Assembly: GCF_037914945.1 (NCBI RefSeq)
Contig: NZ_CP149787.1
Coordinates: 1,178,001 to 1,242,000, forward strand
Source of the DNA: Haloterrigena sp. KLK7
GTDB lineage: Archaea > Halobacteriota > Halobacteria > Halobacteriales > Natrialbaceae
Reading direction: 5' to 3'
DNA length: 64,000 bases
The first letter of the stretch is position 1. Every line of letters begins with the position of its first letter. Under the pieces are notes generated by a model. It saw only the letters and a list, made by a program, of their open reading frames with translations. It was not told the DNA's origin and searched no databases. The translations under genes and the position numbers were made by a program. Of the stretch, positions 1-64,000 are shown one piece after another.

Positions 1-58
1 GCCCAGGCCCAGACCTGGACCCGGACTCGGACCTGGACCGCTCGAGTCGCGCCGTCGA
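1..58. repeat. Degenerate hexamer repeat tract at window edge
   Basis: Read on the minus strand, this stretch is a run of imperfect 6-base units of the form GGTCCA/GGTCCG/AGTCCG, lying directly after the stop of the neighbouring minus-strand gene. It could be a repeat-rich intergenic spacer or the edge of a low-complexity acidic or proline-rich coding region. The window ends too soon to tell, and no gene is claimed. Confidence 0.35.
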
Positions 59-1015
59 TCAGCCGTCGGTCGCGTTCGGAAGGTCGATCGGCTCGCCGTC
101 GGCGTACACCGACGGTTCCCGCAGGATTCCGTCGAGGTGGATCGGCGCCTCCGTCTCGCCGCCGATCCCCGCGTTGTCGCCGATCGCGATGTGGACGGTG
201 CCGCCGGCCTTCTCGTCCAGGAGGACGGAGCCGACGAGGTCGGTGACGGCGACGTTCGTCCCGATCCCTAGTTCCGCGAGGTTGTAGGCGGCATCACCCA
301 CGTCTTCGGCGGCGCCCTCGACCGTTTCCCGGATCTCGTCGTCGGAGATGTGCGTGACCAGTCCGTCCTCGACCTCGAAAGTGAGTCGCTGCCCGTCCTC
401 GAGCAGACCGTGGGGGCGCATCGTCCCGTCGACGACGAACGTCCCGTCGGCGGTCTCGGGGCTGACGAAGACCTCGCCGGCCGGCAGGTTCGACATCTGG
501 CCGGCCTCGTGGACGATCCCGGTATCCGAGAGCCACTCCCGGTCGCCGATGCCGAACGTGACGTCCGTCCCGGCGGACGTGGTCACGCGGACCTCGTCGG
601 CGTCGGCCACCTGCTCGAGGACGTCCTCGCAGTGGGCGGCGATCGACTCGTAGTCGGCCGCCAGTCCCGTCGTGAAGACGTCCTCGGTGATCCCCGGGAG
701 CGTCGCGACGCGGGCGCCGGCCTCGTTCGCCTCGGTGCGGGCGCGCGTGTGACTCAAACTCTTCGTCGTCGGCGCGAGGACGACGTCCGCGCCGGACATC
801 GCCGCGGCGACGGGTTCGGGCGGTTCGCCGCCGTGGGTCTCGCCGGGCGGATAGCGGACGATGACCGCGTCGTCGGTGATCTCGCCGGCGACGTCGTACA
901 GCGCCTCCCCGATCGGTTCGCGCTCGTCGTCGGTGACGATCGCACACGATTCCGTTGCCTCGAGGGCCAGACACTGCCGCACGGCCGTCTCGGCGGCACC
1001 GCGCAGTTCGGACAT
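59..1015 (-). CDS. M29-type aminopeptidase homologue (short form)
   Basis: This is a 318-residue member of the aminopeptidase T/PepS (M29) superfamily, metal-dependent exopeptidases thought to release N-terminal residues in the cytoplasm. The C-terminal half keeps the blocks expected to bind the two metals: the Glu of LAELGIG, the His of GTVHIAIG and the HLD motif near residue 290. It is shorter than the 364-residue paralogue at 60.6-61.7 kb, mostly in the N-terminal region. I chose the ATG before SELRGAAETA, because the upstream in-frame extension is not acidic and has no homologous look. The family is clear from the metal blocks, but substrate and activity are unknown. It appears to be transcribed alone. 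Confidence 0.8.
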   Translation of the reverse strand: MSELRGAAETAVRQCLALEATESCAIVTDDEREPIGEALYDVAGEITDDAVIVRYPPGETHGGEPPEPVAAAMSGADVVLAPTTKSLSHTRARTEANEAGARVATLPGITEDVFTTGLAADYESIAAHCEDVLEQVADADEVRVTTSAGTDVTFGIGDREWLSDTGIVHEAGQMSNLPAGEVFVSPETADGTFVVDGTMRPHGLLEDGQRLTFEVEDGLVTHISDDEIRETVEGAAEDVGDAAYNLAELGIGTNVAVTDLVGSVLLDEKAGGTVHIAIGDNAGIGGETEAPIHLDGILREPSVYADGEPIDLPNATDG

Positions 1016-1167
1016 ACGCGTATATGTGAGTAGGGGGCCGAAAGCTATTGCCCTTGGCGTCACGTCGCGCTGTAGGTCTGATTCCCGGCGGTATCAGCGG
1101 TGAACGCGGCGGCTGCCGCGGTCGTCCCGTCTCGAGTGACGCGCCCATCTGAGTATCGATTCGCCGC

Positions 1168-2406
1168 CTATGACGTCGCTTCCGGCGGTTCGTCCGTGTC
1201 CACCTCCGGCATCGTGTCATCCGCGTCCGAGGGCGACCCCTCGAGTTCGGCGGGCGTCCCGAAGACGTGGATCCTGTCGCCGGCCTCGAGCGGTTCCCTG
1301 TCGGCCGGCAGCGACACGATCTCGTCGCCGCGTTCGATCGCGAGCACGCGTCCCGGCACCCAGCCGGCGAACTCGTTCTCGAGCGGACCGCCTCCCTGGA
1401 CGGTCGTCACCGTCACTGTCTCGTCGCTGGTCCTGATCGCGGCGACGAGCGCGTGGCCGCCACTCGGCGTCTCCGGACGCGTCGTGAGGCGATACCGCTG
1501 GCCGGGTTCGAACGCCTCGGCGTCGTCCGCGTCGACGAGCAGCGTCGTGATCGGTCCCCTGCTCGCTCGCAGCGTCCCCGTCGCGACGTACCGTCGCGAA
1601 CCGGTCGCACTGGTCCAGACCTCGACCGGATCGCCGGTGCTCGCCCGCGCCGGCGGATCGGCGACGATCGCGACGGCGACCCGATCCGGCCCCAGCGCGG
1701 GGCTGATTCCGGGCCGTCGATCGCCGACCGCGACGGCCTCGACGGCACCGTCCTCGGCGAGTTCCGCGCGGACATAGCCGATGCCGAAGTCGGACTCGAG
1801 GCGCGTCTCGAGTCGGGACCGAAGGTCGGGGACCGACAGGTCGTTGGGGAACAGGAATCGCCGCCCCGCGAGGTCTCGCTTGAGACCCTTGTCGACGGAG
1901 GGGTACCCCTCGGCGTCGTCGATCGACTCGGGGAGGGTGATCGCGACGGCGAGTCCGGCCGAGCGGACGAGGTCAGTGGCCGGTCCGTCGGTCTCGAGTC
2001 TCGTCACGTCGTAGACGCCGCACGCGAGCCGGTCGCCGAGTCGATGGCCGCCGGCCGCAGCGATGAAGCCGGCGGTCAGTAGCCCGAGGAGGTAACTGGC
2101 AGACGTGTAGTGGATCAGCGGCGAGTCGACGACGACCTCGCCGTGGCGAATCGCCTCGAGGACGAGCCAGCCGGACGGGAGGGCGAGTCCGGCGAGGGCG
2201 GCCGCCCCGACCGGCAGTTTCCGAACGGTCGCTCCCCGATAGGCGAACGCGGCCGCGAGCGCGCCGACGCCCGCCAGCAGTCCGTACCCGAGGATGCCGA
2301 GCAGGGCCGTCCGCGTCCACTCGATCGACGTCGAACCGCCGAACGCGTCACCGCTCTGGAGGAGTTCAGCCGCGCCGATCGCCTCGAGCGGGATCACGAT
2401 CGTCAT
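1168..2406 (-). CDS. Membrane protein with C-terminal RCK_C (TrkA-C)-like domain, copy 2
   Basis: This 412-residue protein has an N-terminal membrane region (about four hydrophobic segments in the first 115 residues), a cytoplasmic middle region containing an EGYP motif, and a C-terminus that resembles a TrkA-C/RCK_C ligand-binding domain (around the residues PLENEFAGWVPG and GDRIHVFG). RCK_C domains bind small ligands and gate or regulate ion transport. There is no recognisable pore sequence, so a regulatory role is inferred rather than seen. Its ATG overlaps the stop of the upstream gene by one base (TGATG), which indicates translational coupling. I chose this start for that reason and because the membrane segment follows at once. 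The protein is a diverged paralogue of the upstream gene product. Confidence 0.75.
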   Translation of the reverse strand: MTIVIPLEAIGAAELLQSGDAFGGSTSIEWTRTALLGILGYGLLAGVGALAAAFAYRGATVRKLPVGAAALAGLALPSGWLVLEAIRHGEVVVDSPLIHYTSASYLLGLLTAGFIAAAGGHRLGDRLACGVYDVTRLETDGPATDLVRSAGLAVAITLPESIDDAEGYPSVDKGLKRDLAGRRFLFPNDLSVPDLRSRLETRLESDFGIGYVRAELAEDGAVEAVAVGDRRPGISPALGPDRVAVAIVADPPARASTGDPVEVWTSATGSRRYVATGTLRASRGPITTLLVDADDAEAFEPGQRYRLTTRPETPSGGHALVAAIRTSDETVTVTTVQGGGPLENEFAGWVPGRVLAIERGDEIVSLPADREPLEAGDRIHVFGTPAELEGSPSDADDTMPEVDTDEPPEATS

Positions 2407-3713
2407 CAGTAGCTCACCTCGATCGCTCGTCGGTCGCGGCCGTCCGAGTCCGATTTCGTCTCGAGGGCGTCCCCGTCGGTCCCGAGGAGGAACGCCTCCG
2501 TACCGACCGTGATCGCTGTCGGATCGGGGTCGAACTGCCACGGCCCCTCGCTCATCGTCGCGCCCGGACGGGCGGTCTCGTCACCGGTGTCGGCGGCGGC
2601 GTCGAGGCCCTCCCGACGGACCGCGAACGCCTCGAGGTCGACCGCGTCGCTGTCGATCGCCTCGAGTATCGGTTCGGTCAGCGTCACATTGCGGATCGCC
2701 GTCCCGTCGCGTTCGAGCAGCGAGACGGCGTCGAATTCGCGGGTGGTCTCGCCCGGTTCGACGACGATCCGCGCCCGATCGGCCTCGAGAAGCGTCTCCG
2801 CGTCCGTCGTCGGCACGGCGACCGTGACCCGGCCCTCACCGCCGCGGACCGCGGCCGCCGGCCGAGCCGTTCCGCCGGTATCGCTATCGTCGGCTGCAGG
2901 AGTCTCGGTCGCGTCCGGCGCGACGCGTCCACCGTCCGCGACGATATCGTCGCGGACGGTCGCGCTGAGGACGGTCCCGGCGACGGTCGTCGCCTCGGTC
3001 ACCGCGCGCACGTCGTCGCCCGGCGCGAGCCCCGTCGGGAGGAGCGCCCGGACCGACACGGCGCGCCAGCCGCTCGGAACCTGCTTCGCGATGCCGTTCG
3101 TCGGCGGCGCCGCAGTGATCGTCGCCCGCCCCCGCCCGTCGACGGCGACCGACACCGACTCGAGACCGTCGGTCGTCGCCAGTCGGTCCTCGAGGCGCCG
3201 TTCGAGTTCCGAGCGCGGTAGATCCGCCGGCAGTCGCCACGCGCCGTCCTCGAGGGCCGCCCGGAGCTCCGGATCGAGCGGCGGATACCCCTCGAACGCG
3301 CGGACGTCGCCGCTGGCGCGGACCGTCACCTGGCCCATCGCGTCGACCGCGTCGATCGCGTCGCCGGATAACGGCTGGCCGCGCTCGACGGGCAGCGACG
3401 TCTCGCGCGGGAGTTCGGTCGCGAGTCGCCAGCCGAGACGCCCCGCGTAGGCGGCGACCACCCCGACGACGAACAGCGCCGTCGCGATGCGGACCGCCTG
3501 CGCCGACAGGGGATCGACGTCGAAGACGCCGATCGCGTCGCCGATTCCCCCGGCCAGCGGGACCGCGATCAGGACCGACGCGAACCGCGGCAGTCGTCGC
3601 CGCCGGGCGTAGCCGAGGCCGATCGCGACCGCCGCGACGACGGCCGCCGTCGCGACGGCGATCAACAGGCCATACGAGACGCCGATCAGCGATTCGTACG
3701 CTACCGTATCCAT
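2406..3713 (-). CDS. Membrane protein with RCK_C-like domain, copy 1
   Basis: This 435-residue protein is the first gene of a coupled pair. Its architecture matches its neighbour: about three transmembrane segments in the first 95 residues, then a cytoplasmic part with the shared landmark EGYPPLDPELR. That landmark is followed by a helical stretch corresponding to the EGYPSVDKGLK region of the second protein, then beta-rich segments and a C-terminal TrkA-C-like fold. Both proteins probably act together as a hetero-oligomeric membrane complex. The family is known from haloarchaeal annotation as TrkA-C-domain proteins, and the transported or sensed solute is unknown. The C-terminal domain here is less typical than in the partner and carries an Asp/Thr-rich insertion around residues 270-290. 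Confidence 0.72.
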   Translation of the reverse strand: MDTVAYESLIGVSYGLLIAVATAAVVAAVAIGLGYARRRRLPRFASVLIAVPLAGGIGDAIGVFDVDPLSAQAVRIATALFVVGVVAAYAGRLGWRLATELPRETSLPVERGQPLSGDAIDAVDAMGQVTVRASGDVRAFEGYPPLDPELRAALEDGAWRLPADLPRSELERRLEDRLATTDGLESVSVAVDGRGRATITAAPPTNGIAKQVPSGWRAVSVRALLPTGLAPGDDVRAVTEATTVAGTVLSATVRDDIVADGGRVAPDATETPAADDSDTGGTARPAAAVRGGEGRVTVAVPTTDAETLLEADRARIVVEPGETTREFDAVSLLERDGTAIRNVTLTEPILEAIDSDAVDLEAFAVRREGLDAAADTGDETARPGATMSEGPWQFDPDPTAITVGTEAFLLGTDGDALETKSDSDGRDRRAIEVSY

Positions 3714-3917
3714 AGCGTCTCAACTCGTGTCACCGTACCGGTTCGATAGGCAGTCTTTCTCGAGGGACCGCCGGACATCACCAGTCGCTTTCCGGCGGGT
3801 CGCCACTGGGCGCATGACTTCCGCGATCGCCGCCTCCGACGGAAGCGACTGCTCGATCCGCGAGCAGTGCCTCCAGTTTGCATCTCCTTGCGGGGCATAC
3901 CGCTATTCCCTCGCTTA

Positions 3918-3927
3918 TTATACTTAA
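3918..3927 (+). promoter_or_regulatory. TATA-type promoter of the HerA-like gene
   Basis: A TTATACTTAA box sits in an unusually AT-rich 90-bp stretch. Transcription would start about 25 bp downstream, near 3945-3950. That excludes the ATG at 3931 as a start and supports the ATG at 3973. Confidence 0.55.
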
Positions 3928-3972
3928 ACTATGGCAGAAAATTATAACTTCAACTATAAGGATATTATTCCC

Positions 3973-5073
3973 ATGAGCTTCGTAATTGGACGCGGCGACG
4001 ACTTGGCGGAGGGGCCCGCGGGCCACGTCGGTCGGTACCGGGCGCTCGACGGGAGCGAAGGCGCGGATCTCTTTCTCGATCTCGACGGTCCACACGCCAT
4101 GCTCGTCGTCGGCAAACGCGGATACGGAAAGTCGTTCACGATGGGGGTCATCGCGGAGGAACTCGCGCGGTCGGAGGGCGTCGCGCCCGTGATCGTCGAT
4201 CCGATGGGCGTCTTCGACACGTTGGCCGCCGACGCCGAGGGCGATCCGGTGCCCACCGAGGTCGTCGCCTCGCCGGCGGTCGAAGCGACGTCGCTCGATC
4301 CGCAGTCGTGGTGTGCGCTGTTGGATCTCTCGCCGGAGAGCGGCGCCGGGAGCCTCGTCTGGCAGGCGGCGACCGAATCGGAGACCATCGCCGCTATGCG
4401 CGACCACGTCGAGGCGACCGACGCGCCCGACGCGGACAAACGCGCCGCCGTCAACCACCTGAATCTCGCGGCGTCGTGGGACGTCTTCGATCCGGACGGC
4501 CTCTCCGCGACCGACCTCGGCGGCCCCGAGGTGACGATCGTCGACGTCTCCGGCCTCGAGGCTCGAGCCATGAACGCCGTCTGTCGCGGCGTCGGCGAGG
4601 CGCTCTACCGGGCTCGAGTCCGCGAGACGATCGATCGCCTGCCGTGGCTGCTGCTCGACGAGGCCCACACCTTCTTCGAGGGCGTGGCCGAGCCGGCTCT
4701 GCAGACGATTCTCACGCGCGGCCGCGCGCCGGGTGTCAGCCTCGTGACCGCGACCCAGCGACCCAGCGCCGTCCCGCCGGTGGGCATCTCCCAGTCGGAC
4801 GTGCTCGTCTCGCACCGGCTCACCTCGGCGGCCGACCTCGAGGCGCTCGAGAGCGCCCAGCCGACGTATATGAACGAGTCGCTGGACGATCGGATGCCAA
4901 CGGAACCCGGCGAAGTGGTCATCGTCGACGACGCCACGGAGACGATTCACGCCGCGCAGGTCCGGTGGCGGGACACGCCCCACGGCGGCGACAGTCCGCG
5001 CGCGAGCGACACGCGGCAGTACTCCGGCACCGGCGCGGAGACTGATACCGCTCCGACGGTCGGCACGGACTGA
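3973..5073 (+). CDS. HerA-like (DUF87-type) ATPase
   Basis: This 366-residue P-loop ATPase resembles the HerA/FtsK superfamily. Visible motifs are the N-terminal beta-barrel-like start (MSFVIGRGDDLAEG), Walker A GKRGYGKS at about residues 47-54, Walker B LLLDEAH near residue 222, and the ATQRPS sensor block near residue 260. HerA proteins pump or process DNA with NurA, or act in DNA translocation. No nurA gene lies beside this one, so a role in end resection is not supported by context. The protein is shorter than canonical HerA (about 500 residues). The next gene, about 140 bp downstream, encodes a coiled-coil acidic protein and has its own TATA box. The start was chosen from the promoter position. 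Confidence 0.8.
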   Translation: MSFVIGRGDDLAEGPAGHVGRYRALDGSEGADLFLDLDGPHAMLVVGKRGYGKSFTMGVIAEELARSEGVAPVIVDPMGVFDTLAADAEGDPVPTEVVASPAVEATSLDPQSWCALLDLSPESGAGSLVWQAATESETIAAMRDHVEATDAPDADKRAAVNHLNLAASWDVFDPDGLSATDLGGPEVTIVDVSGLEARAMNAVCRGVGEALYRARVRETIDRLPWLLLDEAHTFFEGVAEPALQTILTRGRAPGVSLVTATQRPSAVPPVGISQSDVLVSHRLTSAADLEALESAQPTYMNESLDDRMPTEPGEVVIVDDATETIHAAQVRWRDTPHGGDSPRASDTRQYSGTGAETDTAPTVGTD

Positions 5074-5186
5074 ACCGATCACGTCCCGTTCCGACCGAGT
5101 CGACCGGCCGTCGCTCCGACCGAATCGAGCGCTCGCTGCTCGAGGGAGCCAGCTCCGCGCTGCTGCTTCCGTTCTTCGTGTTGAGG

Positions 5187-5193
5187 TTTAAAT
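5187..5193 (+). promoter_or_regulatory. TATA box (TTTAAAT) of the coiled-coil gene
   Basis: The TTTAAAT box is centred about 27 bp before the ATG at 5217. This spacing predicts a leaderless transcript and shows that the coiled-coil gene can be expressed separately from the HerA-like gene. Confidence 0.55.
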
Positions 5194-5216
5194 GGAAACG
5201 GGAGCGAAGAGAGACT

Positions 5217-5987
5217 ATGGCCGATATCGACCGAATCGATCATCGTCTCGCCGCCGTCGAACGGGCCGTCATCGACGGCGACTACGAAGTCGATGAGCTG
5301 GGGGACCTGGCGGCGCTCACCGAGACCGTCGAGCGCCTCGAGGTACGGGTCGACGAACAGGAACGGCGGCTCGCGGCCCTCGAGGCGAAGACGGAGTCGC
5401 TGACCGGGTTCGTCGACACCGTCGAGTCGGTCAACGACGACGTCGAACGGCAGGCCGCGACGGCCGTCGCGACCGTCGACCGACTCGAGGATCGGATCGA
5501 CGAACTTGAATCGGCGCTTGAAGCGGTTCGGCCGGAAACCGCCGATGCCGGGGCGGGAGCCGGGCGGTCGAAAGCGTCGACTGACGGTGACTCCGATCTC
5601 GACGCCGAGAGACGGAACGCGGCGTCGGCCTCGACCGAAGTCACGTTCTCCGAACGGGAGACGGCAGCGAGCGACGACGGAGCGAGTACGCCGGAGCACA
5701 CGGTCTCGGAGATCGGCGGCAGTGGTGACGGTGACGCCGACAGCGATTTCGAATGGGGTGCCGAGGAGTCGGCCGCAGACGGGAGCGCCGCGGAGTCCCC
5801 GGCCAGCGGTCCCGGTGCGGCCGGGACCAACGCGGCCGAGCAGGAGTCCGTCGATCGATCGCTCGACGAGTCGGCGAGCGATCGATCCGAATCGGCAACC
5901 GATGAGACGGCGGCTGCGGATGCCGACGACGGGAAACCGCCCGACTCAGACGGGCTCCTCTCGTCGGTCCGCTCCAAACTACCGTGA
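5217..5987 (+). CDS. Acidic coiled-coil protein next to HerA-like ATPase
   Basis: This 256-residue hypothetical protein has two parts. Residues 1-105 form continuous heptad-patterned helix (for example VERLEVRVDEQERRLAALEA), which should dimerise as a coiled coil. The remainder is a long Asp/Glu/Ser/Ala-rich tail of low complexity, probably disordered. A conserved-looking short helix, DGLLSSVRSKLP, ends the protein. No catalytic motif is present. Because it follows the HerA-like ATPase on the same strand, it may be an adaptor or partner of that ATPase, which is inference. It overlaps the next, apparently broken, small gene by four bases. The ATG was chosen because it lies one TATA spacing below TTTAAAT. 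Confidence 0.7.
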   Translation: MADIDRIDHRLAAVERAVIDGDYEVDELGDLAALTETVERLEVRVDEQERRLAALEAKTESLTGFVDTVESVNDDVERQAATAVATVDRLEDRIDELESALEAVRPETADAGAGAGRSKASTDGDSDLDAERRNAASASTEVTFSERETAASDDGASTPEHTVSEIGGSGDGDADSDFEWGAEESAADGSAAESPASGPGAAGTNAAEQESVDRSLDESASDRSESATDETAAADADDGKPPDSDGLLSSVRSKLP

Positions 5988-6180
5988 TCCGATACGTCCT
6001 CGTGGCCGCCCTCGCGGTCGCGCTGCTCGCGCTCCCGATCCCGCGATCAACTACGCCGTGACGGGGAACACGGATCGACGGGTCGTCGGTCCGCTCTCGA
6101 GTCTCGGCGGCGTCAGTCACCTGCTGAAACGACGACTCGGCGGCGAGGCCGACGGGACTGACGAGGTCGACGAGCAATAG
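5984..6180 (+). pseudogene. Frameshifted small membrane-anchored protein gene
   Basis: A GTG overlapping the stop of the coiled-coil gene opens a frame encoding one clear signal-anchor helix (VIRYVLVAALAVALLALPIP), which stops after 25 codons. If one base is restored near 6041 in the run ATCCCGCG, the frame continues as AINYAVTGNTDRRV and runs on to the acidic end DGTDEVDEQ with a stop at 6178-6180. Both pieces look like haloarchaeal coding sequence while the alternatives are Arg-rich. I therefore read this as a gene of about 65 codons with a single-base deletion, either real or a sequencing error. As the third member of the HerA-like/coiled-coil set it may have been a membrane anchor. Confidence 0.5.
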
Positions 6181-6220
6181 CCGGAATCGTCCGCTATCCG
6201 GACGCGCCGTCGCTCGGCGA

Positions 6221-6769
6221 TCAACGCGCTGCGTCTTCGCTGCCGCTCGAGCGCGACGTCTCGAGTTCGAACGACTCGACGAGCGTTCCGTCCGGTTCTC
6301 GGATCTCGCCCTCGAGACCGCTCTCACCCGCTCGCTCCTCGAGCACGGCGAACCCCGGCCGATTTCCGCGCGGATCGGCGTGGCTGCCGGGATTCAACAG
6401 GAGGACGTCCTCGGTCTCGGTTACGGACGGTCGGTGACTGTGACCGGAGACGACGACGTCGGCGTCCCGCGAGCGGCCGAACATCGCCAGCCCCGTCCCG
6501 CCGCCGTCGCGGCGGTGGGTGACGGCGAACCGGACGCCACCGGCCTCGACGACGCGGGCCGTCGGGAGTCGCTCTCGGACGGTCGCGCCGTCGGCGTTGC
6601 CGTGGACGGCGTAGAGGAGGTCGCACTCCTCCTGAAAGGCCTCGAGGGAAGACTCGCTCGTGAAATCGCCGGCGTGAATCACCGCGTCGGCCTCGCGGGC
6701 CGCGGTGAGGGCCTCGCCCTCGAGTCGGTGGCCGTCGCCGCTGTGCGTGTCCGAGAAGATCGCGATCAT
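6221..6769 (-). CDS. YfcE/MJ0936-type metallophosphoesterase
   Basis: This 182-residue calcineurin-fold phosphodiesterase carries the full set of metal-binding motifs: D-x-H at residues 7-9 (SDTH), GD near 35, GN(A)D near 57-59, an H in VTHRRD, and GHSHRP near residue 110. Members hydrolyse phosphodiesters with Mn2+ or Ni2+ in the cytoplasm, and their physiological substrates are usually unknown. The length matches the compact archaeal family. The C-terminal 15 residues form a variable Ser/acidic tail. The gene is divergent from the cation transporter gene with about 150 bp between them. Confidence 0.88.
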   Translation of the reverse strand: MIAIFSDTHSGDGHRLEGEALTAAREADAVIHAGDFTSESSLEAFQEECDLLYAVHGNADGATVRERLPTARVVEAGGVRFAVTHRRDGGGTGLAMFGRSRDADVVVSGHSHRPSVTETEDVLLLNPGSHADPRGNRPGFAVLEERAGESGLEGEIREPDGTLVESFELETSRSSGSEDAAR

Positions 6770-6921
6770 GGTCGCCCTTCGACCGTCGGCGACAGGTCGC
6801 TTTCGGATGCGGTCGCGCCGGCGTTCGGATCGTCAGAGAGGCGTCCGAGGCGCTCGAGACGGGTCGAAACCGGCTCTAGAACGCCTTAGATTTTAGGATC
6901 GGTCCTCCGTAGTCCCCAGCG

Positions 6922-7866
6922 ATGGCCAGTAGCACCTCCGTCGTCCTCGCCGCACTGTTCGCGAACGGCGCGATCGCGATTCTGAAGTTCGGCGGGTATC
7001 TGCTGACGGGCAGTCCCGCGATGCTGTCAGAGACGTACCACTCGATCTCGGACACGGGCAACCAGATTTTCCTGCTCGTCGGAATCAAGTACGGCGCACA
7101 GGAGGCCACCCGGAGCCACCCGTTCGGCCACGGGAAGGCGCAGTTCTTCTACAGCCTGCTGGTCAGTATCATGCTCTTCGGCATCGCCGGCTGGGAGAGC
7201 GCTCGGCACGGGTACGACGCGCTGACCCACGGCGGCGTCCACCGCGCCGCCGGAGACGTCACGCTATTGGGACAGACCTTCGATCCGGTCTACGTCAACT
7301 ACGCGGTGCTGCTCGGGGCGATCGCCTTCGAGTCCTACGCGCTCTGGAAGGCCTACCAGGGCATCAGCCGTCAGATGGACGAACACGGCTGGGAAACCCT
7401 CCGCGAGGCGTTCAGCAAGACCAGCGACGTGACGACGCTGACCGCGCTCACCGAAGACACCATCGCGCTAGCCGGCGCGGGGATCGCCCTCTTCGGGATC
7501 TATCTCACCAGGACCACCGGGAACCCGATGTACGACGCCGGCTCCGCCCTGCTCATCGGGATCATGCTCATGGGATTCGCGGTCGCGCTCGCGTGGCAGA
7601 ACAAGCGGCTCATCCTCGGGGAGAGCCTGCCCAAGGAGGACGAGGACGAACTTCGGCGAATCGTCGCCGACTGGGAGGGCGTTACCGAACTCGTCGACTT
7701 CCGGACCGTCTACTTCGGGGCCGAGGAGCTGCTCGTCACCGCCGACGTCGCGTTCGAGCCCGATCTCGACGCCGAGACGATCAACGAGCGCATCACGGAC
7801 CTCGAGCGCGCCCTGACGGAGCACGACGGTCAGATTCAGAAGGTGTACATCGAGCCCGAAATCTAA
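6922..7866 (+). CDS. Cation diffusion facilitator transporter, SLC30A9-like
   Basis: This 314-residue inner-membrane cation/proton antiporter has about six transmembrane helices followed by a C-terminal cytoplasmic ferredoxin-like domain from about residue 225. TM2 carries YHSISDTGNQ, which supplies the usual H/D metal site. The helix corresponding to TM5 reads TEDTIALAG instead of the usual HxxxD, a pattern shared with the SLC30A9/ZnT9 branch of the family. The ion (Zn2+, Mn2+ or other) cannot be assigned from sequence. The residue 67-69 region HPFGHGKAQF is the typical family block after TM2. It is monocistronic. Confidence 0.88.
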   Translation: MASSTSVVLAALFANGAIAILKFGGYLLTGSPAMLSETYHSISDTGNQIFLLVGIKYGAQEATRSHPFGHGKAQFFYSLLVSIMLFGIAGWESARHGYDALTHGGVHRAAGDVTLLGQTFDPVYVNYAVLLGAIAFESYALWKAYQGISRQMDEHGWETLREAFSKTSDVTTLTALTEDTIALAGAGIALFGIYLTRTTGNPMYDAGSALLIGIMLMGFAVALAWQNKRLILGESLPKEDEDELRRIVADWEGVTELVDFRTVYFGAEELLVTADVAFEPDLDAETINERITDLERALTEHDGQIQKVYIEPEI

Positions 7867-7878
7867 GCGTCGGTCGCG

Positions 7879-8298
7879 TTACGCGTTCGTTCCCGCGGAT
7901 TCGTCGTCCCGGTCGTCGTAGCCCGCGACGACCGTCGACCCCGGCGGTCGATCGTTGAGCAGGGCCGTCACCGTCGTCTCCTCGAGATCGACCGTCGACT
8001 CGAGCGGTTCCCACCCGTCATCGGTTTCGACGGCGACGGCGACGTCCGTCGGACTCGCCCCGGGCGGGAGCTTCGCGGGATCGTAGACGAGCGTGATCTC
8101 GACGGCCTCGATGGCCTTCAGCTCGTCGACGGCCGTCAGCTCGACGGGGTCGGCGAGGGCGTCGACCGGCCCCTCGTCCCCGCTCTTTTCGAGCCCGAAC
8201 GCGTCGGGGACGACGCCCGCGACGACGGCGACGCGAGCGCCGACCTGCTCGAGTGTGTACTCCGCGACGTTACTCGAATCGTATCCGGGGATTGCCAT
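7879..8298 (-). CDS. Haloarchaeal hypothetical protein, beta-rich
   Basis: This is a 139-residue acidic protein with no recognised family. Predicted strands dominate, and the central part (ITLVYDPAKLPPGASPTDV, then DDGWEPLEST) resembles the pattern of Ig-like or cohesin-like surface domains, in which a PxxLP(x)G loop precedes a strand. There is no signal peptide from the chosen start, so surface location is not supported. I chose the ATG before AIPGYDSSNVAEY, because the in-frame region upstream is Arg-rich and unlike coding DNA. It is convergent with the cation transporter gene, with 12 bp between stops. Confidence 0.55.
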   Translation of the reverse strand: MAIPGYDSSNVAEYTLEQVGARVAVVAGVVPDAFGLEKSGDEGPVDALADPVELTAVDELKAIEAVEITLVYDPAKLPPGASPTDVAVAVETDDGWEPLESTVDLEETTVTALLNDRPPGSTVVAGYDDRDDESAGTNA

Positions 8299-8471
8299 GT
8301 CTGGAACGAGGGACGCGACACGCTTGTCGCTGTACCCCGCGATAGCCGGCCCCGTTATGTCCCACCGATTCCACGCCCGCCAGCGTCGAGCGAACGACGG
8401 ACGAACATCCGAGAGCCGCTCCCGCCGTCGATCGGGAGCGGCCGATCGGGACACCGCGCCGAGACGAACCC

Positions 8472-8477
8472 TTTTAT
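8472..8477 (+). promoter_or_regulatory. TATA box of the XPD/Rad3-type helicase gene
   Basis: The TTTTAT box is centred 27 bp before the GTG start, so the transcript is probably leaderless and the GTG start is supported. Confidence 0.5.
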
Positions 8478-8501
8478 CGTAGCGGGATCCAATCACTCAC
8501 C

Positions 8502-10673
8502 GTGTCCGAGACAGCCGGGTACATGCGCTTTTTCCCGTACGATCAGCCGTACGAGAACCAGCGCGAGGCGATGGACCGCATCCACAACTCGCTGACCCGC
8601 GGCCAGAACGTCCTCTTCGAGGGGGCCTGCGGGACCGGGAAGACCCTCTCGTCGCTCGTCCCCGCCCTCGAGGTGGCCCGCGAGCAGGACAAGACGGTCG
8701 TCATCACGACCAACGTCCACCAGCAGATGCGCCAGTTCGTCGCCGAGGCCCGCGCGATCACCCGCGAGGAGGACATTCGGGCGATCGTGTTCAAGGGTAA
8801 ATCCTCCATGTGTCACATCGACGTCGGCTACGAGGAGTGTCAGGCGTTGCGCGACAACACCCGCGCCGTCGTCGACGCCGAACGCGACAAGCGCCAACTC
8901 GAGCGCCGCCAGCGCGAACTGCTGGAGGAGAGCCAGGGCGGCGACGGCTCGGCGGCCGACGCGCGCTCGGCGGTGATGGACGAACTCGAGTCGATCGAGG
9001 AGCGACTGGACGATCTCGAGGAGCAGAACGTCTGCGACTACTACCGCAATAACCTGACCGAGGATACGGACGACTTCTTCGCGTGGCTCTTCGACGACGT
9101 TCGCACGCCCGACGAAATCTACGAGTACGCGGAACGACAGGAGTTCTGCGGCTACGAACTCCTGAAGGAGGGGATCGAGGGCGTCGATCTGGTCGTCTGC
9201 AACTACCATCACCTGCTCGATTCCACCATTCGAGAGCAGTTCTTCCGCTGGCTCGGCCGCGATCCGGAGGACGTCATCGCCGTCTTCGACGAGGCCCACA
9301 ACGTCGAGGACGCCGCCCGCGAGCACGCGACCCGGACCTGCTCCGAGCGGACGTTCGACTCGGCGCTGGACGAGTTGGCCGACGCCGACGACCCGCGCTC
9401 CGAGGACGCCGCGAACGTCCTCTCGGCCTTCCACCGCGCGCTCGTCGAAACGTACGAGGACTCCTTCGGCTTCGGCGAGCGCGAGCGGATCGACGAGAAC
9501 TGGGAAGACGTCCCCATCGCCAACGAGGACCGCAAGGACGACCTCACCCTCGAGTTCCTCCAGCGGTACTCCGGCCGGGGGATCGAGGACGACCTGGAGG
9601 CCGCGATGAAACTGGGCCAGGAACTCGACGAGCAGTACGAGGAGGCCTACCGCGAGGGCGAGAGCGCCACACGAACGGAGTGTCAGACCCTCCAGGCCGC
9701 GGCCTTCGTCAGCGCGTGGATGAACGAGGGGAGCAAGGAGGGGCTGTATCCGGTCGTCTCCGTCACCCGCGACGCGGGAACCGACGAGATCTACGGCCGC
9801 GCGGAGCTCTACACCTGTCTCCCCCGGCAGGTCACGGGCCGGCTGTTCGAGGAGGTGTACGGAACGATCCTGATGAGCGCGACGCTCCAGCCGTTCGACG
9901 TCACCGAGGACGTGCTCGGCCTCGAGGACCCCGTGACGATGGCCTACGGGCTCCAGTTCCCCGCGGAGAACCGGCGCACCTACGCCGTCGAGACGCCGCC
10001 GCTGTTCTCGTCGGACCGGGACGACCCCGCCGTGCAGACGGAAGTGACCGACACGATCCACGACGCCGTCCGCATGACCCCGGGGAACACCCTCGCCTTC
10101 TTCCCCAACTACGGGGAGGCCGAGCGATACGCGAAGCGACTCGAGGGGCGGACCGAAAAGACGGTCTATCTCGACGAACCGGGGACGTCCGTCGAGGAGT
10201 TGCGCCAGCAGTTCGTCGCGGACGACGGGGCAGTGCTGTGTACCTCGCTGTGGGGGACGCTGGCGGAGGGCGTCAGCTTCGACGGCGACGACGCCCAGAC
10301 AGTGCTCGTCGTCGGCGTTCCGTACCCCCACCTCGACGACCGCGCCGAAGCGGTCCAGGAGGCCTACGACGCGGCCTTCGAGGGAACCGAGACGGGGTGG
10401 CGCTACGCCGTCGAGATTCCGACGGTTCGCAAGACGCGGCAGGCGCTCGGTCGGGTCATCCGCTCGCCGGAGGACGTCGGCGTCCGCGCCCTGCTCGACC
10501 GGCGCTACTCGCGGTCGGCCAAGTCCGACCTCGGCCGGTACAGCGTCAACGGCACCTTCCCCCACGAGGAACGAGAGGAGTTGATCGACATCGCCCCCGA
10601 GAAACTGAAGTTCTCGATGCTGAACTTCTACGGCGGCAACGACGCCTACGACGGCGAGACGCCGGCGCCGTAG
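8502..10673 (+). CDS. XPD/Rad3/DinG-type Fe-S DNA helicase
   Basis: This 723-residue superfamily 2 helicase has Walker A GACGTGKT at residues 41-48, DEAH in FDEAHNVED, and helicase C-terminal motifs including ALGRVIRSPEDVG. Four cysteines at 104, 113, 178 and 216, interrupted by a helical charged arch region, are placed as in the XPD iron-sulfur domain and probably hold a 4Fe-4S cluster. XPD-family enzymes unwind DNA 5' to 3' in repair and related processes. Archaea lack a full TFIIH, so the role here is likely repair or replication stress. The start is a GTG, supported by the TATA spacing. It is monocistronic. Confidence 0.92.
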   Translation: MSETAGYMRFFPYDQPYENQREAMDRIHNSLTRGQNVLFEGACGTGKTLSSLVPALEVAREQDKTVVITTNVHQQMRQFVAEARAITREEDIRAIVFKGKSSMCHIDVGYEECQALRDNTRAVVDAERDKRQLERRQRELLEESQGGDGSAADARSAVMDELESIEERLDDLEEQNVCDYYRNNLTEDTDDFFAWLFDDVRTPDEIYEYAERQEFCGYELLKEGIEGVDLVVCNYHHLLDSTIREQFFRWLGRDPEDVIAVFDEAHNVEDAAREHATRTCSERTFDSALDELADADDPRSEDAANVLSAFHRALVETYEDSFGFGERERIDENWEDVPIANEDRKDDLTLEFLQRYSGRGIEDDLEAAMKLGQELDEQYEEAYREGESATRTECQTLQAAAFVSAWMNEGSKEGLYPVVSVTRDAGTDEIYGRAELYTCLPRQVTGRLFEEVYGTILMSATLQPFDVTEDVLGLEDPVTMAYGLQFPAENRRTYAVETPPLFSSDRDDPAVQTEVTDTIHDAVRMTPGNTLAFFPNYGEAERYAKRLEGRTEKTVYLDEPGTSVEELRQQFVADDGAVLCTSLWGTLAEGVSFDGDDAQTVLVVGVPYPHLDDRAEAVQEAYDAAFEGTETGWRYAVEIPTVRKTRQALGRVIRSPEDVGVRALLDRRYSRSAKSDLGRYSVNGTFPHEEREELIDIAPEKLKFSMLNFYGGNDAYDGETPAP

Positions 10674-10739
10674 GCTCGAACGAACGCACCCCGTCACTCG
10701 CCGTGCAGTTATTCGCTCGGTTTCGATCGGCACGTCGAC

Positions 10740-10866
10740 GTGGCCGAGTCCGAGACCGCCCGCGCCAGTATCCGAACGTATCGAAGAACAGCTACCGGAC
10801 GACCCGCGGTTCGATTTCGATCCCGTTCAGGCGGGCAACGAGACCCGGCTCACCGGAAGCTTGTAG
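10740..10866 (+). pseudogene. Possible short gene with a frame change
   Basis: A GTG about 27 bp after a TATA-like GTTATTC opens with VAESETARA. After removal of one base near 10766 the reading continues as SERIEEQLPDDPRFDFDPVQ and ends with RLTGSL and a stop at 10864-10866. Both pieces have haloarchaeal composition, and the unshifted frame turns Arg/Thr-rich. The 3' end would overlap the convergent RNA ligase-like gene by 40 bp, which counts against it. It may be a broken small gene or a coincidence. Confidence 0.3.
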
Positions 10867-11327
10867 GTACCGTCCCAGAACTCGAGTTCGCTGACCGTCC
10901 ACCGGATCGGCTCGATCTCGCGGTCGGTCACCCGTTTCGCGGCCTCGAGGTCGCCGCCGCGGGCCAGCGTGACGTGGGGGACGTAGTCGCTCCCCTCGAG
11001 TCCCTCGACGGTCTCGAAGGAGTCGGTCAGGTCGGCGTGGATCGACTCGAGGCCGGGGCTCTCGACGGCGAGGTAGACGACGGGTGCGGAGCCGAGCGGC
11101 GGGTCCTCGAAGTAGTCGATCCCCGAGATTTTCGCTTCGACGGCGGGAGCGCCCTCGAGCGCGCGGTGGGCGCGGTGTTGCAGCTGGGCGACGTGGTCGG
11201 CCTCGCCGAGACGTTTGAGCAGACACGAGTGGTCCTCGCGGACGCGATCGAAGCCGACGAGTTCGGGGTAGAGCTCGTTGGCGAGCGTGCGGACGCGTCC
11301 GGGGACCGGAACGTTGACGCTGTACAC
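10827..11327 (-). CDS. 2'-5' RNA ligase / cyclic phosphodiesterase-like protein
   Basis: This 166-residue protein belongs to the 2H phosphoesterase superfamily (LigT/ThpR type), which hydrolyses 2',3'-cyclic phosphates on RNA ends or joins tRNA halves by 2'-5' bonds. The second catalytic motif is intact as PHVTLARG near residue 117. The first is less standard, HSCLLKRLG near residue 33, with Ser-Cys in place of the usual x-Thr, so the catalytic competence of that half deserves a check. Length matches the haloarchaeal family (about 165-190). The ATG start begins directly with the first beta strand MYSVNVPVPG. Confidence 0.8.
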   Translation of the reverse strand: MYSVNVPVPGRVRTLANELYPELVGFDRVREDHSCLLKRLGEADHVAQLQHRAHRALEGAPAVEAKISGIDYFEDPPLGSAPVVYLAVESPGLESIHADLTDSFETVEGLEGSDYVPHVTLARGGDLEAAKRVTDREIEPIRWTVSELEFWDGTYKLPVSRVSLPA

Positions 11328-11379
11328 TTCGGTCGACGTACGGCGTGTCTACCTATCAGTGTGCTGGTCGACGAGTCGT

Positions 11380-11574
11380 TCAGACCCGCTCGAGGAGCCA
11401 GAGGACGATCACGAGGGCGATCCCCAACTGAACGAGAACGAAGAACGGGCCGAGCAGGCTCGCGATACCGCCGATCACCGCCTGCAGGATCTGAAACGCC
11501 AGGAACACGGCGAGTAGCGCGAGGACGATCTTCAGGAGGGTCTCGACCTCGAGTTCGCCGCGCGAATCGTGCAT
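11380..11574 (-). CDS. Small conserved haloarchaeal membrane protein
   Basis: This 64-residue protein begins with a short charged stretch (MHDSRGELEVETLLK). Two hydrophobic helices follow (about residues 16-36 and 41-60), and it ends in LWLLERV. Such two-helix proteins are common in haloarchaea, and no function is known. I start at this ATG because the longer in-frame extension is basic and crosses the promoter region of the divergent gene. It is divergent from the membrane winged-helix gene with 85 bp between starts. Confidence 0.6.
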   Translation of the reverse strand: MHDSRGELEVETLLKIVLALLAVFLAFQILQAVIGGIASLLGPFFVLVQLGIALVIVLWLLERV

Positions 11575-11659
11575 ACAGTCACGGACGATTGACTGTGTGA
11601 AAAATACACCGTTCCGGGCTCGGAAAGACCTATCTGGGCGGCTCTGGCATATCTCTACA

Positions 11660-12796
11660 ATGGACCTGAAAGAGCAGGGGCGTTGGGCCCTGTTCTGGGT
11701 GCTCGTGAGAATCGGGTGCATGCTCGTGGTGGTCTCTGCGGCCTCGATCGGCGCCGTCGGCGGCGCTGGAGCCCAGGGGGCGACCCCGCAGGAGGCGGAC
11801 AGCGCGAGCGACCGCCTCGACGCGGCCGACGAGATTCACATCGACGTCTTCGTCCACGAAAACGGGTCGGCGACGTTCGTCGTCGACTACCGGTTCGAGA
11901 ATCAGACCGACGAGGAGTGGAGCCGACTCAGTAGCGACATCCAGTCGAATCAAGCGGTGTACGCCGACAGTCAGGAAGACCGATGGACCGACATCCTCCG
12001 CGAGGGGGAAAACGCGACCGAGCGGGACATGGCGATCGAGAACGTCACCGTCGCGACGGACAACAGCTCCGCGCCGCGAGAGATGGGCCACGCCATAGTG
12101 ACGTTCGAGTGGGACTCGTTCGCCTACCCGCAACTGACCCAGATCGAGGCCGGGTCGGCGCTCGCCGGCCTCTCGCTGCCCAGCGGGACCTGGTTACAGG
12201 TGTACGCGCCCGAAGGGTACACTATCGACGAGGTCAGTCCGCAACCCGAAGGGAACGACGGGTCGGTGACCGGCAACTCCGAAGACAACGAACTCGAGTC
12301 GGTCCGGTGGGGCGATTCCGGCGACCCGTTCTCGTCGACGGCGCCGACGATCGTCATGATCGAAGAGAGCAACGAGACCGAACAACCGGCAGCGGCCGGT
12401 CCCGAGACCGACCGGTCAGTGCCGTGGCCGCTCGTCCTCGTCGCCCTCGCCCTCCTCGCGACCGTCGGGGCCGCCGGCTGGTGGCTCAGGGGGGATCGGG
12501 GCGACGAACGGACGGCCAGCGCGACGAACGGGGGATCGACGACGAACGCCACCGCTCCCGGACTCGAGGACGAGACCCCGCCCCCAGAACTACTCAGCAA
12601 CGAGGAGCGGGTCCTGCAGTTGCTCGAGAAGCGGGGCGGACGGATCAAACAGCAGGAGGTCGTCTCGGAACTGGACTGGACCGAGGCCAAGACGAGTCAG
12701 GTCGTCAGCGGCCTGCGCGAGGACGAGGAGATCGAGGTCTTCCGGATCGGCCGGGAGAACGTCCTGGCGTTACCGGACGGGGAAGACGAGGAGTAG
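11660..12796 (+). CDS. Membrane-anchored winged-helix protein with external domain
   Basis: This 378-residue protein has an N-terminal signal segment (about residues 12-38) and an extracellular region of about 220 residues with several N-x-S/T sites and many acidic residues. A single transmembrane helix follows (about 258-280), then a cytoplasmic linker and a C-terminal winged helix-turn-helix (from LLSNEERVLQLLEKRGG to FRIGRENVLALPD). The topology is that of a one-component surface sensor whose DNA-binding domain is tethered to the membrane. The ligand is unknown. Haloarchaea have a family of such proteins, some thought to regulate cell surface or protease genes. The ATG chosen gives the shortest N-terminus before the signal segment. 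Confidence 0.75.
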   Translation: MDLKEQGRWALFWVLVRIGCMLVVVSAASIGAVGGAGAQGATPQEADSASDRLDAADEIHIDVFVHENGSATFVVDYRFENQTDEEWSRLSSDIQSNQAVYADSQEDRWTDILREGENATERDMAIENVTVATDNSSAPREMGHAIVTFEWDSFAYPQLTQIEAGSALAGLSLPSGTWLQVYAPEGYTIDEVSPQPEGNDGSVTGNSEDNELESVRWGDSGDPFSSTAPTIVMIEESNETEQPAAAGPETDRSVPWPLVLVALALLATVGAAGWWLRGDRGDERTASATNGGSTTNATAPGLEDETPPPELLSNEERVLQLLEKRGGRIKQQEVVSELDWTEAKTSQVVSGLREDEEIEVFRIGRENVLALPDGEDEE

Positions 12797-12890
12797 CCGC
12801 CAGCGTCCGCCGCCGCTCATCCGTGCAGTGGGTTGCCATCCCACAGGCTGCTCGCGGCCTGATACCCGCGATATTTGCGAGGTAGCAGGA

Positions 12891-12897
12891 TTTAATA
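12891..12897 (+). promoter_or_regulatory. TATA box of the broken small gene before argG
   Basis: TTTAATA is centred about 28 bp before the ATG at 12922, which is normal haloarchaeal leaderless spacing. Confidence 0.45.
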
Positions 12898-12921
12898 CCG
12901 ATGATGGTCATAGAACTACCA

Positions 12922-13126
12922 ATGAGTCACACCGTCGGCGCCACGACCGCCGTACCCGGTACCGGCGGGGCTGTTTCTCCGCGGCGACCGCGACGACGAC
13001 GGCCGGGCCGTTGAGCCCGACTACTACCCTACTCCCCTCGACCCGGTTCGTTCCAACGATCCAGCAAACGCAGAATTTTCAATTAGCAGCCGCTCTACCG
13101 CTAATTTACGCGTCTCAAACCAATGA
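12922..13126 (+). pseudogene. Frameshifted small gene upstream of argG
   Basis: An ATG with a well-placed TATA box starts MSHTVGATTAVPGTGG and then, because of a GGGG run at 12967-12970, falls into an Arg-rich frame that stops at codon 31. If that run were GGG, the frame would continue as LFLRGDRDDDGRAVEPDYYP and on to a Ser/Asn-rich end RVSNQ with TGA at 13124-13126. That gives about 67 codons of typical acidic haloarchaeal sequence. The stop lies just before the argG promoter. Homopolymer indel by mutation or by sequencing error is equally possible. No family is recognised. Confidence 0.5.
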
Positions 13127-13127
13127 G

Positions 13128-13133
13128 CTTAAG
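13128..13133 (+). promoter_or_regulatory. Promoter of argG-argH (CTTAAG box)
   Basis: CTTAAG lies about 32 bp before the argG ATG, consistent with a short or absent leader. It overlaps the end of the broken small gene. Confidence 0.4.
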
Positions 13134-13162
13134 TCCCTCCTACCGCTTCCCTCACATACGAC

Positions 13163-14407
13163 ATGACCCGCGTGGCACTTGCGTTCTCGGGCGGCCTGGA
13201 CACGACTGTCTGTGTCCCCTTGCTCGAGGAAGAGTACGGATACGACGACGTTATCGGCGTCACGGTTGACGTCGGCCAGCCGGCTTCCGAGTTCGAGGAA
13301 GCCGAAGAGACCGCCGACGCGCTCGGCCTCGAGCACTACGTCGTCGACGCGAAAGAAGAATTCGCCGACCTCTGTCTCGACGGCGTTCGCGCGAACGCGA
13401 CCTATCAGGGCTACCCGCTGGGGACGGCGCTGGCCCGACCGGTGATCGCGGAAGCGATCCTCGAGGTCGCCGAAGAACAGGACTGTACCGGCATCGCCCA
13501 CGGCTGTACCGGCAAGGGCAACGACCAGCTCCGGTTCGAGGCCGTCTGGCGCGACTCCGATCTCGAAGTCATCGCTCCCGTGCGCGAGCTCGGCCTGACC
13601 CGCGAGTGGGAACAGGAGTACGCCGCGGAGAAGGACCTGCCCGTCGAGGGCGGCAGCGGCGGCGACTGGTCGATCGACACCAACCTCTGGAGTCGCTCCG
13701 TCGAGGGCGACGAGCTCGAGGACCCCAACTACGTCCCGCCGGAGGAGATCTACGCCTGGACCCAGGCGCCGACCGGCGAGACCCAGGAGATCGAGATCAC
13801 CTTCGAGAAGGGCTACCCCGTCGCCGTCGACGGCGTCGAGTACGAGCCCGTCGAACTCATCGAACATCTCAACGGCGTGGCCGGGGCCTACGGCGTCGGC
13901 CGCACCGACTCGATGGAGGACCGCATGCTCGGGCTGAAGGTCCGCGAGAACTACGAGCACCCCGCGGCGACGACGCTGCTCAACGCCCACGAGGCGCTCG
14001 AGGGGCTCGTCCTGACCCAGGAGGAGCGCGAGTTCAAGCAGCTGATCGACCAGAAGTGGTCGAAGAAGGGCTACGAGGGCCTGATCGACGCGCCGCTCGT
14101 GGACGCGCTCGAGGGCTTCATCGCCGAGACCCAGAAGCGCGTCACCGGAACCGTCACGATCCGCTTCGAGGGCGGCCAGGCCCGCGCGGTCGCACGCGAC
14201 AGCAAGTTCGCGGCCTACTCGGCCGAACACGCCTCCTTCGACACGGAGACGGTCGGGAAGATCAAGCAGGAAGACGCCACGGGCGTCGCGAAGTACCACG
14301 GCTTCCAGCGCCGCCTCGCGAACGAGGCGATCGCGGCCAACGCCGAGGACGTCGAGAAGCCGGAACTCGCCACCGACGGAAGTGGCGACGAGGAAGACGA
14401 GGAATAA
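13163..14407 (+). CDS. argG: Argininosuccinate synthase
   Basis: This 414-residue enzyme joins citrulline and aspartate with ATP to make argininosuccinate, the penultimate step of arginine synthesis. The N-terminal ATP pyrophosphatase motif AFSGGLDT is at residues 6-13, and further family blocks include GCTGKGNDQLRFE and the Ser-Gly-Gly-Asp-Trp-Ser-Ile-Asp region. Length is normal, with a short acidic tail. It is followed by argH after 2 bp, so the two are cotranscribed. The cluster continues downstream with the LysW-dependent genes, which together cover the whole pathway from glutamate. Confidence 0.96.
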   Translation: MTRVALAFSGGLDTTVCVPLLEEEYGYDDVIGVTVDVGQPASEFEEAEETADALGLEHYVVDAKEEFADLCLDGVRANATYQGYPLGTALARPVIAEAILEVAEEQDCTGIAHGCTGKGNDQLRFEAVWRDSDLEVIAPVRELGLTREWEQEYAAEKDLPVEGGSGGDWSIDTNLWSRSVEGDELEDPNYVPPEEIYAWTQAPTGETQEIEITFEKGYPVAVDGVEYEPVELIEHLNGVAGAYGVGRTDSMEDRMLGLKVRENYEHPAATTLLNAHEALEGLVLTQEEREFKQLIDQKWSKKGYEGLIDAPLVDALEGFIAETQKRVTGTVTIRFEGGQARAVARDSKFAAYSAEHASFDTETVGKIKQEDATGVAKYHGFQRRLANEAIAANAEDVEKPELATDGSGDEEDEE

Positions 14408-14409
14408 CG

Positions 14410-15915
14410 ATGACCGAGGAGAGCGCTCAGGACGACGGTTCCGAGCCCGCAGTGGAAACGGACGGAAGCGGCGCAACCGACGAGGGCGTCGTCCGACGGG
14501 ACCGCTTCAGCGGCGGCCCCGCCCGGAGCTTCCTCTCCTCGCTCGCAGCGGACGAACGCATCTTCGAGGCCGACCTCGAGGTCGACCGCGCCCACACGGT
14601 CATGCTCGCCGAGCAGGGGATCATCGAGGACGACGTGGCCGGGCAGATCCTCACGGCGCTGGACGCCATCGAGGTCGACGGTCACGGCTCCCTGCCCGAC
14701 GGCGAGGACGTCCACGAGGCCATCGAGACGGCCGTCATCGAGCGCATCGGCGCCGAGGGCGGCAAGATGCACACCGCACGTTCGCGCAACGACGAGGTCG
14801 CGACCTGCATCCGGTATCGCCTCCGCGAGGACGTCCTCGAGGCCATCGAGACGACGCTGGCGCTGCGCGAGTCGCTGGTCGCGGTCGCCGACGCGCACGC
14901 GGAGACGATCATGCCCGGCTACACCCACCTCCAGCCCGCCCAGCCGACCACCGTCGCCCACTGGGCGCTGGCCTACGAGGGCGCGGTGCGCCGCGACACG
15001 GCGCGGCTGCTCGAGGCCTACGATCGGATCAACGAGTCGCCGCTGGGCGGTGCAGCGTTCGCCGGCACCACGTTCGACATCGACCGCGAGCGGACAGCCG
15101 AGTTACTCGGCTTCGAAGGGGTCGTCGAAAATTCGATGGACGCCTCCTCGAGCCGGGACTTCCTGCTCGAGACGACGCAGGCGCTGTCGACCCACGCGAC
15201 GACGCTGTCGGGGCTCGCCGAAGACGTCGTCATCTTCGCGAACCGCGGCTTCGTCGACCTCTCGGACGACTACTCCTCGACGTCGTCGATCATGCCCCAA
15301 AAGAAGAACCCCGACACGCTGGAGCTCGTCCGCGCGGTCGCGGGCGACGCGGCCGGCGGGGTGCAGGGGCTGACGACGACGCTCAAGGGACTGCCCCGCG
15401 CGTACAACCGCGACCTACAGCGGGCGACGGCCCACGCCTGGGAGACCGTCGACGCCGTGACGGAAGCCAGCGAGGTCGCCGCCGGCGCGGTCGCGACGGC
15501 CGACTGGAACGAGGAGACGCTCGCGGCGGAAGCCGGCGAGGGGTTCTCGACGGCGACCGGCGTCGCCGACCTGCTCGCGGCCAACGGCCTCCCGTTCCGA
15601 ACGGCTCACGAACTGGTCGCGCTCGCCGCGGAGAACGGGGGCGACTACGACGCGCTCGAGGCCGCCGCCAGAGACGTCCTGGGCGAACCCCTCGAGTCGC
15701 TGGTCGATTCCGACGCCGTCGAGGAGGCGCTCGATCCCGCCGCGAGCGTCGCGAGTCGCGACTCGCAGGGCGGCCCCGCCCCCGAAGCGGTCGCCGACCA
15801 ACTCGAGGCGGCCCGCGACGCGCTCGCAACTGACGAAGAGACCCTCGAGGAGACGGACGCGGCGCTCGAGGCGGCCCACGAGGACCTCCGCGAGGAGGTG
15901 AACGGCTATGTGTGA
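14410..15915 (+). CDS. argH: Argininosuccinate lyase
   Basis: This 501-residue enzyme splits argininosuccinate into arginine and fumarate. It belongs to the fumarase/aspartase superfamily, and the signature loop with the catalytic Ser is TSSIMPQKKNPDT. The substrate-binding block KMHTARSRNDEVAT is also present. It starts 2 bp after the argG stop. An N-terminal acidic extension of about 30 residues precedes the conserved domain, which begins at RDRFSGGPA. The gene is followed by three strong inverted repeats, which probably end the argGH transcript. Confidence 0.96.
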   Translation: MTEESAQDDGSEPAVETDGSGATDEGVVRRDRFSGGPARSFLSSLAADERIFEADLEVDRAHTVMLAEQGIIEDDVAGQILTALDAIEVDGHGSLPDGEDVHEAIETAVIERIGAEGGKMHTARSRNDEVATCIRYRLREDVLEAIETTLALRESLVAVADAHAETIMPGYTHLQPAQPTTVAHWALAYEGAVRRDTARLLEAYDRINESPLGGAAFAGTTFDIDRERTAELLGFEGVVENSMDASSSRDFLLETTQALSTHATTLSGLAEDVVIFANRGFVDLSDDYSSTSSIMPQKKNPDTLELVRAVAGDAAGGVQGLTTTLKGLPRAYNRDLQRATAHAWETVDAVTEASEVAAGAVATADWNEETLAAEAGEGFSTATGVADLLAANGLPFRTAHELVALAAENGGDYDALEAAARDVLGEPLESLVDSDAVEEALDPAASVASRDSQGGPAPEAVADQLEAARDALATDEETLEETDAALEAAHEDLREEVNGYV

Positions 15916-15974
15916 GGGCGTTCCCGCCATCGCTGCGCGTTCACCGCGATCGCCCCGACTGCCGTCGGTCGCGG

Positions 15975-16039
15975 GTCCGTCCGGACGGACCTGTGAGCGA
16001 GCGGGAGCTCCGCTCCCGCCACCGTCCCCGCGAGGGGAC
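15975..16039. terminator. Three consecutive hairpins between argH and argW
   Basis: A 16-bp perfect palindrome (GTCCGTCCGGACGGAC, 15975-15990) is followed by an 8-bp stem with a 3-nt loop (16001-16019) and a 6-bp stem with a 4-nt loop (16024-16039). They lie after the argH stop and before the argW promoter. Transcription end or RNA processing is likely, although no long T-run follows. Confidence 0.45.
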
Positions 16040-16145
16040 AAACTACTCATCAAATGATATGTCAAAATAAATCCGCGGTGTGATGCCGTCAGTGGTCCGT
16101 TAGCGGGCAGTGCAGTTTATGTAATTTTGCTGTTAATTTCGAAGG

Positions 16146-16152
16146 CTTTAAG
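16146..16152 (+). promoter_or_regulatory. Promoter of argWXCBDEF with strong Shine-Dalgarno
   Basis: CTTTAAG in an AT-rich stretch lies about 31 bp before the argW ATG. A GGAGGT at 16171-16176 sits only 3 nt before that ATG, which is unusually close. The second half of the arginine cluster therefore has its own promoter. Confidence 0.5.
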
Positions 16153-16179
16153 GGATCCCGGGTCCGAGTTGGAGGTACA

Positions 16180-16344
16180 ATGACCGAATGCGTCGAGTGT
16201 GGGGCTGAGGTGTCCCTGCACGACGATCTGGAGGTTGGAGAGATCGTTGACTGTACCACGTGCGGAGCAGAGCTGGAAGTCGTCGACACCGAGCCGCCAG
16301 TCCTCGAGCGAGCCCCGGAGCTCGAAGAGGACTGGGGTGAGTGA
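16180..16344 (+). CDS. argW: LysW/ArgW amino-group carrier protein
   Basis: This 54-residue acidic carrier holds the growing intermediate through the gamma-carboxyl of its C-terminal glutamate and protects the alpha-amino group during arginine (or lysine) synthesis. Zinc-type cysteine pairs CVEC (residues 4-7) and CTTC (25-28) and the exact family C-terminus EDWGE are present. It is the first gene of the argWXCBDEF operon and overlaps the next gene by 4 bases. The company of argF, argG and argH shows that here the carrier serves arginine synthesis. A second use in lysine synthesis cannot be excluded from sequence. Confidence 0.95.
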   Translation: MTECVECGAEVSLHDDLEVGEIVDCTTCGAELEVVDTEPPVLERAPELEEDWGE

Positions 16345-17225
16345 CCTTGCAAGTAGGAATACTCTATTCCCGGATCCGCAAGGACGAGAAGCTCCTGCTC
16401 AACGAGCTGCGCGAGCGCGATCACGAGATCGAGAAGATCGACGTTCGCAAACAGACGTTCGACATCAGCGAGGCGCCCGCGGAGTTCGCGGACCTCGACA
16501 TCGTCGTCGACCGCTGTCTCGCCACGAGTCGGAGCCTGTACGCCACGCAGTTCTTCGAGGCGTACGGCATCCCCGTGGTCAACAGCCACGAGACCGCGGA
16601 CATCTGCGCCGATAAGGTGAAGAACAGCCTCGCGCTCGAGAAGGCGGGCGTGCCCACGCCCGCGACGAAGGTCGCGTTCACCAAGGAGTCCGCGATGGAG
16701 GCCATCGAGGAGTTCGGCTACCCCTGCGTCCTCAAACCCGTCGTCGGGTCGTGGGGACGCCTGATGGCCAAGATCGACTCGAAGTCGGCCGCGGAGGCCA
16801 TCTTAGAGCACAAGTCCACGCTGGGCCACTACGAGCACAAGGTGTTCTACGTCCAGGAGTTCGTCGAGAAGCCCGGACGCGACATCCGCGTGCTCGCGAC
16901 CGACGGCGAACCCATCGCCGGCATGGTCCGGTCCTCGGACCACTGGATCACCAACGCCGCGAAGGGCGCCGAGACGGACGTCTTCGAGCCCGACGAGGAA
17001 GCGAGAGAACTCGTTCAGAAAGCGAGTGACGCCGTCGGTGGCGGCCTCCTCGGGATCGACCTCATGGAGACCGAAGACGGGTACACCGTCCACGAGGTCA
17101 ACCACACGGTCGAATTCAAGGCGCTCGACGGCGCCGTCGACACCGACGTCGCGGCCACCGTCGTCGACTGGCTCGAGACGAAGGCGGACGCCGCGACCGA
17201 GGACGAACTCGAGGTGAGCGCCTGA
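16341..17225 (+). CDS. argX: Glutamate-LysW ligase (ArgX/LysX type)
   Basis: This 294-residue ATP-grasp ligase of the RimK family attaches glutamate to the C-terminus of the carrier ArgW, the first committed step. Visible blocks are the substrate region ATSRSLYATQFFEAYG, ATP-grasp strands PCVLKPVVGSWG and FYVQEFVEKPGRDIRV, and the metal-binding end VHEVNHTVEFK. The start is a GTG that overlaps the argW stop, and a TTG two codons later is an alternative. It overlaps argC by one base. Family members differ in preference for aminoadipate or glutamate; I infer glutamate from the operon. Confidence 0.93.
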   Translation: MTLQVGILYSRIRKDEKLLLNELRERDHEIEKIDVRKQTFDISEAPAEFADLDIVVDRCLATSRSLYATQFFEAYGIPVVNSHETADICADKVKNSLALEKAGVPTPATKVAFTKESAMEAIEEFGYPCVLKPVVGSWGRLMAKIDSKSAAEAILEHKSTLGHYEHKVFYVQEFVEKPGRDIRVLATDGEPIAGMVRSSDHWITNAAKGAETDVFEPDEEARELVQKASDAVGGGLLGIDLMETEDGYTVHEVNHTVEFKALDGAVDTDVAATVVDWLETKADAATEDELEVSA

Positions 17226-18301
17226 TGGCGGTCGGCACCGAGACCGGCGCCGACGCGAACGCCGAGACCGTCACCGCGACGGTCATCGGCGGCTCGGGCT
17301 TCACGGGCGGCGAGCTCCTTCGCCTGCTCGCGGGCCACCCGAACTTCGAGCTCACGGAGGTCACCAGCCGCTCGAAGGCCGGCAAGAGCGTCGGCTCCGT
17401 CCACCCGCCGCTTCGCGGCACGGACCTGCGCTTTACCGAACCCGAGGACCTCGAGTCGGTCGACGTCCTGTTCGCGGCGACGCCCCACGGCGTCTCGATG
17501 GGACAGATCGACGAGTTCTTCGAGATCGCCGACACCGTCGTCGACCTCTCGGCCGACTTCCGCCTCGAGAGCGAGGACCAGTACGACGAGTGGTACGACG
17601 GCCACGAGGCCCCCGAGTACTTAGAGAAGGCCGAGTACGCGCTCCCGGAGATCAACCGCGAGAACCTCAAAGGCGCGGGCCTGATCGCCGGCGGCGGCTG
17701 TAACGCCACTGCCACCATTCTGGGACTGTATCCGCTGTTCGAACACGACATCCTCGAGGGCGGCGAGCAGATCGTCGTCGACGTCAAGGTCGGCTCCTCC
17801 GAGGGTGGCGCCGGCGGCGGCGAGGCTTCCTCGCACCCCGAGCGCTCGGGCGTCGTCCGTCCCTACGCGCCGACGGGCCACCGTCACGAGGCCGAGATCG
17901 AGCAGTTCCTCGACACGAGCGTGTCGTTCACCTGCCACGCCGTGGACATGATCCGCGGCGCCAGCGCGACGAACCACGTCTTCCCGTCGGGGCCCGTCTC
18001 GAAGGGCGACCTCTGGCAGGCCTACCGCGCGTGTTACGAGGACGAGCCGTTCGTCCGGATGGCCGCCGGCGGCTCCGGCGTCTATCGGTATCCGGAACCG
18101 AAATCGGTCGCGGGGACGAACCTCGCCGAGGTCGGCTTCGAACTCGACCCCTCGAACAAGCGCGTCGTCGTCTTCTCGGCGATCGACAACATGATGAAGG
18201 GATCCGCGGGCCAGGCGGTCCACGCGGCCAACATCGCGCTCGGTCTCGAGGAGACGGCCGGACTCGAGTTTGCGGGGATGCACCCCGTGGGGGCACCCTG
18301 A
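17225..18301 (+). CDS. argC: LysW-gamma-glutamyl-phosphate reductase (ArgC/LysY)
   Basis: This 358-residue NADPH-dependent semialdehyde dehydrogenase reduces the carrier-bound glutamyl phosphate to the semialdehyde. The Rossmann loop GGSGFTGGELLRLL begins near residue 22, and the catalytic cysteine is C159 in GGGCNATA. The loop SSEGGAGGGEASSHPERSG is typical of the LysY branch. An N-terminal extension of about 15 residues precedes the domain. It is third in the operon, with the ATG overlapping the previous stop by one base. Confidence 0.95.
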   Translation: MAVGTETGADANAETVTATVIGGSGFTGGELLRLLAGHPNFELTEVTSRSKAGKSVGSVHPPLRGTDLRFTEPEDLESVDVLFAATPHGVSMGQIDEFFEIADTVVDLSADFRLESEDQYDEWYDGHEAPEYLEKAEYALPEINRENLKGAGLIAGGGCNATATILGLYPLFEHDILEGGEQIVVDVKVGSSEGGAGGGEASSHPERSGVVRPYAPTGHRHEAEIEQFLDTSVSFTCHAVDMIRGASATNHVFPSGPVSKGDLWQAYRACYEDEPFVRMAAGGSGVYRYPEPKSVAGTNLAEVGFELDPSNKRVVVFSAIDNMMKGSAGQAVHAANIALGLEETAGLEFAGMHPVGAP

Positions 18302-18302
18302 A

Positions 18303-19160
18303 ATGACTGTAGTCGTCAAGATCGGCGGCGCTCGCGCCGTCGATCCCGAGGGTGCGCTCGCCGACGTCGCGAGTCTCGTCGAGGACGGCGAGGACGTCGT
18401 CCTCACGCACGGCGGCTCGACCGCCGTCGACGAGACCCTCGAGGAACTCGGCGAGGAACCGACCTACGTCGAGACGCCCGGCGGCGTCGTCGGCCGGTTT
18501 ACCGACGAGCGCACCATGGACGTCTTCAAGATGGTCATGCCCGGCAAGCTCAACACCGATCTGGTCGAGAGCCTGCACAACGAGGGCGTCGACGCCGTCG
18601 GCCTCTCCGGCACGGACGGCAAACTGCTGGAGGGCAAGCGCAAGTCCGCCGTCCGCGTCAAGGAAGACGGCAAGAAGAAGATCAAGCGCGGCGACCACTC
18701 GGGCAAGATCGAGTCGGTCAACGCCGACCTGCTCGAGACGACCCTCGAGGGCGGCTACACGCCCGTCGTCTCCGTTCCCATGCTGGGCAAGGAGAAGTCC
18801 GGCGGGTACACCGCCGTCAACGCCGACGCCGACCGCGCCGCGGCCGCGATTGCGGGCGCGCTCGAGGCCGACCTCGTCGTGCTGACCGACGTCTCGGGGA
18901 TCTACGAGGACCCCGACGACGAGTCCACCAAGATCGACTCGGCGTCGACGCCCGCGGAGTTCGAGAACGTCAAGGACGCCGCGGAAGGGTTCATGACGAA
19001 GAAAGTCATGGCCGCCGAAGAAGCGCTCGAGGGCGGCGCTGCGTCGGTGATCGTCGCGACCGCCAACGCCGACGAACCGATCACGAGCGCGCTCGCGGGC
19101 GAGGGGACGACCCTCGAGCCCGGCGTCTTGGATACTGAAACGGAGGAAGCAACGCAATGA
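18303..19160 (+). CDS. argB: LysW-glutamate kinase (ArgB/LysZ)
   Basis: This 285-residue amino-acid kinase phosphorylates the side-chain carboxyl of carrier-bound glutamate. The ATP site begins VVVKIGGARAV, the second glycine block is THGGST near residue 40, and the carrier/substrate region contains a basic stretch KRKSAVRVKEDGKKKIKRGD that suits binding to the acidic ArgW. It overlaps argD by 4 bases (ATGA). Although it acts before ArgC in the pathway, it lies after argC in the gene order. Confidence 0.95.
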   Translation: MTVVVKIGGARAVDPEGALADVASLVEDGEDVVLTHGGSTAVDETLEELGEEPTYVETPGGVVGRFTDERTMDVFKMVMPGKLNTDLVESLHNEGVDAVGLSGTDGKLLEGKRKSAVRVKEDGKKKIKRGDHSGKIESVNADLLETTLEGGYTPVVSVPMLGKEKSGGYTAVNADADRAAAAIAGALEADLVVLTDVSGIYEDPDDESTKIDSASTPAEFENVKDAAEGFMTKKVMAAEEALEGGAASVIVATANADEPITSALAGEGTTLEPGVLDTETEEATQ

Positions 19161-20311
19161 GTGACCTCGACTTCGTCTCCGGCGGCAAGCCGATCGGCAT
19201 CGAGCGCGGCGAGGGACCGTACCTCTACACCGCCGACGGCACGGAGTACGTCGACGCCGGCGCGAGCTTCGCGTGCACGCCGTTGGGCCACAGTCATCCC
19301 GCAGTCGTCGACGCGGTACAAGAGCAGGTCGGCGACCTGACGTTCGTCGACTCCTCCTATCCCGTTCAGGCCCGCGAGGACGCTTACGCGGCGTTCGTCG
19401 CGGCGGTTCCGGACGGCCTCGAGTCCGCCTGGTTCTGTAACTCCGGCACCGAGGCCAACGAGGCCGCCCTGAAGTTCGCCCGGTCGGCGACCGGCGAGTC
19501 GAAGATCGTCGCCGCGACCCGCTCGTTCCACGGGCGGACGATGGGCGCGCTCGCGGCGACCTGGAAGGACAAGTACAAGGAGCCCTACGAGCCGCTGGCC
19601 GGCGACGTGGAGTTCGTCCCCTACGGCGACGGCGAGGAGCTCGCCGACGCCGTCGACGACGAGACTGCGGCCGTCATCCTCGAGCCGATTCAGGGCGAGG
19701 GCGGGATCAACGTCCCGCCCGCGGGCTACCTCGAGACGGCTCGCGAACTCACCGACGAGGCCGGCGCGGCGCTCGTCCTCGACGAAGTCCAGACCGGCAT
19801 GGGACGGACGGGTTCGATGTGGGCCTGCCAGAACGCGGGCGTCACGCCCGATATCCTCACGACGGCGAAGGGGCTGGGTAACGGCCTGCCCGTCGGCGCG
19901 GTCGCAGTACGGGACTGGATCGCCGACGGCGCGGCCTCGCACAACGCCACGTTCAGCGGCGGCCCCGTCGTCGCCGCGGCGGTCCACGCGACCGTCTCGA
20001 CGCTGGTCGAGGAGGAGTGGCCCGCCCACGCCGCCGAGATGGGCGACTATCTCACGTCGGAACTCGAGTCCGCGCTGGGCGATTCGGTCCGCGAGGTCCG
20101 CGGCGAGGGGCTGCTCGTCGGTATCGAGTTGAAACGCGGCGCGAACCGCGTCGCCCGCGATCTGGCGATGAACCACCAGGTGCTGGCGCTGCCCGCGGGG
20201 CGGACCGTCCTGCGTCTGCTGCCGCCGCTCGTGATCGACGAGTCGGACGCGGATCGGCTCGTGAACGCACTGACCGCAGTCATCGCACCCGAAGCCGAGG
20301 CCGAATCATGA
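19157..20311 (+). CDS. argD: LysW-glutamate-semialdehyde aminotransferase (ArgD/LysJ)
   Basis: This 384-residue class III aminotransferase uses pyridoxal phosphate to turn the carrier-bound semialdehyde into carrier-bound ornithine. Motifs are NSGTEANEAALK near residue 95, the Asp pair region LVLDEVQTGMGRTG near 207, and the Schiff-base lysine K238 in TTAKGLGNGLP. Length is normal. It overlaps its neighbours on both sides by 4 bases, so the operon is tightly coupled. Confidence 0.95.
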   Translation: MSDLDFVSGGKPIGIERGEGPYLYTADGTEYVDAGASFACTPLGHSHPAVVDAVQEQVGDLTFVDSSYPVQAREDAYAAFVAAVPDGLESAWFCNSGTEANEAALKFARSATGESKIVAATRSFHGRTMGALAATWKDKYKEPYEPLAGDVEFVPYGDGEELADAVDDETAAVILEPIQGEGGINVPPAGYLETARELTDEAGAALVLDEVQTGMGRTGSMWACQNAGVTPDILTTAKGLGNGLPVGAVAVRDWIADGAASHNATFSGGPVVAAAVHATVSTLVEEEWPAHAAEMGDYLTSELESALGDSVREVRGEGLLVGIELKRGANRVARDLAMNHQVLALPAGRTVLRLLPPLVIDESDADRLVNALTAVIAPEAEAES

Positions 20312-21420
20312 GCGCGAGCATGTCCGAACCGGCCGACGTGTCGCTCGACGAAGCGCGGCAGCTGTTGATCGACCTCGTCTCGATTCCGTCGCCGACCGGC
20401 GAGGAACGGAAGGCCGCCGAACGGCTGGTGGCCTTCTTCGAACTCCACGATCGGGAGGCCTGGATCGACGAGGTCGGCAACGTTCGCGCGCCCGCGGACG
20501 ACTCGGTCCTGCTGACCTCGCACATCGACACCGTCCCCGGCGAGATTCCGGTCGAAGTGCAGGCGGCCGACGAGGCCGACGTCGAGGCCGACATCGCCGA
20601 AGAGACCGGCGAGGACGTGCTCTGGGGTCGCGGCAGCGTCGACGCTACCGGCCCGCTGGCCGCGATGGCCGTCGCCGCCGTCCGCACCGGCGTCTCCTTC
20701 GTCGGCGTCGTCGGCGAGGAGACGAACTCGCGAGGGGCCCGTCACCTCGTCGCCGACCGCGAGGAGCCCGACGCGGTCGTCAACGGCGAACCGAGCGGTG
20801 CGACGGGAATCACGCTGGGCTACCGCGGCTTCCTCGCGGGTACCTACGTCGCGACCAGCGAATCCGGCCACACCTCGCGTCCCGAACCCAACGCGATCCA
20901 GCACGCGACCGAGTGGTGGACGAGCGTCGAGGACGCCTTCGAGAACGACGAGTACCAGGCCGTCTTCGAGCGCGTGACCGCAAAGCCCGTCGACATGGAC
21001 GGCGGAATCAGCGAGGACGGCCTCTCAGTCGAGGCGACGCTGGACGTCCAGTTGCGGATCCCCCCGTCGCTGGACGCCGAATCGGTCCGCGAGACCGCCG
21101 AGGCCGAACTCGAGATCGGGACCGTCTCCTGGGACGAGCCGATCCCACCGGTGATGGAGAGCCCCCGAACCGAGGCCGCCCGCGCGTTCCGCGTCGCGAT
21201 CCGGGAGGAGAACGGCGATCCGCGGCTCCTGCGCAAGACCGGCACAAGCGACATGAACCTCTACGCCGGCGCGTGGGACTGTCCGATGGTCACCTACGGC
21301 CCCGGCAACTCGGAGCTCGACCACGCCCCCGACGAGCGGCTCTCGCTGTCGGAGTACGACCAGTCGGTGAAGGTCTTAGAGCGCGTCGCGACGACGCTCT
21401 CCGGAGGTGACGACGAATGA
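20308..21420 (+). CDS. argE: LysW-ornithine hydrolase (ArgE/LysK)
   Basis: This 370-residue M20-family zinc deacylase frees ornithine from the carrier. Metal-site landmarks are SHIDTVPG (H72, D74), D112 in GSVDATGP, and the catalytic Glu pair in VVGEETNSRG at 137-138. Two starts are possible, the ATG that overlaps the argD stop and another 12 bases later (MSEPADV). The first is chosen for coupling. It overlaps argF by 4 bases. Confidence 0.93.
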   Translation: MSASMSEPADVSLDEARQLLIDLVSIPSPTGEERKAAERLVAFFELHDREAWIDEVGNVRAPADDSVLLTSHIDTVPGEIPVEVQAADEADVEADIAEETGEDVLWGRGSVDATGPLAAMAVAAVRTGVSFVGVVGEETNSRGARHLVADREEPDAVVNGEPSGATGITLGYRGFLAGTYVATSESGHTSRPEPNAIQHATEWWTSVEDAFENDEYQAVFERVTAKPVDMDGGISEDGLSVEATLDVQLRIPPSLDAESVRETAEAELEIGTVSWDEPIPPVMESPRTEAARAFRVAIREENGDPRLLRKTGTSDMNLYAGAWDCPMVTYGPGNSELDHAPDERLSLSEYDQSVKVLERVATTLSGGDDE

Positions 21421-22331
21421 CGGACGAGCTGCGACACTTCCTCGACGTCGACGACGTCACGCCCGACGAACTGGACGCCGTCCTCGACCGCGCGGAAGAG
21501 TACAAACGCGCCCAGCACGCCGGCGAGGACCACGAGGACCTCGAGGGCCAGACGCTGGGCATGATCTTCCAGAAGCCGAGCACCCGGACCCGCGTCTCCT
21601 TCGAGACGGGGATGACCCAGCTCGGCGGCCACGCCGTCTTCCTCGGCGAGGACGACATCCAGCTGGGACGGGGCGAACCGCTGAAGGACACCTCGCGGAC
21701 GCTGTCGCGGTACGTCGACGCCGTGATGGCCCGCGTCTTCAAACACGAGAACATCGAGGTGTTCGCGGAGTACTCCTCCGTCCCGGTGGTCAACGGGCTC
21801 ACCGACGACGCCCACCCCTGCCAGACGCTCGCCGATCTGCTGACGATCCGCGAACAGGAGGGCGGCTTCGGGGACGTCTCGGCCGCCTGGATCGGCGACG
21901 GGAACAACGTCGCCCAGTCGTTCGCGCTCGGCGCCGCCCTGACCGATATGGACCTGACGGTCGCGACGCCCGAAGGCTACGGCATCGACGACGCGGTGCT
22001 CGAGCGCGCCCGCGACCTCGGCGGCGATCCGACGACCACGCACGATCCCGTCGAGGCCGCCACGGACGCTGACATCATCTACACGGACGTCTGGATCAGC
22101 ATGGGTCAGGAGGACGAACGCGACGTTCGGATGAACGACTTCGAGGGCTTCCAGATCTGTGCGGACCTCCTCGAGCACGCGTCCGACGCCTCGGTGATGC
22201 ACTGTCTGCCCGCCCACCGCGGCGAGGAGATCACCGACGACGTCATCGAGAGCGGCCGCTCGGTCGTCTTCGATCAGGCGGAAAACCGGCTCCACGCGCA
22301 GAAGGCGCTGCTGAGCTGGCTGCTCGAGTAG
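21417..22331 (+). CDS. argF: Ornithine carbamoyltransferase
   Basis: This 304-residue transcarbamoylase makes citrulline from ornithine and carbamoyl phosphate. The carbamoyl-phosphate loop is KPSTRTRVSFE (STRTR at residues 55-59), the second block is HPCQTLADLLT, and the ornithine loop is MHCLPAHRGEE. It is the last gene of the argWXCBDEF run. Haloarchaea may also use this activity in catabolism, but the setting here is biosynthetic. About 100 bp separate it from thrC. Confidence 0.96.
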   Translation: MTDELRHFLDVDDVTPDELDAVLDRAEEYKRAQHAGEDHEDLEGQTLGMIFQKPSTRTRVSFETGMTQLGGHAVFLGEDDIQLGRGEPLKDTSRTLSRYVDAVMARVFKHENIEVFAEYSSVPVVNGLTDDAHPCQTLADLLTIREQEGGFGDVSAAWIGDGNNVAQSFALGAALTDMDLTVATPEGYGIDDAVLERARDLGGDPTTTHDPVEAATDADIIYTDVWISMGQEDERDVRMNDFEGFQICADLLEHASDASVMHCLPAHRGEEITDDVIESGRSVVFDQAENRLHAQKALLSWLLE

Positions 22332-22433
22332 ACGCGCTCGCCTCCGTCGGTCTCGCTGCGCGCGACTCGACGCGACGATCCCGACCCGGCGAACCCACGT
22401 CCTTTTTCTCCCTCGCCTCCCTCTCGTCGGACA

Positions 22434-23693
22434 ATGAGTCTCAGCCTCTCCGCTGACCGGCCGGACGTCCCCGATGACGCCGACGACGGCGTCTGGCTCG
22501 AGTGTATCGACTGCGGCGAGACGTTCGCTCCCTTCGACGACGTCCGCTACACCTGCGACGCGTGCGACAGCCTCCTCGAAGTCCGCTACGTCGATCTCCC
22601 GACGTTCGACGACTTCGAGGGCGAGGGCGTCTGGCGCTACGCCGACGCCCTGCCCTTCGAGTCGGGCGTCTCGATACAGGAGGGCGCGACGCCGCTGTAC
22701 GAGGTTCCCCGTCTCGAGGACGACATCGGCGTCGAGACGCTGCGGATCAAACACGAGGGGATGAACCCCACCGGGTCGTTCAAGGACCGCGGCATGACCG
22801 TCGGCGTCAAGGTCGCGAGGGAACTCGGCGTCGGCCGCCTCGCCTGTGCGTCGACGGGGAACACGAGCGCCGCGCTCGCCGCCTACGGCTCCCGCGGCGG
22901 GATGGAGACGCTCGTGCTCCTCCCCGCAGGGAAGGTCGCGGCCGGAAAGATCGCCCAGGCCAGCCTCCACGGCGCCCGCATTCTCGAGGTCGACGGCAAC
23001 TTCGACGCCTGCCTGGACATCGTCCAGGAACTCGCCGCGGGCGGCGAGGCCTACCTGCTGAACTCCTTGAATCCGTTCCGGCTGGAGGGCCAGAAGACGA
23101 TCGGCCTCGAGATCCTCGAGGGCTTCCTCGCGGACTACGACACCGTGCCGGACCGAATCGTCCTGCCGGTCGGCAACGCCGGCAACACCTCGGCGCTGTA
23201 CAAGGCGTTCCGGGAACTCGTCCAGGCGGGCGCGCTCGAGGAAGAGGACGTGCCGAAACTGACCGGTGTGCAGGCCGAGGGCGCGGCGCCGATGGTCGAG
23301 GCCATCGAGAACGGCGCGGACGAGGTCCGGCGCTGGGAGGACGTCGAGACGCGCGCGACCGCGATCCGGATCGGCAATCCCGTCAACGCGCCGAAGGCCC
23401 TGCCCGGCATCCGCGAGACGGGCGGCACCGCCGTCGCGGTCTCCGACGAGGAGATCACCGAGGCCCAGCGCGATCTGGCGGGCGAGGGGATCGGCGTCGA
23501 ACCCGCCTCCGCCGCCTCCGTCGCCGGCCTCCGAAAGCTCCGCGCGGAGGGGATCGTCGGCGACGACGAGCGCGTCGCCTGCCTGACGACTGGCCACCTG
23601 CTCAAGGACCCCGACGCCGCTGCCGCGGCGGGGAGCGATCCCGAACCCGTGCCAGCCGACACGGAGGGAGTGCTCGAGCACCTCCAGGACTGA
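22434..23693 (+). CDS. thrC: Threonine synthase
   Basis: This 419-residue pyridoxal phosphate enzyme converts O-phosphohomoserine to threonine. An N-terminal zinc-ribbon-like segment carries C24, C27, C41 and C44, as in many archaeal threonine synthases. The PLP lysine is K117 in NPTGSFKDRG, and the phosphate-binding glycine loop is LPVGNAGNTSA. The last 20 residues are a variable tail. It probably has its own promoter in the 100-bp gap after argF. Confidence 0.94.
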   Translation: MSLSLSADRPDVPDDADDGVWLECIDCGETFAPFDDVRYTCDACDSLLEVRYVDLPTFDDFEGEGVWRYADALPFESGVSIQEGATPLYEVPRLEDDIGVETLRIKHEGMNPTGSFKDRGMTVGVKVARELGVGRLACASTGNTSAALAAYGSRGGMETLVLLPAGKVAAGKIAQASLHGARILEVDGNFDACLDIVQELAAGGEAYLLNSLNPFRLEGQKTIGLEILEGFLADYDTVPDRIVLPVGNAGNTSALYKAFRELVQAGALEEEDVPKLTGVQAEGAAPMVEAIENGADEVRRWEDVETRATAIRIGNPVNAPKALPGIRETGGTAVAVSDEEITEAQRDLAGEGIGVEPASAASVAGLRKLRAEGIVGDDERVACLTTGHLLKDPDAAAAAGSDPEPVPADTEGVLEHLQD

Positions 23694-23795
23694 GGGTCTG
23701 ACGCGCGTCGGTCGAACGCACGACCGGCGTCGGACGCGTCTGACGGCCGACTGACTGGTATTTTTCCGCGCCGGGATCGAACCGAACGGCGACCC

Positions 23796-24152
23796 ATGTC
23801 CGCCGACCGCCAGGGTGACGAACCCGCGTCCGCTCCCAACGTCGCGAGCCCGGACCGATCCCCGCGACCGACGTCTCGGTCCGACGAACCACACCTCGAG
23901 GCAGTTCGCGTCTCGGTTATCGGCGACGCGAGCGACCGGGGACGATCCGTCCCGCTCGCCGCTCGAATCGAACGCACGCGACTCGAACTGCGGATCGCAG
24001 CCCTCGAGGACGCGCTCGAGACGAGCGAGCGTCGCCGGCAAGCGGTGATCGATCGATACGAGCGCCTCCTCGAAGATCGAACGGCGCCCGACGAGACGTC
24101 CCCGTCTGACGGACGGTTGGACTCCCTATTGGCGCGATTGCGCGAATTGTAG
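23796..24152 (+). CDS. Small hypothetical protein with C-terminal helix pair
   Basis: This 118-residue protein is unrecognised. The first 55 residues are Pro/Ser/Asp-rich and probably disordered. Residues 55-95 form a helical, coiled-coil-like segment (AARIERTRLELRIAALEDAL), and a last short helix RLDSLLARLREL ends the protein. No catalytic residues or membrane segments are visible. A TATA-like GTATTTTT lies about 35 bp before the ATG. It stands between thrC and the TFB gene without clear functional linkage. Confidence 0.5.
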   Translation: MSADRQGDEPASAPNVASPDRSPRPTSRSDEPHLEAVRVSVIGDASDRGRSVPLAARIERTRLELRIAALEDALETSERRRQAVIDRYERLLEDRTAPDETSPSDGRLDSLLARLREL

Positions 24153-24257
24153 CGGCTATCGCGTCGACCGACCCTCGAGTCGGTCAGCCGAACACGAGTC
24201 GAGAACGCTCTGGCCAGCGTGAGCGACGAGCGATTAATTACCTTCGAAATTCCAGTA

Positions 24258-24305
24258 TTTTAAATACCATGGGGATACTAATCAATACTGTATCAGGTAA
24301 TTACC
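24258..24305 (+). promoter_or_regulatory. TFB promoter with a palindrome next to the start codon
   Basis: The TATA box TTTTAAATA (24258-24266) is followed by a perfect 10-bp palindrome, GGTAATTACC (24296-24305), ending one base before the ATG. A matching half, TAATTACC, lies upstream of the TATA box at 24235-24242. The arrangement could bind a regulator on both sides of the promoter. Confidence 0.45.
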
Positions 24306-24306
24306 A

Positions 24307-25206
24307 ATGGTGGATGTTGACTCAGCTCCCGTCTGTCCCGAATGTGATGGGAGATTGCGGACCCGAGGTACCGAAACGATCTGTGAGGAGTGCGGTCTCG
24401 TCTCTTCCGAGGATGCGATCGATCGCGGCCCCGAATGGCGCTCGTTCGACGACGACGAGACCGATCGTCGGCGAACGGGAGCCCCGTTAACCCGCTCGCG
24501 GCACGATCGCGGCCTCTCGACGAAGATCGGCTACGGCTCCGGTTCGGGCGGGGAGTACAGCTCCCGGCTGACCGGACGGAAGCGACGCCAGATCGCCCGA
24601 CTGCGTCGCGAGCACAACCGAGCGCGGATCTCCTCGAAAGCCGACCGGAATCAGGTCTACGGCTTCACCGAGATACGCCGGATCAACACCCATCTCTCGC
24701 TGCCGGAATCGGCCAGAGAACAGGCGTGTGCGCTCTTCAATTCGGCCCAGTCCGAGGGGCTCCTTCAGGGCCGGTCGCTCGAGGGGTTCGCCGCCGCTGC
24801 GGTCTACGCGACCTGCCGAACGCGATCGAACGCCCGGACGATCGACGAGATTGTCGACGTCGCCCGCGCCGACGAAGACGAACTCACGGTCGCCTACGAC
24901 GCGCTCAATCGCGAACTCGGTCTCCCGACGGGGCCGATCGATCCGGCCCAGTACCTGCCGCGGTACGCCTCGAAACTCGACCTCGAGACGGCGATCGAGA
25001 ACCGAGCACGGGAGTACGTCGCCACGCTCCTCGACGAAGGACTGATCGGCGGCCGCAACCCGAGCGGGGTCGCCGCGGCGTGTCTCTACAAGGCCGCCGG
25101 CGAACGCACGGAGTGGCCGACGATCACGCAAGCCGACGCGGCCGCCGTCGCCGACGTCGCGCCAGTGACGATTCGCTCGACCGTGGTGGACCTCAGAGAA
25201 CTCTGA
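24307..25206 (+). CDS. tfb: Transcription initiation factor TFB (divergent paralogue)
   Basis: This 299-residue TFIIB-type factor recruits RNA polymerase to TBP-bound promoters. The zinc ribbon uses C10, C13, C26 and C29. The B-finger region follows (GPEWRSFDDDE), then two cyclin-like repeats (about 110-190 and 205-299). The recognition helix of the second repeat reads APVTIRSTVVDL. Haloarchaea carry several TFB paralogues tuned to different gene sets, and the weakly conserved linker and Arg-rich segment TGRKRRQIARLRREHNRAR suggest a specialised copy. It is separate from its neighbours and has a distinctive AT-rich promoter. Confidence 0.92.
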   Translation: MVDVDSAPVCPECDGRLRTRGTETICEECGLVSSEDAIDRGPEWRSFDDDETDRRRTGAPLTRSRHDRGLSTKIGYGSGSGGEYSSRLTGRKRRQIARLRREHNRARISSKADRNQVYGFTEIRRINTHLSLPESAREQACALFNSAQSEGLLQGRSLEGFAAAAVYATCRTRSNARTIDEIVDVARADEDELTVAYDALNRELGLPTGPIDPAQYLPRYASKLDLETAIENRAREYVATLLDEGLIGGRNPSGVAAACLYKAAGERTEWPTITQADAAAVADVAPVTIRSTVVDLREL

Positions 25207-25306
25207 GGCGCTGGTCGACGGCGTCGATGGAACGGTCTCGAGTCGAGAGAGCTCTACCGTCTCGAGAACAATTCGCTGAACGGACTTGCAGACGGAACGT
25301 TGACGA

Positions 25307-27949
25307 CTATGTCGTCCGCAGCGTGTCCGTACTCGGCTCGTAGACCTCGCCCTTCTGCTTGAGCTTCTCGATCTCGTGTTCGGCCTTGGACTGGTCCATA
25401 CCGACCTCCTCGGCCCGTTCCATGACGATGTCGACGGGCGCCCCCTCGTCGTACTCCTCCTCGATGTCGCTGATCAGCTGTTTCAGGTTCTTGATCCGGT
25501 CGCGCTGGGACTTCGAGGTGCCGGCCTCGACGATGTCCGCGTCGAACTCGCCGGTCTCCGGATCGACGCCGATGTCCTGGAGACACGAGCGAACGATCTC
25601 GATGACGCGGTTCGCGTCCGACTCCTCGACCGTATCCGAGAGGCGCACGCGGGCGCTGGCCTCCGAGAGGCGCACCAGCGCCTCGAGCTTTCGGGCCGTG
25701 ACGGGCACGGGGGCGTCCTCGTCGGTCCCCTTCGCGCGTAGATCCACGTAGAAGTCCCGGATCGCGTTCCGGGCCGCCTCGGTCATCCGCGGATGGCAGT
25801 TCTGCTTCGCGTAGGCGATGTACTTGCGCAGCAGTTCGGCGTCGATCTCCGGATCGACCTGATCGGTCATTTCGTCGATCTCTTCGCTCGAGACGTCCAG
25901 CGAGGTCATCTCCTCGCGCTGGGTGGTCAACTCGCCGGCGTAGTTCGTGGTGATGATGTGTTCCGCGAGGTTCTTGTCCTTCTCCTCGTCGGGCTGGTCC
26001 GTGACCGTGAAGATCAGGTCGAATCGAGAGATGAGCGCCGGCTCGAGGTCGATCTGCTCGCCGATCGGCTCGTACTGGTCGAACCGACCGTACTTGGGGT
26101 TGGCCGCGCCGAGGAGCGAACAGCGGGACTTGAGCGTGGCGTTGATGCCGGCCTTCGAGACGGAGATCTTCTGCTGCTCGAGGGCCTCGTGCATGGCGCT
26201 GCGGTCTTCCGCGCGCATCTTGTCGAGTTCGTCGATGGCTGCGATCCCCTGATCGGCGAGGACGAGCGCGCCGGCCTCGAGGGTCCACTGCTGGCCGTCG
26301 CCGAAGTCGTCGCGGACGGCGGCGGCGGTGAGTCCCGCCGAGGACGACCCCTTCCCGGAGGTGTAGACGGCCCGGGGGGCGATGTTCTGGATGTAGCTCA
26401 GCATCTGGGAGTTGTGCGAGATGACGCCGTTCGAGACGTAGTTGTGAGTTCCCTCGATCTCGAGGTCGTACACCCAGTCGTAGTCGGGTTCGAGTGTTTC
26501 GATCGAGACGATTTGATCCGTCTCAGGGGTACCGTGTGCAGCCGCGACTCCACCATCAGCCAGCACTTCTCTCGTGTCGATTTGGCCGACTGGATCCGGG
26601 GCCGTATCCATCGCAGCGACGGTGTCACCGACCGACAGTTCGTCGGCGCGGACTGCCCGAAAGCTGGACTCGTCAGGAACGAATAGCGGATGCGACGGCG
26701 TCACCTCGAGTTCCCGCCCGCTCGAGGTCTGCACGCGATACATCTGCTCGGGTGCTTCGCGTTTCCAGACTTTCGTCGCTCGCTGTGGAGCGATTGAACC
26801 GTCGTCCTGCAGGGACGGAACCTCGAGATCGATCTCATCGTAGCAGCCGTCATCGATCGGTTTCGGATCCTCGAGGTTCGATTCGACGAGATCACGAATT
26901 GGGACATCTCGTCCGTCTGCGAGCGTGACCTTTGTGTCTCCGTGGACGCATTTACCCGTACCAGGGTCCCCGATCAGTAGCATGTGCAGGTCCCCGCGGA
27001 TCCTCGAGCCGTCGGGAAGCTGCTTCGTCACGCCCGAGAACAGCTGGAGGATCATCGCGAGCTTCTCCTGGTCGTAGCCGTAGATCGAGGGAGCGATGGA
27101 GGCGACCATCTGCTCGTAGATGTCTGCGCTCGAGGAGAGCCGGACGATTTCCTCCTTGTCCTCGTCGGTGATGTCCATGTCCTCGAACTGCTCTTCGTCG
27201 ATGTCGACGGCCATCCCCTCCATGTAGAAGTCGAAGACGGGCGACTTCTCCTGCTGGTCGCCCTGTTGCTCGAGGCGGAGGACGCCGGTCGCGGAGACGT
27301 GGTCGCCGGGGGTCACTTCGCCGGTGATGTCGTCCTCGACGTGGACGTCCAGCGACTGTGGCGTCTCGCCGCCGCGCAGCCCTTCGGGGCTCTCCTGAAT
27401 GCGGAGCTTCTGGGAGTCGACGAACTCAGACTGATCGAAATTCACCTGAAACGGTCCCTGCCGCTCACAGCCCTGACACTCGTGGGGTTCCTGAAAGTCC
27501 CCGCTGGACTGGGGAATGCGGGTCAGGGTGCCACAGAGCTGACACTCGAAGGCGGCCTCCTCGATTTTGGGGCGAACGTCGGTCGCTTTCCGAACGATCC
27601 CGTGGACCTCGACGAGGGTGTTCATGTCCGGGGCGCGGATCTCCCGGATCTCAGGGGACTCGGTCTCCGGGAGGTTGTGGATCCGAACGTGGGCCTGCCC
27701 GAGACTGACGTCGATCGGAAGGTCGTACAACCGCAGCGCCTCCTCGGCGTAGCGCTGGAGCTGTTCGGGCTGGGCGAGGAAGTCGTCGGCGAGGTCGGGA
27801 TCGAAGCGGTAGAGATCCTGCCAGTCGATGTGAAGCGAACGCTGCTCGTTGGGATATCGCTGCGCAAGCTGCTTGATCTCGTTGTCGTAGTAGTTGCGGA
27901 AGAACTGCTCGAACGAGTCGACGAGTTCAGAATTGCCCGCTTGCGCCAT
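25307..27949 (-). CDS. mcm: Replicative helicase MCM with in-frame mini-intein
   Basis: This 880-codon precursor gives a 700-residue MCM after splicing. The N-terminal domain holds a zinc site (C136, C139, C158, C161). The AAA+ core has Walker A GDPGTGK-S, interrupted by the intein between Lys333 and Ser514, followed by Walker B AAIDELDK and the arginine finger in SRFDLIF. A C-terminal winged helix ends the protein. MCM is a hexameric 3'-5' helicase that opens DNA at replication forks. Since the P-loop is split, no activity is possible until the intein is removed. The ATG is preceded by an AT-rich promoter. It is monocistronic and convergent with tfb. Confidence 0.96.
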   Translation of the reverse strand: MAQAGNSELVDSFEQFFRNYYDNEIKQLAQRYPNEQRSLHIDWQDLYRFDPDLADDFLAQPEQLQRYAEEALRLYDLPIDVSLGQAHVRIHNLPETESPEIREIRAPDMNTLVEVHGIVRKATDVRPKIEEAAFECQLCGTLTRIPQSSGDFQEPHECQGCERQGPFQVNFDQSEFVDSQKLRIQESPEGLRGGETPQSLDVHVEDDITGEVTPGDHVSATGVLRLEQQGDQQEKSPVFDFYMEGMAVDIDEEQFEDMDITDEDKEEIVRLSSSADIYEQMVASIAPSIYGYDQEKLAMILQLFSGVTKQLPDGSRIRGDLHMLLIGDPGTGKCVHGDTKVTLADGRDVPIRDLVESNLEDPKPIDDGCYDEIDLEVPSLQDDGSIAPQRATKVWKREAPEQMYRVQTSSGRELEVTPSHPLFVPDESSFRAVRADELSVGDTVAAMDTAPDPVGQIDTREVLADGGVAAAHGTPETDQIVSIETLEPDYDWVYDLEIEGTHNYVSNGVISHNSQMLSYIQNIAPRAVYTSGKGSSSAGLTAAAVRDDFGDGQQWTLEAGALVLADQGIAAIDELDKMRAEDRSAMHEALEQQKISVSKAGINATLKSRCSLLGAANPKYGRFDQYEPIGEQIDLEPALISRFDLIFTVTDQPDEEKDKNLAEHIITTNYAGELTTQREEMTSLDVSSEEIDEMTDQVDPEIDAELLRKYIAYAKQNCHPRMTEAARNAIRDFYVDLRAKGTDEDAPVPVTARKLEALVRLSEASARVRLSDTVEESDANRVIEIVRSCLQDIGVDPETGEFDADIVEAGTSKSQRDRIKNLKQLISDIEEEYDEGAPVDIVMERAEEVGMDQSKAEHEIEKLKQKGEVYEPSTDTLRTT
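26411..26950 (-). other. Mini-intein (180 residues) inside the MCM P-loop
   Basis: The insertion begins with Cys334 (CVHGDTKVTL, block A), carries the block B motif TPSHPLFV, and ends with block F/G (VYDLEIEGTHNYVSNGVISHN in part), with Asn513 followed by extein Ser514. These are the residues required for protein splicing. Only a short linker lies between blocks B and F, with no LAGLIDADG or HNH sequence, so the homing endonuclease has been lost or was never present. Splicing competence is expected from the intact motifs. Confidence 0.93.
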
Positions 27950-28331
27950 TGCACTCTCTTAGGGTCGCCATCCGGTATAAATGGTGGCAAAGCGGGGCGG
28001 AACTGAACCGCGGCCGATCGGTCGCGATCGACTCGGCGACCGCGGGACGGTGCCGTCGCTCGAGTAGAGCGCGCGAGAGCCGTCAAAACCGGACGGGTCG
28101 ATGCCGGGCCACGACGAACCGTCCGTTCCCGCTCTCGTCGCCGGTGACTGCCGGCGACGCACACGCCGTGTCCTGGTTCCCAGTCAGGTCACGTGGCCTC
28201 GTTTGGTATAGGAACCGCTCGAGTATGTATGTGTGGCCAATCTGTGTTGGGGAGGCGGTGACTGTCCGGGACTCGAAACTGTCACCGACGGTCAGGTACC
28301 GTCACCAGCGATTCGGTGACCATATCGGCGG
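27950..28331. other. Gene-free interval between MCM and DUF502 genes
   Basis: No gene is supported here. The stretch next to mcm (27955-27985) is AT-rich and holds its promoter. From about 28245 onward the DNA is crowded with GGTGAC/GTCACC steps, including a duplicated 17-bp block described separately. The frames through it are Arg/Ser-rich and unlike coding DNA. Confidence 0.5.
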
Positions 28332-28346
28332 TCAGGTATCGTCACC
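28290..28346. repeat. 17-bp direct repeat at the 3' end of the DUF502 gene
   Basis: GGTCAGGTACCGTCACC (28290-28306) recurs as GGTCAGGTATCGTCACC (28330-28346) with one mismatch. The second copy contains the stop codon region of the membrane protein gene. Each unit is also nearly self-complementary around GGTACC. It looks like a short tandem duplication of the gene end. Confidence 0.6.
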
Positions 28347-28982
28347 GAGGTCGTCGGAGGCGACGCCCAGCGTCGCGATCGCGCGGAAGGCCTCTTCGAC
28401 GGTGACGTCGACGTCGTAGACGTGTTCGGCGGGCATATGCATGATGAACCCGTTCGTCGTCGGGTTCGGGCCCAGCGGAACCATGATCGTGACCATCGGG
28501 CCGTTCCCGACCTGCGTCTCGATTTCCGGCGGCGTCTGTGCCGTCAGAAAGCCCAGCATGTAGGCGTCCCGGTGGGGGAACTCGACGAGTTTGACGTCTT
28601 GAAACTGGTCCGTGTCGTCGTCGACCAGCAGTTTGCTGGCCTGCCGAACGCTCTCGTAGATCGCGCTCACGCCCGGAATGGTCTCCATGGTCGCGTGGAC
28701 GCGCTTCGAGATCGCTTTCCCGGGCGTGTACTCGGCGACGATTCCGACCAGCAGGAAGAAGACGAACAGCGCGAACATCATGACGAGCTGTACGACCGCC
28801 TCCGGCGGCTCGTTGGGCCAGACGAACATCACACCGCGGACGACCGGCGAGACCATGTTCAGAATGAAATCGACGACGACGATCAACACCAGTATCGTAA
28901 TCACCAGCGGGATCGCCAGCGCGATCCCGTTGATGAGCCAGCGTTTGAGGAGCGCCGTGATGCCGGCACCGGATTTCGACAT
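28332..28982 (-). CDS. DUF502 family membrane protein
   Basis: This 216-residue integral membrane protein of the DUF502 family is found widely in bacteria and archaea and has no known function. Two long hydrophobic helices lie at about residues 17-45 and 62-85. The conserved cytoplasmic or periplasmic block IPGVSAIYESVRQASKLL follows, and then the beta-rich C-terminal part with the typical GPNPTTNGFIMHMP segment. The last residues, GDDT, fall in a duplicated DNA block. It is transcribed alone from an upstream region near 29000-29040. Confidence 0.85.
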   Translation of the reverse strand: MSKSGAGITALLKRWLINGIALAIPLVITILVLIVVVDFILNMVSPVVRGVMFVWPNEPPEAVVQLVMMFALFVFFLLVGIVAEYTPGKAISKRVHATMETIPGVSAIYESVRQASKLLVDDDTDQFQDVKLVEFPHRDAYMLGFLTAQTPPEIETQVGNGPMVTIMVPLGPNPTTNGFIMHMPAEHVYDVDVTVEEAFRAIATLGVASDDLGDDT

Positions 28983-29191
28983 TGGTTTCGAGCAATGCGA
29001 TCCGTTGGGGAAGTCGTTCGGCTTGCATGGATAGTCGCGTCAGCTGACAGTCGACGCACCGTGCGGCGAAGCGAAAGCGGCAATAAATCCTCCGGGAGAC
29101 TCGAGCGCTGCGCCCTCGAGTAACCGTTATCCGTCGGATACGCGTGCGTGGTGTCGTATGTCCGGAGCCGAACGAGTCGACGCGGCGGGCG

Positions 29192-29317
29192 ATGCTCACG
29201 GCCGTCACCGTCGAGGACATCGACTTCACTGCGCTCGCTCGGAAATCCGTCCTCGAGGACTGGGGCTTCGAGGAGGACGATGTCGGTCGCGACCGCGACT
29301 GTTTCGACGACGTTTGA
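29192..29317 (+). CDS. Short acidic protein, start uncertain
   Basis: This frame of 41 codons reads MLTAVTVEDIDFTALARKSV and continues as an acidic segment ending CFDDV. It has the composition of a genuine haloarchaeal protein, while the competing frame is Arg-rich. A TATA-like TTATCC lies near 29127-29132, about 28 bp before an ATG at 29158 that is in a different frame (MSGAERVDAAGD). The original gene may therefore have started at 29158 and suffered a one-base insertion near 29185. Alternatively, this short version with a 34-nt leader is the true gene. No family is recognised. Confidence 0.45.
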   Translation: MLTAVTVEDIDFTALARKSVLEDWGFEEDDVGRDRDCFDDV

Positions 29318-29352
29318 ACGGTCCGGACTCGATCGGTATCGCGTGACCGAGG

Positions 29353-30972
29353 TCAACGGTCGGCGCCGCAGGACTCGTCTCGAGTCGACTGCGCCGGTGT
29401 CCCGGCGGCCCACGGATAGTCGTCGTGCCAGGGGTTGACCCGTTCGTAGGCGGCGCTGGCGGCGACGATCGGTCGGTCGTCGTGGACGGGGCCGATGAGC
29501 TGGAGGCCGACCGGCGCGCCGTCGTCGGTCAGCCCCGCCGGGACGGACGCCGCGGGGTGTCCAGTCATGTTGCAGACGGTCGTGATCAGCCACCCGACGA
29601 TCGGATGGATCTCGGTCCCGTCGACCTCGGTCGGGCCGAGGATATCGTTCGGGAACGGCGGCACCGACAGCGTCGGCGTGGCGATCAGGTCGTACTCCGC
29701 GAGTGCATCCTGGAGGCCGGTATAGGCGCGGGCCCGCGCCTCGATGGTGGTCGCCAGCGCGTCGTCGCGGAGCTCGCCGTCCTCGTCGAGGTAGTCGAAC
29801 CCGGTCTCGATGATCTCGAGCAGCGGGTCCGGGTACAGGTCGCGGTCCTCGCCGAGGACGTCGACCCCGAACTCCTCTATATGCGTCCGCGCCAGGTCCG
29901 CGTAGGAGGAGGTCCAGACGATCCAGATCGCGTCGATCAACGCCTCGTAGGACTGGCCGAGGTCGACGGTGGTCGCCTCGACGGTCGTTCCTTCGGCACT
30001 GATCGTCCGAACCGCATCGTCGACGACCCCGCGGACGCGCCGATCGACGGGGTAGGTGCTCAACCCCGGATCGTACCCGATCCGCAGGGTCGAGACGTCG
30101 TCGTCCAGCGCCGCCCGGTAGTCGGTCGCGTTCGGATCGTCGCCGCGCATCACCGACATCGTGAGCGCGGTGTCCGCGACGGTCCGCGTCGACACGCTCG
30201 GCTGGAAGTACGTGTCCCCCGTGCCGAACTGACCGGGTTCCTCGACTTTCGGGAACAGTCCGTAGGTGTTAGTAAACGACGCGGGGATTCGGATCGAGCC
30301 CGCCCCGTCGGTGCCAGTCGCGAACGGGAGCATCGCGTCGGCGACCGCGGCGGCGCTGCCACCCGACGAGCCGCCGGCGTTCAGCGCGAGGTCGAACGGC
30401 GTCGGCGTCGGGCCGACGACGAGGTTGTCCGTCTTCCCCATGTAGCCGCCCTCGGGCGTGTTGGTCTTCCCGACCGGAATCGCGCCGGCGTCGAGAAACG
30501 CCTGCACTTCGGGGTCGGTCTCCTCGGCGATCCGGTCCCGGAACGCGAGGAAGCCGTCGGTGAAGCGCACGCCCTCGAGTTTCTGCCGATCCTTGATCGC
30601 GAACGGGATCCCGTGGAGCGGCCCGAGGTCGTCGCCACGCTCGATCGCGCGCTCGGCCTCGCGGGCCTGCGCTCGAGCGTGCTCCGGGAAGAGCGTGATG
30701 AAGGCGTTTATCTCGTCGTTTCGTCGCTCGATGCGCTCGAGGAAGGCGTCGACGACCTCGACGGGGGAGAGCTCGCCCGCGCGGATCCGCTCGGCGAGGG
30801 TCGTGGTCGACGCGAAGACGATGTCCTCGCGGCCCCCGTTCTCACCGCGGGTCCGGTCTCCGGTCGCGGCGGCGTTCGTCGCACCGGTACCGAGGAGAGC
30901 GGCGCCGGTGGCGACGCCTTTGAGGTATCGTCGTCGGGTACGGTCTGTCAATCGATTGGTGTGTGATGGCAC
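29353..30972 (-). CDS. Tat-exported amidase of the amidase signature family
   Basis: This 539-residue amidase has an N-terminal twin-arginine signal (RRRYLKG, then a 20-residue Ala/Gly-rich hydrophobic stretch), so it should work outside the cell. The Ser-cisSer-Lys triad is visible as K127 (FAIKDRQK), S202 (GGSSGGS) and S226 (DGAGSIRIP). The 24-residue Ser-Ser spacing is that of the family. Substrates may be amides, acyl-amino compounds or peptides of environmental origin. The start is a GTG placed just before the signal peptide; longer in-frame versions would bury the Tat motif. An AT-rich promoter (ATTACTTATCC on the coding strand) lies directly upstream. Confidence 0.9.
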   Translation of the reverse strand: MPSHTNRLTDRTRRRYLKGVATGAALLGTGATNAAATGDRTRGENGGREDIVFASTTTLAERIRAGELSPVEVVDAFLERIERRNDEINAFITLFPEHARAQAREAERAIERGDDLGPLHGIPFAIKDRQKLEGVRFTDGFLAFRDRIAEETDPEVQAFLDAGAIPVGKTNTPEGGYMGKTDNLVVGPTPTPFDLALNAGGSSGGSAAAVADAMLPFATGTDGAGSIRIPASFTNTYGLFPKVEEPGQFGTGDTYFQPSVSTRTVADTALTMSVMRGDDPNATDYRAALDDDVSTLRIGYDPGLSTYPVDRRVRGVVDDAVRTISAEGTTVEATTVDLGQSYEALIDAIWIVWTSSYADLARTHIEEFGVDVLGEDRDLYPDPLLEIIETGFDYLDEDGELRDDALATTIEARARAYTGLQDALAEYDLIATPTLSVPPFPNDILGPTEVDGTEIHPIVGWLITTVCNMTGHPAASVPAGLTDDGAPVGLQLIGPVHDDRPIVAASAAYERVNPWHDDYPWAAGTPAQSTRDESCGADR

Positions 30973-31277
30973 GATCGAGCCCTCGGCAGTGGGATGGATA
31001 AGTAATAGTCGTAATATCTGACGCGTCGCAGCGAGGAATCTACGGTCGGGACTCGAGCGCGTCGGTATCAGCGTACGTGAACGGTACGGGCGGGAAATTC
31101 GATGTTTTCCGGCGGGCGCGGATCGACGTTCCGTACATCGCTGCCCCGAATCCGGCCGCCTCACTCGCTACGAGGGACTGTCGTGAACGGGACCGTCGCT
31201 CCGCGGCTCTCGGGGTGCTCGAACAGTTCCGTCCGTCGGAACCCGTTCGAGCGACCGAAAACAGAGGGCGTTCCCTC

Positions 31278-31712
31278 TCACCAGCGGGGGACGGACTGCG
31301 CGGGTCGCGTCCCACGCGTCGCCCACCAGCGTCGAAGCCGCCGCCGGAGGCGCTCGAGTCTGGATTCGCGCCGGTAGCTGACGGTCATCGACCGGACGCT
31401 CCGCGTTCCCGTATCGTCCGTGACGTCCAGGACGTCCGCATCGACGAACGCGTCGACGTCCAGTCGGAACTCGCTCCGCCGGCCGTCGTCGGTTTCGACG
31501 ACCCGGCCGGGGACTTGCCGCACCTCCGGCCACGCGCTCTCGTCATCGGTGGCGATGGCGGTCAGCAGTCGAACGCCCGGATCGGTCCGGACGACCGCTA
31601 CGGTCGCGTCGTCGGGCGCTGGCGGCAGCGTCACGAACGACACGTCACCCGAGAGCAGACGGACGGTTCGCTCGTCGTCGGACGCGGGTGTGCGCATCGA
31701 CACGGATTCCAT
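31278..31712 (-). CDS. Haloarchaeal hypothetical protein with basic C-terminus
   Basis: This 144-residue protein has an acidic beta-rich body (residues 10-110) that changes abruptly into a very basic tail, with RLERLRRRLRRWWATRG near residues 118-134. That tail could bind nucleic acid or the membrane surface. No family is recognised. The start follows an AT-rich promoter (TTATTTA on the coding strand, near 31740) at normal spacing, and an internal Met five codons later is an alternative. It is divergent from the tRNA region and upstream of the amidase gene. Confidence 0.5.
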   Translation of the reverse strand: MESVSMRTPASDDERTVRLLSGDVSFVTLPPAPDDATVAVVRTDPGVRLLTAIATDDESAWPEVRQVPGRVVETDDGRRSEFRLDVDAFVDADVLDVTDDTGTRSVRSMTVSYRRESRLERLRRRLRRWWATRGTRPAQSVPRW

Positions 31713-32086
31713 ATGTGTATTGTTAACAAACAACCCTAAATAATCACTGCCCGGCTGGTTCTCTGCCCTGATCGAGCATCTAGCGTGACCACGAGTGGTA
31801 GCCTGCCCGTACATCCCAGGGATGTCGCCGTGCGGGCGGATCGAGACCGTTGTCGGACTCGAAACGGCACTCGAGGTGAACCCGACGAGCGATCTACAAA
31901 ATCGGTGTTCGGCGTCCCGTCGCGACGGATCGGGACAGTCCTACCGCATGCGAGCCTGACGACTCGTCCGGATTCGGGGCTCGGACGTCACGGCGCTCGA
32001 GCGAAGCGAGGGCGACGGTCTGCCGTCGTTCGAACCGGCGATCGGAACGGAGTCGTCGCTCGCGGAATTGTTCGCGACGAAGTAAG
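31713..32086. other. Gene-free interval before the tRNA-Pro region
   Basis: The first 35 bases hold the AT-rich promoter of the minus-strand hypothetical gene. The rest has no supported gene. It leads into a duplicated tRNA tail, so it may be residue of an old insertion, but no integrase or transposase fragment can be read in it. Confidence 0.4.
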
Positions 32087-32151
32087 TGGGATCGCCCGGA
32101 TTTGAACCACGGTCGTTCCGCTTCGCTCCACTCCCTGATTCAAATCCGGGC
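32087..32151 (-). repeat. Duplicated tRNA-Pro 3' tail with an inverted partner
   Basis: The 22 bases at 32087-32108 repeat exactly the 3' end (T-arm, acceptor strand and discriminator) of the adjacent tRNA-Pro at 32196-32217. A third copy of the T-arm lies inverted at 32138-32151, so 32093-32151 can fold as a 13-bp stem with a loop of about 30 nt. The 22-bp duplication is what an integrase leaves when an element inserts at a tRNA end. Confidence 0.7.
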
Positions 32152-32161
32152 TCTTTCAATA

Positions 32162-32191
32162 GCTGCCGCTCGCGGATTTGCGAGCGGCAGC
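32162..32191. terminator. Perfect 12-bp hairpin after tRNA-Pro
   Basis: GCTGCCGCTCGC and its exact complement are separated by a 6-nt loop (GGATTT), ending 4 bp from the tRNA 3' end. It could stop or protect the tRNA transcript, although no T-run follows on the minus strand, or it could be an element end. Confidence 0.45.
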
Positions 32192-32195
32192 AATA

Positions 32196-32268
32196 TGGGA
32201 TCGCCCGGATTTGAACCGGGGTCACGGGCACCCAAGGCCCGAAGTATACCAAGCTAACCCACGATCCC
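32196..32268 (-). tRNA. tRNA-Pro (anticodon UGG)
   Basis: This is a 73-nt cloverleaf. The acceptor is GGGATCG paired with CGATCCC, with discriminator A. The anticodon stem CGGGC/GCCCG closes loop CTTGGGT, giving anticodon TGG at 32234-32232, which reads CCA and, by wobble, CCG. The T-arm is CCCGG-TTCAAAT-CCGGG. There is no intron and no encoded CCA. The 3' end serves as the parent of a duplicated tail 109 bp away. Confidence 0.95.
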
Positions 32269-32293
32269 GTACACCCTCCTAAAAGACGCAGGT

Positions 32294-32300
32294 CATAAAG
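32294..32300 (-). promoter_or_regulatory. TATA box of tRNA-Pro
   Basis: CTTTATG on the minus strand lies about 29 bp before the mature tRNA 5' end, the expected spacing for a haloarchaeal tRNA promoter. Confidence 0.55.
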
Positions 32301-32353
32301 GGTTTCGTTACCGGCCGAACGGTTTTGGCAGTCGACGTGATACCGCCGCGTAC

Positions 32354-32608
32354 ATGACTGGTCTCGAGATTCTCGTCCTGATCGCGGTCCTCATTGGCGT
32401 ACTGGTCGCCGCAGTGCTCGTCCGCGCGCTCGCCCCCTTCATCGTCAACGCAGTCGTAGGACTCGTTGTATTGTTTCTCAGCCACGTCGTCTTCGGCCTC
32501 TCGATCGCCGTCACACCGGTGGTGCTCGTGATCGTCGGCCTCGGTGGGATCCTCGGCGCGGCCGCGGTAATCCTGTTCGCGCTGTTCGGTGTCGCCTTCG
32601 TCCCGTAG
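32354..32608 (+). CDS. BofA-like small membrane protein
   Basis: This 84-residue, almost entirely hydrophobic protein has two to three helices and resembles the pro-sigmaK processing inhibitor BofA family. In Bacillus that protein restrains a membrane metalloprotease. Archaea have no sigmaK, so the haloarchaeal members must do something else, perhaps modulate an intramembrane protease such as the M50 enzyme found elsewhere in this window (inference). The charged residues are confined to one Arg near position 24. It begins 85 bp from the divergent tRNA. Confidence 0.7.
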   Translation: MTGLEILVLIAVLIGVLVAAVLVRALAPFIVNAVVGLVVLFLSHVVFGLSIAVTPVVLVIVGLGGILGAAAVILFALFGVAFVP

Positions 32609-32667
32609 TCGCTATCGCCACCCCCTGGCGACCCCCCGGTCGCCAGCCCCGGTGCCGACGCGTCGCG

Positions 32668-33387
32668 TCAGTTCCCCAGGATCCGCGCGATGTCCTCGTC
32701 GGTCGCTTCGGTCGACGGCTCGGACGCGAAGTCGAATCCGCCGTCGGACTCGTCGCCGACACCGTCGTCGGTCTCGTCGGTCCACGCCGCCAGCAGATCG
32801 GCGACCTCTTCGTCGGTCGCCTCCGGCAGCGACTCCTCGCTGCCCTCCTCGGCGACGACCGCGTCGAAGATCTCCCCGAACGTCGAGACGACGCGATCCT
32901 CGTGGCGCGTCGGATCGAAGTGGAAGTGCGCGTACGCGTCGACGCTCGAGAGCCGATTGGTCAACACGTGCGCGAACTGGAAGACGTCCTTCGGCGGCGT
33001 CGATCGGAGCAGTGCGTCCAGCGAGTCGAAACAGACCGTGAGTTGCTCGTCGGACCAGTGCTTACAGAACCGACTGACGGCGACACCGATGGCGGAGAGA
33101 TCGGTCGGATCGCGAACCGTGTCGACGACGATCCGCTCGTCAAAGTCGCGGGCCGACTCGGCGGTGTCCTCGACCAGAACGTCACCGACCGTTAGGAGGC
33201 CGACTCTGCCCGTCACCGCGTTCGGATCCGGCCGATTCGGCCGATTGTCCGCGAACGAAACCCTGAGATCTGCCGTCGCGCCGGTATCGTGGCAGAGGTC
33301 GGGACAGACGGCTGGCTCGCACTGCGTCTCGTGAACGAGCAAGACGTTCGCCGGCGGATCGATCGCGGCTGGGGTTGCTGGCTCCAT
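32668..33387 (-). CDS. KaiC/RecA-like haloarchaeal protein without a P-loop
   Basis: This 239-residue protein belongs to a haloarchaeal group often labelled HTR-like or KaiC-like. The order of strands (NVLLVHETQ, RVGLLTVGD, ERIVVDTVRDPTDLS, LTVCFDSLDALL) follows a RecA fold, with VCFDSLDALL where a Walker B would be, but there is no Walker A motif, so ATP binding is doubtful. The last 80 residues are acidic and end with two similar repeats, ATDEEVADLLAAW and ATDEDIARILGN, which look like a duplicated short helix. A signalling or scaffold function is often proposed for the group without proof. Confidence 0.6.
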   Translation of the reverse strand: MEPATPAAIDPPANVLLVHETQCEPAVCPDLCHDTGATADLRVSFADNRPNRPDPNAVTGRVGLLTVGDVLVEDTAESARDFDERIVVDTVRDPTDLSAIGVAVSRFCKHWSDEQLTVCFDSLDALLRSTPPKDVFQFAHVLTNRLSSVDAYAHFHFDPTRHEDRVVSTFGEIFDAVVAEEGSEESLPEATDEEVADLLAAWTDETDDGVGDESDGGFDFASEPSTEATDEDIARILGN

Positions 33388-33524
33388 TGGTCTCTCCGGG
33401 CTGGTCCCCGGCGCTACTCTTCCATTGGGCGACTCGCTCTTTACCGTTCCGGCCGCTGATACGTTCGGGAAAAGCGTTCCGGCCAACTCGTGCGGACGTG
33501 AAATACGGGCCAACTCGAGGGCGA

Positions 33525-35591
33525 CTACAGGTCGTCGTCGCGCAACTCGAGGTCGGCGACGAGTTCGTAGGGGTGGGCGTCCTTTCGGATGCCGTCTAAC
33601 AGGGCGAACGCCTCGCCGGGGTCGAGGAAGTGTTGGGTGACCACCTGTCCCAGCGGCGTGGGTTCGAAGCCGTCGATGAAGTCGTACTCGAGGAGTTTGC
33701 CGATGGCGTGTTTGGTGGGAACGTCGCCGAGCATGCGGTCGTTGAGCGCCTTCGCGGCCTTGCCGCCGACGGTGACGTTCGCCAGCGTCTCCTCGACGGC
33801 GGCGCCCTCGTCGTAGTGGGTCATCACCGACTCCATGTCGCCCTTGAGGAGTTTGAACGCGACCTCGTCCTCGGTCATCTCCATCGAGTTGTGGTAGGCG
33901 CAGTCGGGTTCGACCAGCACGTACACCGTGCCCTTGTCGTGGTAGTCGGGCCGGCCCGCGCGGCCGAGCATCTGGTGGAACTCCTGGACCGAGAGCCACT
34001 CGATGCCCATCGCCAGCGAGTCGAAGACCACCTGCGAGGCCGGGAAGTCGACCCCCGCTGCGAGGGCGGCGGTCGTGACGACCGCGGACAGGTCCTGATT
34101 ACCGAACTGCCGTTCGACTTTCTTCCGGCGCTTGTAGTCCAGCCCGGCGTGGTAGGGCGCGGCCGAGTAGTCCAGTTTCCGGCTGATCTCGTGACACCGC
34201 CGACGGGAGTTCGTGAAGATGATCGTCTGGCCGCGATACCCCTTCGAGGACTCGGTATCGAACTCGCGTTTGACCAGCTTGTTCTCGATGCGGACCTTCT
34301 CCTGCCCGTCGGCGAAGGTGACGTGGCGCTCGATCGGGACCGGGCGCTCCTCGAACTCGATGAGCTTCGACTCGAGGGCGGTCCCGAGCTGTTCGGGGTT
34401 GCCGACGGTCGCCGAGAGGTAGACCCACTGGGCGCCGCCGTAGTCGTCCCGTCGCTTCGCGCGCTGCTCGCAGGTGTACTTCAGTCTGGAAATGAGGCCG
34501 TCGAGGCGGTGGCCCCGCTCCTCCTCCTTTAAGGTGTGGACCTCGTCGATGACGACGGTCCCGATGTCGCCCATGTCCTTGCCCGTCCGGAGGGCGTGGT
34601 CGATCCCCTCGTAGGTGCCGACGATGACGTCGGCGTTGGGGTCGAACTGGTTGCCGTTGTCCGAGATGCGGCTCGCGCCGACCCGAATGGAGACGTCGAC
34701 GAGATGGCCGTACTCGTCCTGGAAGTCCTCGTACTTCTGGTTGGCCAGCGCGACGAGGGGGACGAGGAAGAGCATCTTCCCCTTCCCGTTCAACACGCGG
34801 TCGATGCCGGTCATCTCGCCGACCAGCGTCTTCCCGGTCGCCGTCGCCGAGACGACGAGCTGGTCGTCGCCGTCGAACAGGCCGTGCTCGACCGCGAGGC
34901 TCTGGACCGGCAACAGGGTCTCGAACCGGTCCTCGAGTAAGTTCTGCAGTCCCGGATGCAGGTTCAGCGAGTCCACCCGGACGGGGTCGACCTCGTCGGT
35001 CGTCGCCGAGATGGTATCGAACTTCGTCAGGTCGGGATCCAGCTGGCCCTGCAGCAGGTTGACGATCCGTTCTAAGTCCTGGACCTCGAGCATGAGGTCC
35101 TCGAGGCGCTCCTTCGCGGCGCCCGTCACTTCGCCGCTGCCGGAGTAGGTGAGCTGGCGCTCGAGTTCCTGACGAGCGCAGTCCCGGCAGATCCAATCGT
35201 TGTCGTCCTTGACCGCGGTCTCCGTCGTGATCGGCGAGTAGCGCCCCGCGGAGGCGCAGTAGCGGCAGGTCCGGACGGCCTTGGTCTTGTCCTCGAGCTG
35301 GTAGCCCTCGAGCATCTCCGTCAGCTCGCGGCGCTTCTCGGGCGAGGTCTGTTCGGAGATGCGAATCCGCCCGGCGCGGCGGGCGAGTTCGACGAACTCG
35401 TCGGGCTGGCGGGGCTCCTCGCTCGAGCCCTGCTTCAGCCGGAACTTCGCGGGTCGGGGACCCGCCGACGTCTCGGAGAGCCCGAGCTTCGCCCGGAACA
35501 GCCGCTGTCCGTCGCGCTCGACGACGACGAGGTAATCGTCACCGGTCGCGTGACAAAAGATCGTTTCGACCTCCTGGACCTGCTTCGACAC
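33525..35591 (-). CDS. DEAD/DEAH-box helicase with N-terminal zinc region (DUF5814 type)
   Basis: This 688-residue superfamily 2 helicase is related to Hel308/Ski2. An N-terminal domain of about 210 residues includes a possible zinc finger (CRYC near 113 and CRDC near 138). The motor follows with SATATGKT (motif I), VIDEVHTL (II), LSATVGNP (III), TTAALAAGVDFP (V) and QMLGRAGRPDYHD (VI). A winged-helix-like C-terminus ends the protein. Such enzymes unwind or remodel RNA or DNA; substrate and pathway are unknown. The N-terminal region is characteristic of haloarchaea. The start is GTG. It is transcribed alone, 140 bp upstream of the KaiC-like gene on the same strand. Confidence 0.88.
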   Translation of the reverse strand: MSKQVQEVETIFCHATGDDYLVVVERDGQRLFRAKLGLSETSAGPRPAKFRLKQGSSEEPRQPDEFVELARRAGRIRISEQTSPEKRRELTEMLEGYQLEDKTKAVRTCRYCASAGRYSPITTETAVKDDNDWICRDCARQELERQLTYSGSGEVTGAAKERLEDLMLEVQDLERIVNLLQGQLDPDLTKFDTISATTDEVDPVRVDSLNLHPGLQNLLEDRFETLLPVQSLAVEHGLFDGDDQLVVSATATGKTLVGEMTGIDRVLNGKGKMLFLVPLVALANQKYEDFQDEYGHLVDVSIRVGASRISDNGNQFDPNADVIVGTYEGIDHALRTGKDMGDIGTVVIDEVHTLKEEERGHRLDGLISRLKYTCEQRAKRRDDYGGAQWVYLSATVGNPEQLGTALESKLIEFEERPVPIERHVTFADGQEKVRIENKLVKREFDTESSKGYRGQTIIFTNSRRRCHEISRKLDYSAAPYHAGLDYKRRKKVERQFGNQDLSAVVTTAALAAGVDFPASQVVFDSLAMGIEWLSVQEFHQMLGRAGRPDYHDKGTVYVLVEPDCAYHNSMEMTEDEVAFKLLKGDMESVMTHYDEGAAVEETLANVTVGGKAAKALNDRMLGDVPTKHAIGKLLEYDFIDGFEPTPLGQVVTQHFLDPGEAFALLDGIRKDAHPYELVADLELRDDDL

Positions 35592-35702
35592 GAGTGGCCG
35601 TAGGGCGTGACGGTATTTCAGCGGTTCGGACTGTGCCGCTCGAGTCGCGCCGCCGCGTCGGACCGCGAAGAAAAGGCACGAGACGTCCGGTCGGTCCGAC
35701 GC

Positions 35703-36827
35703 TCAGAAGTCGCCGTTGACGATGTCGCTGACGGCCTGCGGGTCGAACAGGTCGTCCTCGACGCCGTAGAGCTGCTCGGCCAACCGCTGAGTGGCGACGA
35801 GGTTGATGATCGGGCCCTGATAGAACGGGAGGCTCCTGTAGACGTCGTCGTTCTGGATGGCCGTCAGTTCCTGCCCGACGTTGTGGCTTCGCATCGGTTC
35901 GACGAAGTTCTGCTGGAACTCCTCCTCGGTGAGATATTGCTCGGTTCGAAGCAGGATGTACTCCGGATCGACCTCGAGAAGCGTCTCGTAGTCGACCCCT
36001 CCGCGAGTGGCGTGGAAGTCCTCGACGTCGGAGTTCGCGAGCGCGTCCTCGACTCCGAGGTCCCGCAGGTGTTTGTAACTCGTCGACTCGTCGATGACGT
36101 AGGGGAGGAACGAGTCATCCTCTATCTGCGGGTACAGGACTGCAGCCTCAGGTCGGTCGTCCGAGGGAACGACGTTCTCGAGTTCCGATTGGAAGTCGTC
36201 GTGCAGCGTCTCGAACTCGGCGTAGCGTTCCTGTTCCTGGAAGACTTCGGCGAGTTTCTCGAAGGCCTCGTACATCGTGAGGTAGTCGTAGTCCTGATGC
36301 CACTCGTAGTCCCGGGAGGTGATACTGTTCCCGAAAAACGGCGTCCCCGTCGATTCGACCTGCTCGATGTCGTCGTCGCTCCAGTCGGCTCGCCCCTTGA
36401 GGAAGTTCGGGTCCATGACGAAGAGATCCACGTCCTCGGCGAGGTTCAGGAACTCTTCTCGAGTCAGCTCGTCGTCCCAGAGCGAATCGATCTCGTCCGG
36501 ATCGACGCTCACGTCGGGAATGTCGTCGTAATACCCCGTATGGAGCCGCCGCGTGAGATAGAGGGCCGCCGGCGGCTCCTGACCCAGCGCGATCCCCATA
36601 TCGGCCCAATCCCCGGTTCCGGCGGCCCACGTCTGGGGCACCGATTCGAACTCGACCTCGCCGACCGGCGGCATCGAGACCGTGTACGGCCCGTCGACGC
36701 CGTTACCGTCTCCGTTATCGTTTCCGTTCTCCTCGCCGGTGATACAGCCGGCCAGTGCGGCCGTCCCGGCGATCGCACCGCTCGTTCGAAGGACGTTGCG
36801 TCTCGTCCACGTAGACTCGTCGGTCAT
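35703..36827 (-). CDS. Iron/siderophore ABC transporter substrate-binding lipoprotein
   Basis: This 374-residue extracellular binding protein of the FepB/BtuF class has a Tat signal with twin Arg at 9-10 and a lipobox LAGC (Cys28) that anchors it in the membrane. A low-complexity Asn/Gly/Asp linker follows. The mature part shows the two-lobed pattern joined by a long helix typical of class III binding proteins (region MYEAFEKLAEVFQEQ). The ligand is probably ferric siderophore, inferred from the neighbouring FecCD-type permease and the iron-box-like operator directly upstream of the start. It is transcribed separately from the permease-ATPase pair but in the same direction. Confidence 0.87.
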   Translation of the reverse strand: MTDESTWTRRNVLRTSGAIAGTAALAGCITGEENGNDNGDGNGVDGPYTVSMPPVGEVEFESVPQTWAAGTGDWADMGIALGQEPPAALYLTRRLHTGYYDDIPDVSVDPDEIDSLWDDELTREEFLNLAEDVDLFVMDPNFLKGRADWSDDDIEQVESTGTPFFGNSITSRDYEWHQDYDYLTMYEAFEKLAEVFQEQERYAEFETLHDDFQSELENVVPSDDRPEAAVLYPQIEDDSFLPYVIDESTSYKHLRDLGVEDALANSDVEDFHATRGGVDYETLLEVDPEYILLRTEQYLTEEEFQQNFVEPMRSHNVGQELTAIQNDDVYRSLPFYQGPIINLVATQRLAEQLYGVEDDLFDPQAVSDIVNGDF

Positions 36828-36832
36828 CGATC

Positions 36833-36848
36833 TTTAGGTCAGCCTAAA
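36833..36848. promoter_or_regulatory. Palindromic iron-box-like operator 1
   Basis: TTTAGG-TCAG-CCTAAA is a perfect 6-bp inverted repeat around 4 bp, 6 bp before the binding-protein ATG. It matches the TTAGG..CCTAA core of DtxR/IdeR-family metal repressor sites and recurs upstream of the permease gene. Confidence 0.7.
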
Positions 36849-36927
36849 ACATCAAAAGTGTTCCGAACTTATAGAGACGGCCGGTCCGTGGTCCCCCTGA
36901 TTACGCGTCGCCGAGTTCACCGGACCG

Positions 36928-37785
36928 CTACCGCTCGGGCAGCGCTCGACGGGGCAACACCTGCAGTTCGGGCTCGTGCTGGACGGTCGCCTCGACGCCG
37001 AAGACGTCGGCCAGCAACTGCTCGGTCACGACCTCCTCCGGCGGACCCCAGTCGTACAGTTCCCCGTCGTGCATCGCCACCAGATAGTCCGCGAAGCGGG
37101 CCGCCTGCGCGATGTCGTGGAGGATGACGGCCACGGTGACCCCCTTCTCCTCGTTGAGCTGGCGGATCGTCTCGAGGACGCGGAACTGGTGGTGGACGTC
37201 CAGGAACGTCGTCGGTTCGTCGAGCAGGAGGACGTCCGTGTCCTGGGCCAACACCATCGCGATCCAGGCCAGTTGCTTCTGGCCGCCGCTCAGCTGGCCG
37301 AGTTCGGCGTCCCGGATGTGTTCGATCCCCGTCAGCTCGAGGGCGCGTTCGACGGCCGCGTGATCCTCCTCGCTGACGCTGTCGAAGAAGCCCCGATGCG
37401 GGTAGCGGCCGTGGTAGATCAGATCCTCGACGGTGATCGAACTCAGCGAGTCGTTCTCCTGAGAGAGCACGCCCAGTTCGCGGGCCAGTTCCTTCCGATC
37501 GAACGCGTCGAGGTCCTGGCCGTGAATCGTGACCGTTCCCCGATCGGGCACGAGGTGATTCGAGAGCGCCTTCAACAGCGTGCTCTTCCCGCTGCCGTTG
37601 GGGCCGACGAGCGCGGTCACGGCGTTTTCGGGAACGTCCAGTCGCGCACACTCGACGATCGTTTCCTCGGTCGACGGATAGCTCAACGCGAGGTCCTCGC
37701 CGATGAGTGCGCTCTCGACGGCGACGCCGTCGCCGTCGGTGATCCGTTCCTGCGTCGTTTGCGTCTGCGGTTCGTTCTGTGACAT
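36928..37785 (-). CDS. Iron/siderophore ABC transporter ATP-binding protein
   Basis: This 285-residue ATPase of the FepC/FhuC/BtuD class powers uptake through the adjacent permease. Walker A is GPNGSGKS near residue 61, the Q-loop is in LSQENDSLS, the signature is LSGGQKQLAW, Walker B is VLLLDEPTTFLD, and the switch His is in ILHDIAQA. An N-terminal extension of about 25 polar residues precedes the domain. The start overlaps the permease stop by one base, so the two are coupled. The substrate class is inferred from the set of three genes and from the iron-box-like operators. Confidence 0.93.
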   Translation of the reverse strand: MSQNEPQTQTTQERITDGDGVAVESALIGEDLALSYPSTEETIVECARLDVPENAVTALVGPNGSGKSTLLKALSNHLVPDRGTVTIHGQDLDAFDRKELARELGVLSQENDSLSSITVEDLIYHGRYPHRGFFDSVSEEDHAAVERALELTGIEHIRDAELGQLSGGQKQLAWIAMVLAQDTDVLLLDEPTTFLDVHHQFRVLETIRQLNEEKGVTVAVILHDIAQAARFADYLVAMHDGELYDWGPPEEVVTEQLLADVFGVEATVQHEPELQVLPRRALPER

Positions 37786-38894
37786 TATAGCTCACCCATG
37801 GACTGCTGTTTGCGCATCAGATAGAGGAAGTAGGGACCGCCGACCAGCCCGGTCACGACGCCGACTGGCATCTGCATCCCGCCCAATGCGAGGCGCGCGC
37901 CGACGTCGGCGGTGACCATCAGCGCCGGTCCGGCGAACAGGCAGCCGATCATCAGCCGTCGGTAGTCGCCGCCGACGACGTTCCGGACGATGTGCGGAAC
38001 GACGAGGCCGAAGAAGCTGACGATGCCCGCGACGGCGATCGCGACGCTCGCCGCGAGAATGGCGACGGCCGAGAGGAAAAAGCGAACGCGCTCGACGCGC
38101 ATTCCCAGCGACTTGGCCGTGGTCTCGCCGAGCAACAGGACGTTCAACTGTCGCGAACTGGCGAGCGCGATTCCGATCGACGCGATCCCCGGAACGAGCG
38201 CGATCCGGACCTCTCGCCAGCCCGTTCCGGTAAACGAGCCCGTGAGCCAGGCGATCGCCGTCTGGGCGACGCCGAGATCGTCGACGAAGAAGAACAGCCC
38301 CTGCTGGAGCGACTGGAAGACCATGTTGACGATCACGCCAGCGAGCACGAGGCGAACGGGGCTGGTCCCGCCCTTCCAGGCGATCCCGTAGACGACCAGA
38401 AAGGCGACGGTCCCGCCGAGCGCGGCGATCAACGGGAGGTACGGCGCGAGTCCGGTGAAGACGACGAGCGTCGCCAGCACCGCGAACCCGGCGCCGGAGC
38501 TAACCCCGAGCACGAAGGGGCTGGCCAGCTCGTTTCGGGTCACCGCCTGGAAGATCGCCCCGGAGATCGCCAGCGTCGCGCCGGCGATAATCGCGACGAA
38601 GACGCGAGGGAGCCGGAGGTTCCACACCACGACGCTGTCCGTGCTCATCGGGGGGCGTTCAGTGCCGAAGAGAAACGACGACCAGGCCTCGAGATTGAAA
38701 AGCACCGTGGGCTCGAACACGGCCGCCCACGCCTCGCTGAACGTCATCGAGTACTCCCCGAACGTCACCTGTACGAGTCCGCCAGCGATCGTGATGATCG
38801 TACTCGCTAAACAGAAGAGCACGAGCGTCCCGGTCAGCCACCCCTCCCGGTCTCGAGCTGCCGCGTGCTCGCCGACCGACTGCGCTTCTACCAT
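37785..38894 (-). CDS. Iron/siderophore ABC transporter permease (FecCD family)
   Basis: This 369-residue integral membrane protein has about nine to ten helices and belongs to the BtuC/FepD/FecCD family. The family block LRLPRVFVAIIAGATLAISG, which begins near residue 92, and the ATPase-contact loop LGMRVERVRFFLSA are evident, as is VSFFGLVVPHIVRN. It forms the channel for ferric siderophore or cobamide, driven by the downstream ATPase. It is the first gene of a two-gene transcript whose start is controlled by a palindromic operator 6 bp upstream of the ATG. Confidence 0.93.
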   Translation of the reverse strand: MVEAQSVGEHAAARDREGWLTGTLVLFCLASTIITIAGGLVQVTFGEYSMTFSEAWAAVFEPTVLFNLEAWSSFLFGTERPPMSTDSVVVWNLRLPRVFVAIIAGATLAISGAIFQAVTRNELASPFVLGVSSGAGFAVLATLVVFTGLAPYLPLIAALGGTVAFLVVYGIAWKGGTSPVRLVLAGVIVNMVFQSLQQGLFFFVDDLGVAQTAIAWLTGSFTGTGWREVRIALVPGIASIGIALASSRQLNVLLLGETTAKSLGMRVERVRFFLSAVAILAASVAIAVAGIVSFFGLVVPHIVRNVVGGDYRRLMIGCLFAGPALMVTADVGARLALGGMQMPVGVVTGLVGGPYFLYLMRKQQSMGEL

Positions 38895-38899
38895 CGGGG

Positions 38900-38915
38900 T
38901 TTAGGTTATCCTAAA
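38900..38915. promoter_or_regulatory. Palindromic iron-box-like operator 2
   Basis: TTTAGG-TTAT-CCTAAA has the same two 6-bp arms and 4-bp spacer as operator 1, and also stands 6 bp from its ATG. The matching placement before both units of the importer indicates joint control, most likely by an iron-dependent DtxR-type repressor. Confidence 0.7.
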
Positions 38916-38982
38916 AGACGTTTAGTACTTGTGGTTGACGACCGAGACGGCGTCGGTCCCCTTCGCCCGACTCCCGTGACGG

Positions 38983-39348
38983 TCACTCGAGCAGTTCGAT
39001 CTCGTCGTCGCCGTTCGGGACGGCGCAGATGAACGCGCCTGGATCGTCGCCCTCGTTGCGGTACCAGTGGACCGTCCCGGCGGGGATGAGCAGCGAATCG
39101 CCGGCTTCGACCGCGTACTCCTCGCCTCCGATACCCACGGTGTACTCGCCCTCGAGGACGTACTGCTCGTGTTCGACGTCGTTGGTGTGTTTCGGCACCT
39201 CGGCGCCGGGTTCGAGGACGAACCGGCGGATCGCGAAGTGGGGCGCGCCGTGGTCGTCGCTGACGAGGACGCCCTTCTCGAGGCCGTCCGCCGCGTCGAC
39301 CGTCTCGTACTCGATCTCGTCGCTCCGTCGGATCAGCGGTTCGGACAT
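38983..39348 (-). CDS. Single-domain cupin protein
   Basis: This 121-residue small beta-barrel has both cupin motifs. Motif 1 is PKHTNDVEHEQYVLEGEYTV (His and Glu ligands), and motif 2 is DSLLIPAGTVHWYRN with the last metal His. It probably binds a divalent metal. Substrates of such stand-alone cupins range from sugars to small acids and cannot be told from sequence. I start at the ATG before SEPLIRRSDE. It faces the iron permease gene with no shared regulatory site visible. Confidence 0.82.
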   Translation of the reverse strand: MSEPLIRRSDEIEYETVDAADGLEKGVLVSDDHGAPHFAIRRFVLEPGAEVPKHTNDVEHEQYVLEGEYTVGIGGEEYAVEAGDSLLIPAGTVHWYRNEGDDPGAFICAVPNGDDEIELLE

Positions 39349-39392
39349 ACCCCGCGTCGGCGCCGAACCCACAAAACGATCCGGGTCCGTCG

Positions 39393-39512
39393 CTACAGTG
39401 CGCTGCGCAATCGACCGAGGAGGTACCAGACGCCGCCGAGGGCACCGAGGACGAGCGCGAGGTTGAAGAGGAGGATCGAGAGTTCGGGAACGCCGATCGC
39501 GGGGGCGTACAT
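39393..39512 (-). CDS. 39-residue single-helix membrane protein
   Basis: This short gene encodes MYAPAIGVPELSILLFNLAL and continues as a second hydrophobic half ending LLGRLRSAL. One or two hydrophobic helices fill residues 10-34, and a short basic end likely faces the cytoplasm. Its size and arrangement are typical of small haloarchaeal membrane proteins of unknown function. AT-rich DNA with a TATA-like TTATAC lies upstream (39540-39552). Confidence 0.55.
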   Translation of the reverse strand: MYAPAIGVPELSILLFNLALVLGALGGVWYLLGRLRSAL

Positions 39513-39674
39513 GCGTGTCAACGACAATCGCTCATACCGACTTATACTTATCTCAACAGGTATGCACCGATGTCGCTTCGCCGAGCGTTCGATCGATGGC
39601 CCAGCCGACGACAGCGCCGCCGCTGGCCGGTGTAAAATACGTCAGTCAAGTGCCGATACCGCTGCGAATTCGCC

Positions 39675-39869
39675 TTACAGGCGCTCGACGTTCGTCGCGC
39701 GCGGGCCCTTGGGGGCCTGCTCGATGTCGAACTCGAGCTCCTGTCCTTCCTCGAGGTCCGGGCCGCCGATGTCTTCCATGTGGAAGAAGACGTCCTCGTC
39801 CGCGTCCTCAGTTTCGATGAATCCGTAGCCGCCAGTGTCGTTGAAGAAATCAACGGTTCCTTTCGCCAT
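39675..39869 (-). CDS. Cold shock domain protein (CspA family)
   Basis: This 64-residue OB-fold protein binds single-stranded RNA and DNA. RNP1 reads GGYGFIE and RNP2 reads DVFFHM. The surface is strongly acidic, as expected in a high-salt cytoplasm. It probably melts RNA structure during growth or temperature change. The ATG is supported by a TATA box (GGTTTATC on the coding strand near 39896-39903) at about 30 bp. Confidence 0.93.
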   Translation of the reverse strand: MAKGTVDFFNDTGGYGFIETEDADEDVFFHMEDIGGPDLEEGQELEFDIEQAPKGPRATNVERL

Positions 39870-39980
39870 TGCTTCTAAAGAGAACGCCGCGACACTGATA
39901 AACCCTGCGGCTCGACTCAAACGCCGATATCGGAGGCGTATCGGCCCATAGTCCGTGTTCAGCCGAAAACTGGCGATCAA

Positions 39981-40199
39981 TCACCGCTCGTCGCGGTCCT
40001 CGAGTCGGTGGACCGCGACCGAGGCGAAGAACACGATCATGAACAGGGAGAACCCGACCACGAGTCCGCCGAGCTCGGCCGCACCGATACCGCTGGGGTC
40101 GGAGACCGCCAGGACGACCAGCCCGCCGAGGAAGACGAGGATCGTGAACAGCCCGACCGCGACGTAGAATCCCGTATCGGACTCGAGGCGGGTTCGCAT
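39981..40199 (-). CDS. Small two-helix haloarchaeal membrane protein
   Basis: This 72-residue protein starts with a polar stretch (MRTRLESDTG). Two hydrophobic helices at about residues 11-33 and 42-62 are separated by a short loop DPSGIGAAE, and the C-terminus VHRLEDRDER is charged. No family function is known. The longer in-frame version begins in Arg-rich DNA and is not preferred. It lies between the cold shock gene and the Lrp-type regulator. Confidence 0.58.
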   Translation of the reverse strand: MRTRLESDTGFYVAVGLFTILVFLGGLVVLAVSDPSGIGAAELGGLVVGFSLFMIVFFASVAVHRLEDRDER

Positions 40200-40369
40200 G
40201 CGAAGTGATGGCAGTGCGAATAGCAAAACGGTACCGACACGGAGGCGCCGGTGTGACGGCGACGAGGCCGCTCGCACGCACCGAGGAGCGGTAGCTCGTC
40301 CGCTCGAATACCGGTTCGTTCGTTCTGTCAGCCGAAGTTCCTTATAGCCGCCGCGGACAAACGAACCGT

Positions 40370-40834
40370 ATGACAGACTACGAACTCGACGCGGTCGACC
40401 GGGAGATCCTCTACGCGCTCCAGGAGGAGGCCCGGAACCTCTCCTCGAGCGAGATCGCCGAGCGGACCGACGCGTCCTCGAGCACCGTTCGCAAACGCAT
40501 CCAGCGGTTGGAATCGGAGGGCGTCATCAAGGGCTACAGCGCGAACATCGACTACACGAAGTCCGGGTATCCGATTCGAATGCTGCTCTACTGCACGGCG
40601 TCGATTCCGGAACGAGGCGACTACATCGACGATCTCCTGGCCATTTCCGGCGTCGTCTCGGTACAGGAGCTGGTCACTGGCGAGCAGAACCTGCTCGTGA
40701 CGGCCGTCGTCAAGAACGACCGGGAGATCACGCCGATCGCACAGGAGATCTCCGACATGGGACTGACGATCACCGACGAGGTGCTCGTGCGAAGCCACCA
40801 GTCGACGTCGTTCGACGAATTTTCCTCCGAGTGA
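40370..40834 (+). CDS. Lrp/AsnC family transcriptional regulator
   Basis: This 154-residue regulator has an N-terminal winged helix-turn-helix (residues 5-55, DREILYALQEEARNLSSSEI and SSTVRKRIQRLESEGVIKGY). A ferredoxin-like effector or oligomerisation domain follows (70-145). The effector half departs from the standard RAM pattern. It lies 300 bp upstream of the dabB-dabA pair in the same direction, so control of inorganic carbon uptake is a reasonable guess. A TATA-like CTTATAG at 40341-40347 suggests a leaderless transcript. Confidence 0.85.
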   Translation: MTDYELDAVDREILYALQEEARNLSSSEIAERTDASSSTVRKRIQRLESEGVIKGYSANIDYTKSGYPIRMLLYCTASIPERGDYIDDLLAISGVVSVQELVTGEQNLLVTAVVKNDREITPIAQEISDMGLTITDEVLVRSHQSTSFDEFSSE

Positions 40835-41000
40835 CGCCACGAATCGGCTCCGTTGCCGGACGAACGCCCCTCCGTTTCGCTCGTTCTCGCGTCGCCGTTC
40901 GGCCCGATTCTCGAGACCGTCGACTGCGACGTCCGTGACCGACCGAGACATTCGCGACGAGCGCCCAATTTATCACGATCGTCTACTACGGTGTGAGGGA

Positions 41001-41035
41001 CGAACGATTTGTTCGAACCAAAGGTTATAATAACC
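41001..41035. promoter_or_regulatory. Palindromes in the dabB promoter
   Basis: CGAAC-GATTT-GTTCG (41001-41015) is followed by GGTTATAATAACC (41023-41035), a 13-bp palindrome that contains the likely TATA element. A further GTTCG occurs at 41041. Both lie in the 307-bp gene-free gap between the Lrp-type gene and dabB, and are candidate regulator sites. The GC-rich remainder of the gap shows no gene. Confidence 0.5.
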
Positions 41036-41141
41036 AGTCTGTTCGTATATAGGGTGAAGACGACCGGCCGTGCAAGTGTTGCCGGGATCGTTCGGCCAGA
41101 CCCGGCCGCGATCCCGCGCTGGTCGAGCGCGAAATCGAAGC

Positions 41142-42641
41142 ATGACCGACGACAGAGCACCCACATCCGACGCCGCCGTCGCACAACTCTCCGAACCGAC
41201 GCCATCGACCTCAGTCGTTCCGCGAGCGTCGACCCGGACCGTCTGGACGCTGTTCGCACTCAGTCTGGGGGTACTCGCGCTGGCGGCCCGGAACGGCGCC
41301 GGATGGGAGCTGTCGGGCGCGCTTCGCGTCGACGGACTGACCGCGGTGATGTGGGTCGTGGTCACCTTCTTCAGCGGGATCGTCCACAGCTACTCCCGCC
41401 GTTACATGGCCGGCGACCGCCACATCGACCGATTCTATTACCGAGTCCTCGGATTCACGCTCGCCGTCATGACGATGGCCGCGGCGAATCACGTCGCGCT
41501 GTTCGCGGCGGTGTGGCTGGCGATGGGACTGCTCATGGCGTCGCTCATCGGCCACGTCCGCGACTGGGAGCAGGCGCGGGCCGCGTCCGCGCTCGCTCGC
41601 CGCTACTTCCTCGCTAGCAGCGGACTGCTGGCCGCCTCGCTGGCCCTCCTCGCCTGGGCGACGGGCGCGACCACCGTCACCGGCATCTTCGCCGGCCTCG
41701 AGGGCGTCTCCCGGACGGTCGGCCTCCTCGCCGCCGGAGGGATCGTCCTCGCGGCGATGGTCCAGTCGGCCCTGTTCCCCTTCCACAACTGGCTGCTGTC
41801 CTCGATGACGGCGCCGACGCCGGCGTCGGCGCTGATGCACGCCGGGTTCGTCAACGCGGGCGGGATCCTGCTGACCAGGTTCGCTCCGGTGGTCGCCGAC
41901 CGCCTCGCCGTCATGTCGATCGTCGTCCTGGTCGGCGCCGTCAGCGCCCTGCTCGGACAGGCGATGATCCTCGTCCAGACGGATATCAAGCGCAAGCTCG
42001 GCTGCTCGACCATCGCCCAGATGGGCTTTATGATACTGCAATGTGGCCTCGGCTTCTTCGCCGCGGCGATCGCCCACCTCGTCCTCCACGGCTTCTACAA
42101 GGCCTATCTCTTCCTGTCCTCGGGCGCCGCCGTCGAGCAGGCGGTCCCGAAAGACGGGACGCAAACCCACCTCGGCTTCTCCGGAATCGCCGTCAGTCTG
42201 CTGACCGCCGTCGGCGGCGGCGTCCTGTTCGGCGTCCTCACCGGGAAGGCGACGAGCCTCGAGTTGAACAGCGGGACGATCCTGACGCTGGTCGTGGTCC
42301 TGACGACGCTGACCGCGGCTCGGGACATCCTCCGACGCTCGACCCTGCCGACGTCGGTCAGGTTCGTCAGCGTTCCGCTGGTCGTCTTGACCGCGATCAG
42401 CGGCTACGCCGTCGCGTTCAACGCCGTCTCGAGGATGCTGTCGGGCGTGCCGATGACTCACGTCTCGACCGAGATGACGATCGCCCACTACCTCGTCGTC
42501 GTCCTGTTCGTCGGCGCCTATCTCGTGGCCGAGCTCGGCTGGTACCACTCGAGCAAGCGCCTCTACGTCTCGCTCTTGAACCTCTCCCAACCCGATCCGA
42601 ACACCGTGCTCACCGACAAGGAGGACTACAATGACGCGTAA
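41142..42641 (+). CDS. dabB: DabB-type proton-translocating membrane subunit
   Basis: This 499-residue protein of the NuoL/MrpA antiporter family has about 13 transmembrane helices. The typical block FPFHNWLLSSMTAPTPASAL, with helix HAGFVNAGGILLTR, corresponds to the proton channel, and TDIKRKLGCSTIAQMGFM to the broken helix region. In the DAB complex this subunit lets cations or protons flow to drive the DabA partner, which captures CO2 as bicarbonate. The coding sequence overlaps dabA by 11 bp. The start was set after an Arg-rich upstream stretch; the promoter is probably near 41027. Confidence 0.88.
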   Translation: MTDDRAPTSDAAVAQLSEPTPSTSVVPRASTRTVWTLFALSLGVLALAARNGAGWELSGALRVDGLTAVMWVVVTFFSGIVHSYSRRYMAGDRHIDRFYYRVLGFTLAVMTMAAANHVALFAAVWLAMGLLMASLIGHVRDWEQARAASALARRYFLASSGLLAASLALLAWATGATTVTGIFAGLEGVSRTVGLLAAGGIVLAAMVQSALFPFHNWLLSSMTAPTPASALMHAGFVNAGGILLTRFAPVVADRLAVMSIVVLVGAVSALLGQAMILVQTDIKRKLGCSTIAQMGFMILQCGLGFFAAAIAHLVLHGFYKAYLFLSSGAAVEQAVPKDGTQTHLGFSGIAVSLLTAVGGGVLFGVLTGKATSLELNSGTILTLVVVLTTLTAARDILRRSTLPTSVRFVSVPLVVLTAISGYAVAFNAVSRMLSGVPMTHVSTEMTIAHYLVVVLFVGAYLVAELGWYHSSKRLYVSLLNLSQPDPNTVLTDKEDYNDA

Positions 42642-45147
42642 GGAAGCCGACGACCGTCGTCGAATCGAGGAGCGTATCGACCGCGCGGCCGACCGCATCG
42701 GCTCGGTCTGGCCGCTGCACTCGTTCGTCACGGCCAACCCCCTCTCGGGGTTCGAGGACGAGCCGTTCCACCGGGCCGTCGCCGAGGGCGAACGCCTGTT
42801 CGGCGGCCGCGGCTACCCGCATCCGTCGGTCTTCCGCCGGGCGTGGGAGACCGGACGGATCGACCCCGACGCGCTGCAGCGCGAACTCGAGGCCCACGAT
42901 ATCGACCGGGATCCCGAGACGCTGCTGGACGAAATGGCCGACACCGAGGCCGAACGCGGCAGCGAGACCGACGACGCGACCGCGGCCGTCGACCGCGTGC
43001 TGACGAAGTGGCTCGCCGCGTTCCTCGATCAGGGACAGTCGAAGTGGCCGATGCCCGACCGCGGGGACGGGTTCTACGCCGCGTGGCGCGAGATGGCGCC
43101 CCACGACGGCGACGTGCCCGGCTGTGACGACCCCGACGACCTCCCCGAGACGGCGACCGAGGCGCTCGAGTCGGTGCTGGGCGACTATCCCGAGGGACGC
43201 TGGGCCGACATCGCCGAGCATCACCTCGCCGCGCTCCCGGGCTGGAGCGGTTTCATCAAGCAGCGGGCCGACGACGACGCCAACGCGTGGCAGGAACGGT
43301 ACCCGATCACGCTGACGGAGTACCTGGCGGTGCGGCTGACGCTGGCCGACCTGCTGGACGCGCCGATCGACCTCGCGGCGGCCGCCGACGGCGATGCGGA
43401 CGACACGGCCGTCGCGGACGACACGAGCGGCGCCGACTCGAGCGACACGGACGACGAGGACGTTCCGCTCCCCGAGATCTGGCTGACCGCGTGGGAACGC
43501 AGCTACCGCGAGCGCCTCCTCGAGGGGATCGACGACTCGGTGACGGACCCGTCCGAGGCCGATGACGGCGAGCGTCCGGCCGCACAGCTCGTGTTCTGCA
43601 TCGACACCCGCTCGGAGGTGATCCGCCGCCACATCGAGGCCCAGGGCCCCTACGAGACCCACGGCTACGCGGGCTTCTTCGGGATTCCGATCCGCCATCG
43701 GGAGTACGATTCCCACGCCGAGGCCGACGCCTGCCCGCCGATCGTCGAGCCACAGCACCGCGTCGTCGACCGCCCCGACGAGGAGACCGAGGCGGTGACC
43801 GCCCGCGACCGCTGGACCGGGCTGGCGGGCGCGGCCCGCAAGCACTTCAAGACGCTCAAGAACAACGTCGTCGCCGCCTTCACGTTCGTCGAGGGCGCCG
43901 GCAGCGCCTACGGCTCGGCGATGGCCGCGCGGACGCTGTCGCCCTCGACGATCGCCGCCCTCGAGAGCGCCGTCGACGAGCGCGTGCCCGACTACTACGA
44001 GGCCTCGTCTCCGGCCGTCGATTACGACGCCTACGACGACCACGGCCACGGCGACCACGACCTCCCGCGGGGGATGAGCCTCGAGGAGAAGGTCGAGTAC
44101 GCCGCGACCGCCTTCGAACTCATGGGCTGGACGGAGTTCGCCCGACTGGTCGTCTTCGCGGGCCACGCCAGCGAGACGACGAACAACCCGTTCGACTCGA
44201 GTCTCGACTGCGGGGCCTGCGCGGGGAACCCGGGCGGCCCGAACGCCCGCGTGCTCGCCGAGATCTGCAACGACGAGAACGTGCGGGCCGAGTTGCGCGA
44301 GCGCGGCATCGACGTCCCGGAGGACACCGTCTTCCTCGCGGGCGAACACAACACGACGACCGACGAGATCGAACTGTTCGACGGTGACGTGCCCGAGAGC
44401 CACCGCGAGGACCTCGAGGCCCTGCGCGAGGACCTCGAGGCGGCCCGCGCCGGCGCCGCGGCCGAGCGCACCGAGGCGACGGGCGGCGATCCGGACGCGA
44501 GCGTCGCCGAAGTCGAGCGCAAGGCGGCCGACTGGGCCGAGGCCCGCCCCGAGTGGGGGCTGGCCGGCAACGCCTCGTTCGTCATCGGTCCCCGCGATCT
44601 GACCGCGGACCGCGATCTGGACGGCCGCGCGTTCCTCCACTCCTACGACTGGACGACCGATCCGGACGGCGAGGCGCTCGAGGGAATCGTGACGGGGCCG
44701 CTGGTCGTCACCCAGTGGATCAACAACCAGTACTACTTCGCGACCGTGGACAACGCGGTCTACGGCAGCGGCTCGAAGGTCACCCAGAACCCGCTGGGCA
44801 ACGTCGGCGTCGTGCAGGGCAACGGCGGCGACCTGATGACCGGGCTGCCGCTCCAGTCGCTCAAGGTCGACGACGACCGACCCTATCACCAGCCGCTGCG
44901 GTTGACGGCCGTGATCCACGCCCCGGTCGACCGCGTGACCGAGATCCTCCGCGAGCACGAGGACGTCACGCAGTTGCTCGACAACGGCTGGATCGGCGAC
45001 CTGACGGTCGTCGATCCCACGCAGGACAACGCCGCCTTCCAGTACGCGGGCGACCTCGAGTGGGCGGCCGAGACCGAACTCGACGTCGAGGCGACGGCGG
45101 AGACCGAACCTGCGACGCCGCCCGCACGGCCGGCGGACGACGACTGA
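42631..45147 (+). CDS. dabA: DabA (DUF2309) inorganic carbon uptake subunit
   Basis: This 838-residue soluble subunit of the dissolved inorganic carbon accumulation complex has a carbonic-anhydrase-like zinc site. The four ligands can be placed as C323 and D325 (VFCIDTRSEV), H512 (FAGHASET) and C527 (LDCGACAG). The Cys-x-Asp and the 15-residue His-to-Cys spacing equal those reported for the bacterial enzyme. Other family blocks are PLHSFVTANPLSG at the start and LPLQSL near the end. An acidic insertion at about 250-275 is haloarchaeal. It is translationally coupled to dabB. Confidence 0.92.
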   Translation: MTRKEADDRRRIEERIDRAADRIGSVWPLHSFVTANPLSGFEDEPFHRAVAEGERLFGGRGYPHPSVFRRAWETGRIDPDALQRELEAHDIDRDPETLLDEMADTEAERGSETDDATAAVDRVLTKWLAAFLDQGQSKWPMPDRGDGFYAAWREMAPHDGDVPGCDDPDDLPETATEALESVLGDYPEGRWADIAEHHLAALPGWSGFIKQRADDDANAWQERYPITLTEYLAVRLTLADLLDAPIDLAAAADGDADDTAVADDTSGADSSDTDDEDVPLPEIWLTAWERSYRERLLEGIDDSVTDPSEADDGERPAAQLVFCIDTRSEVIRRHIEAQGPYETHGYAGFFGIPIRHREYDSHAEADACPPIVEPQHRVVDRPDEETEAVTARDRWTGLAGAARKHFKTLKNNVVAAFTFVEGAGSAYGSAMAARTLSPSTIAALESAVDERVPDYYEASSPAVDYDAYDDHGHGDHDLPRGMSLEEKVEYAATAFELMGWTEFARLVVFAGHASETTNNPFDSSLDCGACAGNPGGPNARVLAEICNDENVRAELRERGIDVPEDTVFLAGEHNTTTDEIELFDGDVPESHREDLEALREDLEAARAGAAAERTEATGGDPDASVAEVERKAADWAEARPEWGLAGNASFVIGPRDLTADRDLDGRAFLHSYDWTTDPDGEALEGIVTGPLVVTQWINNQYYFATVDNAVYGSGSKVTQNPLGNVGVVQGNGGDLMTGLPLQSLKVDDDRPYHQPLRLTAVIHAPVDRVTEILREHEDVTQLLDNGWIGDLTVVDPTQDNAAFQYAGDLEWAAETELDVEATAETEPATPPARPADDD

Positions 45148-45316
45148 CGGCTCGCGGAGCGCTCGTTCTCGCCGTCGTCACGACTCGAGGCCGTCGTCGC
45201 AGTGAATAGGGACAGGCAGTTCGCGAAGGGGCGGTCGGACGGTGTACCGCGAAGACGGCAACCGTGGCCGTCGCGACCGTCCCGAAATCGCCGACCGGAC
45301 GCGACACCGGACCGCG

Positions 45317-45955
45317 TCAGTATCCGGTTCCGAGATAGGTGTGCACGGCGTTGCCCGCCTCGAGTTCGTCCGCGAGGGCGACGGCGAAGTCCTCCATCGA
45401 AATGTAGCTGTCTCCCTCGTCGTCGGTCACGAGTTCGCGGTCGGCAGTCCGGTACTCGCCGGTCCGCTCGCCGGGTTCGATCAGCGCAGCGGGCGCGAGG
45501 TACGTCCACTGCAGGTCGTCGGCCTCGCTGAGGATATCGTACGCATCGATGGCCGCGCTGGCGACCGGCTCCCACTCCTCGGGGAACTCCTCCGTTTCGA
45601 TGAGCATCGTCTCCGGGCCGACCTCGAGCCCGCCAGCGCCGCCGGTCCAGACCAGTCGATCGACGTTCGCTCGGCGCAGCCCGTCGATCACGGCGTCCAT
45701 CATCTCCGTGAGAATTTCGGGCGACTCATCGTCACTCGGGCCGAGCGCCGACGCCACGGCGTCGTGCCCCGTCGCGAGCTTCGCGATGTCATCGGGGTCG
45801 GTCGCGTCCCCGGCGACGGCGACGAAGTCGTCGTCGTCGATCCCGTCGACCGTCCCGCTCCGGGAGACGCCCGTAACGGCGTGACCGCGGTCGAGGAGTT
45901 CAGTGGCAGTTCGCTGTCCGATTCGTCCGCTCGCACCGAGTAGGAGTACGTTCAT
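45317..45955 (-). CDS. NAD(P)-binding protein, atypical short-chain reductase type
   Basis: This 212-residue Rossmann-fold protein resembles the NmrA/BVR-B group of NAD(P)H-binding proteins. The dinucleotide loop is LLGASGRIGQRT at residues 4-15, followed by a helix and TDPDDIAKLATGHDAVASALGP. The catalytic Tyr-x-x-x-Lys of classic short-chain dehydrogenases is absent, as is usual here. It may reduce a quinone or flavin or sense the NADPH ratio. It is divergent from a HxlR-type regulator, whose inverted operator lies between the two, so control by that regulator is likely. Confidence 0.82.
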   Translation of the reverse strand: MNVLLLGASGRIGQRTATELLDRGHAVTGVSRSGTVDGIDDDDFVAVAGDATDPDDIAKLATGHDAVASALGPSDDESPEILTEMMDAVIDGLRRANVDRLVWTGGAGGLEVGPETMLIETEEFPEEWEPVASAAIDAYDILSEADDLQWTYLAPAALIEPGERTGEYRTADRELVTDDEGDSYISMEDFAVALADELEAGNAVHTYLGTGY

Positions 45956-46028
45956 GTTGGGAGGCGGGTTCGCCGATGGCTGTCAGACGATTCTGAGGGC
46001 GATCTCTCGAGTGCGGTCATGTTATCAT

Positions 46029-46084
46029 ACTTGGTCATGGAGCGAGATCCTCATATAGTTCAGCGAACGTCAGCCTGACCAAGT
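46029..46084. promoter_or_regulatory. Inverted 9-bp operator pair between NAD(P)-binding and HxlR genes
   Basis: ACTTGGTCA (46029-46037) and its exact complement TGACCAAGT (46076-46084) flank a central AT-rich CATATAG that may serve as TATA element in both directions. The second arm is 8 bp from the HxlR ATG. This is the layout of a shared, autoregulated divergent promoter. Confidence 0.6.
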
Positions 46085-46091
46085 CACACCG

Positions 46092-46427
46092 ATGTCATCG
46101 GATGCTACGCTCGAAACGAAATACGGGGACTGTCCGGTAATCAAAACCCTCGAAGAGGTCGGTTCCCGGTGGCGTATGACCGGTATCCACGTCCTCCGGG
46201 AGGGCGAGCTTCGGTTCAACGAACTCAAGCGTGCCACGGACGCGAACTCACAGACGCTGTCTCGAGTGCTCGACGATCTAGCGGAGAAGGAGTACGTCGA
46301 ACGCCGAGTCGACGAGGGGAGTCCGATCGCCGTGTATTACTCGCTGACACCGAAGGGGCGAGAACTCCTCTCGGCGTTCGATGAGATCTACGACTGGGGT
46401 GAGAAGTGGATCACCGAGGAAAGCTGA
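46092..46427 (+). CDS. HxlR family transcriptional regulator
   Basis: This 111-residue winged-helix DNA-binding protein of the HxlR family usually acts as a dimer that senses oxidants, aldehydes or quinones. A single N-terminal cysteine, C14 in YGDCPVIKTLE, is in the position used for redox sensing in some relatives. The recognition helix is in NSQTLSRVLDDLAE, and the wing is VERRVDEGSPIAVYYSLTP. It is divergent from the NAD(P)-binding protein gene and sits just below an inverted repeat, so it probably controls both itself and that gene. Confidence 0.9.
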   Translation: MSSDATLETKYGDCPVIKTLEEVGSRWRMTGIHVLREGELRFNELKRATDANSQTLSRVLDDLAEKEYVERRVDEGSPIAVYYSLTPKGRELLSAFDEIYDWGEKWITEES

Positions 46428-46487
46428 GGCGTATCGAAGCGGGCATGTAATCGATCTCCCAGTCGGGAGGCCGAGCCGGAGTCCCGG

Positions 46488-47192
46488 CTACCGGGAGAGC
46501 AGACTGCGAGCCGTCGCCTCGTACCCCTCCGGCACGAGATCCGCGAGCGCGTCGGGATCGGTCTCGCCGTCGACCGTGACGAGGTACGTCCGGCCGGGCT
46601 CGTCGCCGTAGACGCCCTGGAAGTCGTAGACGAAGCCGTAGACGACGACGTCGTCCGGAACCTCGTCGGCCTCCGCGAGCGAGCGCGCCTGATACCCGAC
46701 GTTGTACTCGACGAGCTGGTTGATCACCCGTCCCTCGTCCGCGTCGGTGTCGATCAGTCCGCTCTCGAGGGCCTCCTCGACGACCGGGACGAGCTGGTCG
46801 ACCCACTTGTCGACGCCCTGTGGCCCCGGCGGCTCCTCGCCGGTCGCGACGCGATAGGCGGCGGTGACGGCCCCGCAGCCGGTGTGGCCGACGACGGCGA
46901 CGACGTCGGTCCCAGTGTGGTGGATCGGATAGAGGATGCCGCCGTCGACGATGCGCTCGCCGTCGTCCTCGTCCCAGATCTGGTTGCCGATGTTGCTCGG
47001 CGTGAAGACCGCGCCCGGCCGATCGATCCCCCACATCCCCTCGTGGGAGACCCGCGAGTCCGAACAGCAGATCGCGACGACGGTCGGATGCTGGTCCGTC
47101 TGGACGTCCGCGAAGTAGTCCTCCGGGAGCGCCTCGACGTGGCGCTCGTTGCCGGCGAGCAGCGCCTCGAGAGCGTCGAGATCGGGTTCCAT
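46488..47192 (-). CDS. Beta-class carbonic anhydrase
   Basis: This 234-residue zinc enzyme interconverts CO2 and bicarbonate. The ligand and catalytic motifs are C43-x-D45-x-R47 (ICCSDSR) and H103-x-x-C106 (VGHTGCGA), as in the beta family. The start at MEPDLDALEALL is standard, and the longer upstream frame is not coding. It stands 1.3 kb after dabA on the other strand. Together they form an inorganic carbon supply set, although intervening genes show they are not one operon. A cytoplasmic location is expected, since there is no signal peptide. Confidence 0.92.
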   Translation of the reverse strand: MEPDLDALEALLAGNERHVEALPEDYFADVQTDQHPTVVAICCSDSRVSHEGMWGIDRPGAVFTPSNIGNQIWDEDDGERIVDGGILYPIHHTGTDVVAVVGHTGCGAVTAAYRVATGEEPPGPQGVDKWVDQLVPVVEEALESGLIDTDADEGRVINQLVEYNVGYQARSLAEADEVPDDVVVYGFVYDFQGVYGDEPGRTYLVTVDGETDPDALADLVPEGYEATARSLLSR

Positions 47193-47348
47193 ACGCGACG
47201 TACGCGAACGGTAGCCAAAAAAGTTCGACTCGCTGCCATTCGTGGCGGTGAGAGCGCCTCGCGCTCGGGCCGGCGGGTCGGCGGGTCGAGTCGTCCGCCA
47301 CACTTCCGCGAACCCAACGTTCACCTCCCGGCGCGGCCTCGTACCTGT

Positions 47349-48365
47349 ATGGCAGAAACCAGACAGTGGCGACTCGCCAGTCGCCCCGTCGGCGAACCGA
47401 CGTCGGAGAACTTCGAACTCGTCACCGTCGACCGCCCCGAGCCGGACAACGGCGAGGTACTCGTGAAGACGCTCTACCAGTCCGTCGACCCGTACATGCG
47501 CGGTCGCATGCGAGACGCGGAGTCGTACGCCGAGCCGTGGGACGTCGGCGACCCGATGAAGGCCAGCGTCGTCGGCGAGGTCCTCGAGTCCAACGCCGGT
47601 CAGTTCTCGGCGGGCGATATCGTCACCGGCGACCTCCTGTGGGCGGAACACGCCGTCGCGGACGCGAACGAGCTCCAGCCGGTGAACCCCGACCACGGAC
47701 CGATCTCGACGGCGCTGGGCGTGCTCGGGATGCCCGGCGTGACGGCCTACTGGGGCCTGAACGACGTGGGCGATCCGAAGCCCGGTGACACCGTCGTCGT
47801 CTCCGCCGCGGCGGGCGCCGTCGGCTCCGTCGTCGGCCAACTGGCCCGCCTCTCGGGCGCTCGAGTGGTCGGCACCGCCGGCAGCGAGGCGAAGATCGAC
47901 TGGCTCACCGACGAGCTCGGCTTCGACGCCGCGATCAACTACAAGGAGACCGACGACCTCTCGGCCGCGGTCGACGACGCCTGTCCCGACGGCGTCGACG
48001 TCTACTTCGACAACGTCGGCGGCCCCATCACGGACGCCGTCTGGCCCCGCCTGAACGTCGACGCCCGCGTCGCGGTCTGCGGCCAGATCGCGCTCTACAA
48101 CGAGACCGAGGTGCCGACGGGGCCGCGAAAGCTCGCCAAACTCATCGAGACCCGCGCGACGGTCGAGGGCCTGCTCGTCAGCGACTACCAGCCCCGCTGG
48201 GGCGAGGCGCTCGAGCGCCTCTCGACGTTCGTGCAGAACGGCGACGTCCAGTACCGCGAGAACGTCGTCGAAGGGTTCGAGAACGCGCCGGACGCGTTCC
48301 TCGGGCTGTTCGAGGGCGAGAACATCGGGAAGCAGCTGGTGAAGGTCGCCGACCGCGAGAGCTGA
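47349..48365 (+). CDS. NADP-dependent medium-chain oxidoreductase, zinc-independent
   Basis: This 338-residue enzyme belongs to the leukotriene B4 dehydrogenase / curcumin reductase-like branch of medium-chain dehydrogenases. These use NADPH to reduce double bonds next to a carbonyl. Landmarks are VDPYMRGRM near residue 48, the nucleotide loop SAAAGAVGSVVGQLA near 152, and DVYFDNVGG near 215. The zinc ligands of alcohol dehydrogenases are missing, as expected. It is divergent from the carbonic anhydrase gene, with 156 bp between starts. The natural substrate is unknown. Confidence 0.9.
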   Translation: MAETRQWRLASRPVGEPTSENFELVTVDRPEPDNGEVLVKTLYQSVDPYMRGRMRDAESYAEPWDVGDPMKASVVGEVLESNAGQFSAGDIVTGDLLWAEHAVADANELQPVNPDHGPISTALGVLGMPGVTAYWGLNDVGDPKPGDTVVVSAAAGAVGSVVGQLARLSGARVVGTAGSEAKIDWLTDELGFDAAINYKETDDLSAAVDDACPDGVDVYFDNVGGPITDAVWPRLNVDARVAVCGQIALYNETEVPTGPRKLAKLIETRATVEGLLVSDYQPRWGEALERLSTFVQNGDVQYRENVVEGFENAPDAFLGLFEGENIGKQLVKVADRES

Positions 48366-48380
48366 TCGGTCGGCGAGCGG

Positions 48381-49184
48381 TCAGTCCGTCAACCCGTAGC
48401 CGATCTTGAACAGGTAGACGTCGATCGCCAGCACGAGGACAGTGGCCGCCGTGAGCACGCCGAGTGCGAACAGCGGCGCGAAGTCGGTGTAGGGTGCGGG
48501 GAGCACTCCGACCTCGATCAGGTCCGAGTAGCCCAGCAGCCCGTACCGGACGCTGTCGACCATGTAGACCATCGGGTTCACCAGCGAGAGGTTCACCTGC
48601 CAGGTCTGCTCGAACGTCTCGAGGGAGTAGAAGACGGCCCCGAAGAAGACGAGCGGTCGGAGGATGAACTGATTCATTACCGTCAGGTCGTCGAAGTCGC
48701 GGGCGACGAGTCCGCCGATGATCCCGAAGCCGGCGAACAGCGCCGTGATAACGACCATCGTGGCCACGAGGAACAGCCCGTGCTCGAGGCTGATCGGGAC
48801 GAACAGCCGGCCCACGGCGGCGATAATGACGCCGACGATGAGGCCCCGAACCGCGCTGGCGCCGACGTACGCGAGGACCATCTCGACGTACGAGAGCGGC
48901 GACGTCAGCGTCTCGTGAATGTACTCGTTCCATCTGCCGTGGAAGATCGAGAACGACGCGTTCTCGAAGGCGTTCGAGATCGCGCCGAGGACGATCAGCC
49001 CGGGCACGATAAAGAGGATGTAATCGTAGCCGGCGATCTCGTCGATCCGGTTACCGAGAATGACGCCGAAGACCGCGAAGTAGAGGACGTTCGTGATCGC
49101 CGGCGGCATGAACGTGTTCTTCGGGCGGCGAACGAACCGCAGGATCTCGCGGCGGAACAGCGCGCGGAAGCCGACCGACAGCAT
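48381..49184 (-). CDS. ABC-2 type exporter permease
   Basis: This 267-residue integral membrane protein has six predicted helices and the ABC-2 family pattern. A cytoplasmic N-terminus (ALFRREILRFVRRPKNTF) is followed by helices, and the conserved block FENASFSIFHGRWNEYIHETLTSPLS lies between TM2 and TM3. It forms the export channel with the ATPase encoded immediately upstream, whose stop overlaps its start. The substrate is unknown; relatives export drugs, lipids or polysaccharides. Confidence 0.9.
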   Translation of the reverse strand: MLSVGFRALFRREILRFVRRPKNTFMPPAITNVLYFAVFGVILGNRIDEIAGYDYILFIVPGLIVLGAISNAFENASFSIFHGRWNEYIHETLTSPLSYVEMVLAYVGASAVRGLIVGVIIAAVGRLFVPISLEHGLFLVATMVVITALFAGFGIIGGLVARDFDDLTVMNQFILRPLVFFGAVFYSLETFEQTWQVNLSLVNPMVYMVDSVRYGLLGYSDLIEVGVLPAPYTDFAPLFALGVLTAATVLVLAIDVYLFKIGYGLTD

Positions 49185-50221
49185 CAGGCGACCCCCTCCT
49201 GTTCGCGCTCGCGTTCGGATTCGCGTCCGTCGGTTGCGTCCTCACCGCCGTCACCGGCGCTCGAGGCCGACGACCGCGTCACCGTCCGGTCGTCGCTCCG
49301 GGTGAGATCGACGAAGATCTCCTCGAGCGACGTCCTGGTGATCTCGAGGTCGGCGATCTCGTACCCTCTCGCCTCGAGGTCGTTCAACAGGCGCGGCGCG
49401 GTCGAGCCGCCGTCGTCGACGCGGACCTCGAGGGCCTCGCCGCTCGTCGTCACCTCGTGGGCGTACGCGCCGAGGTCGGACTCGAGGTCGGCCGCCGCGC
49501 TCGAGGTGATTCCGGACTCGAGGCGGACGGAGATCGTGTCGGTGCCGCGCTCCTTCAGTTCGTCCGGCGTCGCGACGGTCACCTTCCGGCCCTCGTTCAT
49601 GATCGCGACGCGGTCACAGAGGCGTTCGGCCTCCTCGATGTAGTGGGTCGTCAGGAGGATCGTCGTCCCCTCCTCGTTGAGTTCGGTCACGAGTTCCCAG
49701 AGGTCGTGGCGCAACTGGACGTCGACGCCGGCCGTGGGTTCGTCGAGGATGAGCAGGTCGGGATCAGTGACGAGCGCCCGCGCGAGCAGCAAGCGGCGCT
49801 TCATCCCGCCGGAGAGCCAGTCGAAGCGCTCGTCGCGCTTGTCGTAGATGCCGACGCGCTTGAGGACTTCGTCGGCGCGTTCGGCGGCCTCGTCCTCGGG
49901 AATGCCGTGGTAGCCGGCCTTGTGCATCAGCACTTCCTTGATCGGGAAGAAGCGATCGACGTTGAACTCCTGCGGTGCGAGGCCGATCGCGTCGCGGGCC
50001 GCCCGGTACTCCGTCTCGACGTCGTGGCCGAAGACCCGCGCCTCGCCGCCGGTCTTGCGGACCAGCCCGACCAGCGTGTTGATAAAGGTCGTCTTGCCCG
50101 CCCCGTTGGGGCCGAGCAGGCCGAAGAACTCGCCCTCCTCGACGGTCAGCGACAGCTCCTGCAGTGCGCGCAAGTCCCCGTATTCCTTCACGAGATCGAC
50201 GGTCTCGATGGCCGGTGGCAT
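49184..50221 (-). CDS. ABC-2 type exporter ATP-binding protein
   Basis: This 345-residue ATPase of the DrrA/NodI class has Walker A GPNGAGKTT near residue 38, signature LSGGMKRRL, Walker B LLILDEPTAGVD and the switch His in TTHYIEEAE. A DUF4162-like C-terminal extension (about 235-310) is typical for exporters of this group. The final 30 residues are a polar, charged tail. It is the first gene of a coupled pair with the permease. A TATA-like ATTCTTAA lies about 28 bp upstream, giving a leaderless transcript. Confidence 0.93.
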   Translation of the reverse strand: MPPAIETVDLVKEYGDLRALQELSLTVEEGEFFGLLGPNGAGKTTFINTLVGLVRKTGGEARVFGHDVETEYRAARDAIGLAPQEFNVDRFFPIKEVLMHKAGYHGIPEDEAAERADEVLKRVGIYDKRDERFDWLSGGMKRRLLLARALVTDPDLLILDEPTAGVDVQLRHDLWELVTELNEEGTTILLTTHYIEEAERLCDRVAIMNEGRKVTVATPDELKERGTDTISVRLESGITSSAAADLESDLGAYAHEVTTSGEALEVRVDDGGSTAPRLLNDLEARGYEIADLEITRTSLEEIFVDLTRSDDRTVTRSSASSAGDGGEDATDGRESEREREQEGVA

Positions 50222-50356
50222 CGCCGAATCGTCGGCCCCGACCGCGGTTAAGAATGTTGATTGCGGCCCTCGAGACGGGCGTTACGGACGTTTTTGCCGG
50301 TTCGTTTCGACGGATCGCTTCGACCGTTCGGCGCGCCAACCGATTCGCCACACCGA

Positions 50357-51535
50357 TCAGTTCGCGGTCCGCGGGAGACCGCCTGGGTTGACCGCGCCGC
50401 TCTTCTGGACGATATCGAAGGCGGTCATCACGTCCGACCGCGAGATCAGGCCGACGAGGTCGCCGTCCTCGACCACGAGCAGGCGACCGATGTCGTTCTC
50501 GCGCATCTCCTCGATCGCCGTCATCGCGTCCGAGTCGGGGGTGATCGTCTTCAGATCGGTCGTCATGACCTCGTCGACCGTGAACGCGTCGCGCTCGACC
50601 GGATCGACCTCGCGGGCGTCGGTCAGCGTGACGAGTCCGACGAGGCGCTCGCCCTCGAACGCGTCCGTGTCGATGACCGGATAGCCGGTGTGGCGCTCGG
50701 TGAACATCCGCTGGACCAGCTCCGCCACCGTGGTCTCGGGTTCGACCGTGTGGAGATCGCCGGCCGGCGTCATGATGTCGCCGACGGTGACGTCCTGAAA
50801 CGCGGCCTTCATCGTCACCTGCTGGGCCTCGCTCGAGGCGGCGATGTAGACGAAGAAGGCGACGCCGATGAAGATGATGCTGAACTGCAGGAGCCCGATC
50901 AGACCCATGACGACCGCCAGCAGTTTGCCGACGCTGGCGGCCTGCTGGGTGGCCGTCGCGTACGGGCGACTGCGAGCGAGAAACGCGCGGAGGACCCGCC
51001 CGCCGTCCATCGGGAACGCGGGAACCATGTTGAAGACCGCGAGCACGACGTTCAGGATGGCGAGGTAGCCGAGAACGAACCGGGCGCCGTCGAAACTTTC
51101 GGGGACGGCGAGAAACAGCGCGTACGAACCGACGCCGACGAGCACGGAGACGATCGGGCCGGCGATGGCGATGGTGAACTCCTGTCGCCAGTCCTCGGGC
51201 ATCTCCGAGAGCGCGGCGATGCCGCCGAACAGCCAGAGCGTGATCGAGTCGATCGGAAAGCCGTAGCGCTGGGCCGTCAGCGAGTGGCCGAGTTCGTGGA
51301 GCACGACGCCGACGAACAGTCCGATGGCCGCGGTCAGACCGAGAATCCACGGCGTCGTCCCGCTGGTGATAGCGGCGACGTCGATCCCCGCCGCCAGCCC
51401 GCTGTTCAGTAGATTCGCGACGTCCCCGATCTGCTCGCCGATGAGATACGCGAACAGCGGGAGCACCAACAGAAACGTGAGGTCCAACTTGATCGGAATC
51501 CCGAACAGGGACCCGATGCGAAAACTCCGGGGCAT
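50357..51535 (-). CDS. M50 (site-2-type) metalloprotease with two CBS domains
   Basis: This 392-residue intramembrane zinc protease cleaves membrane-embedded substrates. The zinc motif is H80-E81-L-G-H84, and the third ligand is the Asp in FPMDGGRVLR (D177). Six or so membrane helices fill residues 15-235. Two CBS domains follow (about 255-310 and 325-385), which in relatives bind adenine nucleotides and may tie cleavage to energy state. The substrate is unknown; cleavage of membrane-tethered regulators is the usual role. The ATG before PRSFRIGSLFG is preferred, because upstream in-frame DNA is Arg-rich. Confidence 0.9.
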   Translation of the reverse strand: MPRSFRIGSLFGIPIKLDLTFLLVLPLFAYLIGEQIGDVANLLNSGLAAGIDVAAITSGTTPWILGLTAAIGLFVGVVLHELGHSLTAQRYGFPIDSITLWLFGGIAALSEMPEDWRQEFTIAIAGPIVSVLVGVGSYALFLAVPESFDGARFVLGYLAILNVVLAVFNMVPAFPMDGGRVLRAFLARSRPYATATQQAASVGKLLAVVMGLIGLLQFSIIFIGVAFFVYIAASSEAQQVTMKAAFQDVTVGDIMTPAGDLHTVEPETTVAELVQRMFTERHTGYPVIDTDAFEGERLVGLVTLTDAREVDPVERDAFTVDEVMTTDLKTITPDSDAMTAIEEMRENDIGRLLVVEDGDLVGLISRSDVMTAFDIVQKSGAVNPGGLPRTAN

Positions 51536-52098
51536 GCCCCATGGTACCCGTGGAAAGGCCTTAAAAACGCCGACGACAGTGAGGATCGCCGTTTCTCGCC
51601 CCCTTCGACCTCGTTCCCGAGTCGCCGACCGAAGCATCGAGAACGCGGTGATGTCAGTGAACCGACCATCCGGTCGCTGCCCCCACCGGTCAGCTCGAGA
51701 GAGCAGCGATAGCCGAATTCGAGGCAGAGAGTCGCTAGGCACCGTCTCGAGACGTCTTCGCTGCGTCGGCAACCACTGATATTAATATTCATTATATGGG
51801 TCGCGAACGGCGTCTCACAGTACAATATTACGACAGATATCTGCGCTTCGGATCGCGATTTCATCCACCGATCGAAACGATTCGCTTCCCATCGACAAAA
51901 TATAAAATATATGTTATTTATCGTGAGAGTGTCTGTACGGACTCGAGAATACATTTCCATGGAGAATAGCGATCGAGTCCGATAACGAGTCTGCGTGTGA
52001 CTGGCTCTGTATGCATATAATGCCACTAGTATGCTTTATCGAATATGCACGCGGTGCACAATAGCTTTATACAGTAGTTCGTCGATGGTGTAAGTACG
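51536..52098. other. Gene-poor interval with an AT-rich island
   Basis: The 563-bp gap holds no supported gene. From about 51780 to 52080 the base composition drops sharply towards A+T. The island contains three TATGC steps (near 52011, 52031 and 52044), GTGCAC, and a TATA box, GCTTTATAC (about 52065-52073), placed 28 bp before the next ATG. It looks like an extended promoter or regulatory region, or foreign DNA. Confidence 0.5.
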
Positions 52099-52329
52099 AT
52101 GATGGAACAATCCTACGCCGACGCCGGACTCACCGAACTGCCGACCGAACTCAACTCCGCACAGGGGAAACTCGTCTACCTCTACCTCGAGGCGACGGAC
52201 GGAGCGACGGTCGACGAACTGGGCCAGGTGCTGGCCATGAAGAAGATCGACATCCTGAGCGTCTGCAACTCCCTCTCGAGTCAGAACCTGATCGAGAAGA
52301 CCGACGAAACGTACGTGCCGCGTCGCTGA
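52099..52329 (+). CDS. Small winged-helix protein, TrmB/MarR-like
   Basis: This 76-residue protein is little more than a winged helix-turn-helix. A first helix (SAQGKLVYLYLEATDG) is followed by the helix-turn-helix ATVDELGQVLAMKKIDILSV, and the wing ends in YVPRR. It resembles the DNA-binding half of TrmB- or MarR-type regulators but has no sensor domain. Two ATG codons in a row begin the gene, and either may be used. The upstream AT-rich island may contain its own operator. Target genes are unknown. Confidence 0.72.
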   Translation: MMEQSYADAGLTELPTELNSAQGKLVYLYLEATDGATVDELGQVLAMKKIDILSVCNSLSSQNLIEKTDETYVPRR

Positions 52330-52572
52330 TTTTCCGCGCCGACTGCGCCGACTGCGCCGTGTTAGAGCGCCCGTCGATCGCTCGTCGCTGAGCCGCCGGC
52401 TCGTCGGCCCACCGCTCGACGCCCTCGAGGGCGGACGCGCTCGAGTCGACGGACGGGATCGAGAGATTCGAGACGGAGACGCCCGCGTTCGGGGCCGCGG
52501 ATCCGCATCCAGCGCGCGCTTCGAAGCCTTTATCCGCACGGTAGGCCTGCGTTTTCGTAAGTAACCACAACC

Positions 52573-53103
52573 ATGTCCGACAAACCCGCCTCAATGTACC
52601 GGGAGATCAGCAAGCCGGCCTACACGCGACGCGAGTACATCACCGGCATCCCGGGCTCCAAGATTGCACAGCACAAGATGGGCGACATCAGCGCCGATCC
52701 CGAGGACTACCCCGTCCAGATCAGCCTCATCACCGAGGAAGAGGTCCAGCTCCGCCACGGCAGCCTCGAGGCCTCGCGCCTCTCGGCCAACCGGCACATG
52801 CTGAAAAGCGCCGGCGAGAACAACTACAAGATGATCCTCCGGAAGTTCCCCCACCACGTCATCCGGGAGAACAAGCAGGCGACGGGTGCGGGTGCGGACC
52901 GTGTCTCCGACGGGATGCGCCAGGCCTTCGGGAAGATCGTCGGTACCGCCGCGCGCATCGACGCCGGCGAGCGCATCTTCACGATCTGGTGTGACGTCGA
53001 CGACGCCGAGTTCGCCAAGGACGCGCTCCGTCGCGCCTACAACAAGATCTCGCCGCCGTGTCGCATCGTCGTCGAGAAGGGCGAAGAACAGCTTATCGCA
53101 TAA
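52573..53103 (+). CDS. rpl10e: Ribosomal protein L10e (uL16)
   Basis: This 176-residue component of the large ribosomal subunit is the archaeal/eukaryotic homologue of bacterial L16. It sits near the tRNA binding sites and supports peptidyl transfer. The family block begins [20 protein letters not shown], and [20 protein letters not shown] is well kept. Length is normal. A TATA box (CTTTAT near 52528) stands about 40 bp before the ATG. It is followed by a hairpin and two further inverted repeats. Confidence 0.96.
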
Positions 53104-53121
53104 AACGAACTTTTCCTCTGC

Positions 53122-53142
53122 GGGTGCGCCTGCGGCGCACCC
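53122..53142 (+). terminator. Hairpin after rpl10e
   Basis: GGGTGCGCC and GGCGCACCC pair around a 3-nt loop, 18 bp after the rpl10e stop. A short T-run (TTTT at 53111-53114) lies just before it. It may end or stabilise the mRNA. Confidence 0.45.
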
Positions 53143-53288
53143 TCGGGAAAACTTCGATGAAAAGCACTCCTCCTTCCGTTCACTCGTTCCCGATAGTCAC
53201 TCGTTCACATCAGTCGTCGGCCCGCTCGCTCGGCCTCCGGCCTCGCTCGCGGTTGTTTTCTGGGTGATAGCCTGCCCTCCCCCGGGTC

Positions 53289-53318
53289 GTGCGTCTCTCG
53301 CAGCTGCGAGAGACGCAC
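53289..53318. repeat. 30-bp perfect palindrome upstream of the RimK-like gene
   Basis: GTGCGTCTCTCGCAG is followed immediately by its exact reverse complement, with no loop, about 75 bp before the RimK-like ATG and upstream of its TATA box (near 53362). It could be a binding site for a dimeric or tetrameric protein, or a cruciform. Confidence 0.7.
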
Positions 53319-53393
53319 TCCCGGCCGAATCCGTGAACTCGAGTGTGGACGGTCTCGAGCAGCTTTTTACCCTTCTCTCCCCGAGTGCCGACT

Positions 53394-54266
53394 ATGATCG
53401 ATCTCGCGGTAGCGAACGCGAAACAGACGTTCCGGCGGATGCGAGAGCCGCTGTCCGAGCGGGGAATACGGGTCCATCACGTGCCCGTGCGCGAGCGCAC
53501 GATCGCGCTCGGCGATCCGCCGTGGGACCCCGACGACTACGACGTCGGCTTCGTCTACCCCGGCCGACTCATGGAGGGCGGCGTCGCCGACGCCCTGCTC
53601 GAGATCCCGTGGCTCAACGACCACGAGACGGTGCTGACCTCGCGGAACAAGGCCGAAGTGATCGCGCGACTCGAGCGGGCCGACCTCCCGGTTCCGGAGT
53701 CGGTCTACGTCTCGAACGACGTCGGCGAAGCGGCGCTGACCGACGTCTTCGAGCGGTTCGACCCGCCGGTGGTCGTCAAACCGAACTCGACGACCCGCGG
53801 CGTCGGCGTCGCGAAGGCCCACGACCTCGATTCCTTCCTCGGAATCTGCGACTACCTCTCGCTGGTCCACGACTACAAGGCGACGGGCGACCAGTCGTTT
53901 CTCGTCCAGGAGTACCTCCCCGACGCGACCGACTACCGCGTGATGGTGCTGGAAGGCGAGTACGTCGGTGCCGTCGAGCGACGACTGCCCGACGAGGCCG
54001 TCGCCGAGGGCCAGTGGAAACACAACGTCCACCGCGGCGCGGAAGCGACTGGCGTGGAGTTGCCCGACGAGTACCGCGAGCTGGCTGAACGGGTTGCGGC
54101 GGCGCTCGAGATCCCGTTCCTCGGCGTCGATCTGCTCGAGACCGACGACCGGCTGGTGGTCAACGAGACGAACGCGCGGCCGACGATCGACGACGAAACG
54201 AAGTACGAACCGGACTTCTACGATCGGCTCGCGGACGCGATTCGAACGGCTGCGGACCGGCAGTGA
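53394..54266 (+). CDS. RimK-family ATP-grasp ligase
   Basis: This 290-residue ATP-grasp enzyme is related to ArgX of this window and to RimK. Such enzymes join an amino acid or peptide to a carboxyl group using ATP. The ATP lid and strands are FDPPVVVKPNSTTRGVG and SFLVQEYLPDATDYRVM, and the metal site is VNETNARPTID near residue 265. The N-terminal 90 residues differ from ArgX, so the acceptor is probably different. The start is the ATG before IDLAVANAK, 30 bp after a CTTTTTA box. No partner gene reveals the substrate. Confidence 0.85.
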   Translation: MIDLAVANAKQTFRRMREPLSERGIRVHHVPVRERTIALGDPPWDPDDYDVGFVYPGRLMEGGVADALLEIPWLNDHETVLTSRNKAEVIARLERADLPVPESVYVSNDVGEAALTDVFERFDPPVVVKPNSTTRGVGVAKAHDLDSFLGICDYLSLVHDYKATGDQSFLVQEYLPDATDYRVMVLEGEYVGAVERRLPDEAVAEGQWKHNVHRGAEATGVELPDEYRELAERVAAALEIPFLGVDLLETDDRLVVNETNARPTIDDETKYEPDFYDRLADAIRTAADRQ

Positions 54267-54293
54267 AAACGAGAGTCGACCGCGACGGCCCGG

Positions 54294-54695
54294 TTACTCG
54301 AGACTGATACCCGAGGACTGCTCCGCGGGATCGAAGACGACCTCGAGGACGCCGTTGTTGTAGGTCGCGGCGGCGGTGTGTTCGTTGACGCGCTGTGGCA
54401 GGGAGACGCGCTCGTCGTACTGGCGGTGCTCGCTCTCCGCGGAGATGGTCAGGGTCTTCCCGTCGCACTCGAGTTCGATGTTGTCCTTCTCGACGCCCGG
54501 GAGGTCGGCGACGACTCGGATCTCCTCGTCGGTCTCGTGGATGTCGACGTGGGTGTCCATGCCGAAGCCGTTGCCGACGTCGCTCGAGGAGGAGAAGTCG
54601 ACGTTCGCGTCCGCGCCGTTCATCATTTCGTTCATCATTCGCTCGATCTCGCGGAACAGGTCGTCGAAGGGTTCGTCGCGGTCGTCTCGGCGCAT
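54294..54695 (-). CDS. Hsp20 family small heat shock protein
   Basis: This 133-residue alpha-crystallin-type chaperone binds unfolding proteins to stop aggregation. The crystallin domain runs from about residue 40 to 125, with EEIRVVADLPGVEKDNIELE and a Gly-Val-Leu motif NNGVLEVVF. The usual C-terminal I-x-I appears as ISLE. The N-terminus is Met-rich and helical (REIERMMNEMMNG). I start at the ATG before RRDDRDEPFDD; a TTG nine codons upstream is less likely. It is convergent with the RimK-like gene. Confidence 0.9.
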   Translation of the reverse strand: MRRDDRDEPFDDLFREIERMMNEMMNGADANVDFSSSSDVGNGFGMDTHVDIHETDEEIRVVADLPGVEKDNIELECDGKTLTISAESEHRQYDERVSLPQRVNEHTAAATYNNGVLEVVFDPAEQSSGISLE

Positions 54696-54817
54696 GCGAA
54701 ACGGTAGTAGACGGCGGGCCAAAAACTTTCTGTCGTCTCTAGTTGTTTGCGGTGAACGAAACCCGACGAACGGCGGGTCGAACCCGTGAGGAGAGTAGGG
54801 GACGAGACAGCGGTGAA

Positions 54818-55831
54818 CTACAGCCCGATACCGATCGACTCGTCGGTCGTCTCGATGCTCTCCTCGGCGTCGGCCGCGCCCAGTACCGCTCGGATCGCGT
54901 CGACGTTCTCGGGCACGACGTCGCTCTCCTGGTGGATCCCCTGGAAGAGGTAGAGATCGTTACCGACCGTCGAAACCGACTCCTCCCAGATGCAGTTCTC
55001 CCAGACGTCGCCGCGCGGGCGGCCCGCGTCCAGCGCGTACTCCTTGAGTTTGCCGCTGCCGTCGATGTCCATCCGCTCGGGGATCTGGAAGAGCCGGGAC
55101 TCCTCGGCGAACAGGTCGCGAACCTCGCTCGCGTCGACCTCTTCCTCTAAGGTGACGTTTAAGCTGTGCATGTGCATCAGCGTCGCGGGCACCTTCATGC
55201 CCAGCGTGTCGATGTCCAGATCGTCGAAGATGGTCTCGACGTCGGGGCCGTGGTGAGAGGGAATCGTGACCGGGTTCGGCAGGATATCGTTGATCGGGCC
55301 GCGGGAGGTCTGCCCAGGGTCGCCGCCCCGGCGGACGAGCGTCGCGCGGACCTTCTCGACGCCGTAGGCCTCGCGCAGGGGCGCGATCACGCGGGAGAGG
55401 CCGGTCGTGTTACAGGAGACGACGCGGACGTGGTCGGCGTCGACGGCGTCCTCGAAGTTCGAACGGGCGTTGAAACTGGTGTCGACGAGGTCGGCGTCCT
55501 CGCCGCCCTGATAGAGCGCGGGCGTGTCGTACTCCTCGTACATCGACTTGTTCTCGGCGCCGATGCCGGAGGGCGTGGCGTCGACGACGACGTCGGCCGC
55601 GTCGACGAGGTCTTCGACGGGACCGGCGATCTCGAGGCCGGCTTCCTCGAACTGATCGGCCCGTTCCTCGACGGCGGCGTAGAGCGGGAACCCCTTGTCG
55701 ACGGCCGTCTCGGCCTCGAAGTTGGGACGCGTCTTGGCGACGCCGAGAACCTCCATATCGGGCTGCTCGCGGACGGCGTCCGCGACGCGTTTTCCGATCG
55801 TGCCGTAGCCGTTGATCGCGACCTGAATCAT
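54818..55831 (-). CDS. gap: Archaeal type II glyceraldehyde-3-phosphate dehydrogenase
   Basis: This 337-residue phosphorylating dehydrogenase links glyceraldehyde-3-phosphate and 1,3-bisphosphoglycerate using NAD(P). It is the archaeal form, distinct from the bacterial type. The cofactor loop is [14 protein letters not shown] at residue 7, the catalytic cysteine is C140 in SCNTTGLSR, and HGPDVETIF near 200 is a family block. In haloarchaea the archaeal enzyme usually works in gluconeogenesis while the bacterial type serves glycolysis. A promoter lies in the 254-bp gap to the divergent gene. Confidence 0.95.
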
Positions 55832-56085
55832 GTGTCCGGGTGTCCACTACCGAGGGGGATAACCGTTTCGAGGCTTCTCGACCGATTTTAACTCGAGAGA
55901 GAGTTGTACGCGGGTCTCCGTCGCGGTTCCGCGAACCGGATCGGTCGCGAGCGGCGACCGAATCGGTACCGCGGCGGCCCCTGGTGGCGCGGCATCGATG
56001 AACGCGTTCGTTCTCGCTCGAGGGACGGTACATATCGCCGAACTGGTGGTGGAATTTATACGTCATCGAGCGCGATAATAGTGGC

Positions 56086-56451
56086 ATGGTCGAGGTGGAA
56101 GCGACGTGTGAGCGATGCGAGGACGTGACGCTGGTCCGAGTGACCGTCACGAACACTCGGTCGACGCCACAGACGGTTCGTCTGCGGAGTCGGCTCGAGG
56201 GACCGGTCTGGCCGCCGCGAGCGGGGTCGGTCGCGGCCCCCGAATGGGACGAAGACAGGTGGACGGGACGGGTCAAACCGGGCCGAACGCGCGGACTCGG
56301 GTTCGCCAGTCCGGCGCCGCCGCTCGAGTCGCCGGTCGAAATCGCCGAGGTGCGACGGGCCGACGGCGACGAACCGACCTCGTCGGAGACCGTCCTCGCC
56401 GATCTCGAGGAGTGGGCGCCGACGACGGACGTCCTCTCGCGGGGGCTATGA
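56086..56451 (+). CDS. Haloarchaeal hypothetical protein upstream of a MinD-like ATPase
   Basis: This 121-residue protein shows an N-terminal CERCED pair and then an immunoglobulin-like beta pattern (TLVRVTVTNTRSTPQTVRL, the strand pair SRLEGPVWPP and GRVKPGRTRG). The fold resembles CARDB-type domains often seen on secreted proteins, but there is no signal peptide. It overlaps the MinD-like gene by four bases and probably forms a pair with it. A TATA box (AATTTATAC near 56052-56060) gives a start at normal spacing. Its function is unknown; it may be a partner or cargo of the ATPase. Confidence 0.68.
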   Translation: MVEVEATCERCEDVTLVRVTVTNTRSTPQTVRLRSRLEGPVWPPRAGSVAAPEWDEDRWTGRVKPGRTRGLGFASPAPPLESPVEIAEVRRADGDEPTSSETVLADLEEWAPTTDVLSRGL

Positions 56452-57146
56452 TCGTCGCGGTAACCGGCGGCAAGGGAGGGGTGGGGAAGTCGACGACGTC
56501 GCTCAACCTCGGGTACGAACTCGACGCGGTCGTCGTCGACGGCGCCCTCGCGACGGCCGATCTCCCGTCCGGAACCGGCCCCGACCTCCACGACGTCCTC
56601 GCCGGCCGCGCCGACCCGGTCGCGGCCGTCGAACGGTTCGGGCCGGTTCGCTACCTCTCCTGCGGACGGACCCTGGCCGGCGCCCGGGCAGCGGATCTCT
56701 CCGCGCTCGGCCGCGTCGTCGAACGGCTCGAGCGTGAGTACGGCCGGGTCGTCATCGACTGTCCCGCCGGCCTCGCGAGGGACGTCGGCGCGCAACTCGA
56801 GACGGCTCATCTCGCCGTTCTCGTCACGACGCCCGACGAAGCCGCGCTCGTCGACGCCGTCCGGACGCGACGGGTCGCGGCCGACCTCGAGACGCCGATC
56901 GCGTCGGTCGTCCTCAACCGGGCCGACCGCGACGAACGCGACGGACTCGCGAGTCGCGTCGAGGAGACGTTCGGCGCGACGACCGCGATCGTCGAAGATC
57001 GAGCGGCGATCGACGACGCCCAGTCGCAGTGGCTGCCCGTCGACGCAGTCGACTCGGACTGTCCGGCGGTCGGCGCGTTCGACGAGATCGCCCGGACCGT
57101 CGAGCGCTCCGAAGAACGCATCTCGAGCCGTATCGGCGTTCTGTGA
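56448..57146 (+). CDS. MinD/ParA-type ATPase
   Basis: This 232-residue deviant Walker A ATPase has the motif KGGVGKST with the signature lysine K9, Walker A' VVIDCPAG near residue 102 and the C-terminal NRAD nucleotide base contact. MinD and ParA proteins form nucleotide-dependent dimers that position other structures along membrane or DNA. The protein is shorter than canonical MinD, mainly in the region after the P-loop. It is coupled to the upstream hypothetical gene and runs head-on into a second MinD-type gene, with 77 bp between stops. Confidence 0.86.
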   Translation: MIVAVTGGKGGVGKSTTSLNLGYELDAVVVDGALATADLPSGTGPDLHDVLAGRADPVAAVERFGPVRYLSCGRTLAGARAADLSALGRVVERLEREYGRVVIDCPAGLARDVGAQLETAHLAVLVTTPDEAALVDAVRTRRVAADLETPIASVVLNRADRDERDGLASRVEETFGATTAIVEDRAAIDDAQSQWLPVDAVDSDCPAVGAFDEIARTVERSEERISSRIGVL

Positions 57147-57223
57147 TCGGTCGACGGTCACGTCGATAGCGCGATACCGCTACCGAGACGAGATCGAGAC
57201 AGAGACTGCTACTACTGGGAGCG

Positions 57224-58567
57224 TTACTCGTCCGACGGACCCTCGCCGGTGACGCCGGGAGCGGAACCGGCCTCCAGTTCCCCGTCGGCCGGCACCGTAA
57301 TCGCGTTCGGCGCCCCGTCGAAGCGCAGTTCGATCGTCTCCGAGAAGCCGCAGTCGGCGCGGTGTTTCGGGACCGAGAGGTAGTGTTCGACGTCCGCTCC
57401 GGAGGCGGGCGAGACGGTCTCGAGTTCGAGCACGACGTCCGCGAAGTGGGTCGTGATCTCGCGGTTCTCCGGTGGTCGCCGCGTCGGACAGTGGAGGACG
57501 GCGACCCCATCGGTTTCGACCATCTTGTCCGTGAGATCGTTCATGAATTCGACGTAGGCCTCCCTGTCGCGGCGCTCGAGCGCGTTCGCGGTGTCGACGA
57601 GCAGGTTCGCGCCGTCGGGAAGCTTGTCGAGGATCTCCCGGAACCGCTCGAACGGCTCCGCACTCTCGCCGCCGATCCGGCGAACCGTCGGGGTACCGGT
57701 CTCGAGCGTCGAGGCCTCGATCGCGCGGTCGACGTTCCGTTCGGAGCGACGCGTCGTGACGTAGAGCGAGCCGCGGACGGCCGTCGTCTGATAGAGGAGC
57801 TGTTCGCTCTGACTCGCCGGATCGGCCGTCAGTGCGACGACGGTGCCGGGCGGGACGCCGCCGCCGAGTCGGCGGTCGAGCGCGTCGATACCGGTCCCCA
57901 GCAGTTCGTCGGCGTACGCCGGCGGCGTCCGGGCCGTCGCGTTCTTCGTCTGGAGCGTGCGCACGATTTCGTCGTAGACCGCCCGGGACTCGTCGGCTGC
58001 CAGCGGTTCGTCGACCTCGGGAACGACGCCCAGTACGGGGACGTCGACCCACGACCGGACCGCGTCGGGGACGTCGGTCGTCCGAGTGACGACGGCACCG
58101 AGCACCGGCACGCCGAGCCGGGTCGCCATCTCGACGGTCGTTTCGGCGGCCTCCAGACTTCGGTCGTCCGCGGTCGTGACCACGATCGCCGCGTCGGCGG
58201 CCGAGAGTGGATCGACGACATCGGGACCCGCGCCCGACGGACAGTCGATCAGCAGCTGCACCGAGTCCAGCGACAGTCGCTCGAGCGACGTCTCCATGTC
58301 GAGTTGGTCGGCGGATTTCGGCGCCGGGAGCAGCCCGACGTTCGACGATCGCGGATCCTTCTGGGCGACCTGCAGGACGTCGTCTTCTCCGCGGACCGCC
58401 GCGAGCGTGGGTTCGCGGTCGATCCCGCTCCTGACGTGGAGATTCGGAAGCTGTCGGTCGGCGTCGGCCGCGAGCGCTGGCGTTCCGGCACGACCGAACG
58501 CCTCGGCGAGCGCCAGCGTCGTCGTCGTCTTGCCACAGCCGCCTTTCGCACCGGCGATAGCGATCAT
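57224..58567 (-). CDS. MinD/ParA ATPase fused to a RecA/KaiC-like domain
   Basis: This 447-residue two-domain protein is distinct from its neighbour. Residues 1-210 are a MinD/ParA ATPase with KGGCGKTT (signature K8), D36 in AADADRQLPNL and Walker A' LLIDCPSGAG near 106. From about residue 222 a KaiC/RecA-like domain begins with GTGIDALDRRLGGGVPPG, but its P-loop has decayed to ADPASQSEQ, while LLVDTANALERRDR keeps a Walker B-like strand. The fusion suggests a positioning ATPase that carries a second, non-catalytic RecA-fold platform. The start at MIAIAGAKGG matches the domain edge. Confidence 0.84.
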   Translation of the reverse strand: MIAIAGAKGGCGKTTTTLALAEAFGRAGTPALAADADRQLPNLHVRSGIDREPTLAAVRGEDDVLQVAQKDPRSSNVGLLPAPKSADQLDMETSLERLSLDSVQLLIDCPSGAGPDVVDPLSAADAAIVVTTADDRSLEAAETTVEMATRLGVPVLGAVVTRTTDVPDAVRSWVDVPVLGVVPEVDEPLAADESRAVYDEIVRTLQTKNATARTPPAYADELLGTGIDALDRRLGGGVPPGTVVALTADPASQSEQLLYQTTAVRGSLYVTTRRSERNVDRAIEASTLETGTPTVRRIGGESAEPFERFREILDKLPDGANLLVDTANALERRDREAYVEFMNDLTDKMVETDGVAVLHCPTRRPPENREITTHFADVVLELETVSPASGADVEHYLSVPKHRADCGFSETIELRFDGAPNAITVPADGELEAGSAPGVTGEGPSDE

Positions 58568-59043
58568 GCCTCGATTAGGCTTCCGCTTCCTATTTGAACG
58601 TGTACACGAAGACAGTGAATAGTAGTCCACTGCTCGAGTCTGTACTCGAAGTCGTGCGGTGACGACACTCGACTACCGAGGCAGTCACGGGAGACAGTAC
58701 GTCAGCGGGGCCGTCGCGTTCCGACCGCCATCGGAAACGCGACTGGAGGGTTCACGGCGTCGGTCGATGCGTCCGAGATCGCCCGCGTCGGATCGGAGCC
58801 GTCGGATGGGAGAGGGTGATGGTGGACCCGCGGGCGATCGGGCTCGATCGCACCGTCGCAGTTGCCGACCGAGCCGCACTCTCGGCTACGAGTCAGCGGA
58901 GAATATAGTCAACGCAAGGTGAAACGCCGATTTGAGTTTGCAGTCGGTCGACGGAGAGTCGGCCTCCACCGCCGTATCGAGTCGTGACGCCGACACGTGA
59001 ACGAGGTCGAAACGATTTTGCGCGCTGACACGGTACGCCCGGT
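58568..59043. other. Gene-free interval upstream of the fused ATPase
   Basis: No gene is supported over 476 bp. The frames here are Arg-rich in all readings. Near 58590 lie an AT-rich TTCAAATAGG (minus strand) and a 10-bp palindrome, CGTGTACACG (58599-58608), which may be part of the promoter of the minus-strand ATPase gene. The right part (58900-59040) leads to a short membrane protein gene. Confidence 0.45.
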
Positions 59044-59165
59044 ATGCTCGACCTCATCCCTGACGACCCCGTCATCATCGCTATCGTCGTGATCCTCCTC
59101 ACGTTGATCTTCTTCTCGTATCTGCTCATCCGCCGGACCATCCTCGAGTTCCGGGACGGAATGCG

Positions 59166-59169
<4 letters not shown>
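59044..59169 (+). CDS. 41-residue single-pass membrane protein
   Basis: This gene encodes MLDLIPDDPVIIAIVVILLT and continues as a hydrophobic helix followed by a basic and acidic end, IRRTILEFRDGMR. The one-helix layout with a short cytoplasmic tail starting SYLLIRRT recurs in haloarchaea and has no assigned role. Composition and frame agree with real coding sequence, and the stop overlaps the end of the convergent threonine aldolase gene by four bases. Confidence 0.6.
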
Positions 59170-60197
<1,028 letters not shown>

Positions 60198-60325
60198 AGT
60201 GAGCCATTGCTCGCAGCGGACGAAATAGCCGGCGGCGATCGAGTAGTTACGTTTCAAACCAGTCGTCGGGGCCGTATGATCCCGCCGCCCGATAGCGGCG
60301 TCGGGACGCCGGGAGGAGCGAGACC

Positions 60326-60538
60326 GTGAGCGAACCCGACGCCGGCCCGCCCCCGCGCTCGCCGGCCCGGGGATCGTCCCTACATTGCGTACCGCGGTGT
60401 TTCCGCTGCTCCTGCTCGGCTTCAGCGGCCGGGTGATCGACGAGGGCGGTGAGGGCGGCCTCGAGTCGCCGTTCACGCGGGCGTCGGCTGCGCGCTGGTG
60501 TCGATCTATTCGGGACCTTCCTCGAGAACAGGGACTGA
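60326..60538 (+). pseudogene. Decayed small membrane protein gene (multiple indels)
   Basis: A GTG begins VSEPDAGPPPRSPARG. If single bases are restored, first in the GGGG run near 60369, again between about 60435 and 60485, and again near 60511, the reading continues as IVPTLRTAVFPLLLLGFSG, then VGCALVSIYS, then GTFLENRD and stop at 60536-60538. These pieces resemble a two-helix haloarchaeal membrane protein of about 70 residues. Three shifts in one short gene would mean real decay rather than sequencing error. The rest of the 427-bp gap shows no gene. Confidence 0.35.
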
Positions 60539-60624
60539 GCCGACGGCCCGTTCCGCCCGGCGTCGCCGCCGGTGACGGGTTTCGATGCGAAAACGGTATC
60601 CCGGCGGTGAGAGACGTGTGGAGT

Positions 60625-61719
60625 ATGGACCCACGTATCCGCGAGCACGCCGAGATCATCGCCAACCACTCGGTCGACCTCGAGGCGGGGGACAACGTCG
60701 TCGTCGACGCCCACCCCGTCGCCGAGGACCTGGTCGTCGCCCTCCACGAGGTCATCGGCGATCAGGGCGCGAACCCGGTCACGGTCAGCCAGCGCACGGG
60801 CGAGCGCCAGCGGCGGGCCTTCCTCCGCGCTGCGGATGACGACTTCGACACGCCCGAGCACGAACTCGCGCTCATCCAGAATACGGACGTCTACATCGCC
60901 ATCCGCGCCAGCGACAACGTCACCCAGACCAGCGACGTCGACCCCGAGACGCAGGCGGCCTACCAGCAGGCCCACCGGCCGATCTTAGAGGAACGGCTCT
61001 CGAAGCGCTGGTGTCTCACGCAGTATCCCGCGCCGGCCAACGCCCAGCTCGCCGAGATGAGCACGGAGGGCTACGAGAACTTCGTCTGGGACGCCGTCAA
61101 CAAGGACTGGGAGGAACAGCGCGAACACCAGGAGCACATGGTCGAGATCATGGATCCCGCGGAGGAGATCCGGATCAAGAGCGGCGACACGACCGACGTC
61201 ACGATGTCCATCGCGGGTAACCCGACGCTCAACGACCACGGCGAGCACAACCTCCCCGGCGGCGAGGTCTTCACCGCGCCCCAGCCCGACAGCGTCGAGG
61301 GCGAGGTGCTGTTCGACATGCCGCTGTACCATCAGGGTCGGGAGATCACGGACGTCTACCTCGAGTTCGAGGGCGGCGAGGTCGTCGATCACTCGGCGGC
61401 GAAGAACGAAGAGGTCCTCACGGAAGTCCTCAACACCGACGACGGCGCGCGCCGACTGGGCGAACTGGGGATCGGGATGAACCGCGACATCGACCGGTTC
61501 ACCTACAACATGCTGTTCGACGAGAAGATGGGCGATACGGTCCACATGGCCGTCGGCCGGGCCTACGACGACACCGTGGGCGAGGGCAACGAGGCCAACG
61601 ATTCGGCGGTCCACGTCGACATGATCGTCGACATGAGCGAGGACTCGGTCATCGAGGTCGACGGAGAGGTCGTCCAGCGGGACGGGACGTTCCGGTTCGA
61701 AGACGGCTTCGAAGAATAG
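60625..61719 (+). CDS. M29-type aminopeptidase (long form)
   Basis: This 364-residue metallopeptidase of the aminopeptidase T family carries the metal-binding pattern Glu in LGELGIGMN, His in DTVHMAVG and HVD in AVHVDMIVD. The N-terminal domain (about 1-120) starts with DPRIREHAEIIANHSV and is complete, unlike the shorter homologue at the left edge of the window. It should cleave N-terminal residues in peptide turnover, with two metal ions at the site. The ATG is preceded by a GGAG-like sequence. It ends before a run of terminator-like hairpins. Confidence 0.92.
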   Translation: MDPRIREHAEIIANHSVDLEAGDNVVVDAHPVAEDLVVALHEVIGDQGANPVTVSQRTGERQRRAFLRAADDDFDTPEHELALIQNTDVYIAIRASDNVTQTSDVDPETQAAYQQAHRPILEERLSKRWCLTQYPAPANAQLAEMSTEGYENFVWDAVNKDWEEQREHQEHMVEIMDPAEEIRIKSGDTTDVTMSIAGNPTLNDHGEHNLPGGEVFTAPQPDSVEGEVLFDMPLYHQGREITDVYLEFEGGEVVDHSAAKNEEVLTEVLNTDDGARRLGELGIGMNRDIDRFTYNMLFDEKMGDTVHMAVGRAYDDTVGEGNEANDSAVHVDMIVDMSEDSVIEVDGEVVQRDGTFRFEDGFEE

Positions 61720-61765
61720 CTTCCGCGAGCGACTAACGGGAGCGAGCGGCCTTTTTCATCGAAGT

Positions 61766-61824
61766 CCGCAAGAGCAACGCTCTTGCGGGCCCAGCAGAAA
61801 TCTTCGATTTCTGCGGTCGTTTTT
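61766..61824 (+). terminator. Tandem hairpins with T-run after the M29 gene
   Basis: A 10-bp stem with a 3-nt loop (CCGCAAGAGC-AAC-GCTCTTGCGG, 61766-61788) is followed by a 9-bp stem with a 3-nt loop (GCAGAAATC-TTC-GATTTCTGC, 61794-61814) and then GGTCGTTTTT. An earlier T-run (CTTTTTC near 61751) also follows the stop. This is a strong end to the transcript. Confidence 0.65.
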
Positions 61825-61982
61825 GCGCGAGAGGGTGCCGAGATGTCTCTGCTCGTGGCGGTCTCGTTGGATCGGATCCGAAACGAACCCCGATTATCCT
61901 CGAGTGCGACAGTGAATCCTCGAGTATGTCAGTTCCATAATCCACAAATATTTCGCATAACGTATCGACGGATCGAACGTCT

Positions 61983-63068
61983 ATGTCCGCGCTGTTGCTC
62001 GCCGTCGGGCTGCTCGTCGCGGCCTTCGTCGGGTACAACATCGGTGGATCGACGACCGGACCGGCGTTCGGCCCCGCCGTCGGGGCCGGCGTAATCGGCA
62101 AGGTCGTCGCGGCGGCGCTCATGTCCGTCTGTTTCTCCGCTGGCGCCCTGACCGTCGGCCCGGCGGTCGTCGAGACGCTCGCGGGCGATCTCCTCCGCGA
62201 TCCGTCGGTGTTCACGCTTCGCTCGAGCGCCGCCGTCCTGCTGGTGATCGGCGGGGCGTTGTTCCTCGGCAACTACGCGGGCGTTCCCACCTCGACGTCG
62301 ATGACCGCCGTCGGCGCGGTCGCCGCGCTGGGGTTCGCGGCCGGCGAACTCGACCGCGCGGTGCTGAGCGAGATCGTCACGTGGTGGCTCGTCGCGCCGG
62401 TCGTCGGCTTCTGGGTCGCCGCCGTCGTCGGCCGGTACTGGTATCCCCGGCTGCTGGCGTGGCTCGCCCTCGAGGAGCGACAGCGGGACCGGCCGCTCGT
62501 GCGACTGGTCTCGTCGGGGATCGTTCCGCGGTTCCGCGTCGCGGGGGTCGACGGGCGACGCGAGCTGTCGGGTTCGGTCGCCGTCGTCGCCGTCGGCTGT
62601 CTGATGGCGTACGCCTCGGGGACGAGCAACATCGCCAACGCCGTCGCGCCGCTGTACGCGACCGGCGAACTGCGACTCGGCGCGCTGATCCTGCTCGGGT
62701 CGGCCGCCGTCGCCGTCGGCGCGTTCACGATCGCCCGGCGGACCCTCCAGACGCTGGGCAACGACGTCACGGCGCTGCCGCTGCCGGCGGCGATCGTCGT
62801 CGCCGTCATCAGTTCGGCCATCGTCGTCGGCCTCTCCGCGATCGGCATCCCCGCGAGTTTCGTCATCGTGGCGACGATGAGTATCGTCGGGCTGGGATGG
62901 GGGCGGGCGTCCCGACAGACGCTCTCCGGCGCCGCCCGCGGCGGATCGTCGTCGCTGTTCGATCCCGCGACCACGGCCCGCGTGATCGCGATGCAAAACG
63001 TCGTCCCGATCGTCGCGACGGTCGGGGCGTTCGTGCTCTTCGAGTTCGTTCCGGTCTTCGGCGTCTGA
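61983..63068 (+). CDS. PiT-family transporter with an atypical signature
   Basis: This 361-residue membrane protein has about ten helices in two repeated halves and belongs to the phosphate permease (PiT) family. The family signature GxND(x)AN is altered in both halves: GYNIGGS at residues 17-23, and TSNIANA near residue 216. The conserved Asp residues, considered important for cation-coupled phosphate transport, are therefore replaced. Transport of phosphate or another anion remains likely but is not proven by the sequence. It is followed at 92 bp by uspA-type gene DNA. An AT-rich promoter (CAAATATTT near 61944) precedes it. Confidence 0.82.
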   Translation: MSALLLAVGLLVAAFVGYNIGGSTTGPAFGPAVGAGVIGKVVAAALMSVCFSAGALTVGPAVVETLAGDLLRDPSVFTLRSSAAVLLVIGGALFLGNYAGVPTSTSMTAVGAVAALGFAAGELDRAVLSEIVTWWLVAPVVGFWVAAVVGRYWYPRLLAWLALEERQRDRPLVRLVSSGIVPRFRVAGVDGRRELSGSVAVVAVGCLMAYASGTSNIANAVAPLYATGELRLGALILLGSAAVAVGAFTIARRTLQTLGNDVTALPLPAAIVVAVISSAIVVGLSAIGIPASFVIVATMSIVGLGWGRASRQTLSGAARGGSSSLFDPATTARVIAMQNVVPIVATVGAFVLFEFVPVFGV

Positions 63069-63160
63069 GTACGGTTCGATCGGGGTCGGCGTCCGAGACG
63101 ACCGTTGCGCGGTCGGGACCCAGCGGTCGGGTTTATGTCACCAGAGGCGCTATCCCAACT

Positions 63161-63577
63161 ATGAACGTCCTCGTCGCATACGACGGTTCCGCGCCCGCAC
63201 AGAAGGCAGTAGAATACGCGTTCGACGAGTACGCCGACGATGAGATCGTCCTCCTGCGCGTCGTCGAGTTCGCGGACGGCTACACGGAGGCGAGCATCAG
63301 GGCCATCCAGGACCTGCTCGACGACCGCGAAGAGGCGGCCGCCGCGAAACTGCGCGAGGACCTGATGGACCTCGTCGACACGAGCGGCGTCGACTTCCGG
63401 ATGGAGGTCGCCTCCGGCGATCCCGCTCGAGAGGTCGTCACGTACGCGGAAGAGAACGATATCGACCACATCCTCGTCGGCAGCCACGGTCGGAAGGGGG
63501 TCTCGCGAATCCTGCTGGGCAGCGTCGCCGAACGGATCGTTCGCCGCGCCCCGGTTTCGGTCACGCTCGTCCGGTGA
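63161..63577 (+). CDS. Universal stress protein UspA family
   Basis: This 138-residue alpha/beta protein of the Usp family has the ATP-binding motif G-2x-G-9x-G-(S/T) as GSHGRKGVSRILLGSVAERI near residues 108-127, and the first strand NVLVAYDGSAPAQKA. It probably binds ATP and functions under stress. It begins about 30 bp after a TTTAT box (63131-63135), so it is leaderless. It is convergent with the cupredoxin gene at the right edge. Confidence 0.93.
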   Translation: MNVLVAYDGSAPAQKAVEYAFDEYADDEIVLLRVVEFADGYTEASIRAIQDLLDDREEAAAAKLREDLMDLVDTSGVDFRMEVASGDPAREVVTYAEENDIDHILVGSHGRKGVSRILLGSVAERIVRRAPVSVTLVR

Positions 63578-63595
63578 GCGCCACCTCTCGAGGGA

Positions 63596-64000
63596 CTAAA
63601 TGAGTTCGACGGGACCCTTCTGTCCCGCCGGCTGATACTCGCAGCGGTAGGTGTCCATCTCGGGGGTCGCCTCGAACGCGAGCGTCTCGCGCTCGCCCTC
63701 GACGTCGGTGCCGTCGGTCGAGTAGTCCTCGACGACCTCCCGGTTCTCGTCCCAGAACGCGAAGTTGTGGTGGATGCCGTCCTTGTTCTCCCACGTGACC
63801 TCGTACTCCCGGCCCTCGACGAGGACGAGCGTCGGGTTCTCGACGCCCTCGATGGCGGCCGGTTCGACGCCGAGCCAGCCCCCGACGTAGCCGTCGAACC
63901 GGAGCGCCTCGACGTCGCGCCACGCCGCGGGGTCGGTGTCGCCCTCGGCCGCCGTCGCCTGATCGAGTTCGGGTTCGGGCTCGTCGTCTGCGGACTCCTC
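63596..64000 (-). CDS. Cupredoxin-domain protein (3' part; continues beyond the window)
   Basis: The last 134 residues of a longer protein are visible. An acidic linker (DDEPEPELDQATAAEGDTD) is followed by a plastocyanin-like fold, with VEGREYEVTWENKD, the GIHHNFAFW block carrying the first His ligand, and MDTYRCEYQPAGQKGPVELI at the end. The Cys ligand is present in RCEY, but the second His and the Met of classical halocyanins are not seen at the expected places (QPAGQKG). Copper binding may therefore be altered. Similar domains occur alone or at the end of PQQ-type dehydrogenases, and the missing N-terminus would decide. Confidence 0.7.
   Translation of the reverse strand, partial: EESADDEPEPELDQATAAEGDTDPAAWRDVEALRFDGYVGGWLGVEPAAIEGVENPTLVLVEGREYEVTWENKDGIHHNFAFWDENREVVEDYSTDGTDVEGERETLAFEATPEMDTYRCEYQPAGQKGPVELI

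Follow-up and report, generated by a model that had tools for sequence, protein, structure and literature searches.

The present locus raises the question of which cellular structure is served by two MinD-type ATPases that are encoded side by side in Haloterrigena sp. KLK7, one coupled to a small beta-rich protein and the other fused to a second domain. In the present study, the whole stretch of 64,000 nucleotides that holds the three genes (hereafter, the window) was analysed and its genes were compared with those of 194 haloarchaeal genomes, which are unevenly sampled. We propose, with a probability of about 0.6, that a haloarchaeal type IV pilus (T4P)-like machine has its cytoplasmic MinD module in this cassette, which most likely is dedicated to the positioning or the assembly of this pilus. 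The features of the window are collected in Table 1.

Table 1. Features of the window that bear on the MinD cassette and on the T4P locus
Feature	Position	Strand	Basis
Two membrane proteins with TrkA_C-like tails	1168-2406, 2406-3713	-	Weak TrkA_C match and gene clusters
HerA/DUF87-like ATPase of the T4P locus	3931-5073	+	Pfam DUF87; 76% identity to the HerA-like gene next to the T4P operons of relatives
DUF7310 coiled-coil protein of the T4P locus	5217-5987	+	Pfam PF23991, E 5e-27
Vacated ancestral MinD1 site	24307-27949	TFB 24307-25206 +, MCM 25307-27949 -	Gene calls and tblastn
DUF7857 protein, short form, 121 aa, beta-sandwich	56086-56451	+	Pfam PF25256, E 9e-25
MinD/ParA ATPase, MinD1-type, 232 aa	56448-57146	+	minD_arch match and tree
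MinD ATPase fused to KaiC-fold DUF7125, 447 aa	57224-58567	-	Pfam and fold
Degenerate P-loop of DUF7125, ADPASQSE, residues 248-255	57803-57826	-	Motif conservation

All three open reading frames of the first-pass annotation were found in place, and its description of a beta-rich product coupled to a MinD ATPase held good. The TGA of the DUF7857 gene overlaps the ATG of the following MinD gene as ATGA, and the same overlap recurs in most DUF7857-MinD pairs of other haloarchaea, which indicates that the coupling is selected and did not arise by chance. The face-to-face arrangement that had also been described is not general, as in several genomes the cassette genes share a strand and two membrane-protein genes lie between them; convergent order was rejected as a conserved feature because other gene orders occur. 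The DUF7857 protein was modelled by AlphaFold2 as an all-beta sandwich of six long strands (pLDDT 85.6). Since its PDB relatives were only common beta-sandwich arrangements, with the best score (Z 8.0) to a designed protein, no function was read from these matches, and a literature search by family name found no papers on DUF7125, DUF7857 or DUF7504. We consider DUF7857 a candidate partner or adaptor of the MinD ATPase.

The ATPase encoded behind DUF7857 has an intact deviant Walker A motif, GKGGVGKST (KGGVGKS with the signature lysine), and the pattern KGGxGK[ST] is kept in nearly all relatives of both MinD ATPases of the cassette. In its DxD switch the second Asp is replaced by Ala (VVDGAL) in this genome only; the sister genome has VVDGDL, and DGD or DAD stands at this position in the relatives. 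Loss of the catalytic Asp was thus rejected as a trait of the lineage, and hydrolysis by the MinD1-type protein of the window may be impaired in this strain because the usual catalytic Asp is missing. The NCBIfam model minD_arch (TIGR01969) gave 110.4 bits for this protein and 80.6 bits for the MinD domain of the fusion; since both scores are below the curated cut-off of 201.75, the two ATPases are regarded as members of the superfamily and are not filed under that model. MinD2 of Haloferax volcanii (HVO_0595) is also paired with a small conserved protein, HVO_0596. Assignment of the present gene to MinD2 of that pair was rejected, because HVO_0596 lies downstream of minD2 and DUF7857 lies upstream of its MinD gene, and both the tree and the synteny lead to MinD1.

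In the fusion protein, residues 1 to about 209 form a MinD domain with the Walker A motif AKGGCGKTT (KGGCGKT), an intact DxD switch (DADR) and a CbiA/ParA match in Pfam over residues 1-170, and residues 223-416 belong to the Pfam family DUF7125 (PF23442, E 4e-50). The structure model of the whole protein has two domains (pLDDT 82, pTM 0.56). By VIA-align, residues 1-209 matched MinD 1g3q (Z 26.5, 2.5 A over 206) and residues from about 212 to 419 matched KaiC (Z 20.8-21.8; for 8dba_B, Z 21.8 and 2.8 A over 200). Hence, the earlier description of a convergent MinD-RecA fusion with a degenerate P-loop is confirmed, ADPASQSE standing where GxPGxGKT/S is expected. The pattern A-x-P-A-S-Q-S-E is common to nearly all fused and stand-alone DUF7125 proteins, with E255 invariant and S252 and Q253 near-invariant. 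Because the Walker A P-loop is replaced across the family, we would not file DUF7125 as an active KaiC, and the fused KaiC-like domain is probably non-hydrolysing.

Both halves of the cassette have older counterparts elsewhere. The usual haloarchaeal order is mcm, DUF7854, (DUF7504), DUF7855, DUF7856, DUF7857 in a long form, MinD, TFB and DUF7858, and the long form of DUF7857 has about 280-310 aa in Haloferax in contrast to 121 aa in the cassette. In H. volcanii mcm is HVO_0220 (PMC3972481) and HVO_0225 is the MinD1 of the literature (PMC11621097); since mcm is HVO_0220, counting genes along the order read in close Haloferax species would place the mcm-linked MinD on HVO_0225. By tree and synteny, the MinD gene behind DUF7857 in the window groups with this mcm-linked MinD, which is likewise paired with DUF7857, whereas it lies away from mcm and beside the fusion. 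At the vacated site of the window, tblastn with the proteins of the Haloferax minD1 cluster matched TFB and none of DUF7854-DUF7857 or MinD1. A stand-alone DUF7504 protein (RecA-like family, E 6e-31) is encoded at 32668-33387 of the window, and a DUF7504 gene is found inside the mcm-minD1 cluster of other haloarchaea.

The counterpart of the fusion is an adjacent pair of separate MinD and DUF7125 genes, located in the vicinity of an FKBP-isomerase gene, together with pyrB or other genes. A search with the fusion protein reads through exactly one stop at this pair, which is the unfused ancestor of the fusion and which, by exclusion and from the numbers of neighbouring genes, is probably MinD3 (HVO_1634) of H. 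volcanii and its neighbour. In a tree of 135 MinD domains, the fused MinD domains form one clade (100/99) among the MinD3-type proteins, so that fused MinD and DUF7125 domains are nested with those of separate adjacent genes. The MinDs that accompany a short DUF7857 group beside the mcm-linked ones with a support of only 83/69, and one further member (G001) falls on the mcm-linked side. The basal members of the fusion group and of the short-DUF7857 MinD group are the same genomes (G057, G087 and G137), in which MinD1 has kept its place at mcm-tfb and the fusion that at the old MinD3 (pyrB/FKBP) site; this indicates that the fusion came first, in place, and that the modules were joined later. 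In genomes with the old order the two MinD ATPase genes are about 1-2 Mb apart. Thus, the two genes come from separate ancestral loci and were brought together, often beside a T4P operon, and the cassette represents two older haloarchaeal modules in a relocated and partly fused form.

The evidence for a pilus comes from the distribution of these genes. In the relatives, the T4P genes around the cassette encode the DUF7310 coiled coil, DUF7311, a T2SSE ATPase, TadC, DUF7283, a HerA-like ATPase and DUF7382, and in several genomes the fusion immediately follows TadC or DUF7283. DUF7857-MinD1 is co-inherited with one family of T4P ATPases across haloarchaea. Among the 194 genomes, 142 have both DUF7857 and the T4P secretion ATPase, 45 have neither, four have DUF7857 alone and three the ATPase alone (phi 0.904; Fisher p 1e-35, a value not corrected for phylogeny); ATPase matches near E 1e-31 in G192 and G002 were counted as other families. 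Five of these seven discordant genomes count against the proposal: G121 and G184, with DUF7857 and without the ATPase, and G100, G129 and G190, with the ATPase and without a detected DUF7857. A second T4P gene, DUF7311, gave nearly the same picture (both in 143, neither in 44 of the 194). Furthermore, double-positive and double-negative genomes occur together in ten genera and no genus shows the reverse pattern, which serves as a coarse sign test. DUF7310 was left out as a presence marker owing to weak coiled-coil matches in 185 genomes. A search of genome contigs for the Haloferax T4P ATPase gave 14 loci, none of them in H. volcanii, in which DUF7857 and DUF7311 were matched.

The MinD-DUF7125 fusion is co-inherited with one sub-clade of the same ATPase. 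It is found in 33 of the 194 genomes, always with the DUF7857-MinD pair and with one clade of the T4P ATPase, and its presence agrees with that of the matching ATPase clade in 194/194 genomes (present in 33, absent in 161); the matching sub-clade was defined as 62-100% identity to the query and 750 bits or more, and the fusion of G161, one of the 33, was confirmed by Pfam. This sub-clade has a support of 100/100, and G137 is its basal member, in agreement with the MinD trees. The possibility that the B clade of the T4P ATPase is mixed was rejected, the two "A" rows inside it being truncated B copies from G116 and the source genome (G000). The suggestion of the first-pass annotation that a dedicated MinD system attends a surface structure gains support from this co-inheritance. 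In contrast to the fusion, which is one polypeptide and always occurs with the T4P, the unfused MinD3-DUF7125 pair also occurs in genomes without this T4P (G056 and G067), and DUF7125 is present in 187 of the 194 genomes; the MinD3-DUF7125 half was therefore not T4P-specific before the fusion.

The cassette also decays where the T4P is gone, as seen in three relatives. In G192, of the same genus, the site between the genes for GAPDH and an aminopeptidase retains only residues 45-121 of DUF7857, 1-22 of MinD and 1-35 of the fusion. In G064, DUF7125 is not detectable, and what is left is the MinD half of the fusion and, behind it, a part of MinD1. G045 has DUF7857, a fragment of DUF7125 and a MinD1 that lacks residues 1-13. 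The T4P ATPase and DUF7311 were searched for in these three genomes and neither was found in any. The remnant of G192 (L214 4563-4927) has the form of a whole-cassette deletion scar that runs from the P-loop region of one MinD gene to that of the other.

In the source genome the T4P locus is split. The membrane pair, the HerA-like ATPase and DUF7310 are on the chromosome, and the DUF7311-T2SSE-TadC genes, which directly follow DUF7310 in relatives, are on the plasmid-like contig C4 (L198 6436-10703); in several genomes, homologues of the TrkA_C-tailed pair separate the fusion from DUF7857. Contig C4 has 211,846 bp and holds the T4P block (L198 6436-11305) in a plasmid backbone with ParA, a helicase and an AAA ATPase. 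The sister genome G181 has a homologous block on contig C5, annotated as secretion ATPase and secretion system protein. As the block is absent at the same place of the corresponding plasmid of H. salifodinae (L234 and L235), it was either transferred to the plasmid in one piece or has disappeared from that of H. salifodinae. In this genome, the motor genes have moved to another contig and the MinD module has stayed on the chromosome.

The traits described for T4P subclade 4F are a Cys-rich N-terminus of the ATPase, a unique coiled-coil protein and an FtsZ-family neighbour (Makarova 2016, PMC4858521). The T4P considered here resembles this subclade in the N-terminal Cys of its ATPase (e.g. CTCHHEF), in the DUF7310 coiled coil and in CetZ beside the A-type operons, and differs from the published description in its dedicated MinD module, which is not described there, although a FleN/MinD ATPase is expected for T4P in general. 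The cargo had been called unknown in the first-pass annotation; it now has a strong candidate in a type IV pilus that resembles subclade 4F. In several families, a divergently oriented CetZ tubulin gene is found next to the T4P operon. Its loci are L199 10721-11803, identified by Pfam, and L203 6250-7329, L204 5021-6121, L208 3001-4080 and L217 10429-11517, identified by their GVGQAGGK start.

With regard to mechanism, the MinD1-type ATPase would bind ATP, dimerise and mark or limit the sites at which the pilus motor is built, with DUF7857 as its adaptor or activator. The second MinD would dock on the T4P motor through its inactive KaiC-like domain, as the KaiC-like ArlH does on the archaellum ATPase ArlI. 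The likeness is to the ArlH-ArlI-ArlJ motor, in which a KaiC-fold protein stands beside a T2SSE-type ATPase and a TadC-like membrane protein; unlike ArlH, DUF7125 has no P-loop and is fused to MinD, and it matches ArlH only at E 0.13. A relay of the two MinDs may be pictured, in which MinD1 and its beta-sandwich partner set the site and the MinD with the dead KaiC domain clamps the pilus ATPase, possibly with the CetZ tubulin that is encoded beside the ancestral pilus operon, so that the cytoskeleton, both MinDs and the pilus would make up one spatial system; this we put forward as a tentative possibility.

The co-occurrence data fit positioning and regulation alike, and the main rival is that the MinDs control the amount or the timing of the same pilus and not its place, as a FleN-like anti-activator or switch acting on the ATPase or on transcription. 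MinD-like FleN regulates the expression of flagellar genes, which offers a precedent. In addition, FleN/MinD and KaiC ATPases were predicted to be T4P regulators (Makarova 2016, PMC4858521), and MinD1 in many genomes, as well as the fusion in some, has a TFB gene as its neighbour. We nevertheless hold such control to be unlikely, since DUF7857 has no match to a DNA-binding family and is modelled as a beta-sandwich, and since MinD2 and MinD4 of H. volcanii affect the positions of surface machinery (PMC11588486, PMC11621097). These two proteins (MinD4 being HVO_0322) resemble the cassette products as ParA/MinD ATPases linked to surface structures, and with two of the four H. volcanii MinDs of the same superfamily acting on archaella and chemotaxis arrays, the cassette might be thought to serve the archaellum or chemosensory arrays in a similar manner. 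However, their known effects are on archaella, chemotaxis arrays and CetZ1, whereas the cassette does not track the archaellum: against ArlH, phi was 0.168 for DUF7857 and -0.02 for the fusion, and ArlH is absent from 7 of the 33 cassette genomes. On this control the archaellum was rejected as the cargo. Moreover, deletion of all four minD genes of H. volcanii adds nothing to the swimming defect of the minD2/minD4 mutant, no effect on FtsZ placement was found, and the function of MinD1 and MinD3 is undescribed (PMC11621097). A role in archaella or arrays is accordingly very improbable.

It is very unlikely that the genes merely hitch-hike, in that they and the T4P lie in one mobile or unstable region and are lost together without joint work. 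The fusion is indeed within 15 kb of the T4P ATPase in 23 of the 33 genomes, but all three also co-occur in the other ten, in which the ATPase lies at a distance of at least 86 kb or on a different contig; most non-f1 genomes, too, have DUF7857-MinD at mcm-tfb, away from the T4P, yet tracking it. The first-pass annotation had held that its proposal would fail if the genes occurred independently of each other in related genomes, and what was found is co-occurrence even where they are not neighbours.

Overall, a MinD module for a type IV pilus names a specific, little-studied pilus as the candidate cargo of the MinD1 lineage and DUF7857 as its putative small partner. The fusion and the relocation physically join two ATPases that are otherwise far apart in the genome. 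The question of what the extra MinD proteins of archaea do is now open to simple genetics in a laboratory strain.
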